DNA of 36,537 nucleotides from a virus (IMGVR_UViG_3300042453_002324:1-36537); one strand, 5' to 3'. Positions 1-36,537 are shown, numbered from the stretch's first letter. Program-made: numbers and translations. Notes: generated by a model from the sequence alone, not told the origin.

Positions 1-31
1 GGGCATTCTAAGGCTGGATGAAGCCGGGTGA

Positions 32-45
32 TTGACGTATGTCAA
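32..45. other. Short hairpin at the end of the leftward operon
   Basis: TTGAC and GTCAA form a perfect 5-bp inverted repeat around a 4-base loop, and the right arm overlaps the TGA stop of the last minus-strand gene. Flanking CCGG sequences could extend the pairing with mismatches. There is no T-tract after it in the direction of transcription, so it is at best a weak terminator or mRNA 3'-end structure. The 31 bases to its left hold nothing recognisable. Confidence 0.3.
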
Positions 46-323
46 CCGGCCTCACACTCCGCGAGACACGCCGCGTAGCCTGCCAGATCGACCGGCGTGT
101 CGCTGCTCTTGGCTGTGCCTTGATGTCGGGCCAGCTTGTCAAGGATCATGATCTGCGCCCAGTCGGCCTCGGTGAGCGGCGCCCGCAGCTTGTCTGCGAA
201 GATCGCGTTCACGGCCGCCACTGTCTTGGCGAAGTGCTCGCGGCACGGGCCGTATGTTTTCCGGCGAGCTCCGATCGTCGCCTTCGCAGTCTCGAGTAGC
301 TGCTCCGCAGCGTTGTCAACCAT
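42..323 (-). CDS. Small MazG-like / DUF6378-like phage protein
   Basis: This is a 93-residue protein, mostly helical. The pattern 'RRKTYGPCREHFAKT', then a charged region, then 'IMILDKLAR', and finally 'DLAGYAACLAE' matches small phage proteins of the DUF6378 type, which resemble a MazG-like all-helical nucleotide-pyrophosphohydrolase fold. The biochemical role is not established for the family. The start at 323 is chosen because AGGAGG lies six bases before the ATG. The same frame stays open upstream to a GTG at 466 that overlaps the stop of the metallophosphoesterase gene, so a 141-residue form is possible. The upstream part does not look like this family. Last gene of the leftward operon. 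Confidence 0.6.
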   Translation of the reverse strand: MVDNAAEQLLETAKATIGARRKTYGPCREHFAKTVAAVNAIFADKLRAPLTEADWAQIMILDKLARHQGTAKSSDTPVDLAGYAACLAECEAG

Positions 324-463
324 GCGTGTCCTCCTGATCTCTTGAACGGCCAGCAATAGCCACGATGCTAGTGATCCGCTTGTACCAGTCCACCAGCACC
401 CAGAAAATTTCCTTGCGGCGTATTCCGCCTGCTGCAGATCGTCGTCTGTGAGACGGTAGCCCG

Positions 464-1489
464 TCACGACGTTCGCACCCGGCCGGAAGCGATGCGGAAG
501 TTTTCGACGTTGAACTCGCCGGCCTCGTTGACCTGGACCACGGCCGCCCCGTGGTTCCACTTGTTGAGCGGAGCGTAGGCGGGCCGCAAGTCGCACAGGC
601 AGCCCGTCGAGAAGCAGACCGTCTCGGCCCCCATCATGTCGGGCTCACTGTGAATGCTCGTCCTGTGACCGTGTCCCTCGAGCACCGTGTGATGGAGACG
701 CATATAGGCCCCCCTCGCTTGATTGACGGGCGAGCTGATGCCGTTGCCTTTCTCGTGGCCGTGGAGGATCGGGAGCCCGCCGGCCATCACGATCCGCTTC
801 TCGGCCACCAAGTCGATCCCGAGCTCGTTGAGGGCAAGCCAGTTGTCGAGGCCCATGATCGGCGACGTCGACAACTCCGGGGCGTGCTGCCAGAGCCACT
901 TCTCCCACCGCTCCTCGTGGTTGCCGGCCTTCGCCACGATCTTGATGTCGGGGAACTCGCCACGCAGCCAGCGGAGGAGCTGCTGGACCTGCTCGAGCTC
1001 GGCCAGGAAGTTCCGGTGCTTGGGATTCTTCTCGTGGCGGCTGATGGAATAGAAATCCGCGAAGTCACCGTTCAAGAGCAACGCGTCGATCTTGTGTTCG
1101 TGCAGGTGATCGACCGCGGCCCGGAGGGCGACGTCGTCGTGGTAGGGGCAGTGGATGTCGGACAGGATGCCGATCTTCCCAACTGTGGCCAGGTCGTAGA
1201 CCGTCCACGGCACGGCCTGGCTCTTCGGCATCTCCACGCCCTGGCCAGGTGCTCGAGCTGCTCGACGAACGCCGCGGTCTTGAAGGGCGCGATGCTTATC
1301 ACCCTTCTGACCAAACATCATCCGCACCCGAGACCGGGCAGCGTCGAGCGTAATCGCACCGTTACTCTGCTCGACCAGCTTCCTGGCAATCGACCGTGCC
1401 GGGTGGTCGGGGAATCGTTTGATCAGGTCGAGGGCCAGCTCGCTGATCGCGTCAAGGCTGTCTCGGCTTTTTCGTTCTGCTGCTGGCAC
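464..1489 (-). CDS. Calcineurin-like metallophosphoesterase
   Basis: This 341-residue protein carries the metallophosphoesterase signature in order: D-x-H at 111-113 (ILSDIHCPYH), G-D-x-x-D at 141-145 (NGDFADFY), GNHE at 189-192, then HGHEKG and GHGHR near the C-terminus. These residues bind two metal ions in the family. The first 60 residues form a helical domain (SIARKLVEQ...ARSRVRMMFG) also seen in phage phosphoesterases that process nucleic-acid or nucleotide ends. The substrate is unknown. It starts with GTG, with GGAGG seven bases upstream, and overlaps the preceding 63-residue gene by 38 bases. Residues 65-85 are Arg-rich and less typical, so a local compensated frameshift cannot be excluded. 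Confidence 0.85.
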   Translation of the reverse strand: MPAAERKSRDSLDAISELALDLIKRFPDHPARSIARKLVEQSNGAITLDAARSRVRMMFGQKGDKHRALQDRGVRRAARAPGQGVEMPKSQAVPWTVYDLATVGKIGILSDIHCPYHDDVALRAAVDHLHEHKIDALLLNGDFADFYSISRHEKNPKHRNFLAELEQVQQLLRWLRGEFPDIKIVAKAGNHEERWEKWLWQHAPELSTSPIMGLDNWLALNELGIDLVAEKRIVMAGGLPILHGHEKGNGISSPVNQARGAYMRLHHTVLEGHGHRTSIHSEPDMMGAETVCFSTGCLCDLRPAYAPLNKWNHGAAVVQVNEAGEFNVENFRIASGRVRTS

Positions 1490-1643
1490 GCTCCGCCCTC
1501 CGTGGTTTCGTTTCCGCCGGTCTCTTCAGATAGACGTCGCCGTTTTCGTCCGGGCTTAGGCAGCCCTCGACCTGGTCGTCGTCTGGCTGGCCGTAGCCGT
1601 CTGGGCTGCCGGTCCAGAATCGCTTCGCTGGTTTCTTCGCCAT
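1452..1643 (-). CDS. Small hypothetical protein
   Basis: This 63-residue protein is basic at both ends (MAKKPAKRFW; RTKKPRQP), with an acidic middle containing DDDQVEG and DENGDVY. No family is recognised. It has a strong ribosome site, GGAGG five bases before the ATG. It follows the tail-accessory gene by a 12-base gap and overlaps the phosphoesterase by 38 bases. The high charge and lack of hydrophobic stretches suggest a small, possibly disordered, cytosolic protein. Confidence 0.6.
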   Translation of the reverse strand: MAKKPAKRFWTGSPDGYGQPDDDQVEGCLSPDENGDVYLKRPAETKPRRAERASSRTKKPRQP

Positions 1644-1655
1644 CGTCGCCTCCGG

Positions 1656-1976
1656 CTAGATGGTGGCATCAACAAAGCCCTGTAGAGCGGTCCGCGTGAC
1701 GCTGCCCGGCGCCACCCAAGTAAGGCACCAGCCAAACGTGCCGACGCCTAGCGTGGCGGTCTGGGCACTGGAAAGCGCGACGTTGATCTTCCCGGCCGCA
1801 GCGTCCGGGATCGTGGTCGTGAACGTTGCCAGCGTGGCGCCCGTCACTGTCGAGGTGACGATCGCCGACGCTGTGTAGCCGGTCAGCGAGATGTCAAAGT
1901 CGAGCAGGCTGGAGAACGAGTCGCCAGCCCGCCAGCGGAGTTGCATCGGGCCGGGGAGTTGGTCATACGTTGCCAT
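1656..1976 (-). CDS. BppU-N-like tail/baseplate accessory protein
   Basis: This is a 106-residue beta-rich protein without a signal peptide. The pattern 'MQLRWRAGDSFSSLLDFDISLTG' then alternating T/V strands, then 'GWCLTWVAPG' resembles the small immunoglobulin-like N-terminal domains (BppU type) found near tail-fibre genes. It is paralogous in layout to the 132-residue protein at 6951-7349: both have 'F..GD....L.F', 'LTGYT', 'A.T.A.L....F.W.....', at similar positions. It overlaps the 62-residue gene upstream. The likely role is attachment or assembly of tail fibres at the tail tip; this is inferred from fold resemblance and position. Confidence 0.6.
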   Translation of the reverse strand: MATYDQLPGPMQLRWRAGDSFSSLLDFDISLTGYTASAIVTSTVTGATLATFTTTIPDAAAGKINVALSSAQTATLGVGTFGWCLTWVAPGSVTRTALQGFVDATI

Positions 1977-2151
1977 TGGCTATCTCCTGGTTGTTTACCC
2001 ACGTCCCCGTCGACTCGTCGAGCGTCCAGCCTTCGCCGGGGCATGCCGGGTAGGGCGACTGATTCATGCCGATCACTGCTCCGCTCTCGTCTCGCACCTC
2101 CCACGTGTGCAGTCCGTCGATCATGCCGATGTAAGTAGTGTTCACGCTCAT
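1963..2151 (-). CDS. Small tail-region protein
   Basis: This 62-residue protein begins at an ATG that overlaps the TGA stop of the collagen-like fibre gene (ATGA). It reads as a short beta-rich domain with many aromatic and acidic residues (HTWEVRDESGAVIG, GWTLDESTGTWVNN). Similar small Trp-rich proteins accompany phage tail-fibre genes, possibly as fibre chaperones or caps. No named family is recognised. A longer open frame upstream to 2589 is rejected because it lies inside the fibre gene and has atypical composition. Confidence 0.65.
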   Translation of the reverse strand: MSVNTTYIGMIDGLHTWEVRDESGAVIGMNQSPYPACPGEGWTLDESTGTWVNNQEIANGNV

Positions 2152-3707
2152 GAAAGCCTCGCGAACGGAATGATTCCGGCGGCGGACACAGAGGTAAAGC
2201 TGGTCGGCAGGTCTGACTGACTTGTGCGCTGGCCTGATCCTCTCGGCAACAATACCATCGCAAAACCCGAGCTGTTGGCCTGACCGACAATTTGCGGCAT
2301 CGTTGTTCCAACACAGAGCACGCCAAATGCGTAACGCAAACCGGCAGTTAATGTATATGTGCTGGGCAGGCCACCACCCGTAGATAACGATCGCGTGTAC
2401 GCCGTATTGGTTGCGGTGAATAATGTGGTGTCGTTGGCGATGGCCGCCACGAGCGTCCCAGTCGTCACGGCGTCGTCGTAGGTGTAAAGGCCCATGCGTG
2501 CCAGTGTTAAACCAGACGCCGCCGTGGTGCCGCCCGCGTGCATAGTTATTTGCGAAATTGTGCGAGTCACCAGCGGCGTGAAAAAGCACATCGCCATACT
2601 GCCACTGGTCAACGCAGGCTGACTGAACGCGAACAATCTTGGCAGCGTGTCAATCGCCGTGGCCTGCATGCCGAACAGATTGAGCAGATCAGCCTGAACC
2701 ACTGCGCCAATGTTGGCGGGCGTAATAACATCAGAGCCGCCCGCGAAGTGCGTGCTGGCATGCGTGGTGGGCGTGCGCGAGTTAGACAATCGCGAGTCAT
2801 TGCCGACTGTTACCGTCGCGCTTGTTGAACCCACCGGAATGCGCGCGAACGGAATCGTACCCTCGCCCAGATCACTCGCCGATCCGCTCGTCGCCACCGT
2901 GGCAAGCCCAGACACCTGCCCGGCTGTATGGGTGTGAGATGCCGCTGCGTAGCTCCCTGCTGCCTGCTTCGCGTCCAAGGCTGTCTGGAGCCCTGTCACG
3001 TCTGCGACGGCGTGATAATGCGTCGCAGGCGTCCGTGCGTCTGACAGCCTGCTATCGCCAGTCAGCACGACATTGGCTGAGAGCCTCGCATCAGCAAGCG
3101 TGCCGCTGGTCAGATCGGACGCTGATGTCGTCGCGGATGCAGCACTGCCAGCCGGCCCCTGTGCCCCTGTCGCTCCCGCAACGCCCTGCGGCCCTTGCGC
3201 GCCCGCCGGTCCCGCTGGGCCAGCGTCGCCCTGGTCGCCTTTCGCCCCGGCGGCTCCGGTCGCACCAGTGGCACCTGTGGCTCCCACAACACCTGCCGGC
3301 CCTTGGATGCCTTGCGCTCCCGTGGCACCAGCAACGCCTGCCGGCCCTTGCGGCCCAACGTCTCCCGTGTCGCCCTTGTCGCCCTTGGCTCCAGCTGCAC
3401 CGGCAACGCCTTGAATGCCTTGCGGTCCTTGTGCCCCAGTGGCCCCAGCAGGCAGCACCAGGTTGAGCACCTGAGCCGGAGCCGTCCCGGTGATCGTCGC
3501 AGCGGCCGAGCTGCCGCCAGTCACGGTGCCGACCGTCAATGTGTTCGCTGGCCCTACGGCGCCAGTGCTGCCCGTTGGGCCAGCCGCACCAACAGGCCCC
3601 ACGCCACCGCCCGCAGACACGGTCGAGCTCGAGCTCGTCACCGAGGCCGACACGGTCGAGCCAGCGACGGTGGCTGTGATTGGCTGTGAGGTAGTTGTAA
3701 CATTCAT
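2148..3707 (-). CDS. Collagen-like tail fibre protein
   Basis: This is a 519-residue fibre. Residues 1-35 are a Ser/Thr/Val-rich head. Residues 36-190 are largely Gly-x-y collagen-type triplets (GPVGAAGPTGSTG, GAQGPQGIQGVAG), interrupted once by a non-collagen segment around NTLTVGTVTGG. Then come His-containing fibre repeats (DSRLSDARTPATHYH, SHTHTAGQVSG), common in phage fibres, and a globular C-terminal domain rich in Gly, Thr and aromatics that is presumably the receptor-binding tip. The non-collagen insert is closely related to two copies in the 923-residue fibre at 4183-6954. A trimeric structural role on the virion tail is inferred from the family. Confidence 0.85.
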   Translation of the reverse strand: MNVTTTSQPITATVAGSTVSASVTSSSSTVSAGGGVGPVGAAGPTGSTGAVGPANTLTVGTVTGGSSAAATITGTAPAQVLNLVLPAGATGAQGPQGIQGVAGAAGAKGDKGDTGDVGPQGPAGVAGATGAQGIQGPAGVVGATGATGATGAAGAKGDQGDAGPAGPAGAQGPQGVAGATGAQGPAGSAASATTSASDLTSGTLADARLSANVVLTGDSRLSDARTPATHYHAVADVTGLQTALDAKQAAGSYAAASHTHTAGQVSGLATVATSGSASDLGEGTIPFARIPVGSTSATVTVGNDSRLSNSRTPTTHASTHFAGGSDVITPANIGAVVQADLLNLFGMQATAIDTLPRLFAFSQPALTSGSMAMCFFTPLVTRTISQITMHAGGTTAASGLTLARMGLYTYDDAVTTGTLVAAIANDTTLFTATNTAYTRSLSTGGGLPSTYTLTAGLRYAFGVLCVGTTMPQIVGQANSSGFAMVLLPRGSGQRTSQSDLPTSFTSVSAAGIIPFARLS

Positions 3708-3708
3708 T

Positions 3709-3834
3709 TTAAAAGACTGCTGTTATCACTCGCCCAATCGCCCACCGCATCGCTGCCTGCCCCGCGCGAGCAGAGAGCAGCAGCGCGGACGCTGCGGCGG
3801 TCAGGAGAGCGGCGAGGAAGATGGAGTCACGCAC
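3709..3834 (-). CDS. Tiny single-helix membrane protein
   Basis: This 41-residue protein starts at a GTG whose codon overlaps the end of the upstream gene by eight bases. Residues 5-20 (IFLAALLTAAASALLL) form one hydrophobic helix, followed by a basic C-terminal tail (MRWAIGRV). Its function is unknown. It could be a virion or lysis accessory peptide, or simply a small inner-membrane protein. An ATG start at 4002 is also open but would duplicate most of the upstream gene in another frame, so it was not used. The fibre gene follows after one base. Confidence 0.5.
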   Translation of the reverse strand: MRDSIFLAALLTAAASALLLSARAGQAAMRWAIGRVITAVF

Positions 3835-4180
3835 CGGGCACCTCGACCCACGACAGCGTTGCTTCGTCCCAGTAGTGGTTGCCTTCCGGCATCGGCGTTG
3901 GTGCTTGCCAATCATGGCTGGCGTCAAGCGTCCACGATGGAAAAGGCTGCGGCGAGACGAACACGTCATCCTCGGCGTTATAGCGGTAACCGATTCCGGC
4001 AAACTGTTTGCGGATGCTGTCGCTGTAGCTCGTCTGTACCCAGCGACCGCCGAGCAGCGACTCGCAGAACGCGATGCCCTTGGCCTCGCTCTCTACGCCG
4101 TTGTCGAGGAGTTCGTCGTTGTTGACAACGATTACTTGCGTGACGATGTTGTTTTCATCAAGTTGTGCAAAGTGCGCCAT
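3827..4180 (-). CDS. Conserved phage structural protein (cyanophage-type, tail-fibre associated)
   Basis: This 117-residue protein opens with 'MAHFAQLDENNIVTQVIVV', a hallmark of a small structural protein widespread in marine and cyanophage genomes. It continues with the typical 'AFCESLLGGRWVQTSY' and 'PFPSWTLDASHDWQAPTPMP' blocks. The family is usually found among tail-fibre or neck genes; its exact role is unknown. Here it sits directly between two fibre genes, two bases after the end of the large one. The full family length appears present. Spread of this gene between unrelated phages is common, so its presence does not itself identify the host. Confidence 0.8.
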   Translation of the reverse strand: MAHFAQLDENNIVTQVIVVNNDELLDNGVESEAKGIAFCESLLGGRWVQTSYSDSIRKQFAGIGYRYNAEDDVFVSPQPFPSWTLDASHDWQAPTPMPEGNHYWDEATLSWVEVPGA

Positions 4181-4182
4181 GA

Positions 4183-6954
4183 TTAGAACGTGATGCTCCC
4201 GCTGCCTGTGAACTTGTAGAAGTTGTATCCACCGCTCTGCGTGACGGTCGGCGAGCCGGTGGTCGATGCGGCAGTGGCAGTAGTCCGAATTATCACAACG
4301 CCAGAGCCGCCGCCTACTCTCCAGTAGGGATCAGTGAAGCCGCCACCTCCGCCACCTGAGTTTTGGGCGCCTCCGGTTGCAGGAGCATAGTCAACGCCTC
4401 CAGACGGCCCGCCTCCACCCCAACCATAGCCGCCGCCGCCGAGGCCGCCGGTAGCAACGTTGTTCAAGGTAACCAACACGCCATCAGGATCACCGCTGGA
4501 GTAGTCCATGTAGCGATAAAAATTCATGCCGGAGCCACCGCCGCCTCCAGCGTAGTAATTCCCGTCAAGCCACTGAAGACCGTTGCCTCCGTTGCCGCCC
4601 CCGAAAGCGCCTACCCCCGGCAAGTCGTATGCTGCCTGCCCAGCCGCACCAGCGCCACCGCCGCCCCCACCGCCGCCAACATCGCCGTCATTTTGACCGC
4701 CGTTTCCGCCAGCATTGCCCTGACCAGATGTTCCGCTGCTTCCGGCCGCTTGCGTTGCGCTACTGCTATACGCAGCCGCGCCACCGCCGCCTGACCCACC
4801 GGTTGCTGAAGCGCCGTACGGACCCGCGCCGCCGCCGCCACCGGTCGCAGAGGCGATATCTCCAAAACTAGAGGTACTCCCGGAATACTGAGAGCCATAT
4901 CTGTTGGCATCGGTGCCGCCGGGGCCACCAGCGCCTACAACGACTGCATAAGAGGCTCCGGGCGTCACCGTGACGGCGCTGCTCGCCAGATAACCACCCG
5001 CACCGCCGCCACCGCCCCGATAAACACCGCCGCCGCCGCCGCCAGCCACAACGAGGTAGGAGACTGAGACGCCGCCAGACGGCGTAACCGCGCTACTCGC
5101 CGCTGAATACGCACCAGTGCCCACGCCGTTCACGGCAGCAACGCGGAACGTGTACGCCGTGCCATTTGTCAGGCCCGTCACGGTCGCACTCGTCGCGGTC
5201 GATGTGCCGTCCGAGAACGTAGTCCACGTTGAGCCGCTGTTGCTGCTGTATTGCAAGACGTAATCAGTGATCGGAGCCTGTGCGATCACACCAGTGGGAG
5301 CCGTCCATGACAACAGTGCCTGACCATTTCCGGCCGTGGCTGTGACGCTGGTCGGCGCGGGCGGCAGGAACAAGTCCCAGCGTGAGTCGGAGCCACCGCC
5401 GCCTGAGCTACCCCCTGGCGCACCTTCTTGGTATCCCCACGCGCCGGGCAGGTTGTCGGCGTTGTAGCCACGCACGCGAAAAAACTGATTCCCTACGGTG
5501 CCGCTAAATCCGATTGAGGTGCCGGACACGTTGCCGCTAATGGTCGAATATGTTGACCCACCGCTGGCAACGTACTGGACCTCGTAATACGTCGCCACGC
5601 CGCCCGGGCTAGGATTCCAGCTAACAGTCACTCCGCCGTAAACGATCCCGCTCGGCGCGCCTGGCGCAGCCGCTGGGTCGTAGCTGCTGCTACGAGCAAG
5701 CACGCCGTCCGTGATCGTCAGCCCGCTGCCAACCTTAACGCCACCAAGAACGCTGCTGGTGGCGGTCGGCAACGTGTAGGAACTGCCGCCACCGCTGGGA
5801 GTCGCCGCAGCCCACGCAGTGCCGTTCCACGTAGGCACCTGGCCCGTGGTTGCAGACGACTGCGTCAGGTTCGCCAGCGAGTGCGTGTGGCTTGTCGCGG
5901 CCTTGCCGTCCAGTGCGGTCTGCGTGGCAGTGCTGATCGGCTTTGCCGTGTCTGCCGTGTTGTCCACGCTGCCTAGGCCCACGTCAGCCTTGGCGAGCGT
6001 CACCGTGCCCGTGCGACCCGCAACGCTCTGAACTGGAGACGCCGCTGCCGCGCGAGTGTTGGTGTAGTACAGATTCGTGCTGCCCTCGGTGACGGAGTCC
6101 GTCGAGCCGGGCGAGGGCGAGATTTCGATGAACGTCGAGCCGCTCCAACGGTAAATCTTGTTGACGTTCGTGCCAGTGGACACAACGTAAATCTTGCCAA
6201 CGTCGCCGGTGCTTGGCAGCGTGCCGCCAACGTCCACCACGTCGTCGACAAACGACGGGAGCGCGGAACTGGGTACGAGCCCATTTACCAGCGTGGCGTA
6301 AGTGCCCGCCGCCTGCTTGCCGTCCAAGGCAGTCTGTAGCCCCGTGACGTCGCTTACGGCGTGCGTGTGGGCAGACGGAGCGAAGGTCGAGGGGATGCCA
6401 GAGAGGGCAGAGTATGTGATCGACCCAACGGCGTGGACGTGGTCCGCACGAGCTGCTGACAGTGCCGTCCCTGCGCTCGCAACGCCAAGCGGCTGCGGAG
6501 TCTCGTCGGCAAGATTCGCCGCTGGTCCTGTCGCGCCCGCCGGGCCTTGCGCTCCGGTGTCGCCCTTCTGCAGGACCAGGTTCAGCGTCTGGTTGGGTGC
6601 CGTCCCCGTGATCGTCGCGGCAGCGGTGCCGCTGGTCACGGTGCCGATGGAAAGGCTGTTCGCCGGGCCGGCTGGCCCCTGGCTTCCGGTGTCGCCCTTG
6701 CTGCCAGTGGCGCCAGTGCTACCGACAGGCAGCACCAGGTTCAGCGTCTGCGACGGGGCCGTGCCCGTGATGGTGGCCGCGGCTGTGCCGCTGGTGACTG
6801 TGCCGATCGTCAGCGTGTTCGCTGGTCCGGTGGCGCCCTGCACGCCTTGAGGGCCGGTGGCCCCGGCTGGAGAGACGGTGACGGCCACAGTGTCGCCATT
6901 GGTGGCAACAATAGACGGGCCAGACTGGCCCGCGACGGTAACGATTACACTCAC
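4183..6954 (-). CDS. Large tail fibre / receptor-binding protein with collagen, FN3 and Gly-rich domains
   Basis: This 923-residue protein starts at a GTG overlapping the stop of the upstream gene (GTGA). Its order is an Ig-like head, collagen triplets alternating with two copies of a ~30-residue module (GTVTSGTAAATITGTAP), His-rich fibre repeats (SHTHAVSDVTGLQ, SHTHSLANL), a fibronectin III domain near 420-510, a second one near 530-625, then a strongly Gly-rich C-terminal domain of about 290 residues beginning SYLVVAGGGGGG. Gly-rich C-terminal domains of this type form receptor-binding sandwiches in several phages. It likely forms the main host-recognition fibre and is translationally coupled to the BppU-like protein before it. 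Confidence 0.85.
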   Translation of the reverse strand: MSVIVTVAGQSGPSIVATNGDTVAVTVSPAGATGPQGVQGATGPANTLTIGTVTSGTAAATITGTAPSQTLNLVLPVGSTGATGSKGDTGSQGPAGPANSLSIGTVTSGTAAATITGTAPNQTLNLVLQKGDTGAQGPAGATGPAANLADETPQPLGVASAGTALSAARADHVHAVGSITYSALSGIPSTFAPSAHTHAVSDVTGLQTALDGKQAAGTYATLVNGLVPSSALPSFVDDVVDVGGTLPSTGDVGKIYVVSTGTNVNKIYRWSGSTFIEISPSPGSTDSVTEGSTNLYYTNTRAAAASPVQSVAGRTGTVTLAKADVGLGSVDNTADTAKPISTATQTALDGKAATSHTHSLANLTQSSATTGQVPTWNGTAWAAATPSGGGSSYTLPTATSSVLGGVKVGSGLTITDGVLARSSSYDPAAAPGAPSGIVYGGVTVSWNPSPGGVATYYEVQYVASGGSTYSTISGNVSGTSIGFSGTVGNQFFRVRGYNADNLPGAWGYQEGAPGGSSGGGGSDSRWDLFLPPAPTSVTATAGNGQALLSWTAPTGVIAQAPITDYVLQYSSNSGSTWTTFSDGTSTATSATVTGLTNGTAYTFRVAAVNGVGTGAYSAASSAVTPSGGVSVSYLVVAGGGGGGVYRGGGGGAGGYLASSAVTVTPGASYAVVVGAGGPGGTDANRYGSQYSGSTSSFGDIASATGGGGGAGPYGASATGGSGGGGAAAYSSSATQAAGSSGTSGQGNAGGNGGQNDGDVGGGGGGGGAGAAGQAAYDLPGVGAFGGGNGGNGLQWLDGNYYAGGGGGSGMNFYRYMDYSSGDPDGVLVTLNNVATGGLGGGGYGWGGGGPSGGVDYAPATGGAQNSGGGGGGFTDPYWRVGGGSGVVIIRTTATAASTTGSPTVTQSGGYNFYKFTGSGSITF

Positions 6955-7349
6955 GGTGCCCTCGCTGTGAACGAGCCGGAAAGTACGGTCAGCGTGTACC
7001 CCGTGGCATCAGTCCATCGGAAGTACCAGCGGTATCCTGTGGCTGGGCTGAGCGCCGCCGTCTGTGTCTCTGTCAGCGAGATGGCCACAAGTCCGCCCGA
7101 GAGCGACGTGGCCGTGATTGCAAACGTGGCGGCCGTGGCTCCGATCGTGTACGCCCCTTGGCCCATTGAGCCGTCCGGGTTGGCAAACACGGGCGTGAAC
7201 ACCTTCGCCTCGAGCGTGTAGCCAGTCAGGTTGGTGGCAGTAGAAGACGACCCGGAGCCTGTCGAGAACGCCAAGGCGACGTTGAGCTCGTCGCCCTTCA
7301 CGAACTCAATCGACATATCGGCCGGGGTCTGGACGAACGCTGTGGCCAC
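6951..7349 (-). CDS. BppU-N-like baseplate/tail-fibre adaptor protein
   Basis: This 132-residue beta-rich protein carries 'MSIEFVKGDELNVALAF', 'NLTGYTLEAKVF', 'GLVAISLTETQTAAL' and 'GYRWYFRWTDATG', the pattern of small baseplate upper-protein N-terminal domains that plug fibres into the tail tip. A paralogue of 106 residues lies at 1656-1976, after the second fibre gene, so each fibre may have its own adaptor. Its stop overlaps the GTG start of the large fibre. Function is inferred from fold and position. Confidence 0.65.
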   Translation of the reverse strand: MATAFVQTPADMSIEFVKGDELNVALAFSTGSGSSSTATNLTGYTLEAKVFTPVFANPDGSMGQGAYTIGATAATFAITATSLSGGLVAISLTETQTAALSPATGYRWYFRWTDATGYTLTVLSGSFTARAP

Positions 7350-7407
7350 GCCTGCCTCCGCGGTGGGTTAGGCTTTGAATTGTGGCTGTGGCAGTTGATC
7401 GTTGAAG

Positions 7408-7887
7408 TCAGGTTCCCGCTGCGGCTACGGCTTTCCTGGCGTTGCTGATCGCCCGCCGCACGAGCATCCTGCCCGCCACGCCGAGGAACGGCAGGCCGCG
7501 AGCCTCGGCCTGCTCGCGCAGCCAGCCGACGATTGTGTCGAGATTGGCCTCGCACCACTCGACGCCCTGGCGGTCCATCTCGGCGGCTCTGGCGTTGCAG
7601 GAGCAGTCCGGCGTGGCGGTGATGCCGACCTTGGCGAGGATCTTTTTTAGCTCGGTGCCGGGTCCGTGGGGCACACCAAACGCAACCGCTGGCGATGGAA
7701 GTGAATCTGCATTGATTACATGTCCATCGTACGACAGGTCCGCCAGCGTCGGCACCTCAGAAGGCTTCTGCGCATTGTCCTGCGGCATAACGATCACGCA
7801 ATGCCTGAGAAGCCCATTGACAGCACTCTTGTGTCCGCAACGAACGCAGAGGCCGTTATCGCCAAAATCGCACAGCGTCTCTGTCAT
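7408..7887 (-). CDS. Conserved phage tail-region protein, Cys-containing
   Basis: This 159-residue protein starts at an ATG overlapping the TGA of the upstream gene (ATGA). That coupling, and the 126-base overlap a longer start would need, decide the start. It begins with a short zinc-ribbon-like stretch (CDFGDNGLCVRCGH). The C-terminal half is 'GTELKKILAKVGITATPDCSC', then 'AAEMDRQGVEWCEANLD' and 'LPFLGVAGRMLVRRAI', a pattern I know as a conserved hypothetical domain of phage and planctomycete proteins. Four C-terminal-half cysteines plus the N-terminal set may bind metal. Function unknown; it is encoded between tail-tip proteins and fibre genes. Confidence 0.65.
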   Translation of the reverse strand: MTETLCDFGDNGLCVRCGHKSAVNGLLRHCVIVMPQDNAQKPSEVPTLADLSYDGHVINADSLPSPAVAFGVPHGPGTELKKILAKVGITATPDCSCNARAAEMDRQGVEWCEANLDTIVGWLREQAEARGLPFLGVAGRMLVRRAISNARKAVAAAGT

Positions 7888-9500
7888 GATGCAGGAATCC
7901 GTACCGTTACCGTGCCGACACGCGGAAATGTGCTTTGGTCCAAATTGCGCTGCTGAAGCACAACATTTGAATACGTCAGCGATGTTTCGGAGTTGCTGCA
8001 CATAGGAACACACGAGCCAGCGTCGTCTGGACGCGGAACGTTTAGTGCGGCACTGCCAATGACAGGGTCACCTTTTGGTCTGAAGTAGACTGTTGCCAAA
8101 TAGACTGGCCGTCCGTCGCACCCGCAGTAATCCTTAACAGTGAAAGTCGAGAAGAATCCAGACCCAGCGTTTCTCCCCACGCCCAGTGTCAGGTCATAAG
8201 ACCCTATGCTGAAAGTGGCTCCATAGAACCCCCGGGACCCGCCAAAGTAATTGTCGGGTATAAACGACCCGTAATCGTTCACACAAAAACGATTAGAAGC
8301 AGCCAGCGAGTAGCTGCCGGCAATAGGCAGATCGCCACCTTCGGCAATCGTGACAATCACCTCCTCGGGAGGGCACTTGCCTCCGAGGCATCCTTCTGAA
8401 TCTGACCATTTAGACGGGGTGTCTCCTCCGCAAACAACAGCAGGCTCGGAGACATGCACTCCGCCCGGTGACACAGTTGCGAAGTTGCCAAAGTGATAGA
8501 CGAAGCTGTCTTTTTCTGATTGCCATGACGCTGGCGAAGTGGCGTACGCAGCGCGCCCCCAAGTACCCAATGGATAGTCGCCGTTTATTTGTGATGAAAC
8601 TGGCACGGTCCATCGAGAGTTAGCGTCAACCGGATACACAGAAAGCCGTGGCGCATACGTGCATGAATACCCTAGGCATGCAGCGCATGCGTCAAACCTA
8701 TACCGCACACGGTCGCAAGGTTTTATCAGTATCGGATCACTCAAGTATGTATAGTTCGTCCCCTGCACGCGACGCAGCACGATAGGCTGTGAGAAGCGAA
8801 GCATGTGTGCATCGCATCCATTGCGAACTTTGTAAGGCGTGAAATACTCTATGACGCTATTCGGCGGAAGAAAGCCTGCGTACTTGCCAATCGCATACTC
8901 GCCGAAGCCGCCGTAGTATGGACGGCCTGGCGAGGGCCATCGCGGCCCTGCTGGACGAGCGGCAGTGTTTGTAAACGTCAGAGTCATCGTCTCAGGCGTC
9001 GAGATGGCTGCGGACGGGTCAAAGAAATTTGGTTCGCAACCGACGAGGCACTGGGTAGGGCCGAACTGGTTTAGGCTGCCAGGCGAGCGTTCTATCTTGA
9101 AAAACAGTGAACCAACGGTGTCAATTGGCTTTTTGTTGTATTCGTCAGGCGCTGTCGTGAAGGTGTTTGAAGACACGTCCTGTGGGCCTAGCTCCACCAC
9201 ATCGCTGGACAGCAACCCGTGCGAGCCAGTTCGCTCAAGAACAATCTCGCCGCCTTGGTACGTGAGCGTCGCTCTGACAAGCGACTCATCTACAAGCAGG
9301 GACAAACCAACGCCACCAACTGCAAACGGTGATGTGTTGCCGAGGACGGTGTTTATCGGTAGCGAAGTTGACGCAAGAAAGGTTGCGCCGTCGCCATTTA
9401 TTACCCAAGAGTCAACGTCGGCCAGCGATCCCTGCCAGCCTTGACTCTTGAATACAAGACACCACGCACCGCAGCACGGACTACAGCTTCCGCCTAGCAT
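7884..9500 (-). CDS. Cysteine-rich tail-tip protein of unknown family
   Basis: This 538-residue protein starts at an ATG sharing one base with the stop of the preceding gene (TAATG). It contains 19 cysteines, including a CSPCC cluster with another Cys at residues 6-14, DACAACLGYSC in the middle, CLGGKC, CGC and CVPMC near the end. The rest is beta-rich with many Gly, Ser, Tyr and Phe residues. There is no signal peptide or transmembrane helix. The placement after the tape measure and before the fibres suggests a tail-tip or central-spike component. No family is recognised. An upstream start at 9557 lies inside the previous gene and was rejected. Confidence 0.6.
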   Translation of the reverse strand: MLGGSCSPCCGAWCLVFKSQGWQGSLADVDSWVINGDGATFLASTSLPINTVLGNTSPFAVGGVGLSLLVDESLVRATLTYQGGEIVLERTGSHGLLSSDVVELGPQDVSSNTFTTAPDEYNKKPIDTVGSLFFKIERSPGSLNQFGPTQCLVGCEPNFFDPSAAISTPETMTLTFTNTAARPAGPRWPSPGRPYYGGFGEYAIGKYAGFLPPNSVIEYFTPYKVRNGCDAHMLRFSQPIVLRRVQGTNYTYLSDPILIKPCDRVRYRFDACAACLGYSCTYAPRLSVYPVDANSRWTVPVSSQINGDYPLGTWGRAAYATSPASWQSEKDSFVYHFGNFATVSPGGVHVSEPAVVCGGDTPSKWSDSEGCLGGKCPPEEVIVTIAEGGDLPIAGSYSLAASNRFCVNDYGSFIPDNYFGGSRGFYGATFSIGSYDLTLGVGRNAGSGFFSTFTVKDYCGCDGRPVYLATVYFRPKGDPVIGSAALNVPRPDDAGSCVPMCSNSETSLTYSNVVLQQRNLDQSTFPRVGTVTVRIPAS

Positions 9501-10033
9501 TAGCCGCACTCCGCAGCGATAAGAATCCACTCCGTGCCAACATAGGCGATGGCACAAGCCTTGCTGCCGGTGCCACCTACTGCGGCGAAGTAGTTCCGGA
9601 CGTTCGCGTATGTCACGCCGCTCGTCACGGCATCGGAGACGGTCTTGGTGCTACCCTTTGCCCACGGTGCTGTGAACGTGCCACGGACGATGCCTTGTGA
9701 CGGTGACGCAACTGCAACAAGCGCCCATTCGCCACCAACGTAGGCTATTAAGCAATCCCTTTGGCCTGTTTCACTAATCGAATTGAAGTAGTTCTTCGCC
9801 TCGTAAGTCACAGCCGAGAGCGTGGCGTCCGTCACGGTCTTCGTGCTGCCCTTGGCCCACGAGCCGGAGAACTTCCCGCGGATGATGGCGTCGTCGCCGG
9901 CGGCCGACTGTCGGCCTGGTGCACCGATTGAGCGGTCGCCCTTCTCGACGGCCACGACGGCGCGAGCGATCCGCTGGGCGGCCTCCGGCGTGAAGGTCAC
10001 CTTCCGCCCGGATTGTCGCGGAGGCTTGCCCAT
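9500..10033 (-). CDS. Tail-region protein with two internal repeats
   Basis: This 177-residue protein has a basic N-terminus (MGKPPRQSGRKVTFTPEAA), a helix (AARIARAVVAVEKGDR-like, near 15-35), then two homologous ~62-residue units. Unit one begins IIRGKFSGSWAKGSTKTV and ends CLIAYVGGEWALVAVA; unit two begins IVRGTFTAPWAKGSTKTV and ends CAIAYVGTEWILIAAE. Each is likely a small beta barrel. Repeats of this type occur in tail-tip proteins near glycine-rich fibres. Function is unknown. The gene shares one base with each neighbour (TAATG at both ends), indicating tight coupling. Confidence 0.65.
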   Translation of the reverse strand: MGKPPRQSGRKVTFTPEAAQRIARAVVAVEKGDRSIGAPGRQSAAGDDAIIRGKFSGSWAKGSTKTVTDATLSAVTYEAKNYFNSISETGQRDCLIAYVGGEWALVAVASPSQGIVRGTFTAPWAKGSTKTVSDAVTSGVTYANVRNYFAAVGGTGSKACAIAYVGTEWILIAAECG

Positions 10034-10908
10034 TAGCCTGGTGTCCCGAACACGGAGAAGTCGGTCTCTTTGTAGAGCTTGAACGTCAGGGCGTCGGGGG
10101 CCGAGCCAGCCGCCTTGGCCACGCCGCTGGCCAAGGCCACGGGGGCCTTCACGGGCTTCTTATCAGCACCGAGCACGGCGGCCCGCTTGGTGCCGGAGGC
10201 CGACGGCGTGCCGTCGCTCGTGACGAGCTCGTTAAACCCGACGTCCCACGGTTTGAAATCCCACGTCTCCGCCCGGTAGCAGAACTCCCACGTGGTTTCC
10301 CAGTAGGGCTTCGTCGTGTTGTCCGAGCTCGAGGTGGCCTCCTTCTTGGAAGCACTCTTGAACGCCACCTTCCAAGTCCGGGCTGGCGACTGATTCCACG
10401 TCGAGCTGTTGACTGTGTTGGATCGTGACTCGGCGATCGGCGACCATGACAGGTCCGGGTAGCACTTGGTCAGGTTGAGCGTCAACTCGCTCGACTCACG
10501 CTCGGCCCCCTCCAGCGGATCTTTCGCGGAGTTGACGATCTTGTTTCCATCCTTGTCTTCAAAGACCGGGATGGTGATCGTCGTGCCGCTGCCGGACCAA
10601 CTATCCACGGGAAGGCCGGTGGACGGGCTCGGCGTGTTCTCGACGGGCGGGATGTAGTACCGCACCGTGATCGACCACATCATCCCGTCGCCGGATTCCT
10701 CGGTGCAGTCAAATTCCATTGCCTTGTGGCTTGGAAAGTCTGGGTGGCCGTCACCAAACACAACTTTGGGTTCCCGACAGATCAGCGTCCGCGGCGTGAA
10801 CGGAGAATCGACACGCACGATCCACTTGCGGGTGAACGTGAACGACTCGCCATATTTGCCGCTCACGCCAGTGCCGCGGGCGGTTTCCAGACATGCCACG
10901 ACTGCCAT
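10033..10908 (-). CDS. Tail protein, probably distal tail/tip component
   Basis: This 291-residue beta-rich protein lies directly after the tape measure, where siphophages encode the distal tail protein. Recognisable blocks include 'FTFTRKWIVRVDSPFTPRTL', 'DGMMWSITVRYYIP', 'ERESSELTLNLTKCYPDL' and 'WETTWEFCYRAETWDFKPW'. No named family can be assigned. A virion role is inferred from the gene order. It begins four bases after the tape-measure stop and shares one base with the next gene. Confidence 0.55.
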   Translation of the reverse strand: MAVVACLETARGTGVSGKYGESFTFTRKWIVRVDSPFTPRTLICREPKVVFGDGHPDFPSHKAMEFDCTEESGDGMMWSITVRYYIPPVENTPSPSTGLPVDSWSGSGTTITIPVFEDKDGNKIVNSAKDPLEGAERESSELTLNLTKCYPDLSWSPIAESRSNTVNSSTWNQSPARTWKVAFKSASKKEATSSSDNTTKPYWETTWEFCYRAETWDFKPWDVGFNELVTSDGTPSASGTKRAAVLGADKKPVKAPVALASGVAKAAGSAPDALTFKLYKETDFSVFGTPG

Positions 10909-10911
10909 GCG

Positions 10912-13080
10912 TTACGCTCCCAGAATGCCGTAGGCTTCCATATCGTCGCCCTCGGAGACGGCGTCGCGGATCTGCTCGAGCACGCCGAGCTGCTGCTCCT
11001 GCACTTCGTCGCCGCTGCCACGCATCAGGCGGAACATCTCCGACATGCCCTCCTTCGATCGGCTGTCGGTCGCCTTGAGCGATTCGGCGGAAGCTCCCGT
11101 GAACGCTGGCTCGGCAGTCGGAGTGGCCGCCCCCTTCTGGCCGACGCCCGTCTCGGCAACGCTCCGGGCTGCGGCGTCTGCCCTGGCCTTGGCCATGCCG
11201 TCTGCCAGGATCGTCGACAGCGGCCCGGCTCCTTGGAACGTGCCGACGCTGCTGGCCCCGCCTGTGACTGCGTTGCCGGCAGCCGTCAGGGCCTTGCCTG
11301 CTGCGGCGTCGGCCTCCGACGAGAGCCGACCGGCAGAGTCCTCCATCGACTGGCCAAACTCGGCCCAGCCAGTGCCGGCCACAGAGTCGGGCAGGGCTTC
11401 CATGATCGCGGCGCCGTTTGCAATCACGCGAGAGATCAGGGCGGCCACGCCCTTGAAGACACTTTCGCCCACAAACCAGATTGACTGCAGACCGGACACG
11501 ACACGATTAAAGACGTCAATCACAGTGCCGGCATATTCAAACGCTGAGCCGATGCCGCTGATCATCCAGTCGGCGATCCCTGCAAGGAACTGGGCACCCA
11601 TCATGATGCCTTCGCCAATGAACTGGCCGATGTTTGCGCCGCCGATTCCGCCAATGAGATTCAAGAACGTATCGGTGACGCCTTGGATGGCGGGAGCCAA
11701 ATAGGCCACGACCTGGCCGACAATGCCCTGTACTGCCATCTGTGCCTTAGCGAACGCGTCAGACATCGAGTTGACGCTGGCCGCCTGGTCGTTGGTGAGA
11801 GCCAGCCCAAACTTGGCCGCCTCGTCGGTGGCAGACGCAATCGCACCGGCGCCGCCCTCGAACATCGGAAGCAACTCGGCGGCGCCCTTGCCAAAGATCT
11901 GGAGCGCGGCCCGCGACCGCTCGGCAGCCGTCGGCAGTGCCGAGATGCCGTCGGCAATCGCCCGGAACCGCTCCGCAGGCGACAGCCCCTCGAGCTCCTG
12001 CACAGAGAGCCCGATGCCTGCAAATGCCGCCGTGGCCGTCTTGGAGCCCTGCGTGGCCTTGACGAACGCCACGTCCGCCTTCGTGACGGCCGCACCAATA
12101 GAGTCCATTGAGACGCCAACCTGAGCTCCTACAAACCCAAGGCCCGCCAGCTCGCCGTATGTCAGGCCCAGCCGCTTGGCCAGATCGCTCTGGCCGTCAA
12201 TCACTTCAGCCTGGGCGGCGCCCATGCTGACGAACGAGCGGACGGAGTTGCCGACGGCCATTGAGATCTGGCCGAAGAGCTGGGCCGCTTGGATGGCGAT
12301 CAGCGCGTTGAGCTTGCCGCCCAACTTCTCGACGCCGGAGCTCGCCGCGGATGTGGCGGCCGCCAACCCACGCGTTCCGCCCGTGGCTTGCCGCAGCTCG
12401 TCGTCGGCCCGGTCGACGGCCCGCGAGTAGGTGTCCTGCGAGATTGCACCGGCAGCCAGCAGGCCGCGGAGCCGCTGCACCTCGTCGCCATGCCGCTCCT
12501 CGGCCGTCCGCACAGACTGCGTGACGGCCGCCCCCTCGTTGAAGGTCTGGGCCATCATCTCCATCGCACGGCCGGCGGCCTCGAGCTCACGCCGCTCTCT
12601 CGCCGTCTCGCCCGTCAGATCGGCCATCGCCCTGGCGTGGGTCTCCTGCGAGATCACGCCTTGGGCCAACAGCGAGTTGGCCTCGGCAATCGACCGCGAG
12701 GCCCCCTCCTCGGCAGTGGCGTATTTGTTCGTCATCGCCGCACCGGCAGAGACAGCAGCGCCGGCCGACTCTGCGGCCACGCCGATCAGGTTCATCTTGT
12801 TGGCAAAGTCTTGGGCCGTGATCCGGCCGGCCGCGAGGGCCTGCTGGGCAAGGAGGGCAAGCCGCTGGAACTGGCCGAGCTTCGTGGCGGCCACCTCCGC
12901 TGCCGGGCCGACGGCACCGACTCCAGCAGACGCGACGCCCTGCATTCCCTCAAAGATTCCCTTGAGCGTGCCGGCCTCGCCGCCGAGCTGGCGGAATGAT
13001 CGAATGGCATCCGACACGCCAGCCCGTAGGCCAGACGTGCTGGCCGAGAACACGGCGGATACCTTGCCGATCGTTGCCAC
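10912..13080 (-). CDS. Tape measure protein
   Basis: This 722-residue protein sets tail length and occupies the tail lumen, if it works like other tape measures. Supporting features are its size (the second-largest gene here), its long Ala-rich helices, Gly-rich hydrophobic stretches around residues 480-560 (VVAYLAPAIQGVTDTFLNL, FLAGIADWMISGIGSAF), and its place directly after the frameshifted chaperone pair. Residues 270-450 match tape-measure cores (RLGLTYGELAGLGFVGAQVG, LSPAERFRAIADGISALP, LQIFGKGAAELLPMFEGG). The N-terminal region holds three copies of a short motif (L-A-x-G-x-I-[ST]-x-[QE]) near residues 82, 138 and 208. GTG start. Confidence 0.88.
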   Translation of the reverse strand: MATIGKVSAVFSASTSGLRAGVSDAIRSFRQLGGEAGTLKGIFEGMQGVASAGVGAVGPAAEVAATKLGQFQRLALLAQQALAAGRITAQDFANKMNLIGVAAESAGAAVSAGAAMTNKYATAEEGASRSIAEANSLLAQGVISQETHARAMADLTGETARERRELEAAGRAMEMMAQTFNEGAAVTQSVRTAEERHGDEVQRLRGLLAAGAISQDTYSRAVDRADDELRQATGGTRGLAAATSAASSGVEKLGGKLNALIAIQAAQLFGQISMAVGNSVRSFVSMGAAQAEVIDGQSDLAKRLGLTYGELAGLGFVGAQVGVSMDSIGAAVTKADVAFVKATQGSKTATAAFAGIGLSVQELEGLSPAERFRAIADGISALPTAAERSRAALQIFGKGAAELLPMFEGGAGAIASATDEAAKFGLALTNDQAASVNSMSDAFAKAQMAVQGIVGQVVAYLAPAIQGVTDTFLNLIGGIGGANIGQFIGEGIMMGAQFLAGIADWMISGIGSAFEYAGTVIDVFNRVVSGLQSIWFVGESVFKGVAALISRVIANGAAIMEALPDSVAGTGWAEFGQSMEDSAGRLSSEADAAAGKALTAAGNAVTGGASSVGTFQGAGPLSTILADGMAKARADAAARSVAETGVGQKGAATPTAEPAFTGASAESLKATDSRSKEGMSEMFRLMRGSGDEVQEQQLGVLEQIRDAVSEGDDMEAYGILGA

Positions 13081-13082
13081 TG

Positions 13083-13382
13083 TCAGCCCTTCATTTGCTC
13101 GCGGAATGCTGGGATCTTCATCAGCTCACGTCTTAGTTCTTCCTCGGTCTGCGGCTTGTCGCGGTAGCTCGGCAGGAATCGCTCTTCGGCCTCCGGGTCT
13201 GGCTTTGCGCCCATGCCGGCTGCCGTCGTGAGCGACGTCCTGGCTGCCATCCGCCACGCGTCGCCAAACGGCTCGACCCGCCAATAGGCCATCCACCGTC
13301 GCAACTGCCGCAGCGTCAGCCGCTTCTTCCATTCCTCCGGGTCTGGTATTCCGAGCTCGAGGGCCAGCCGGTAGACAAACAC
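13083..13382 (-). CDS. Tail assembly chaperone, downstream frameshift part (GpT-like)
   Basis: This reading frame is open upstream of its GTG and joins the chaperone gene at a -1 slippery heptamer, with CTA AGA AGC CGG following the slip. It is therefore most likely expressed as the C-terminal half of a G-T fusion, as in phage lambda. The fused product spans 13083-13744. The segment 'DDVFVYRLALELGIPDPEEW', then 'LTLRQLRRWMAYWRVEPFG', matches the T-type domain that contacts the tape measure. An independent GTG start at 13382 is possible but would cut off the conserved RPDD lead-in. The gene ends two bases before the tape-measure start. Confidence 0.85.
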   Translation of the reverse strand: MFVYRLALELGIPDPEEWKKRLTLRQLRRWMAYWRVEPFGDAWRMAARTSLTTAAGMGAKPDPEAEERFLPSYRDKPQTEEELRRELMKIPAFREQMKG

Positions 13383-13399
13383 GTCGTCCGGCCGGCTTC

Positions 13400-13744
13400 T
13401 TAGTTTTTTTCGAGTTCCTCAATTTCTGCGTCGGTGATCGACAAGAGCTTCTGGCCAGCCTGCCAGATCTCGTGCATGGCCTTGGCGTTCTTTTTGCCAA
13501 GCTTGGCCACGTCGGCATCGGTCGTGAACAGCCGGACGCCCTGCTCGTCGCACAGAAGCAGGCTGGCCAGCTTGGCACGCCAGCTTGCCCGCTTGCCCTG
13601 GTTAGAGGCGCAGTAGATCTCCCACTCGTCGCGGATGTCGGCCGTCGGGTCGAGGAGATACACCTCGCGGTTCCATGCCTTCACGTGCAGCTTCTGCGGC
13701 GCGCGGATGTCGTCGATGGACAAGATGTCTTCAGCCAATCCCAT
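13400..13744 (-). CDS. Tail assembly chaperone (GpG-like)
   Basis: This 114-residue soluble protein lies between the tube protein and the tape measure. It has the usual chaperone layout: a short N-terminal beta part (QKLHVKAWNREVYLLDPT), then helical segments (CDEQGVRLFTTDADVAKLG, AMHEIWQAGQKLLSI), ending in a charged tail EIEELEKN at the slippery site. Its role in the family is to load the tape measure for tube polymerisation. GAGG six bases before the ATG provides a ribosome site. Expressed alone and, after a -1 slip, as a fusion with the downstream frame. Confidence 0.85.
   Translation of the reverse strand: MGLAEDILSIDDIRAPQKLHVKAWNREVYLLDPTADIRDEWEIYCASNQGKRASWRAKLASLLLCDEQGVRLFTTDADVAKLGKKNAKAMHEIWQAGQKLLSITDAEIEELEKN
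13403..13409 (-). other. Programmed -1 ribosomal frameshift site (A AAA AAC)
   Basis: On the minus strand the chaperone gene ends ...GAA AAA AAC TAA. The heptamer A AAA AAC fits the canonical X XXY YYZ slippery form in the correct phase, and a UAA codon follows immediately in frame 0. Slipping back one base gives AAA AAA CTA AGA and enters the downstream frame exactly. Seven consecutive adenines next to the stop make slippage efficient. Confidence 0.88.
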
Positions 13745-13755
13745 TGTTTTCCTCG

Positions 13756-14145
13756 TCAGCTAAAACCAGAGAACTGGAACACCGCGGCCCACACGATCAA
13801 CTCGCCCTTGGCAAACTCGGCGTCGAGCGTTTCGAGAAACGCCTGACCGCTCAAGGTCTGGCCGGAGCCCCACGAGAACGAGAGGATGCCCGGCCCGCCG
13901 ATGTCATTTCTGGCAAGGTCAGGCGATCCCAAGAACCGGGCCGTGATCGTGCCGGGCTCAATGCTCGTGACGTTGTACTGCTTGATCACGCGGGCGTCCT
14001 GGCCAGCACCGACAACCTGCGATCGCATACTGGTAACTTCGTGTTTGTTACCAACAGAGAAAGTCGGGTTGGCATTCTGCAGCACGCCGAGCACCTGGCC
14101 GCGGAACGACAGGACGGCGCCCTGACTGCTTGGAATGTTTGGCAC
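13756..14145 (-). CDS. Tail tube-like protein (first of two paralogues)
   Basis: This 129-residue beta-rich protein is located upstream of the tail chaperones, where the major tail tube gene sits. It begins MPNIPSSQGAVLSF and ends with 'AKGELIVWAAVFQFSGF'. The neighbouring 114-residue protein has matching ends (MPAIADSQGTTFTF; VGELIMGNATFKLTG), so the two are likely paralogues. One may be the major tube protein and the other a minor tube or tube-initiator protein. I cannot decide from sequence alone which is which. Confidence 0.65.
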   Translation of the reverse strand: MPNIPSSQGAVLSFRGQVLGVLQNANPTFSVGNKHEVTSMRSQVVGAGQDARVIKQYNVTSIEPGTITARFLGSPDLARNDIGGPGILSFSWGSGQTLSGQAFLETLDAEFAKGELIVWAAVFQFSGFS

Positions 14146-14163
14146 GGGTCACCTCCCGGCCGA

Positions 14164-14508
14164 TCAGGTGCCGGTCAGCTTGAACGTGGCGTTGCCCATG
14201 ATCAGCTCGCCCACCGCGGCGGTCAGTTCGAAGTCCTCACAGACCGCGTTGCCGCTGATGCCGAGAGTCGAGCACGCGATCGCAGACGCAGTGCCGCGAG
14301 CCGGTGCAGTCGTGCCCATGTATTCCAGCGTGATCTGGTCGCCGTCGACGAGCGGGGCAGCCTGCAGTACGCGAGTTGAGCCAGCGGTCGCAGACAGCGG
14401 CGTCGTGTCGATGTAAGCCTGCGTCCGCTTTACCTTGACGTTCTTCGCCACAAACGTGACGCTGTTGAAAGTGAACGTCGTTCCCTGCGAATCAGCAATG
14501 GCCGGCAT
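14164..14508 (-). CDS. Tail tube-like protein (second paralogue)
   Basis: This 114-residue beta-rich protein (TFTFNSVTFVAKNVKVKR, DGDQITLEYMGTTAP, CEDFELTAAVGELIMG) has the size and strand pattern of small tail tube proteins. It follows the tail terminator gene by four bases on the minus strand, the normal place for the major tail protein. It contains two cysteines (near residues 83 and 94) that its paralogue lacks. Confidence 0.65.
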   Translation of the reverse strand: MPAIADSQGTTFTFNSVTFVAKNVKVKRTQAYIDTTPLSATAGSTRVLQAAPLVDGDQITLEYMGTTAPARGTASAIACSTLGISGNAVCEDFELTAAVGELIMGNATFKLTGT

Positions 14509-14511
14509 GGC

Positions 14512-14910
14512 TTACTCCTCCCAGCGGATTTGGTACGTGTGATCGACTGAATATGTCGGTTTGTCCTGACCCTCAAGGAAGTCCGGCGAGCCGTCGAGCT
14601 CGTCGGTGATCAGGCACTCCCGGATTGTCACGCCGTTGGCAGTGCCGTTGAAGTTGTGAAGAGCGGCGCGCACCAAGTCCGCCAGGGCCTTCACGCCGGA
14701 GTAGGTGGCCGCGTACACCAACACCGAGAACGTCGCGGACGGATTGACGTTCAGCGGCGTCGTGCCGGCCATGATCGTCTCGCGCTGCGTCGAGGTGCGG
14801 CCGTAAATCACGTAGGGCAGGGCAGCGCCCTCTGGGGCCTCCATCGGCCAGGCCAGACAGCCGCCGGCGGTCTCGATCGCAGACTTGAGCCACTGTTCTG
14901 GGTATGCCAT
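14512..14910 (-). CDS. Tail terminator / tail completion protein
   Basis: This 132-residue protein resembles the GpU/DUF3168-type tail terminators: an N-terminal helix (EQWLKSAIETAGG), 'LPYVIYGRTSTQRET', a beta-hairpin 'ATFSVLVYAATYSGV', a helix 'VKALADLVRAALHNF' and a C-terminal strand 'YSVDHTYQIRWEE'. Tail terminators cap the finished tube and join it to the head. Order (connector, gp10-like, terminator, tube) is canonical. The start ATG shares one base with the stop of the preceding gene. Confidence 0.78.
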   Translation of the reverse strand: MAYPEQWLKSAIETAGGCLAWPMEAPEGAALPYVIYGRTSTQRETIMAGTTPLNVNPSATFSVLVYAATYSGVKALADLVRAALHNFNGTANGVTIRECLITDELDGSPDFLEGQDKPTYSVDHTYQIRWEE

Positions 14911-15413
14911 CAGAATGTCTTTCCGGGGTTCTTGCCGCCCGCCACTTCCTTGGCGGCCTTGCCAAGCGCGTTGAGTAGTTCGCTTTTCAGCTTGGTCAGC
15001 GAAGGCCCGCCGTACTGCTGCAAGAAACGGTTAATCATCTGCTGCGGCCGGATGCCGCGGCGCGTGCCGTACTCCAGCCAGATCGCTTTGCGGCTGTTGA
15101 ATCCGGCCTTGTAGCCGACCACGCCGTAGACCACGCCGTCGGCGTTGCGGCCGATGTATTTCGACTTGGTCGTGACGGCGCGCCGCAGCTCGCCCGTCGA
15201 TTTGTTCTGCGGAACAAACGCCCCGGCCCGCCGGCGGCCTCGGCGAACGCCCAGCGGCGGAGTCACAGACCGCAGGATCGGCACGCCGTCTTTCACGGTC
15301 TGCTTCATCGCAGCCTGTAGGTGCTTCTTGGCAATGTGCCGCGGAAGCGCCGCATACCGGTCGATGAGAGCCTGGATTTCTTCCTCGGCGTTGTTTTCCC
15401 ACTTCAGGAGCAT
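14910..15413 (-). CDS. HK97 gp10-like head-tail joining / tail completion protein
   Basis: This 167-residue basic protein shows an N-terminal helical segment (EEIQALIDRYAALPRHIAKK), then 'AVTTKSKYIGRNADGVVYGV' and 'KAIWLEYGTRRGIRPQQMINR'. The 'EYGT..' followed by 'P..F.R/NRF' motif is diagnostic of the HK97 gp10 family. The ATG overlaps the TAA of the preceding gene (TAATG), which fixes the start. A longer open frame to 15752 lies over the adaptor gene and is rejected. Confidence 0.8.
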   Translation of the reverse strand: MLLKWENNAEEEIQALIDRYAALPRHIAKKHLQAAMKQTVKDGVPILRSVTPPLGVRRGRRRAGAFVPQNKSTGELRRAVTTKSKYIGRNADGVVYGVVGYKAGFNSRKAIWLEYGTRRGIRPQQMINRFLQQYGGPSLTKLKSELLNALGKAAKEVAGGKNPGKTF

Positions 15414-15745
15414 TAGGTCGCCTTCTCCTCGCACGTGAGCTCGTGCTCTTGCCGCGGGCCGATCTCCACGACCGACGAGATGTAGAGATACCGGTCCCCC
15501 CGGCTCTTCCACCGCACACGCATCTTGCCGGTGATGCCCTCCACGTAGTGGCAGCGGACGATCCACGTGGCCGAGCCGCCGATGCGGCCCTGCCGCTGCG
15601 TCTCGGAGTAGCTGATCGACTCGACGGCCGCCCGCCTGGTTGCGTGCGTCGACCAGCTTGAGGTGGCCTCGCCGAACGCGTTTCGCGTCTCGGCTTGCTT
15701 CTCGATCACAACGGTCTCGCGGAGGCTTCCGGCTGGAATGGCCAT
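15413..15745 (-). CDS. Head-tail adaptor / head closure protein
   Basis: This 110-residue protein has the SPP1 gp16 / DUF-type head closure pattern: 'GSLRETVVIEKQAETRNAFG', 'W....RRAAVESISYSETQRQGRIGG-like middle', 'WIVRCHYVEGITGKMRVRW' and 'RYLYISSVVEIGPRQEHEL'. Such proteins close the connector channel beneath the portal adaptor. It sits between the gp6-like connector and the gp10-like protein as expected, and begins directly after the connector gene's stop. Confidence 0.78.
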   Translation of the reverse strand: MAIPAGSLRETVVIEKQAETRNAFGEATSSWSTHATRRAAVESISYSETQRQGRIGGSATWIVRCHYVEGITGKMRVRWKSRGDRYLYISSVVEIGPRQEHELTCEEKAT

Positions 15746-16339
15746 CTACCACCTCCCGCTGACAGACTCGCTGGCCAGTAGCGTCTCGAACGCCAGCGGC
15801 ACCGCCGACGGCCTGTCGGCCGATGAGGCCTCGCGGTTCGCGTAAAGGTGGCCCACGTACAGCAGGATGGCCGTGCGGAGCTGCGGCGAGACCTGGGCCT
15901 GGCCGGCCCAGTACGTGACCGTGAGCGTGGTAAGGTCCGACATCAACGGAGCGGATGAGAATCGGATCTGGCCGGCGTCGGCGTCGACCGTGTACGTGGA
16001 CGAGCTCACGGCCGTGCCGTCGATGTCGATGGCCACCGGGTAGCTTCCGCCAGTCAGCACCGGCACCACCGGCAGGCCGAGCACCACCGGGCCGATGCCG
16101 TCAGGCCCACGGGTCCAGCCGGTGCCGTCGGTGGCGTCAAACTTCGCCCGGAGCTGCTGCGGTGCCAGGGCCACGCCCAGCCGCCGCTCGATCAGCCGGC
16201 GGGCCGTGGCAATCATCGACACAATCAGCGTGTCGTCGTCTTCCTGCTCGGGCAGGAGCGACAAGTGAGCCTTGGCCATTGCCAGCGAGACGGGCTCCAC
16301 GATCGGCTGCGTGGCGTTTGCGAGAGAGCGGAGACGCAT
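15746..16339 (-). CDS. Head-tail connector (HK97 gp6-like)
   Basis: This 197-residue protein opens with 'PVSLAMAKAHLSLLPEQEDD' and 'TLIVSMIATARRLIERRLGV', the helical signature of gp6-type head-tail connectors, which bind as a ring under the portal. A beta-rich middle and a C-terminal helix 'QLRTAILLYVGHLYANREAS' complete the fold, including the usual Tyr/Asn/Arg-Glu near the end. It is a little longer than HK97 gp6, as is common in the family. Confidence 0.82.
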   Translation of the reverse strand: MRLRSLANATQPIVEPVSLAMAKAHLSLLPEQEDDDTLIVSMIATARRLIERRLGVALAPQQLRAKFDATDGTGWTRGPDGIGPVVLGLPVVPVLTGGSYPVAIDIDGTAVSSSTYTVDADAGQIRFSSAPLMSDLTTLTVTYWAGQAQVSPQLRTAILLYVGHLYANREASSADRPSAVPLAFETLLASESVSGRW

Positions 16340-16342
16340 GGA

Positions 16343-16528
16343 TCACCTCTCCAGCTTCGCGGTTCGCTTCTCCGGCTCGGGGGCGACTGCTCGCTCGACG
16401 ATCGGGGCCTCGGTGGTTTCCACCGCGTAGCCCTCCTGCTCGAGCACCAGGGCGAAGTCGGGCAGTTTCTCGACGACGTCGCCGGCCTTGTGGCCCCAGC
16501 CGTCGCGGATGAATTTCATGTTTGGCAC
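16343..16528 (-). CDS. Small hypothetical head-region protein
   Basis: This 61-residue protein reads VPNMKFIRDGWGHKAGDVVE and onwards to a Lys/Arg-rich C-terminus. Small proteins with this 'GxKAGDVVE.' beta-rich start are common between capsid and connector genes; function unknown. The GTG at 16528 is chosen because AAGGA lies eight bases upstream. An ATG at 16519 is also possible. A frame open to 16567 would place its start inside a 12-bp hairpin and is unlikely. Confidence 0.6.
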   Translation of the reverse strand: MPNMKFIRDGWGHKAGDVVEKLPDFALVLEQEGYAVETTEAPIVERAVAPEPEKRTAKLER

Positions 16529-16553
16529 GGCGCGATTCCTTGGGGATAGAGAT

Positions 16554-16584
16554 GCGGCCGGGGGCATTTGGCGCCCCCGGCCGC
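16554..16584 (-). terminator. Strong hairpin downstream of the major capsid gene
   Basis: GCGGCCGGGGGC and its exact complement GCCCCCGGCCGC form a perfect 12-bp, all-GC stem around a 7-base loop. It begins 23 bases beyond the capsid stop codon. No T-tract follows, so it does not fit an ordinary intrinsic terminator. It may stabilise the 3' end of the capsid mRNA or cause partial termination that lowers expression of the downstream genes. Confidence 0.5.
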
Positions 16585-16606
16585 TCAGTTGGTCACGCTG
16601 CTGTTA

Positions 16607-17827
16607 TTAGCTGGCAGCCTTGGCGAGCCGTCCGACGAACTCGGGGGCGTGGTTGGCCACGCCGAACCGGGTGTTCGCCACGTAGAGCACCTGGCGATTC
16701 CGCATCAGGATCTCTCGGCCGGCTTCGATTTCGAGGCCGCTGTCCTTCACGCCGATGACCGATGCCATCGAGAAGTCGCCGTAGAGAGCCAGCGTCGTCG
16801 CGGGCAGGCCCTTGACGAGGTAGACCGGGGCACCGAACACCGTCGGAACCACTCGGCCGCCGCCGACCGTCATGGTCGTCTGCTGGGCCGACCACAGCTT
16901 CATCAGGTCCACCCAGCCGGCACGGCTGGCGACCCACGAGCTGGTGCCCATCACGGTCTCGTCGACCTTGCCGACAACGTCAGCGAGGTTGTTGAGCGTG
17001 GTCGCGGCCGATGCCCCGACGGTGATGGTGTTGCCGCTGGCCACCGAGGCCGCGAGGCCGGTGATGGACGGGCTGGACGCGTTGCCGCCGAGCCACGTTG
17101 CGTCGAACTTCTGGGCGTAGGACAGAGCGAACCGCTCGGCCACGAGGCCCGCCACGTCGATCGGCGAGTCCTCGAGCAGGCTCCGGGACACGGCCACGCT
17201 GGCACGCATCTCGTAGAGGGTCAGGTCCGACACGCTCGTCGAGAGATCCTGATCGGTCGTCGCGGTGCCTTCACCGACGAACGACGCGGTGGCATCACCG
17301 ACCTTCGGGAAGCTGATCTTGGCACCGGTGGGCCGGATGACCGTGGCGAGCTGCAGGCCCACCGACGCGTACTGGAGCCGGTTGACGATGGCGTTGTAGA
17401 GCTCGCCGATCACGTACTCGGCGCCCTTGGCGTCGTAGGTCGAGCTGGTCTCGCCCATCGCCCGGATTTCACCGGTGTAGAGCTGCCGCAGGTAGCCGCC
17501 CACCAGGCTGGCTGCCTTGGCGGACGAGTAGGCCTGGACGCCGGAGCGGATGTCCGCCCGCTCGCTGGTGACTTCGCCCTTCTCGACCGCGGCGCGGGGC
17601 TCGCTGTCGGAGACGTTGCTGAGCTTGGAACGAGCCGCCGAGAGCCGGGCCTCGATCGCGTTCTCGCGCTCGACGACCACGTTGAGCTCGTCCGCACGCG
17701 TCAGCGCCCTTTCCAGGGCGGCCGCCGCAGCGCCGTCCTTATCGTCGGCGGGATCGACGTTTCGCAGGTTTTCGATCTGCGGGATGAGGGCGGAGATTTC
17801 GTCCTGGGCGAGGCGGAGCTTATTCAT
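16607..17827 (-). CDS. Major capsid protein, HK97 fold
   Basis: This 406-residue protein matches HK97-type capsid proteins. Residues 1-100 are a charged helical delta/scaffold domain (DEISALIPQIENLRNVDPAD; VVERENAIEARLSAARSKL). The mature domain shows 'VIGELYNAIVNRLQYASVGL', 'GAKISFPKVGDATASFVGEG', 'LYEMRASVAVSRSLLEDSP', 'GWVDLMKLWSAQQTT' and the C-terminal 'NRQVLYVANTRFGVANHAPE'. The delta domain should be removed by the prohead protease encoded at 20978-21685. The ribosome site is GAGGACAACC before the ATG. The gene is isolated: 84 bases of non-coding sequence precede it and a strong hairpin follows, consistent with separate high expression. Confidence 0.92.
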   Translation of the reverse strand: MNKLRLAQDEISALIPQIENLRNVDPADDKDGAAAAALERALTRADELNVVVERENAIEARLSAARSKLSNVSDSEPRAAVEKGEVTSERADIRSGVQAYSSAKAASLVGGYLRQLYTGEIRAMGETSSTYDAKGAEYVIGELYNAIVNRLQYASVGLQLATVIRPTGAKISFPKVGDATASFVGEGTATTDQDLSTSVSDLTLYEMRASVAVSRSLLEDSPIDVAGLVAERFALSYAQKFDATWLGGNASSPSITGLAASVASGNTITVGASAATTLNNLADVVGKVDETVMGTSSWVASRAGWVDLMKLWSAQQTTMTVGGGRVVPTVFGAPVYLVKGLPATTLALYGDFSMASVIGVKDSGLEIEAGREILMRNRQVLYVANTRFGVANHAPEFVGRLAKAAS

Positions 17828-17911
17828 GGTTGTCCTCGGGAATGTGGATCGGTGTCGTGAACGACTCGCACACTTTCGCCGGTCTCGGCTGGCCGTCGAA
17901 GTTGGCCCGTT

Positions 17912-18184
17912 CTACGGTAGATTTTTTCTGCACTTGCCGTCGGGGCACGTGCCGCACTTGCAAGCCCACCGGCTGCCGTCAGGCCGCACTGTGTAGCCTT
18001 TGCCACCGCAGGGGCAGGCGGCCGGGGCCGCTGGCTTCTCGGGCTCTCGTGCTGGCTCGACTGCCAGAGACGCATAGGCCACGGTCACGCAGCCAGCGGC
18101 CCTGGCACGCTCGGCGGCAATGCTCGACGGGTCGTGCGATGCCCACGCCAGCAGGTAGAGAATCCAGTGCCAGAGAGCGTGCAT
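17912..18184 (-). CDS. Small membrane-associated Cys-motif protein
   Basis: This 90-residue protein has an amphipathic or hydrophobic N-terminus (MHALWHWILYLLAWASHD) and a C-terminal cluster of cysteines (CPCGGKGYTVRPDGSRWACK, then CGTCPDG), a zinc-ribbon or DnaJ-like CxCG arrangement. No family is recognised. It closes the membrane-protein block and begins directly after the stop of the preceding gene (TAAATG). About 84 bases without a gene follow before the capsid start; I see nothing there beyond the capsid ribosome site. Confidence 0.6.
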   Translation of the reverse strand: MHALWHWILYLLAWASHDPSSIAAERARAAGCVTVAYASLAVEPAREPEKPAAPAACPCGGKGYTVRPDGSRWACKCGTCPDGKCRKNLP

Positions 18185-18463
18185 TTACCACCTCGCATTC
18201 GAGAGAACGAGATGGCCGTCGGTGCCAACGACCGCGTGGGCGAGCTGCACCTCGTCGGCATCGGGGGCCGGCTCCGCAAACAGCAGAGCCGTCAGGCCGA
18301 ACCGTGCGGCCACGCCTGCCACCTTCGCCAGGAATCGCAGCACGGGCCGGTCGGGCCGCGGCGGCACTGGCCGGATCGGAGAGTCTGGGGCGGTGGCCAG
18401 CCACCACGTGGCAGCCACGATGATCACGGCAGCAACGGCCAGCTTCTTCTGGGAGTCAGACAT
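18185..18463 (-). CDS. Small membrane protein
   Basis: This 92-residue protein has one clear transmembrane helix near residues 8-24 (LAVAAVIIVAATWWLATA), a proline-rich linker (RPVPPRPDRP) and a second, weaker hydrophobic helix near 43-62. A hydrophilic C-terminus ends NARW. Its start overlaps the stop of the upstream gene by eight bases. It could be a lysis accessory or a virion membrane component. A longer upstream start overlaps the GlsB-like gene in another frame and is rejected. Confidence 0.6.
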   Translation of the reverse strand: MSDSQKKLAVAAVIIVAATWWLATAPDSPIRPVPPRPDRPVLRFLAKVAGVAARFGLTALLFAEPAPDADEVQLAHAVVGTDGHLVLSNARW

Positions 18464-18686
18464 TCGATTCGCTCCAGAGTCGGTGCAGGTACAGAACCAC
18501 GACGGCGCCGATGATCGAGCCGACAAACCCAGCGGGGCCGGTGCCGAATGGCAGACCACCGGCCACGCTGCCAACCACGCCAACGGCGATCGTCGGCAGC
18601 CAGCCGGCCGGCAGCTTCGACGGCAGCAGGGCCTGGGCCACGGTGCCCACGATCGCCCCAAAGATCGCCCACAGAATCAGGTTCAT
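18456..18686 (-). CDS. GlsB/YeaQ/YmgE-type membrane protein, holin-like candidate
   Basis: This 76-residue protein has three hydrophobic Gly-rich segments: 'LILWAIFGAIVGTVAQALL', 'WLPTIAVGVVGSVAGGLPF' and 'GFVGSIIGAVVVLYLHRLW'. This matches the transglycosylase-associated (GlsB/YeaQ) inner-membrane family in size and topology. The cellular function is poorly known, but small three-helix membrane proteins in a phage lysis block often act as holins. Its ATG overlaps the stop of the peptidase gene, so the two are translated together. Confidence 0.72.
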   Translation of the reverse strand: MNLILWAIFGAIVGTVAQALLPSKLPAGWLPTIAVGVVGSVAGGLPFGTGPAGFVGSIIGAVVVLYLHRLWSESNV

Positions 18687-19750
18687 TGTGCGAGCCCCCA
18701 GTCGGCGTTTTCGAGTTTCTTGTATTCAAACGTGGTGCCAGAGATTGCCCATGAGTCGCCCTGCCTCATGGCCGTTTCGATGTTGTCCTTGCTGGCCCAG
18801 AACGAGCCGTCGGGCTGATCGCTTGGCCAGCGTGGCCCCGCCACCCAGGACGTCTGCCAGGAGTTTTGGATCAGCGCGCCGTCGCGGCCGCCGCCGTTCT
18901 TCTGGTGCCGGATGCCCCAGACGAGCATGGCGTGGCTCCAGGACGTCCCGCGTGTCAGGAATCCATCGGAGTCACGCTGCCGCGGGGTCGGGCCGTAGCC
19001 CACCTGCGAGCAGACGGCCACCGGGTAGCCAGACTCCAGGGCCGATGCCAGCTCGTCCCACGTCTGCACCTGGGCGACTGCGTAGCACTTGTTCTGGTGG
19101 GCCAGCTTGGCGAGCTCAAGCGGCACGCCACGCGAGCCCCATTCACGCGAGAGCGGAATGGAGTAGGTCGTGAGATCGACTGAACCGTATGGCTTTCGGA
19201 ACAGCACGCCGCCGACATCCGGCGTCTTGCACTTGCCGGAGATCCACCGAGCCGCGCCGAATCCGGTGGCGCCGTCGCCGCCGAACTGTGTCGGCTGGCC
19301 CATGCCGAACGTGCGGGCTCCGCCGTAGATCGGCTCGGTGGCCACGGCCGTCGGCGATGATCCCTTGCCGGCCAGCCAATCCGTCGCCAGTGCCGTTTGG
19401 CATCCGAGACCAAACGCAAACGAAACGCATGTCCCGGCGTTGCCCTGGTTCCAGCACTGCCACGGCTCGCCGTAGGTCCGCTGGTGGGCTTTGTTCGTGG
19501 CACGGTAGAGAAACACGTCGAGGCCCTTGGCCTGGCGGACGGCATCAGCACCGGCTTCTTGGAACGTGGGCTTGTCGAGCTCCTGCAGGAACGTCCGCAC
19601 GCCCACGGGGTCGGGCCGGTAGCCGAACGAGTCATCGACGCGGCGTAGAACTCGGTGCGTGTAGTGGTCGATGACTGCGCCAAGAATGGCTGCGCAGATC
19701 ACAAACGCGATTGCCGAGAATGTCCAGACGGCCTTGCGGCGAGACATCAC
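18683..19750 (-). CDS. Membrane-anchored papain-family (C1) cysteine peptidase
   Basis: This 355-residue protein has a single N-terminal hydrophobic helix (residues 9-28, Ala/Ile/Gly-rich) after a MMSRRK basic start, so the catalytic domain should face the periplasm. The domain has the papain constellation: Gln102 and Cys108 in WNQGNAGTCVSFAF, His273 in SWSHAMLVWG and Asn296 in ALIQNSWQTSW. All four catalytic positions are present. The GTG at 19750 overlaps the upstream stop (GTGA); an ATG follows at 19747. Papain-type C1 peptidases are rare in phages. Embedded among membrane proteins and a lipoprotein with no other recognisable lysis enzyme, it is the best endolysin or cell-wall protease candidate. 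An alternative role is maturation of another phage protein. Confidence 0.85.
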   Translation of the reverse strand: MMSRRKAVWTFSAIAFVICAAILGAVIDHYTHRVLRRVDDSFGYRPDPVGVRTFLQELDKPTFQEAGADAVRQAKGLDVFLYRATNKAHQRTYGEPWQCWNQGNAGTCVSFAFGLGCQTALATDWLAGKGSSPTAVATEPIYGGARTFGMGQPTQFGGDGATGFGAARWISGKCKTPDVGGVLFRKPYGSVDLTTYSIPLSREWGSRGVPLELAKLAHQNKCYAVAQVQTWDELASALESGYPVAVCSQVGYGPTPRQRDSDGFLTRGTSWSHAMLVWGIRHQKNGGGRDGALIQNSWQTSWVAGPRWPSDQPDGSFWASKDNIETAMRQGDSWAISGTTFEYKKLENADWGLAQ

Positions 19751-20205
19751 TCAACGGCCTCCTCTGCCGCTTGGGCCAGCTCGCGTAGGGCGGCGCACCA
19801 CTTGCCACGGGCCGCCGCGTCGATCGGCCCGCCGCTCGTGCCGACGGCCTGGTCGAGGAATCGCCCGGCGGCTGCCGAGACGTGCGGCTGATTGCGAGTG
19901 AAACTCTCAGGTAGAAACATGCCCTCGCTCGTGGCGATGCGGACGTCCTCGAGCTGGGCCGCGGTGGTGATCCGCGGGGCGGCTGCGGCGCCGTCTTTGT
20001 CGAGGGCCTCGGCCACGCCGCGGCACAGGCCAGCAAACGCCGCGGCGTCGTCCGGGGCCGATGGGCCGATGAACTTCCCGCGAAGGTCGAGGCCGGCGGC
20101 GGGTGTCGGGCGGTGGGTAGGCCGCGGCCAATTCTCCACGCAGGCCGCAAGCACCACGCCGCCGGCCAAAGCAGCAACGGCGATGTATCTCTGGCGATCG
20201 GTCAT
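19747..20205 (-). CDS. Lipoprotein, outer spanin-like candidate
   Basis: This 152-residue protein opens with a short basic start, a hydrophobic segment (YIAVAALAGGVVLAAC) and a lipobox L-A-A-C with Cys22, so the mature protein is probably lipid-anchored. A proline-rich stretch follows (WPRPTHRPTPAAG), then a helical, Ala-rich domain. Signal plus lipobox plus proline-rich segment resembles outer-membrane spanin subunits, though the mature part (about 130 residues) is longer than most. Its ATG overlaps the stop of the coiled-coil protein. A virion or peptidase-partner lipoprotein is the alternative. Confidence 0.6.
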   Translation of the reverse strand: MTDRQRYIAVAALAGGVVLAACVENWPRPTHRPTPAAGLDLRGKFIGPSAPDDAAAFAGLCRGVAEALDKDGAAAAPRITTAAQLEDVRIATSEGMFLPESFTRNQPHVSAAAGRFLDQAVGTSGGPIDAAARGKWCAALRELAQAAEEAVE

Positions 20206-20480
20206 TTCTTCTCGCTCCCGTGCAGCAGGTCGAGCCACAACGTGTCGACGGCCTTGGAGGCCTCCTCGTCCAGCTTCTTGACGGCCGCCAGTTGGTCGCG
20301 GACCTCGAGCAGCGAGTCAATGGCCTCCCGGGCGTCTGGTGCCACAGGCGTGGCAGCCGGAGCCATTGCCGGGACGCGGAACAGATCCTCGGCCGACGGC
20401 ATTGCGGGCAGAGACTTGGCGCCGCCCTTCGGCCAGAAGAGGAACGCGAGCGAGGCCAGGACGAGTAGGCCGGTGATCAT
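20202..20480 (-). CDS. Single-pass membrane protein with coiled coil, inner spanin-like candidate
   Basis: This 92-residue protein has an N-terminal transmembrane helix (residues 2-16, ITGLLVLASLAFLFW), a Pro/Ala-rich linker (PAMAPAATPVAP) and a charged heptad-like C-terminal helix (AIDSLLEVRDQLAAVKKLDE). This is the topology of an inner spanin subunit, a membrane anchor plus periplasmic coiled coil, and it directly precedes the lipoprotein gene with an ATGA overlap. Function is inferred from topology and pairing only. Confidence 0.55.
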   Translation of the reverse strand: MITGLLVLASLAFLFWPKGGAKSLPAMPSAEDLFRVPAMAPAATPVAPDAREAIDSLLEVRDQLAAVKKLDEEASKAVDTLWLDLLHGSEKK

Positions 20481-20833
20481 GTGGAGCTCCTTGAGATTCT
20501 GAGAAGGGCCTCGACGGCACCGGCAGCGAGCGAGAGAACGAGCAGGCGAGCGGCCGGCCGCAGCAGCATCCACGCGGGCCACGTGGCCACCGGGACGGCC
20601 TTGTCGGCCAGTGAGTCGAACAACACGGCTGCGGCCGTGACGGCCACCTCGCGCTTCTGTGGCCCCGTGAGCGATGCCACAGCGTCCAGGCCAGCCACGG
20701 CCAGCCAGAGCATCTGCACGAGCAGCCGGCCAAACTCCTGCCACGTGAGGCCGTCTCGGGCCTGCTCGCGGGCAGACGCAAAGAACACGTTCAGCCGGGC
20801 CGACACGGTGGCGATTGATTCTTCTGCGATCAT
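20477..20833 (-). CDS. Small membrane protein, holin-like candidate
   Basis: This 118-residue protein has two hydrophobic helices, around residues 30-50 (LLVQMLWLAVAGLDAVASL) and 85-112 (WMLLRPAARLLVLSLAAGAV), separated by a loop with a Lys/Arg. The N-terminal 25 residues are charged and helical. The layout fits a class II holin but no family is recognised. The ATG overlaps the stop of the upstream zinc-ribbon gene (ATGA); a longer frame to 20974 covers that gene and is rejected. Confidence 0.5.
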   Translation of the reverse strand: MIAEESIATVSARLNVFFASAREQARDGLTWQEFGRLLVQMLWLAVAGLDAVASLTGPQKREVAVTAAAVLFDSLADKAVPVATWPAWMLLRPAARLLVLSLAAGAVEALLRISRSST

Positions 20834-20997
20834 CGCTTCCGGCTCCAGATCTCGGTGGCTGGCACGAGCCGTTTCCGGCGGGCGTGGCAGCAGGTGCATT
20901 CCAGACGCTGGACCTGGTCGTCGCCGGCACGGCGCGACGTGATCACGCGGCAGCGGCTCCCGCACTTGCGGCACGACCTACTTGATTCGTGGGACAT
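20830..20997 (-). CDS. Short zinc-ribbon protein
   Basis: This 55-residue protein, MSHESSRSCRKCGSRCRVIT and onwards, has two Cys pairs: CRKCGSRC near residue 9-16 and CTCC near residue 38. The first is a CxxCxxxC arrangement and the second gives the remaining ligands, so a single zinc ribbon is likely. It is rich in Arg (RRAGDD, HARRKRL), which suggests nucleic-acid binding, perhaps a Com-like translational regulator. It overlaps the prohead protease gene by 20 bases and the next gene by four. Confidence 0.6.
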   Translation of the reverse strand: MSHESSRSCRKCGSRCRVITSRRAGDDQVQRLECTCCHARRKRLVPATEIWSRKR

Positions 20998-21685
20998 TCG
21001 ACTTGAGCCTCGCAGAGATCAGCCGGGCCGATGCTGCTGTCAGTGCGTAGGACCAGCGGCGGCGCTTGTCGGCCGCCTCGTCGGCGACACGCTCGGCGAG
21101 CTGCTCGAGCTCGTGGCTGTTCAGGTTCTGCTGCCGCCAGGCGTCGAGCGACCGGAGAGCGGCCGACGACTGCGGATAGGCTGGCCGGGTCACGACAGAG
21201 ACGTCGTACAGGTTGCCTACCTCGCTCACGGTCCGGACGGCCGAGCCGTCGGCCTCTTGCGTCCACGACTCGCCGCCGGGGGCCACCGAGAACGCGAAGG
21301 ATGCCCCGTAGAGATCACCTCGACGGACGAGCGTCACGATGTCGCGGCCGAGCGTCGTGTCGGGCGGGCTGATCGAGTAGGCGAGCCCACGCTCGGAGAT
21401 CGCCAGCTTCAGCGTATCGTTCGTGGTACGGCCGATGGGCTGGCCCTCGTGGTCGAACAGGGCCACAACGTCCATGCCGCCGCGCGGGTCGTTCCGGTGG
21501 CGGCCGACGACCTTGTCGAATGCGGTGGGCGCGAAGACCTCCCGGAAATTACCTAGGTCTTCGCTCTTGGAATTGAACGGCGGCGAAATGCCCTTGATGG
21601 TCGGCGAGGCCGCGGACCGCTCCTCGAGCTCAATCGGCTCAACGCCGGCTGGAACGTATCGCCGTTCGATTTCTTGATCAGGCAT
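20978..21685 (-). CDS. Prohead (capsid maturation) protease, HK97 type
   Basis: This 235-residue serine protease matches the S78/HK97 prohead protease family: 'IKGISPPFNSKSEDLG', 'FREVFAPTAFDKVV', His79 in ALFDHEGQPIGRT and Ser129 in GDLYGASFAFSV. It should remove the capsid scaffold domain. Its ATG overlaps the portal stop by eight bases. The C-terminal part (about residues 175-235) is helical and Arg-rich. The protease is normally next to the capsid gene. Here eight other genes separate them by about 3.1 kb. Confidence 0.88.
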   Translation of the reverse strand: MPDQEIERRYVPAGVEPIELEERSAASPTIKGISPPFNSKSEDLGNFREVFAPTAFDKVVGRHRNDPRGGMDVVALFDHEGQPIGRTTNDTLKLAISERGLAYSISPPDTTLGRDIVTLVRRGDLYGASFAFSVAPGGESWTQEADGSAVRTVSEVGNLYDVSVVTRPAYPQSSAALRSLDAWRQQNLNSHELEQLAERVADEAADKRRRWSYALTAASARLISARLKSNVPRIK

Positions 21686-23018
21686 CGGTCGGCTCCGTTT
21701 CTGTTTGCGGAATGTCCTCGGGCTCGATCGTGTCGGCCGGGAACTGCGACCCGGTCGGCACGGCATCCGGGCCGGTGCCGGTGGCCGACGTGCCAAGCGG
21801 CGCGAAGCCGAGTTGCATGTAGGTCGTGTTTGCCGCCGGGTTCTCCAGCAGGTCGAGATCCTCAAGGTCGCGGAGCTCGTTGGGCGAGATCGCGCCGCAG
21901 TTGAAGAGGAACTGGTACAGGGCCACGCGGGCCTGGGTGTCACCGCGGAGCAGTGCCCGGCTGTCGAGGCGGCAGTAATGCCGGCCGTCCATCGGGTTGT
22001 CGTATGTCCGCAGGATCGACCGGTCGATCGCGCCCTCGAAACGCTTCTGCCACGGCAGCAGGCCGAACACGTGGGCGGTCACGAACTCCTGCTCGACGTT
22101 GCTGTACTTGGCCATCGCGTCGTCGCCCAGCAGCGTAGTCGGGATGCCGTAGACTCGGGCGATGTCGGGCAGCATCGACTTGCGAAGCTCCATGAACTGG
22201 TTGGCTTCGTTGCTGTTGCTGTCGATCGCCTTGAATTGCGTCTTCTTGGGCAGGATCGCGGTCGACCCGCGCTTCTTCGGGCCGCCGTAGATCTCACGCC
22301 ACTGATCGCGGAAGCGGGCCTGAGCCTCAGCCGGGATGTCTTCCTGCGTTTCGATCACGCCGTCGGGCCGGGCGGAGTTGTCCCAGAACGAAGTCGCCGC
22401 CAGGTCGAGCTTTCGGGCCAGGGCCACGCTCGTGGCGCAGAGCTCGGCGGGTAGCTGGCCCTCGTAGCTGTTGTCACTCATCCAGCGGTAGTGAACGATC
22501 TCGCTCTGTTGAAAATCCTTGTACGTTCCACGCGGCAGCAGGTAGCGGTAGATGAGCCCGTCAGCGCCCTTCATGCACGTCATGCGGCTGGGGTGCAGCG
22601 GCTCCAGCGACGAGCAGAACCCATTGTCGCCGGCGACGATCCGCGAGTAGGCCCGGCCGTACAGGGCGAGGTGGTAGGACGTGGTTTCCTTGTACTCAAA
22701 GTCAGACTGCCACGAGTTGGGCCGCCACGTGAGAACGTCGTAGCAGGGCAGGTCATGGCAGTGCGTCTTCGGGAAGCCAGGCCGGCGGCGGATGATCTCG
22801 GTGGGCATACACGCCAGCGAGCTGGCGATGAACCGCACGCACGCCAGAATGCACGTCACGCGGACGGCCACCTCGGCCGACATCGTGTCGGTCTGGAGGA
22901 TCGCACCGATCGGCAGGTGGTCGGCCAGGGCACGCAAGTCGTACTTGGCGGTATTCTTGCCAGCCCGCGGCGCCCGCGGCTTGGCCGTCGTCTTTTTCAC
23001 AGCTCGATTATTTGCCAT
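21678..23018 (-). CDS. Portal protein, HK97-type
   Basis: This 446-residue portal subunit carries family blocks in order: 'VTCILACVRFIASSLACMP', 'WQSDFEYKETTSYHLALYGR', 'LEPLHPSRMTCM', 'IPTTLLGDDAMAKYSNVEQE' and 'RLDSRALLRGDTQARVALYQ', ending in a Pro/Asp/Thr-rich tail. Twelve copies should form the vertex for DNA entry. The length is usual for phage_portal family members. The start overlaps the large-terminase stop by 22 bases. Confidence 0.9.
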   Translation of the reverse strand: MANNRAVKKTTAKPRAPRAGKNTAKYDLRALADHLPIGAILQTDTMSAEVAVRVTCILACVRFIASSLACMPTEIIRRRPGFPKTHCHDLPCYDVLTWRPNSWQSDFEYKETTSYHLALYGRAYSRIVAGDNGFCSSLEPLHPSRMTCMKGADGLIYRYLLPRGTYKDFQQSEIVHYRWMSDNSYEGQLPAELCATSVALARKLDLAATSFWDNSARPDGVIETQEDIPAEAQARFRDQWREIYGGPKKRGSTAILPKKTQFKAIDSNSNEANQFMELRKSMLPDIARVYGIPTTLLGDDAMAKYSNVEQEFVTAHVFGLLPWQKRFEGAIDRSILRTYDNPMDGRHYCRLDSRALLRGDTQARVALYQFLFNCGAISPNELRDLEDLDLLENPAANTTYMQLGFAPLGTSATGTGPDAVPTGSQFPADTIEPEDIPQTETEPTDA

Positions 23019-24607
23019 GAGTCCGCACTAGCCTCCGGCTCCGCCGTCATCGAGACCGCCAGACCGCAAACGGCCGCGACGATCCCGTCCGTTTTCTCTT
23101 GGCTTCGCCCTTTGTCGGGCTTCATGTTGCCCTGGTGATCCACGTACAGACAGACGTTCGAGGCCATCCATGCCATGACCGGAGACGGGCACCGGAACTT
23201 CCGCTCGTGGATCATCACCTCGAGCAGTTTGCTAGGCGCCGTCATGCGGCCAACCGACTGTCCGATAGCGTGCACTTCCAGCCCTGATCGTTGAAGTTGC
23301 GTGGCAACGCTGCCCAAGTTCCACGGGTCGGCGCCAACGCCTCGGCACTGATGTTTCTGCGAGTAGGCAATGAGATCGGCCGCGACCTGGTCGTGGTCGA
23401 GACGCACGCCCGGCGTGGTCTTGATCCATCCTTCCGCGATCCACTGGCGCAGCGGAACGCGTGCTTCCTTCTCGCGCTCGGTGACGTTCTCCTCCGGCAT
23501 CCAGAACATCGCCTCGGCGTCGTAGCCGCCCTGGCCGTCGGGGAAGAGCGCGACCGCTGCCGTCAGGTCGAGGTGGTCTGCTAGGTCAAGGCCGATGAAG
23601 CACGACCGGCCCTCCAGCGGTTGCGGTGGCGGCGCAACGCACGGGGCGTAGGCCTCGGGCGTGAACCACCGATTGTCCGGCGTGGTCCAGACGTTGAGCG
23701 AGTAGCGGAGCCAGCGCGACCGTTTGACAGGGTTGGTCAAGGAGTCCTGCCAGTCGGCCCGGAACTCCTCCTCTGGGAACGTGATCCCCATTGACGGGTT
23801 TGCCTTGCGCCAGACTTCTGGATCGTCAAAGTCATCGTCGGGCTTCGCCGCGTAGATCAGGCCGAAGAACGTCGGGTTGGCCGCTGGGTTGTTCATGGAC
23901 AACTCGGCATCCTGCCACCACTGGTATCCGGGGCCTTTGCGGTCGTCGCCGGCCGTGCTGATCGCGAGCACCAGGCCGTTGGGGGTGGCACGTGTCGCGT
24001 AGGTCAACGCAGAGACGAGCTCGTCGGTACGGTGGGCGTGGATCTCGTCGATGATCACGCTGCCGTTCAAGCCTTCGTTCCGCCATGCGTCAGCCGAGAG
24101 ACAACGCAGAATATTCCCGTGTTTGCGGTTGCGAATAATGCTCTTTGAGTCAATCACCTCGAGCACCTTTGACAAAGGCGACGACTCCACAGACCGCTTG
24201 AGCATCCGGAACAAGATTCTGGCTTGCTCGCGGTCCACGGCCGCCGGGTAGACGTCGGCGTATGGCAGGTGAGACGTCAGCAGGTACTGGGCAAGCTGCG
24301 ACATCAGGAACGTCTTCGCGTTCTTCTTTGGGACAAACACGGCGCCGCGCCGGTAGCGGAGCCGGCCGTCTGGACGCTTCCACCCAAACAAGGGCGCGAT
24401 CACGTTGTCGCGGTGCCACGGGATGATCTTCACCGGCTGCGGCGCGCCGCCATCCTGGCTCTGGAGCCGGCAGAACAGCTCAATGAAATCAGCCGGCCGC
24501 TTGGCAGCCTCGGCATCCCAGGTGTAGCCCGGCACGTACTCTGGCCGGTCGCTTCCCGGTTCAGCCGGTAAAGGCGCGGAGCGCGCGGTCTTCGTCCGTT
24601 TCGCCAT
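22997..24607 (-). CDS. terL: Terminase large subunit
   Basis: This 536-residue packaging ATPase/nuclease has a Walker A variant at 93-99 (VPKKNAKTFL), a Walker B at 184-188 (GSVIIDEIHAH) and coupling and nuclease motifs (AISTAGDDRKGPGYQWW; FIGLDLADHLDLTAAVALFP; CRGVGADPWNLG). This fits the Terminase_1/HK97-type family that packages with cos ends, although headful packaging cannot be excluded. The frame overlaps the small terminase by 47 bases. Confidence 0.92.
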   Translation of the reverse strand: MAKRTKTARSAPLPAEPGSDRPEYVPGYTWDAEAAKRPADFIELFCRLQSQDGGAPQPVKIIPWHRDNVIAPLFGWKRPDGRLRYRRGAVFVPKKNAKTFLMSQLAQYLLTSHLPYADVYPAAVDREQARILFRMLKRSVESSPLSKVLEVIDSKSIIRNRKHGNILRCLSADAWRNEGLNGSVIIDEIHAHRTDELVSALTYATRATPNGLVLAISTAGDDRKGPGYQWWQDAELSMNNPAANPTFFGLIYAAKPDDDFDDPEVWRKANPSMGITFPEEEFRADWQDSLTNPVKRSRWLRYSLNVWTTPDNRWFTPEAYAPCVAPPPQPLEGRSCFIGLDLADHLDLTAAVALFPDGQGGYDAEAMFWMPEENVTEREKEARVPLRQWIAEGWIKTTPGVRLDHDQVAADLIAYSQKHQCRGVGADPWNLGSVATQLQRSGLEVHAIGQSVGRMTAPSKLLEVMIHERKFRCPSPVMAWMASNVCLYVDHQGNMKPDKGRSQEKTDGIVAAVCGLAVSMTAEPEASADSWQIIEL

Positions 24608-25040
24608 CCGAAGTTGTAATTCCTGTTCTGGCCGATGGTGTTAGCCCGTACTCTTGTTCAATCCGCAGCATGGACGCGGCCAACTTCACAAACATCGTGG
24701 CCGCCGGCGACGACTGCATGTATCGGACCTTTCCGTCCTTGTCTCGCAGCACCAGCACATCCAGGCCTCGCCGCATCTGCTCAAGGTACTTCACCCACTG
24801 CTCGTACATCGTGCAGTACCTGGCAATCGCCTCGACGTCAGCCGGCGTTATGCACCGCATGGCCTGGAGCTTCGGAACCACTTCGTCCCACTTGGCACGG
24901 GACACGCCCACAACCCACTCAGGCGGCTCAATTGCGCCAGATTCCGGCACAGGCTCGCGGTCATTTAGCGGCCTTTTTCCTGGGTTTCCCCTCGCAATCC
25001 TGATGCTGCTCGGCTGCGGCCTCGGTCCTCGCTTGCCCAT
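24561..25040 (-). CDS. Terminase small subunit, P27 family
   Basis: This 159-residue protein begins 'MGKRGPRPQPSSIRIARGNP', the typical P27-family start, and then 'KWDEVVPKLQAMRCITPADV', 'YCTMYEQWVKYLEQ' and 'MFVKLAASMLRIEQEYGL'. It should bind the packaging site and recruit the large subunit. The start lies 80 bases inside the end of the methyltransferase frame, but the family start decides it. Confidence 0.9.
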   Translation of the reverse strand: MGKRGPRPQPSSIRIARGNPGKRPLNDREPVPESGAIEPPEWVVGVSRAKWDEVVPKLQAMRCITPADVEAIARYCTMYEQWVKYLEQMRRGLDVLVLRDKDGKVRYMQSSPAATMFVKLAASMLRIEQEYGLTPSARTGITTSDGETDEDRALRAFTG

Positions 25041-26106
25041 TGGTTTGCTCCCTTTTCAGCCATTGGTCAATCACTGCCTTGGCTACGCATTCAGTCATTC
25101 GCGGCGGAACGCTCATCCCGACCATGTATTTGCCGATCTTTTCGTCTTTAGCCACGTAGTCGTCCGGAAAAGACCCCAGGCGTTTCCACTCGCGGAACGT
25201 CAGACGGCGGCACTGGTCCCAGTGGGTGAACAGAGTGTGGTTAGAAGACAGCGTCGGCGCTGCATCATTTCCGTTTAGTCTCACGTGCTGAAACAACGAC
25301 TGCCGCCCCTCTCTCCGCTGGACTGCTTCCGTGTAGCTCTTGCCCCTTGGAGTAAGCCGCCACCACTTCAAGTCCGAGGCAGCCGGCCCATTGTCCCGCA
25401 TTTCATCCTTGGAAAGTTCTTGGATGTCTGCCGTTGCTTCAGCCGCTGTTATCACCCTTCCAGCCGGAGCCAGGACGAGCGGCGCACACTTTAAGTCTGC
25501 CCTAGCAGCACAGAAAAAGACGCGCTCCCTCTTCTGCGGCACTCCGCACCTGGCAGCATTCACTAGGAACACCTGCGGCCAGTAGCCAATCTCTCGCAGC
25601 CTGTCGCAGACTGCCTTCGTGTATCCCTTGGCATTGCCAACCAACATGCCCTTCACGTTCTCAGCAATCACAACACGCGGCTTGAGCTTTTCCGCCAGGT
25701 TGAGGAAGTCAAAGAACAGGTCAGATAACACCTGCTTCGCCTGTCCTTCGCGAAAGTGCTTTTCTTTGCCCCAGGATTTTTCTCTGCTCCCTGCCATGCT
25801 GAATGTCGAGCAGGGCGGCGATCCATCCAAGATGTCTAGGTCGTGCAGCTCTTCCGGCAGCGCTTCCCCAATCAGCTCGCCTATAGGGCACCTGTAGAAC
25901 AACTTGGGCGCTAGGTTTTTCCTGTAGTGCCACTCCATTTCCGGGTCTATGTCATTTGCAGCCACTACATCACACCCAGCCAGCTTGTAGCCCATAGAAG
26001 ACCCGCCACCGCAGGAGAACGTGGTCATGACGCGCACGCCACGCCGCTGCACTTCATGCAGTTGATCAAGAGTCCACGCACACGCAGGCTTGGTTTTACT
26101 TGCCAT
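24961..26106 (-). CDS. DNA (cytosine-5) methyltransferase
   Basis: This 381-residue protein shows C5-methyltransferase motifs: motif I at 27-43 (TTFSCGGGSSMGYKLAG), motif IV with catalytic Cys99 in GSPPCSTFS, motif VI ENV at 150-152, and motif VIII QKRER at 191-195. Motif IV reads PCS instead of the usual PCQ. Later, 'RRLTFREWKRLGSFPDDY' and 'YMVGMSVPPRMTECVAKAV' match motif IX/X-type regions. It methylates a DNA site that cannot be read from sequence. No restriction partner is adjacent, so it may protect phage DNA or mark it for regulation. It overlaps the ParB-like gene by 11 bases. Confidence 0.88.
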   Translation of the reverse strand: MASKTKPACAWTLDQLHEVQRRGVRVMTTFSCGGGSSMGYKLAGCDVVAANDIDPEMEWHYRKNLAPKLFYRCPIGELIGEALPEELHDLDILDGSPPCSTFSMAGSREKSWGKEKHFREGQAKQVLSDLFFDFLNLAEKLKPRVVIAENVKGMLVGNAKGYTKAVCDRLREIGYWPQVFLVNAARCGVPQKRERVFFCAARADLKCAPLVLAPAGRVITAAEATADIQELSKDEMRDNGPAASDLKWWRLTPRGKSYTEAVQRREGRQSLFQHVRLNGNDAAPTLSSNHTLFTHWDQCRRLTFREWKRLGSFPDDYVAKDEKIGKYMVGMSVPPRMTECVAKAVIDQWLKREQTNGQARTEAAAEQHQDCEGKPRKKAAK

Positions 26107-26614
26107 CAAATTGAAACCCACACTCCGGACAGCAGTGCTCCATCTCCATCGCAGAGACATCAACCTCTCGCGATCCGGTGGCAGTGTCAGTTTTCTCCTG
26201 CTTGTAGATGCCAGCCGCGTCGCCCATTTCAACAAACATTTCACTAAGGGCTTCGCTTGCAGCCTCCACGCTCTCTAGCAACTGCTTGAGGGCTGCCGTG
26301 TCTGTGTCTGCCATTGCAGACAGCGGGTCTAGCGACAGCAGGAGCTTGTCTGCCTCGGCCTCGTTCACGTCAAGGACCAGAACCGGCACGTGTTGTTCCG
26401 GTGTTGTTTCTGCCCGAAGATGGCCATCCACAAGCATCAGCCGCCCGTCCTTCAGCCTCCTGGCTAAGACCGCGTCCGCATAGCCAACCTCAGCCAGAAT
26501 TCCCTTGATCGCTGCCTTCTGCTTCTCTGGATGCACTCGCCAGTTCTTTGGATTCGGGACAAGATCGGCGGCTCGCACTCGCTCAAGTGCCACAATTCGA
26601 TCACGTATCTTCAT
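26096..26614 (-). CDS. ParB-like nuclease-fold protein with C-terminal zinc ribbon (second copy)
   Basis: This 172-residue protein has the ParB N-terminal domain signature: 'VRAADLVPNPKNWRVHPEKQ', 'ILAEVGYADAVLARRL', 'LMLVDGHLRAETTP' and 'VPVLVLDVNEAEADKLLL'. The G-H-x-R box is present. The last residues (EHCCPECGFQFDGK) form a small Cys ribbon. It is a close paralogue of the gene upstream, which it overlaps by 14 bases. ParB-fold proteins in phages can act as nucleases, as NTP-dependent DNA clamps, or with a methyltransferase; no clear choice is possible. The methyltransferase follows directly. Confidence 0.82.
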   Translation of the reverse strand: MKIRDRIVALERVRAADLVPNPKNWRVHPEKQKAAIKGILAEVGYADAVLARRLKDGRLMLVDGHLRAETTPEQHVPVLVLDVNEAEADKLLLSLDPLSAMADTDTAALKQLLESVEAASEALSEMFVEMGDAAGIYKQEKTDTATGSREVDVSAMEMEHCCPECGFQFDGK

Positions 26615-27137
26615 CTTCACCCTCGCTGTTGTTGTTATTCCATGCGTGCCCGCATCGTGGGCATGTGACCACCCCGTCCTCGGCCGCAGGGCCGTCGCTG
26701 TCTGCCTTGCCTGCTTCCTGTTCCACGTAGAGCTTGGCGTCTGCCGCCAGGTCGGCGTACATCTGCTGCAGCCCCTCGCTGCCTGTGTCAACCTCTCGGA
26801 GCAGGGCATCAAGGGCCGTTGAGTTGGTCTCGGCCAGGGCCGCCAGAGGGTCCAGCGACAGGAGCAGCTTGTCGGCCTCGGCCTGGTCAATGTCCAGGAC
26901 CAGAACCGGCACCTCCTGATCGGGCGTGGTCTCTGCCCGGAGGTGGCCGTCCACAAGCATCAGGGAGCCGTCTGGCAGCTCGCGGGCCAGGAGGGCGTCT
27001 GCGTAGCCAACCTCGGCCAGGATGCCACGCAGGGCGTCCTGCTGGGCCTTTGGATGGGTCCGCCAGTTCCTTGGGTTGGGCGTCAAATCCCCAGCCCGGA
27101 CGCGGCGTAGCTCTTTTACTCTGTCTCGGATTTGCAT
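26601..27137 (-). CDS. ParB-like nuclease-fold protein with C-terminal zinc ribbon (first copy)
   Basis: This 178-residue protein is the tandem partner of the 172-residue one downstream. It shares MQIRDRVKELRRVRAGDL, ILAEVGYADALLARELPDG, MLVDGHLRAETTPDQEVPVL and LLLSLDPLAALAET with small changes. It ends in a Cys motif (VTCPRCGHAWNN) followed by a Glu/Asp-rich tail. The start ATG is preceded by AGGGGGGG about eight bases upstream. The tandem copies look like a duplication that has since diverged. Confidence 0.82.
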   Translation of the reverse strand: MQIRDRVKELRRVRAGDLTPNPRNWRTHPKAQQDALRGILAEVGYADALLARELPDGSLMLVDGHLRAETTPDQEVPVLVLDIDQAEADKLLLSLDPLAALAETNSTALDALLREVDTGSEGLQQMYADLAADAKLYVEQEAGKADSDGPAAEDGVVTCPRCGHAWNNNNSEGEDEDT

Positions 27138-27246
27138 GAGTTATCCCCCCCTAGTGAAAACCTGCGGAAATTCGTGCGGAGGGGGCATGGGGCTTTCCGT
27201 CGATGATCGTTTTGTCGACCACCCCCACCCCCCCCGGGGGGGTGCC
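27138..27246. other. GC-tract intergenic region, cos candidate
   Basis: This 109-base gap between the HNH nuclease and the ParB genes contains a run of eight C directly followed by seven G (27228-27242), within a CAC...GTG-flanked near-palindrome. It is one of the longest intergenic gaps in this half of the genome and lies next to an HNH nuclease gene. In HNH-terminase phages the cos site is often near such a gene, so this is a candidate packaging site. It could equally be a hairpin affecting expression of the ParB genes. Confidence 0.3.
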
Positions 27247-27555
27247 TCACGCGTAGCCTTTGCGTCGTTGTTCGTCACGCGTTTTCCTTCCGTGGCATGA
27301 GCTGCACAGAACCTGCAGATTCAGATCCGCATCGGTGCCGTTGTCTTCGAGCGGCACGATGTGATCGACGTGTGCGTCCTTGCCGTAGCACACTTCGTTG
27401 CACGCTCTGCACGTGAACGCATCGCGCACAAGAATGCGTTGACGCTTCGCAGTCCAGTCCGCGGAAAGGTAGTGCGCTCGCTCCTTCGCTGGCTTCATGC
27501 CGCGCTGGTGCGGTGGTCTCCATCGTGGAATGGCATCAGGCATACGTGTATTCAA
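27247..27555 (-). CDS. HNH endonuclease
   Basis: This 102-residue protein carries a complete HNH zinc-finger nuclease motif: CRACNEVCYG, HVDHIVPLEDNGTDADLN and CSSCHGRKTRDEQ. The ligands CxxC and CxxC plus the H-N-H catalytic triad are in place. HNH nucleases near terminase genes support DNA packaging in HK97-like phages. Here the ParB and methyltransferase genes lie between it and the terminases. The ATG overlaps the stop of the preceding gene by four bases (ATGA). Confidence 0.88.
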   Translation of the reverse strand: MNTRMPDAIPRWRPPHQRGMKPAKERAHYLSADWTAKRQRILVRDAFTCRACNEVCYGKDAHVDHIVPLEDNGTDADLNLQVLCSSCHGRKTRDEQRRKGYA

Positions 27556-27848
27556 TCGAGATCGTCGGGGTCGTGGAACTTAGGCCGCATGATCAGCAGC
27601 CGACGCTGATCGCATTCGGCCCGCCTGATTGCGATCTCCTCTGGTGTCGGATCGACTGGCGGGCCGCGACGTCCTCCGCGGCCCTGCCCACGCCGCAGGT
27701 CTTTGATCTGGTCCTTCATGCGGGCATAGATCAGCGATGTACACACGCCAGCCACGAACGCCATCTCCGAGCTCGTGCCGCCTCTCGCGTATGTCTTGCG
27801 GACTGCCGCCTCCTGCTCTGGTGTCAGGAATTTCTTGCGGCACTGCAT
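27552..27848 (-). CDS. Small HTH-like DNA-binding protein
   Basis: This 98-residue protein has a helix-turn-helix-like stretch near residues 10-40 (EQEAAVRKTYARGGTSSEMA, then VAGVCTSLIYARM), in the style of homeodomain-like resolvase or transposase helices. The Arg/Gly-rich centre (LRRGQGRGGRRGPP) and an acidic end (HDPDDLD) follow. The ATG at 27848 overlaps the RusA stop (TGATG), which fixes the start. Function is probably DNA binding; the target is unknown. Confidence 0.55.
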   Translation of the reverse strand: MQCRKKFLTPEQEAAVRKTYARGGTSSEMAFVAGVCTSLIYARMKDQIKDLRRGQGRGGRRGPPVDPTPEEIAIRRAECDQRRLLIMRPKFHDPDDLD

Positions 27849-28270
27849 CACGCGTCCTCTCGGATGGTGATGATCGTGCGGGCCTGTTCGTTCCTCGCGG
27901 CAAACCGTTTGCGGCAATGCCAGTCGACGACCTGGTCGTCGTCAGGAAAGAACCCGCAGTCTTTGAGGGCATCGGCCACGCCCTTCTGAATGTTGTCGCC
28001 GTCTCCCACAGGCCAGAGCGGCGCCTTCGGGCTGAGTCCATTTTTTAGCCAGTGCGACTTTGGCCGCTCGAACACAGCAATGATCGAGAGCACGGTGGGC
28101 ACGCGCGGCATCTTCTGCCCGGACGCTTTGGCAGCGAGCTCAACGGCTCGCCTGTACGCATGAATCCGGTGCTTCTTCTCCGTGTATGCGTGGCCATGTC
28201 CGCCGCGTATTGTCACGCGGGCACGCGGCTGGGGCACTGGCTGCCCTGGCACCTCGAGCACGATGTCCAT
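27848..28270 (-). CDS. rusA: RusA-family Holliday junction resolvase
   Basis: This 140-residue protein is a RusA-type resolvase. It shows 'GQPVPQPRARVTIRG' at the N-terminus, Arg/Lys-rich helices, and the catalytic acid cluster 'GDGDNIQKGVADALKDCGFF', then 'DDDQVVDW' at residues 89-117. The D90/D92, D100 and D110-112 positions and K96 fit the family. The enzyme resolves four-way junctions arising during replication or recombination before packaging. The start is preceded by GGAGG six bases upstream. Confidence 0.9.
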   Translation of the reverse strand: MDIVLEVPGQPVPQPRARVTIRGGHGHAYTEKKHRIHAYRRAVELAAKASGQKMPRVPTVLSIIAVFERPKSHWLKNGLSPKAPLWPVGDGDNIQKGVADALKDCGFFPDDDQVVDWHCRKRFAARNEQARTIITIREDA

Positions 28271-28320
28271 TCGTCTCCTCCTTGAGACGTGGACAATGGT
28301 GCATATTCAATTACACGAGT

Positions 28321-28464
28321 CTAGCGCGCATTCCACGCCAACCCGACGTTCGCCAGGGCATAGCCCAGCCACGCCAACGCCATGCCCGGATCGCCCTTGC
28401 GGAACTGGTCAACGCCGACCATCAGGTAGACGAAGCCCACGCACAGGATAAGGGTAGAGCTCAT
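28321..28464 (-). CDS. Small two-helix membrane protein
   Basis: This 47-residue protein, MSSTLILCVGFVYLMVGVDQ..., has two hydrophobic segments separated by QFRKGDPG, then 'MALAWLGYALANVGLAW' and ends NAR. This layout recurs in small phage membrane proteins. Its ATG overlaps the stop of the upstream gene (ATGA). It ends about 50 bases before the RusA start. Function unknown. Confidence 0.65.
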   Translation of the reverse strand: MSSTLILCVGFVYLMVGVDQFRKGDPGMALAWLGYALANVGLAWNAR

Positions 28465-28724
28465 GGCAGCCTCGCTAGCAGGTTGCGGAGCGTGTCGGCG
28501 TCATGCGTGGCAACGCGGCCTGTTTCGACGGCAAACTCCAAGGCGTCGATCTCGGCTTCGGAAAGCCCCTCGCCTTTCGACGGTGGGCCATCTGTCTCCA
28601 CGCATGGTGGAGCAGTCTGTGTATTACCGGTGCCAGTAGCGGGTAGCGTCACGGGTTTATCAGTCCCGCCGCATCCGCTCCCGCGAGATAGGGCAGCGGC
28701 GGCGAAGTAGTCACGGTCAGTCAT
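28461..28724 (-). CDS. Small hypothetical protein, MTDRDYFAAAAL type
   Basis: This 87-residue protein begins MTDRDYFAAAALSRGSGCGG, continues through a Thr/Pro-rich linker (VTLPATGTGNTQTAPP), and ends in a helical 'AEIDALEFAVETGRVATHDA' segment. The opening and layout are common in small accessory proteins of planctomycete genomes and phages. No function is known. Its ATG overlaps the TGA of the preceding gene. A longer frame to 28823 lies over that gene and is rejected. Confidence 0.6.
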   Translation of the reverse strand: MTDRDYFAAAALSRGSGCGGTDKPVTLPATGTGNTQTAPPCVETDGPPSKGEGLSEAEIDALEFAVETGRVATHDADTLRNLLARLP

Positions 28725-29269
28725 TTCAGCCGCTCCAGCAACCCGCAAAGCGTGTCTTTGTATTTTTCGCGGTTGTGGCTCTGAGTCAATCTGGTCAGCG
28801 GCTTTCGCACTTCCGCAAACCACTCAATCGCCTCCCGCTCCTCGTCGGTGAGCGTGAAGTTCAGCGCGCAGTGCTGAGTCACCGTTCCGCGAACGTGCGG
28901 GCACACCGTTTCGCAGCCCTCTACTGCACCGTCTCGCAGTCGCTCGATTTCCTCGGCCATCACGATCCTCCGTCCGTTCTCGTCATTCACCGCACGAGCA
29001 GCTTCACTGCCGGTGGCACCCAGTGCTTCACCAGCTTGCCACTCAGTCCCAGCTCCCTGATCCTCCGTCGAACCCACGGGGAAGGGCGGAGGGAGTTCCT
29101 GCTGCAGCTTTCGTCCCACTTGCTCGGAGCCTGCGAGTCCTTGTCTCTGATCTTCAATTTCACGATGTGAATCCTTTCGCATCGATAGACCAACCAAAAT
29201 GCCCAGTACAAACGTCGCGCCCTGCACCACAAATCCAATCGTGATGCACACCAACTGCTCAATCGTCAT
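28721..29269 (-). CDS. Membrane-anchored hypothetical protein with possible internal start
   Basis: The 182-residue frame begins with a hydrophobic helix (LVCITIGFVVQGATFVLGIL), then has a charged stretch and a C-terminal domain (FTLTDEEREAIEWFAEV... LCGLLERLK) of a type seen in planctomycete accessory proteins. The ATG at 29269 overlaps the stop of the LexA-like gene. An internal ATG at 28960 has GGAGG six bases upstream and would give a 79-residue protein alone. Between about 29180 and 28987 the codon third positions in this frame have low GC, while another frame has high GC, so part of this frame may not be translated as one protein. Treat the long form as uncertain. Confidence 0.5.
   Translation of the reverse strand: MTIEQLVCITIGFVVQGATFVLGILVGLSMRKDSHREIEDQRQGLAGSEQVGRKLQQELPPPFPVGSTEDQGAGTEWQAGEALGATGSEAARAVNDENGRRIVMAEEIERLRDGAVEGCETVCPHVRGTVTQHCALNFTLTDEEREAIEWFAEVRKPLTRLTQSHNREKYKDTLCGLLERLK
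28987..29163 (-). CDS. Possible overlapping gene, 58 residues
   Basis: This frame lies inside 28721-29269 but is shifted. It reads V(M)KLKIRDKDSQAPSKWDES, then SLRPSPWVRRRIRELGL and ends PAVKLLVR. It has much higher GC at third codon positions than the covering frame and a GTG with AAGGA eight bases upstream. The downstream 79-residue frame restarts 26 bases later with a strong ribosome site. A likely arrangement is three short genes, membrane helix, this one and the restart, rather than one long one. No family is recognised. Confidence 0.4.
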   Translation of the reverse strand: MKLKIRDKDSQAPSKWDESCSRNSLRPSPWVRRRIRELGLSGKLVKHWVPPAVKLLVR

Positions 29270-29487
29270 GGGGTCACCTCAATCCCTCGGGTGGCATTCG
29301 GCTTGCGCCTGATCCAGCCTTTCTTCTCAAGGGCCTCGAGGTGGACCACCACCCCGTTTGGGCTCTTGATCGACATCGCCCTGGCGATCTCGCGCACGGT
29401 CGGCGAGTAGAGCTCCATGTGGGCTTTGATGAAGTCGTACGCTTGTTGCTGCCGCGCGGTGAGCGCGGCCTTCTCGGCCGTCGTCAT
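29266..29487 (-). CDS. LexA-type DNA-binding domain protein
   Basis: This 73-residue protein is a stand-alone winged-helix domain matching the N-terminus of LexA: 'LTARQQQAYDFIKAHME', 'SPTVREIARAMSIKSPNGVV' and 'HLEALEKKGWIRRKPNATRG'. The Ser/Lys self-cleaving peptidase that would follow in LexA is absent. It probably represses or regulates phage genes without SOS-linked cleavage. The start overlaps the stop of the winged-helix replication gene (ATGA). Confidence 0.85.
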   Translation of the reverse strand: MTTAEKAALTARQQQAYDFIKAHMELYSPTVREIARAMSIKSPNGVVVHLEALEKKGWIRRKPNATRGIEVTP

Positions 29488-30062
29488 GTCGTTACCTCCT
29501 GTGGTTTGGCGTTTCGGTCTTTCTCGTCGGAGGGCAGGAGCCCGTCAGGGCTTCCGCCCTCAACGGTTCCTTGAGGAACCTTGAGGACAATTGAGGAATA
29601 GGGGTCACACCCTGTGCGCGCGCCGGTCACCACTCGTGACCCCTGCGCACACACCCCGTGACCGGCGCGCACACCGGGGGTGACCGGGGCGCACACTGGG
29701 GGTGACCGGGGGGCGGTCACGGCTCGTGACCGGGGTGGTGACGAGCCGTCATCCCCCTCCTTGGGGATGCAGAACCTGTACCGCTGTCGCTTTCCGTGCT
29801 CAGCTCGGCCGACCTCAATGATGCCCTCTTCGACCAGTTGGGCGATACCGCGACGGACGGTGTTAGGGTGGACGCCGGCCATAGCCGCCGCGCCTCGCAT
29901 CGACATTCTGAATTGACAGGTCTTGTAGTCGGCCCAGCAAAGGGCAACGGCGAACACTAGTCGGCCCTCTGAGCGAAGACGCGCAAGTGCTCCACTGCGG
30001 ATGATCCGCTCGTGTCGCCTCCGCATTTCGCCTCTAGCGGGCTTTTCGCTTCCTTGCGTCAT
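29484..30062 (-). CDS. Winged-helix replication/regulatory protein containing iterons
   Basis: This 192-residue protein has a winged-helix domain at about residues 30-100 (LVFAVALCWADYKTCQFRMS, AAAMAGVHPNTVRRGIAQLV, EEGIIEVGRAEHGKRQRYRF), as in phage replication initiators and helix-turn-helix regulators. The rest is low-complexity, rich in Pro, Arg, Gly and Val. This C-terminal coding region holds roughly 22-bp DNA repeats (29635-29742). The next gene downstream on the minus strand is the LexA-like regulator; the DnaB-type helicase lies directly upstream. That is the usual order of an initiator next to its helicase, as in lambda O and P. Confidence 0.65.
   Translation of the reverse strand: MTQGSEKPARGEMRRRHERIIRSGALARLRSEGRLVFAVALCWADYKTCQFRMSMRGAAAMAGVHPNTVRRGIAQLVEEGIIEVGRAEHGKRQRYRFCIPKEGDDGSSPPRSRAVTAPRSPPVCAPVTPGVRAGHGVCAQGSRVVTGARTGCDPYSSIVLKVPQGTVEGGSPDGLLPSDEKDRNAKPQEVTT
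29635..29742. repeat. Iteron-like repeats, candidate replication origin
   Basis: On the plus strand GTGAC starts at 29636, 29659, 29680, 29702, 29726 and 29738, with spacings of 23, 21, 22, 24 and 12 bases. The first three are followed by GCGCACAC-type sequence, and the third fits TGACCGGGGCGCACAC closely. Inverted GTCAC copies occur at 29604, 29626 and 29716. The non-multiple-of-three spacing and non-repetitive peptide argue that the DNA itself is conserved. The repeats lie inside a DNA-binding protein gene, as with lambda ori in gene O. Confidence 0.6.
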
Positions 30063-30065
30063 TCA

Positions 30066-31373
30066 TCACCCCCAGTTGTCAAAAGCCGCCTCGCGTCCAG
30101 CAGCGGCGTCTGTGAACGTCTGCAGCCGACCGTCGAACATCGTGTCAGCGTCAAGGCATTGTCCGTGCCTGTTCTTCTTGCAGGCCCACTTCACCGACCG
30201 CAGGCCGTCCTGGTCCTCGCGGTCCTCGGCAACTCCAAGCAGCAGCAGGTCGGCAGCAAAGTCGAGCTCGCTGGATTCCTTCCCGATTGCACCGATCCTG
30301 GTCTCGGCAGACACGATCTTGGACACGTTGGAGACACCGACCACGGCGACGCCGTGCTCGAGCGACAGCCGTCGAAGGCGACGGACAACGCCGTCGATCT
30401 CTGCCCGGCGGTCCTGGGCGTCTCCAAGCTCCACGAGCTGCACGTAGTCGATCACGACCAGCTTGGCCTTTGACTGAATGACTTCCGCTTCGATCCGGTC
30501 GATTGAGAGCGGTGGCTTGACGATCTTGAGCCGGTCGGCAATGTGCATGGCCAAGCTGATGACAGAACCGCGGGCCAGTTCTGTCCTCTGCTCGGCGCTC
30601 GACATGCTGACGGGTGCCTGAGACCCGCGGGTGGACCAGTGGCAGACGGCCCGCCTGGCGAACGCCTCCAGCGTCATTTCGCCAAGACACCAAATTGCCA
30701 CAAGGCTCCGGTCGTGCTCCATTGCCCCCAGCAGCAGCTGCAGTGACAGGGCACTCTTGCCGACGGATGGAGGGGCAGCCAGCACGGTTAGGCCGCCAAC
30801 TGGAAACCCACCGCCAAGGCGGTCGAATGGGTAAAACTGCGTGGGAATGGTCGGCACGGCCTCCATCCGCAGGTACTCGTCTAAGGCATCCTGTAGCGTT
30901 GGCGTCCTGCTGTCGGTCTCGATCGCACTTGCCGCATCCGACACGGCCCGAGCCGCTTCCGATATCTCGGCCGGAGAAGCACCGGTTTCCACGAGTGCGG
31001 ACAGGTCTTGGGCTGCCCTCTCAGCCTGCAGCCTGCTGTAGTCCGCACGCAGCTCGTGGACGTACCTCTCGGCACCGAGGCTGTAGGCGCAGAAGTTAGC
31101 CGCGCCCTTTGCCAGAACGTCGATCACAAGGTCACGGCACTTTTCGTAGTGCTCGTCTCGCGTGATGTCACTGGTGGTTGGCTGCTCGCAAGCAGACACC
31201 ACGCGACGCACCAGGCGGAAGGCATCGGCCGTGCCTTCACCGGAGAACATCTGCGGTGACAGTTTAAGTGATACCGCACGCCCACGGTCTGGGTTCTGCA
31301 AGGCCAGCTCGTAAAGAGCCGTCAACATGTCGAATTCAGTCTGTGGCACGTCGTAGCCGCCAAGCACTTTCAT
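30066..31373 (-). CDS. Replicative DNA helicase, DnaB-type
   Basis: This 435-residue protein has a DnaB-style N-terminal helical domain (about residues 10-130), a linker (about 150-180) and a RecA-like motor with Walker A at 200-208 (APPSVGKSA) and Walker B at 306-309 (LVVID). The 'FDRLGGGFPVGGLTVLAAPP' lead-in and 'VKWACKKNRHGQ' are typical. It should unwind DNA at the phage replication fork. The winged-helix gene follows immediately, which supports helicase loading at the iterons inside that gene. The ATG lies directly next to the stop of the 104-residue protein upstream. Confidence 0.88.
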   Translation of the reverse strand: MKVLGGYDVPQTEFDMLTALYELALQNPDRGRAVSLKLSPQMFSGEGTADAFRLVRRVVSACEQPTTSDITRDEHYEKCRDLVIDVLAKGAANFCAYSLGAERYVHELRADYSRLQAERAAQDLSALVETGASPAEISEAARAVSDAASAIETDSRTPTLQDALDEYLRMEAVPTIPTQFYPFDRLGGGFPVGGLTVLAAPPSVGKSALSLQLLLGAMEHDRSLVAIWCLGEMTLEAFARRAVCHWSTRGSQAPVSMSSAEQRTELARGSVISLAMHIADRLKIVKPPLSIDRIEAEVIQSKAKLVVIDYVQLVELGDAQDRRAEIDGVVRRLRRLSLEHGVAVVGVSNVSKIVSAETRIGAIGKESSELDFAADLLLLGVAEDREDQDGLRSVKWACKKNRHGQCLDADTMFDGRLQTFTDAAAGREAAFDNWG

Positions 31374-31688
31374 TTAGCAGCCCTCGCTTTGCATCACGCG
31401 AACCGCCTCCGATTCGCACATTGCCTTAATCTTCAGTAGGTCGCATGCAAGATCCGGCTTTTCCCGGACAGCCCAGTCAAGCGGCACCAGAGTCGCCTTT
31501 TTTGTCATCAAGAGCTCCTCGCCATCGTGTGAAGCGCATAGCCATCCGGTGTCGCCCATGCCAGCCAACGCTGGATTGATGAAAAGACGCCCTGCGTCGT
31601 TAAACGCAAACACGCCAAATCCTTTTCGCCAACGCCTGTGCGGCTTATCAGGCGACAACTCGAAACAGCGTCCAAAATGTGAGTTCAT
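31374..31688 (-). CDS. Hypothetical protein
   Basis: This 104-residue protein contains 'GFGVFAFNDAGRLFINPALA', 'GWLCASHDGEELLMTKKATL' and a helical end (LLKIKAMCESEAVRVMQSE). No family is recognised. The ATG at 31688 overlaps the TGA of the preceding gene (TGATG). An ATG at 31703 with a GGAG site is an alternative, giving 109 residues. Gene position between HTH proteins and the helicase suggests an early function. Confidence 0.6.
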   Translation of the reverse strand: MNSHFGRCFELSPDKPHRRWRKGFGVFAFNDAGRLFINPALAGMGDTGWLCASHDGEELLMTKKATLVPLDWAVREKPDLACDLLKIKAMCESEAVRVMQSEGC

Positions 31689-32008
31689 CAAGTGTTTCTC
31701 CATTCCCGCTCCCCGCGCCCGCTCGAGCTCGTTACCGTCCGCCCCGTCTCAACGATCCTGCCAGCCTTAGCCAACTCGTTGATCCGCTTGCCGATCTGAT
31801 GCGGCAGCAGCCCGCACCGCGCCGCGATCCCGCTGGCCCCGGCCGGGCCGTCGAGCAGTGCCGCGAGGATCTGCCGCTGATGCTTCGTGGCCAGCCCGCC
31901 GGCCTGTGCTGCCGCCTGGTGCGACGTCACGGGGTCCGACGCCCTGGCTGCGCCGAACAGCGGCAGGCCCTCTTCGATCGGTGGCGTGATGTAGTGCGGT
32001 CGGCTCAC
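31688..32008 (-). CDS. Winged-helix DNA-binding protein
   Basis: This 106-residue protein has a MarR/ArsR-like winged helix at residues 40-95 ('KHQRQILAALLDGPAGASGI', 'AARCGLLPHQIGKRINELAK', 'AGRIVETGRTVTSSSG'). The N-terminal 'GAARASDPVTSHQAAAQAGG' segment is common in small phage HTH proteins. It starts with GTG overlapping the stop of the 49-residue HTH gene (GTGA). Likely a regulator of early genes. Confidence 0.75.
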   Translation of the reverse strand: MSRPHYITPPIEEGLPLFGAARASDPVTSHQAAAQAGGLATKHQRQILAALLDGPAGASGIAARCGLLPHQIGKRINELAKAGRIVETGRTVTSSSGRGEREWRNT

Positions 32009-32154
32009 TTGACGCCCCCCCCACTCCTAATTTTCAGCGTGCTGTAAACCACCGCCCGCGAGCATCCGATCCGCTCGGCGATGCAGTAGGCCGATACGCC
32101 CTCCGCGGCCAGCTTCTTGATTCTCTCGGGATCCACTTTCGGCCGTCCTGGCAT
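32005..32154 (-). CDS. Small resolvase-type HTH protein
   Basis: This 49-residue protein has one helix-turn-helix of the resolvase/Hin type: 'PERIKKLAAEGVSAYCIAER' then 'IGCSRAVVYSTLKI'. It has AGGAGG six bases before the ATG, an excellent ribosome site. The HTH fills nearly the whole protein, so it probably acts as a small transcription factor or DNA-bending partner. The 160 bases upstream, to 32315, hold no gene that I can see, but do include a CTCCCG/CGGGAG hairpin without a T-tract. Confidence 0.7.
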   Translation of the reverse strand: MPGRPKVDPERIKKLAAEGVSAYCIAERIGCSRAVVYSTLKIRSGGGVK

Positions 32155-32315
32155 GTGCCACCTCCTTGTGTATTGGCCCGGTTACGCCGGGCAGGCGGTC
32201 GAGTCACCGGGGAAGGCGAACAGACCCGGCCTCGACTGCGGTGGATTTATCCCTCTCCCGCTCGGGAGCCCAATCGGCTGGATGCAAACAGCCGGGCCAG
32301 GGCGGGCGCGTGATG

Positions 32316-32636
32316 TCACTCGTAGCGGATCACCGCGAACCAGCCGCGTGGACCGCGGGCCACGCCCTGCTCCACGATCCGGTAGCGGCCACGCTGGGCA
32401 TCGCGAAAGAAACAACACGACTCGATCGCCTGACGGGCCGAGCTCGAGGAGAAGCCCACACCCTCACGTTTTCCGTTCAAGAACCGGCAGTGGGCCATCC
32501 GCCCAGTGCGGGCGTTCGTCTCGGCCTGCTGCTGTGCCGTCACAATGGTCGTCACCGTGAACACCTGCTCGGCCTGTGCCGTCGCAGCGCCCATCAGCAG
32601 GGCCAGCGTCATCAGAACCATGAATCTTGCGGACAT
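32316..32636 (-). CDS. Small secreted Cys-containing protein
   Basis: This 106-residue protein has a signal peptide (MSARFMVLMTLALLMGAATA, cleaved near AQA), then a compact domain: 'TAQQQAETNARTGRMAHC', 'EGVGFSSSSARQAIESCCFF', 'GVARGPRGWFAVIRYE'. Three cysteines suggest a disulphide. Proteins of this layout occur repeatedly in planctomycetes and their phages; the function is unknown. It has GGAGG eight bases upstream. A secreted protein among early genes is unusual and may affect the host envelope during lysogeny or superinfection. Confidence 0.65.
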   Translation of the reverse strand: MSARFMVLMTLALLMGAATAQAEQVFTVTTIVTAQQQAETNARTGRMAHCRFLNGKREGVGFSSSSARQAIESCCFFRDAQRGRYRIVEQGVARGPRGWFAVIRYE

Positions 32637-32682
32637 AAGAAATCCCTCCTTGGAACCATCGAACTAGGGCAACGTGCCCAAC

Positions 32683-32895
32683 TCACCACTCTCCTCCGAA
32701 TCTGTAAGTCATCCGGTTGCTGTACTCGTCCTCTAGCCCGGCCTTCGTGGCCGCGGCTGCGTGTTGCGATCCGGGCTGGATCACGCACGGGTCGTACCGG
32801 GCGTTGCGCTTCGCGGCGATCTCCGCCAGGAGCTCATCAATGCCGGTAACCGACCCGCACTCCATGCGGCTGTTCTGGTTGTCCATGTGTTTCAT
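32683..32895 (-). CDS. Small hypothetical protein
   Basis: This 70-residue protein has a helical segment (GIDELLAEIAAKRNARYD), then 'AAAATKAGLEDEYSNRMTYR' and ends FGGEW. No family is recognised. It begins two bases after the stop of the SSB-like gene (TGA A ATG). A shorter start at 32886 is also possible. Gene position and coupling suggest a role near recombination. Confidence 0.55.
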   Translation of the reverse strand: MKHMDNQNSRMECGSVTGIDELLAEIAAKRNARYDPCVIQPGSQHAAAATKAGLEDEYSNRMTYRFGGEW

Positions 32896-32896
32896 T

Positions 32897-33364
32897 TCAG
32901 AATGGGATGTCGTCGGAGCCGATGGCCGGGGATGCCTGCTTGACCTTGGCGGCCGGCGTCCTGGCTGGACGCTTCGCGGCGGCCTCCTGCTCGAGCTGCT
33001 CGATGGGCAGGAACTTCCAGACGTTCACGAACAGCCGGCCGTTATTGCCTGCCCTGTGGCGGATCTCGGCCCTGACTCGGCGGCCGGTCAGGTCGTCTTT
33101 GTGCGTCTCCAACCATTCCTGCGGAGACAGTGCCAGGGCTGCCGCGAACTGCGACACGACCACATTGGCCCAGTTTTGATCCTTTTTGAGCGTGACCGTT
33201 ACCCACCAGAACTTGCGGTCGTCGTGGGCCAGCTCAATCACGAGCTGCGTGGCGTCCTCGGCCACCGTCATGATCTTGAGCTCGTGCGTGTCCTCGGGCA
33301 GCTCCACCCGCTCGCCCCTCGGCGACGCCTGCTGCGGCTCATCTACTGAAATGTTCCAGTCCAT
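32897..33364 (-). CDS. Single-stranded DNA-binding-like protein
   Basis: This 155-residue protein has a beta-rich core ('DTHELKIMTVAEDATQLVIE', 'RKFWWVTVTLKKDQNWANVV', 'RRVRAEIRHRAGNNGRLFVN') and an acidic-tipped C-terminus ending SDDIPF, like SSB tails that recruit replication proteins. It follows the Sak4-type ATPase gene, a combination seen in phage recombination modules. The start at 33364 has AAGGA upstream; a longer frame overlaps the Sak4 stop. Confidence 0.7.
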   Translation of the reverse strand: MDWNISVDEPQQASPRGERVELPEDTHELKIMTVAEDATQLVIELAHDDRKFWWVTVTLKKDQNWANVVVSQFAAALALSPQEWLETHKDDLTGRRVRAEIRHRAGNNGRLFVNVWKFLPIEQLEQEAAAKRPARTPAAKVKQASPAIGSDDIPF

Positions 33365-33419
33365 CTGATTCCTTTCCTGTTGTTGTTTCTTCTTCCCTGC
33401 CCGCATTGCCGTCCACGAG

Positions 33420-34382
33420 TCATGCCACGCCATTGACCGCCCCCCTCGGCTCAATCACGTCATGCCGACGCGACACAGCGTCGTGAAGGTCGGCTGCCTC
33501 ATCGGGCGACAGTTGGCCCTCGGAGACGAGAGCGTCGATCCGGTCGGCAATCTTTCCGAGCGTCCGCACACTGCCCGCCTGGCTGATGTGCGTGGCGATC
33601 CTGATGGCCAGCGGCTCCTCGACAGGCGAGCCGTCCCCTGTACTGCCGGTAGCGTCGGCAGTTCTTGCAGGCGTCGGCGCCGACGCCACAGGGGACGGGC
33701 TCTTGTCCGATAGCCACGCCGCGAGCTGCTTGCCGAGATCCTCGCCAGCCTCGCGGATGATCTGGTCTTTGAGCCACGCGGCCCGCGTCTTCGTGATGAT
33801 CAGCTCGTGGTCCTGCGTGACGTCGCCCACGACCGTGAACTCGTACTCCAGGCCGTCACGCTGGACCGGCTGCAGGCCGACCTTCCGTACCTGCGTCCGG
33901 CCGTTGACCTGCTCGATCACGTGCTCGACCTTCGACCTGAGCGTGCAGATGATGTGCAGCTTCGCGCCCAGGATCGCGTCGACCAGTTGGTTGTGGAGCG
34001 GCGTGGCGTCACGCCAGCCAGAGAAGGAGCCCCCCCCGGACCTTTTCGCCGCCTTGTCGACGAACTCCAGGATGCCGCCCTTGCCGGCCCACGCGTGGCT
34101 CAGGCTGTCGATGATCAGAACGTCGTAGCCGGCGGCCTCGGCCTGGCCGATCGCCTGGATGAACTTCTCTGCCTCGTAGCTCTCCAGCTCGAGCACGTCA
34201 AACGCCAAGCCGCGCTCGCCAGCGTAGAGGCTGGCCGAGCCTCGCTCGGTGTCAATCACCGCAATGCGGCTGCCCAGCCCGTGGGCAATCCTCAATCCAG
34301 TCATCGTCTTGCCGCTGCCGGCCGGGCCGACAAGCCCCAGCCGCGCCCACGCGTTAGCCCTAGTTGCCTTCTTGAAACTCAT
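33420..34382 (-). CDS. RecA-like ATPase, Sak4-type recombination protein
   Basis: This 320-residue AAA/RecA-fold ATPase has Walker A at 19-26 (GPAGSGKT), Walker B at 87-93 (DVLIIDS), and an acid-containing strand 'GSRIAVIDTERGSASLYAGE'. The rest of the core matches phage AAA_24/Sak4-type single-strand annealing proteins. The C-terminus (residues 230-320) is a low-complexity linker plus a helical tail (SVRTLGKIADRIDALVSEG). Sak4 family proteins usually work with a phage SSB, which here is the next gene. Ribosome site AAAGGA seven bases before the ATG. Confidence 0.8.
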   Translation of the reverse strand: MSFKKATRANAWARLGLVGPAGSGKTMTGLRIAHGLGSRIAVIDTERGSASLYAGERGLAFDVLELESYEAEKFIQAIGQAEAAGYDVLIIDSLSHAWAGKGGILEFVDKAAKRSGGGSFSGWRDATPLHNQLVDAILGAKLHIICTLRSKVEHVIEQVNGRTQVRKVGLQPVQRDGLEYEFTVVGDVTQDHELIITKTRAAWLKDQIIREAGEDLGKQLAAWLSDKSPSPVASAPTPARTADATGSTGDGSPVEEPLAIRIATHISQAGSVRTLGKIADRIDALVSEGQLSPDEAADLHDAVSRRHDVIEPRGAVNGVA

Positions 34383-34540
34383 CTGCGTGTCCTTTCGTAT
34401 TCGAAAACCTTGGGTTTCCGTCGCTTCTCTGATATGTCCCGCTCTGCTTCCTGCTCGGCGGGGGATGATGCGTCCTTGCTACGCCGGCTCCGCCGGCCAT
34501 CCTTCCGACCGTGGCGTCCTGCCGCGGCCGGTCCTGTGAT
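34383..34540 (-). other. Intergenic stretch with a stop-free frame lacking a start codon
   Basis: In this 158-base gap the frame that continues directly past the TGA of the upstream 83-residue gene stays open for about 52 codons and ends in a TGA that overlaps the Sak4 start (ATGA). It would encode a Lys/Arg/Glu-rich peptide ending KRRKPKVFEYERTRR. There is no ATG, GTG or TTG in it. Readthrough of the upstream stop, or decay of a former gene, would explain it. A GCCGGC-TCC-GCCGGC hairpin (34483-34497) lies inside. Confidence 0.35.
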
Positions 34541-34792
34541 TCAGAAGGGCAGCACGTTGCCGATGGGCCACGGCCGCGGGTCTACCTCGACGATGTCGGT
34601 GGCTGTCTCGATCAAGAGCTTGCCGTTGTGGTGGTCAGTCACGCGGCCGTCGTCGTAAGAGCTCTCTGACCAGCCGTGCAGCCGGAAGGAGAGGTGGTCG
34701 CCAATGGCGTAGCAGTCGATGGCCCGACGGGTGGGCGTCTGCTCGTGAAGGCCGCAAGCTGCGGCGATGTACTCGGCGTGATGGGCGTCCAT
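34541..34792 (-). CDS. Hypothetical early protein
   Basis: This 83-residue protein contains 'EYIAAACGLHEQTPTRRAID', 'GDHLSFRLHGWSESSYDDGR' and ends PWPIGNVLPF. It is beta-rich in its second half and shows no known family. AAGGA lies seven bases before the ATG. A stop-free extension follows its TGA (see 34383-34540), so a longer product by readthrough is possible. First or second gene of the leftward early operon. Confidence 0.6.
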   Translation of the reverse strand: MDAHHAEYIAAACGLHEQTPTRRAIDCYAIGDHLSFRLHGWSESSYDDGRVTDHHNGKLLIETATDIVEVDPRPWPIGNVLPF

Positions 34793-34810
34793 GCGTTGTT
34801 CCTTCGTGGG

Positions 34811-34948
34811 CTATTTGAGAGCAAAAGCAGACGCGAGCGATACGAGGTCGTACACAGCCCGCGAGAGCGTCGATTCGGTCCCGAGATCCTGACCTACCTT
34901 GACCAGGGCGAGAGCCGTCAGCCAGCGGTTCCAGTCGATGCGATTCAC
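34811..34948 (-). CDS. First gene of the leftward operon, small hypothetical
   Basis: This 45-residue protein, V(M)NRIDWNRWLTALALVKVG..., is mostly amphipathic helix and ends SAFALK. The GTG at 34948 is chosen because GGAGG lies five bases upstream. A TTG at 35002 is also in frame, but those bases form the -35 hexamer of the promoter just upstream, so translation from there is not expected. Function unknown. Confidence 0.5.
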   Translation of the reverse strand: MNRIDWNRWLTALALVKVGQDLGTESTLSRAVYDLVSLASAFALK

Positions 34949-34968
34949 GACGTCCTCCGTGACGTGGG

Positions 34969-34985
34969 CGGGAACATAATTCCCG
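34969..34985. promoter_or_regulatory. Operator-like inverted repeat
   Basis: CGGGAA and TTCCCG form a perfect 6-bp inverted repeat separated by 5 bases. It covers the -10 region of the leftward promoter, so a repressor binding here would block it. Candidate binders are the HTH protein at 35036-35287 and the LexA-like domain protein at 29266-29487. Confidence 0.55.
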
Positions 34986-35002
34986 TGTGGGATATTTGTC
35001 AA
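34974..35002 (-). promoter_or_regulatory. Leftward early promoter
   Basis: On the minus strand a perfect TTGACA (34997-35002) is followed by a 17-base spacer and TTATGT, or with an 18-base spacer TATGTT, which matches TATAAT at four of six positions. Transcription would start about 20 bases before the GGAGG-GTG start of the first gene. It drives the early leftward operon. Confidence 0.6.
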
Positions 35003-35035
35003 CAGAGAATTTTTCGGCCGTTCTTTCGCTGAACT

Positions 35036-35287
35036 TTAGGCCGACTTGCGGTCGCCAGGTCGGCGGCCGCAGAGCTTGCCCTGACGGCGGAGGCCGTCTC
35101 GCTCGTTGGCGAGCTGCTGGATCTCGTCGGCATCGACGAGCATGGACCGGCTGGAGACCTTCTGGGACCAGATCTCGCCGCGGTCGGCCATCAGGCGAAC
35201 GTGCCTCTGTGAGCACCCGTAGATGTCGGCAGCCTCGGCCGTGCCGCACAGCTTCCGATTCGGTGGGAGTTTGACGGGCATCTTCAT
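35036..35287 (-). CDS. Small HTH DNA-binding protein, excisionase candidate
   Basis: This 83-residue protein has a MerR/excisionase-like winged helix: 'LCGTAEAADIYGCSQRHVRL', 'MADRGEIWSQKVSSRSMLVD', then a basic C-terminus (GLRRQGKLCGRRPGDRKSA). Its place between the integrase attachment region and the early promoter fits an excisionase (Xis) that helps the integrase excise, or a repressor of the early promoter. A start at 35287 or 35281 is possible; the 95-residue frame from 35323 has weaker support. Confidence 0.65.
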   Translation of the reverse strand: MKMPVKLPPNRKLCGTAEAADIYGCSQRHVRLMADRGEIWSQKVSSRSMLVDADEIQQLANERDGLRRQGKLCGRRPGDRKSA

Positions 35288-35295
35288 AGCCCCGG

Positions 35296-35323
35296 AGTTT
35301 AGAAACACCAGTACACAGTGCAA
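35296..35323 (-). promoter_or_regulatory. Weak promoter candidate for the HTH gene
   Basis: TTGCAC at 35318-35323 and TAAACT at 35296-35301 on the minus strand are 16 bases apart; each matches its consensus at four of six positions. The start point would lie near 35289, only two bases before the ATG at 35287, so the message would be almost leaderless. Supporting evidence is thin. Confidence 0.3.
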
Positions 35324-35367
35324 CTTGCCTTCCGCCTTTCCCTCCCATAGGGTTGGGCAGGCGAACT

Positions 35368-35420
35368 ACACCCCGCTGGGCTCGAACCAGCAACCTTCGG
35401 TTCCGTAGACCGATGCGCTA
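35368..35420 (-). other. 3' part of a tRNA-Arg(ACG) gene, candidate attP core
   Basis: On the minus strand the sequence fits the 3' two thirds of a tRNA: the end of a D stem (GCGC), an anticodon arm TCGGT-CTACGGA-ACCGA with anticodon ACG, a 5-base variable loop, a T arm GCTGG-TTCGAGC-CCAGC, and the 3' acceptor strand GGGGTGT. The matching 5' acceptor strand and most of the D arm are absent. Such fragments at a phage int region are typical attP cores that restore the host tRNA after integration. Together with the repeats to its right it fills the 328-base stretch 35288-35615, which otherwise shows no gene. Confidence 0.75.
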
Positions 35421-35455
35421 CTGGAACCGTAGGAACCACCTACTGGAACCGTAGG
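35418..35455. repeat. Two 16-bp direct repeats in the attachment region
   Basis: CTACTGGAACCGTAGG occurs exactly at 35418-35433 and 35440-35455, a period of 22 bases. Each unit has weak dyad symmetry (CTAC...GTAG). They share a GGTTCC / GTAG motif with the anticodon arm of the adjacent tRNA fragment. Likely integrase or excisionase binding sites. Confidence 0.6.
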
Positions 35456-35615
35456 GCCAACGGTGCCGAATGCCGGACTTTCCGGTTTTGCGGGGTGTTT
35501 GACAGGTCGCCCGTCGTCAGGAGGATGGCACCACATTTCCGCCCCACGAGGGGGCGTGGCGGGCGTCAGAGGGGCTGCAGGCGGCAGCCGCTCTGGCACA
35601 CCATGAAGTGCCAAG

Positions 35616-36537
35616 ATGTACTGCAAGTCCGGGCCGGCAACGCTCTCAGCGTATGCCGCCAACTACAACCTCCTCCGCGATGTGCGGCCGGAGACCGTCC
35701 GCCAATACGGCATCACCGCCCGGCTTTTTGAGCAGTGGGCAGGCCACCCCGTGCAGCTCGTCGAGCTCGACGAGGCCAGCGTCTCGGCGTGGCTGCGGGA
35801 CTACGCCGCCTCTGGCGTCGTGCCAGAGACCGTCCGTTCCAAGAAGGTGGGCTTGCTGGCCCTCTGGCGGGCCGCAGCCGATGAGGGCCTGTGCGAGCCT
35901 CCTACACGCCGTATACGGTCGGTACGCGTGCCGTACAAGGCACCCACCTGCTGGACGTGGGAGGAGGTCTCCGCCCTCCTGACGGCCTGCCAGGGCCTCC
36001 AGCGGTGGCACAAGACGGGCCTCCGCCGGTCGGCGTGGTTCGACCTGGCTGTCCGGCTGGCCTGGGACACAGGGCTCCGCCAGGGCGACCAGTGGCGGCT
36101 GCCGGTGGCCGACATCCGGCCCGACGGGGCCGTCGGCCTGGTGCAGTCCAAGACGGGCAGGCCCGTTCTGTGCCAACTGTCCACGTCAACCGTCGAGGCC
36201 CTGCGGATCTCGCTCGAGGTGTCCCCGCGGCAGATCGTGACGCCCTGGCTGTCATCGCACGAGACCTTCGACGATCAATTCAAACGGCTCGTCGCAAAGG
36301 CAGGTATCCGGCCGGGCACCTGGAAGTGGCTCAGGCGGGCGAGCGCCACCGATGTGGAGATCCAGAGGCCGGGGGCCGCCACGGCCCACTTGGGCCACGT
36401 TCCAGGTTCCAGAATCGCGGAGCGTAGCTATATCGACCCGGCCCAGTTCTCACGCACCGCCACCACGCCACGCGAGCTCGTCGTGGCAGCGTTTCAAGGT
36501 AGGCAAGTGGGGGGGGGGGGGGGGGGCAGGAGGAGGC
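35616..36537 (+). CDS. int: Tyrosine recombinase (integrase), truncated at the window edge
   Basis: The only clear plus-strand gene begins at an ATG; an in-frame TGA lies 12 bases upstream. At least 307 residues are visible and no stop is seen. Residues 8-100 resemble a SAM-like core-binding domain. The catalytic domain shows Arg155 in DTGLRQGDQW, Lys179 in QSKTGRP, Arg240 in TWKWLRRASATD, His261 in HLGH and Tyr272 in RSYIDP. The first His of the HxxR box is replaced by Lys237. It should recombine the attP at 35368-35455 with a host tRNA-Arg gene. The last residues run into a poly-G tract, so the true C-terminus is uncertain. Confidence 0.88.
   Translation, partial: MYCKSGPATLSAYAANYNLLRDVRPETVRQYGITARLFEQWAGHPVQLVELDEASVSAWLRDYAASGVVPETVRSKKVGLLALWRAAADEGLCEPPTRRIRSVRVPYKAPTCWTWEEVSALLTACQGLQRWHKTGLRRSAWFDLAVRLAWDTGLRQGDQWRLPVADIRPDGAVGLVQSKTGRPVLCQLSTSTVEALRISLEVSPRQIVTPWLSSHETFDDQFKRLVAKAGIRPGTWKWLRRASATDVEIQRPGAATAHLGHVPGSRIAERSYIDPAQFSRTATTPRELVVAAFQGRQVGGGGGGRRR
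36509..36526. repeat. 18-base G run near the right edge
   Basis: Eighteen consecutive G interrupt the end of the integrase coding region. Such a tract is uncommon in the rest of this genome. It may be an assembly or sequencing artefact at a contig end, or a real homopolymer that could change the integrase reading frame. Confidence 0.5.

Follow-up and report, generated by a model that had tools for sequence, protein, structure and literature searches.

We propose that a compact block of overlapping genes in a virus genome is probably the lysis module of a temperate, siphovirus-like phage infecting Planctomycetota, with a papain-type cysteine peptidase (C1) as its recognisable envelope-degrading enzyme. 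The block was found in the window, i.e. the whole stretch of DNA analyzed, a complete virus record of 36,537 bp with an integrase at one end. This genome is near complete, as the genes at its two ends adjoin in a relative (G014). We infer lysis from genome organization. Eight minus-strand ORFs (ZN, HOL, CC, LIP, C1, GLS, MEM and CYS) are located between an S78 prohead protease gene and an HK97-type capsid gene, and neighboring ORFs abut or share a few bases, with ATGA/TGATG-type junctions. The features, all on the minus strand, are as follows.

20978..21685, minus strand: S78 prohead protease, flanking gene (Pfam PF04586, E 1e-35)
20830..20997, minus strand: ZN, zinc-ribbon-like ORF of 55 aa that adjoins the prohead protease gene and belongs to the head-gene backbone
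20477..20833, minus strand: HOL, 118 aa, candidate holin and first gene of the cassette (hydrophobic/amphipathic helices)
20202..20480, minus strand: CC, single-pass membrane protein of 92 aa (hydrophobic segment 1-19)
19747..20205, minus strand: LIP, 152 aa, N-terminally anchored, with a conserved globular domain (alignment of 16 relatives)
18683..19747, minus strand: C1, predicted papain-fold cysteine peptidase of 354 aa with an N-terminal membrane anchor (AlphaFold2 model, xylellain match, catalytic residues)
18456..18686, minus strand: GLS, 76 aa, three hydrophobic segments, loosely GlsB/YeaQ-like (hydropathy and alignment)
18185..18463, minus strand: MEM, membrane protein of 92 aa (hydrophobic segments 8-26 and 44-62)
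17912..18184, minus strand: CYS, 90 aa, with CxCGG and CKCGxC motifs
16607..17827, minus strand: HK97-type major capsid protein, flanking gene (Pfam PF05065, E 5e-28)

A reading of this DNA made from the sequence alone (hereafter, the sequence-only reading) had described eight overlapping genes between the prohead protease and the capsid as a possible lysis cassette. All eight were present with unchanged coordinates. It had also proposed searching related phages for conserved synteny, and this search recovered dozens to hundreds of other contigs in which homologues of the cassette genes keep their order; because of this recurrence, the gene block is more than a chance arrangement. Seven of the eight genes form one conserved unit. 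The exception is the zinc ribbon, which had been counted as part of the cassette: ZN tracks the prohead protease and is absent beside the cassette in other backbones, and we accordingly removed it. The order of this unit, here termed type I, is HOL-(CC)-LIP-(TM81)-C1-(GLS)-MEM-(CYS), in which bracketed genes are optional. TM81, a membrane protein of 81 aa, is encoded between LIP and C1 in most relatives and is missing from the window.

The cassette moves as a unit among unrelated phage backbones, and its identity is uncoupled from that of the backbone. Relatives of C1 were detected on 45 viral contigs, and those of the window's prohead protease on 29. Its location varies: in different contigs it separates the prohead protease from the capsid, lies upstream of the small terminase gene, precedes the tail-fiber genes, ends the tail genes beside an integrase, or closes a late operon that converges with early genes. 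For example, one contig (L007) shares 92% identity with the window in C1 and 37% in the large terminase subunit TerL, while another (L050) shares 95% in TerL, 95% in GLS and 50% in C1.

We further analyzed the linkage between HOL and the peptidase. Searches with HOL alone retrieved more than 400 viral loci. Over two further HOL scans, every HOL-retrieved locus with sufficient DNA downstream (126 of 126) carried a peptidase cassette within eight genes (C1 in 98 and a second cassette in 28), with 25 loci too short downstream to judge. Across all distinct neighborhoods, HOL was accompanied by C1 in 149, by the second cassette in 61 and by any other arrangement in 0; because C1 and C1b themselves served as queries for part of this set, the HOL-only count of 126/126 is the fair one. 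Among the cultured phages in INPHARED, no relative of C1, C1b or HOL was found.

The second, or type II, cassette was first met in one contig (L138) and has the order HOL-x83-x79-x125-C1b-TRYP-x101-x93. It takes the same genome slots as type I (80 loci retrieved with C1b). TRYP, an HtrA-like serine protease, starts with a segment resembling a signal peptide and contains two CxxC motifs as well as a trypsin/HtrA domain. C1b is a Cys/His protein without a signal and with the pattern QxxxxxC...GHA. Its profile displayed no similarity to that of C1 in hhalign, no match to it was found in PDB, and its AlphaFold2 model had a pLDDT of 32. We do not claim C1b as a papain homologue, for which the QxxxxxC...GHA pattern is the sole support.

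Within the type I cassette, C1 is the sole protein that can be assigned firmly, as a predicted papain-fold peptidase. Its likeliest start is the ATG at 19747, giving 354 aa with Q101, C107, H272 and N295 as catalytic residues. These positions align with the known catalytic residues of papain. The sequence-only reading had given the catalytic cysteine as Cys108; the residue exists, and the number becomes C107, as the former count began at a GTG one codon upstream. Pfam returned a weak Peptidase_C39_2 match (E 0.031) and PHROGs no match. The structure prediction that the sequence-only reading had proposed gave a model of pLDDT 82.4 and pTM 0.83, and its best structural match was xylellain (Z 20.6, rmsd 3.0 over 240 residues), followed by cathepsins and papain. 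Among 158 distinct C1 relatives, the glutamine, cysteine and histidine are invariant (158/158) and the asparagine is present in 152, with a gap at that position in three of the other six. The claim of a C1-type peptidase with full catalytic residues is upheld by the fold of the predicted model and by this conservation. Proteases of the C1 family usually act on proteins, not peptidoglycan, and C1 itself matched no muralytic family in the Pfam and PHROG searches. Foldseek detected a similar fold in phage proteins annotated as N-acetylmuramidase, 'Peptidoglycan binding-like' and Lysin A.

The N-terminus of C1 comprises basic residues followed by an anchor, which is rather hydrophobic in the window (hydropathy 2.34). 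A hydrophobic N-terminal segment was found in 147 of 157 relatives, counted after start codons had been corrected by in-frame upstream sequence, and the anchor is absent from some divergent chromosomal relatives. The constant partners of C1 are membrane proteins, as judged by hydropathy. These features bear on two other functions for C1. Phages encode proteases of many kinds, and C1 might disarm host defense or act as an intracellular effector; however, the anchor and the membrane-protein partners indicate the envelope, and the linkage to HOL is constant, which leaves this idea scarcely credible. C1 could also be a maturation protease of the head or virion, grouped with the genes for prohead protease and capsid; this would fit the window's own lineage, where the block lies between those two. 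However, other backbones place the block far from the head genes, by tail fibers, terminase or integrase, a separate S78 protease is present, and neither the anchor nor the partners of C1 favor such a role. We regard it as very improbable.

If the cassette is a lysis module, the question arises whether a conventional endolysin is encoded elsewhere. The sequence-only reading had found no lysozyme, amidase or CHAP-type gene, and had named a recognisable endolysin elsewhere as one of two findings that would speak against it. A Pfam scan of the window's genes revealed no recognisable endolysin in this near-complete genome. We also scanned 26 long related contigs, using representatives of those proteins of 95 aa or more that had no other assignment (all but a few small remainders, with the results of all but one family), and detected no lysozyme, amidase, CHAP, NlpC/P60, transglycosylase, M15 or M23 domain. 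The same scan did yield terminases, capsids, methyltransferases, recombinases and similar proteins. In six-frame searches, Phage_lysozyme (PF00959) was found in 0 of 18 records and Amidase_2 (PF01510) in 0 of 22, with control genomes positive in both cases. The absence noted from the window thus extends to the 26 contigs, as far as Pfam recognises such genes.

Planctomycete walls were long described as proteinaceous and SDS-resistant (PMC3422733), and peptidoglycan, which is lysozyme-sensitive, was shown only later (PMC4432640); because of this peptidoglycan, a muralytic enzyme is to be expected. The cassette could then be lytic with an unrecognised muralytic protein (LIP, CYS or one encoded elsewhere) as the wall cutter, while C1 would process or activate proteins or clear wall proteins. 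Many phage genes and several small cassette proteins are without assignment, and a muralytic enzyme might hide among them. However, nothing resembling a known muralytic family was found in the window or the 26 contigs, LIP showed no relative among solved structures, and the peptidase-only endolysin of mycobacteriophage L5 lyses cells (PMC3314691). We consider this reading unlikely.

The small proteins can be described by their segments and conservation. HOL contains two moderately hydrophobic segments (37-55 and 93-111) and a conserved pattern (G28, W31, F34, GPxKK, RPxxR...AxG). No holin relative was recognised, nor any relative in PHROG or PDB; by its size, its hydrophobic segments and its linkage to the peptidase cassette, HOL is the best holin candidate. 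CC is common to most type I cassettes and missing from several lineages, in which LIP has an additional N-terminal hydrophobic segment. The lipobox (LAAC) cysteine of LIP occurs only in the window's close relatives and is replaced by Tyr, Val or Ala elsewhere in an alignment of 16 relatives. CC and LIP had been read as inner and outer spanins; with the lipobox not conserved and CC missing in part of the lineages, we dropped the Rz/Rz1-type two-component spanin. The description of GLS as a GlsB/YeaQ-type three-helix protein stands as regards its three hydrophobic segments, but its match to Transgly_assoc (PF04226) fell below the Pfam cut-off (E 0.019; 15.7 bits compared with 25.3). MEM is conserved across most type I cassettes.

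Planctomycetota are probably the hosts of these phages. The nearest contig among genomes was phage-like and came from a Planctomycetota MAG, and among 392 sampled Planctomycetota genomes HOL was detected in 4 and C1 in 14. The planctomycete host suggested from the sequence gains from these integrated copies in Planctomycetota chromosomes, the assignment being a probable one. HOL was found in 0 of 385 Bacteroidota genomes, a sample that has no internal positive control. Two Mucilaginibacter matches were set aside, being partial, approximately 35% identical and with no cassette genes nearby.

In one genus, each of the four species sampled (G140, G512, G486 and G358) carries HOL-CC-LIP-C1-MEM-CYS. 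In these species, the block sits at one chromosomal site in a cluster of approximately 22 kb that also includes genes for terminase, portal, capsid and tail; neither an integrase nor a replication gene was recognised in this cluster. The divergence of its orthologues is similar to that of the chromosomal genes on either side (dS mostly 0.4-1.7), and the ω values, mostly 0.05-0.25 (C1, 0.09-0.10; HOL, 0.10-0.15), indicate purifying selection. The pattern is that of a gene-transfer-agent-like element passed on vertically, which would have retained the cassette together with head and tail genes. The CYS homologue in planctomycete chromosomes contains a thioredoxin domain (Pfam Thioredoxin_7, E 1e-7), which suggests that envelope disulfides may be part of the target.

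The chromosomal copies also bear on the possibility that the block serves, as a moron-like module, to modify the envelope or to exclude superinfection. Numerous small membrane proteins and the mosaic exchange of alleles would agree with such a module. However, purifying selection maintains the block in an integrase-less element together with terminase, portal and capsid genes, the genes of the block overlap within a late operon, and HOL with a peptidase cassette was present in every long relative mapped, these relatives having been picked via cassette genes. Such a module would also leave the missing endolysin unexplained. We consider it improbable. The central idea of the sequence-only reading, a lysis cassette built around a papain-type protease, survived tests that were able to sink it, and the comparative support for it is strong.

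Tailed-phage lysis of Gram-negative hosts depends on proteins that target each of the three layers of the envelope (PMC9239132). In the lysis module that we propose, HOL would act late in infection, making the inner membrane permeable or de-energising it. C1 would be N-anchored in this membrane, with its catalytic domain probably in the periplasm in the manner of a signal-anchor endolysin; once freed or activated, it might cut the load-bearing layer, which could be wall protein, the peptide bridges of peptidoglycan, or both. CC, LIP, TM81, GLS and MEM may assist the disruption of the membrane and outer membrane, and CYS may bind metal or act in disulfide reduction. The functions given to the small proteins, like the topology, the way C1 is activated and its substrate, are inferred here. 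We put forward more tentatively, with somewhat less than even confidence, the possibility that a large group of planctomycete phages, and the gene-transfer-agent-like element of the one genus, open the envelope by proteolysis alone, with no muralytic endolysin, through either of two interchangeable cassettes: the papain-type one, or the one with an HtrA-type serine protease and a Cys/His protein.

To our knowledge, known tailed phages of diderm bacteria rely for lysis on a peptidoglycan-cutting enzyme. A protease as the only recognisable lytic candidate would give a direct hint as to which layer bears load in planctomycetes. The cassette could also serve as a marker of egress in a large group of uncultured phages, and the finding suggests that Planctomycetota may possess a gene-transfer-agent-like element. 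In the literature, we found no paper describing a phage lysis enzyme of the papain type, lysis by phages of planctomycetes or a cassette of this kind; the single planctomycete phage that we found described is chronic and does not lyse its host (PMC10945688).

Among known systems, RcGTA resembles the chromosomal copy only, as a vertically inherited, integrase-less head-tail cluster at a fixed site and under purifying selection; unlike RcGTA, the Planctomycetota cluster, a putative agent of DNA packaging and transfer, carries the C1 cassette. With xylellain and cathepsin/papain (MEROPS C1), C1 shares the fold, the catalytic Gln-Cys-His-Asn and the NSW motif, but it is phage-encoded, membrane-anchored, located within a lysis-like cassette and only approximately 20% identical. 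The Lysin A proteins of mycobacteriophages (N1-N5 and M23 domains; gp10 of L5) offer a precedent for peptidase-only lysis, and two of them displayed weak Foldseek similarity to C1; however, most have predicted wall-binding domains, their peptidase sequences differ and they are not encoded in such a cassette. SAR endolysins (phage 21, Mu gp22) likewise have a basic N-terminus and an anchor, with a catalytic domain expected outside the inner membrane, whereas the domain of C1 is a papain-type peptidase and its anchor, at a hydropathy of 2.34, makes release uncertain. The likeness to the S-R-Rz/Rz1 genes of lambda (holin, endolysin and spanin) lies in compact, overlapping genes for small membrane proteins around one hydrolase, in the late operon and in exchange as a unit. 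In contrast to lambda, the cassette is without a conserved lipoprotein outer spanin, has more accessory membrane proteins, and contains a hydrolase that is a papain-fold protease rather than a muralytic enzyme.

The genome slots of the C1 cassette, built around a papain-fold peptidase (C1), are also taken by a second cassette led by the candidate holin gene, which encodes an HtrA-like serine protease and C1b, a Cys/His protein. In some of these type II cassettes (contigs L185, L192, L194, L198 and L247), a gene of ~420-450 aa is inserted at the junction of x125 and C1b.

L138:5055-8524 and L179-L258: second cassette led by the candidate holin gene
L050:12181-13275, also L057: C1 replaced by a ~50% identical allele
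L175:18393-19121: secreted trypsin-like protease, 242 aa, near the integrase

Compared with the window, C1 in L050 and L057 was ~50% identical, and terminase and portal were about 95% or more identical; this allele replacement may reflect changes in host or substrate. The L175 phage, which already has a C1 cassette, encodes its trypsin-like enzyme as a second secreted protease.

L062:695-1693 and L138:4045-5058: prohead protease with an inserted stretch
Window 464-1489: metallophosphoesterase (PHROG 221), end of the tail genes
Window 24961-26244: C5 cytosine methyltransferase, adjoining the tandem genes
Window 26096-26536 and 26601-27086: two similar tandem genes with a LMLVDGHLRAETTP motif

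The insertion in the prohead protease of some relatives reads SLDYDRTFTAAPG...DVWIDDYPEG and, by eye, looks like a HAD-type phosphatase motif. The metallophosphoesterase also lies close to the cassette in several other backbones. Visual inspection of the tandem genes suggests ParB-like products.

L308 and L310 (Planctomycetota genome G140:C4, about 1505.9-1530.4 kb): integrase-less head-tail gene cluster, ~22 kb
L300/L312, L302/L313 and L307/L263/L314: further loci of this cluster

In one Planctomycetota genus, the four species sampled all carry this cluster at a single place in the chromosome, and it is under purifying selection; we regard it as a candidate gene transfer agent.
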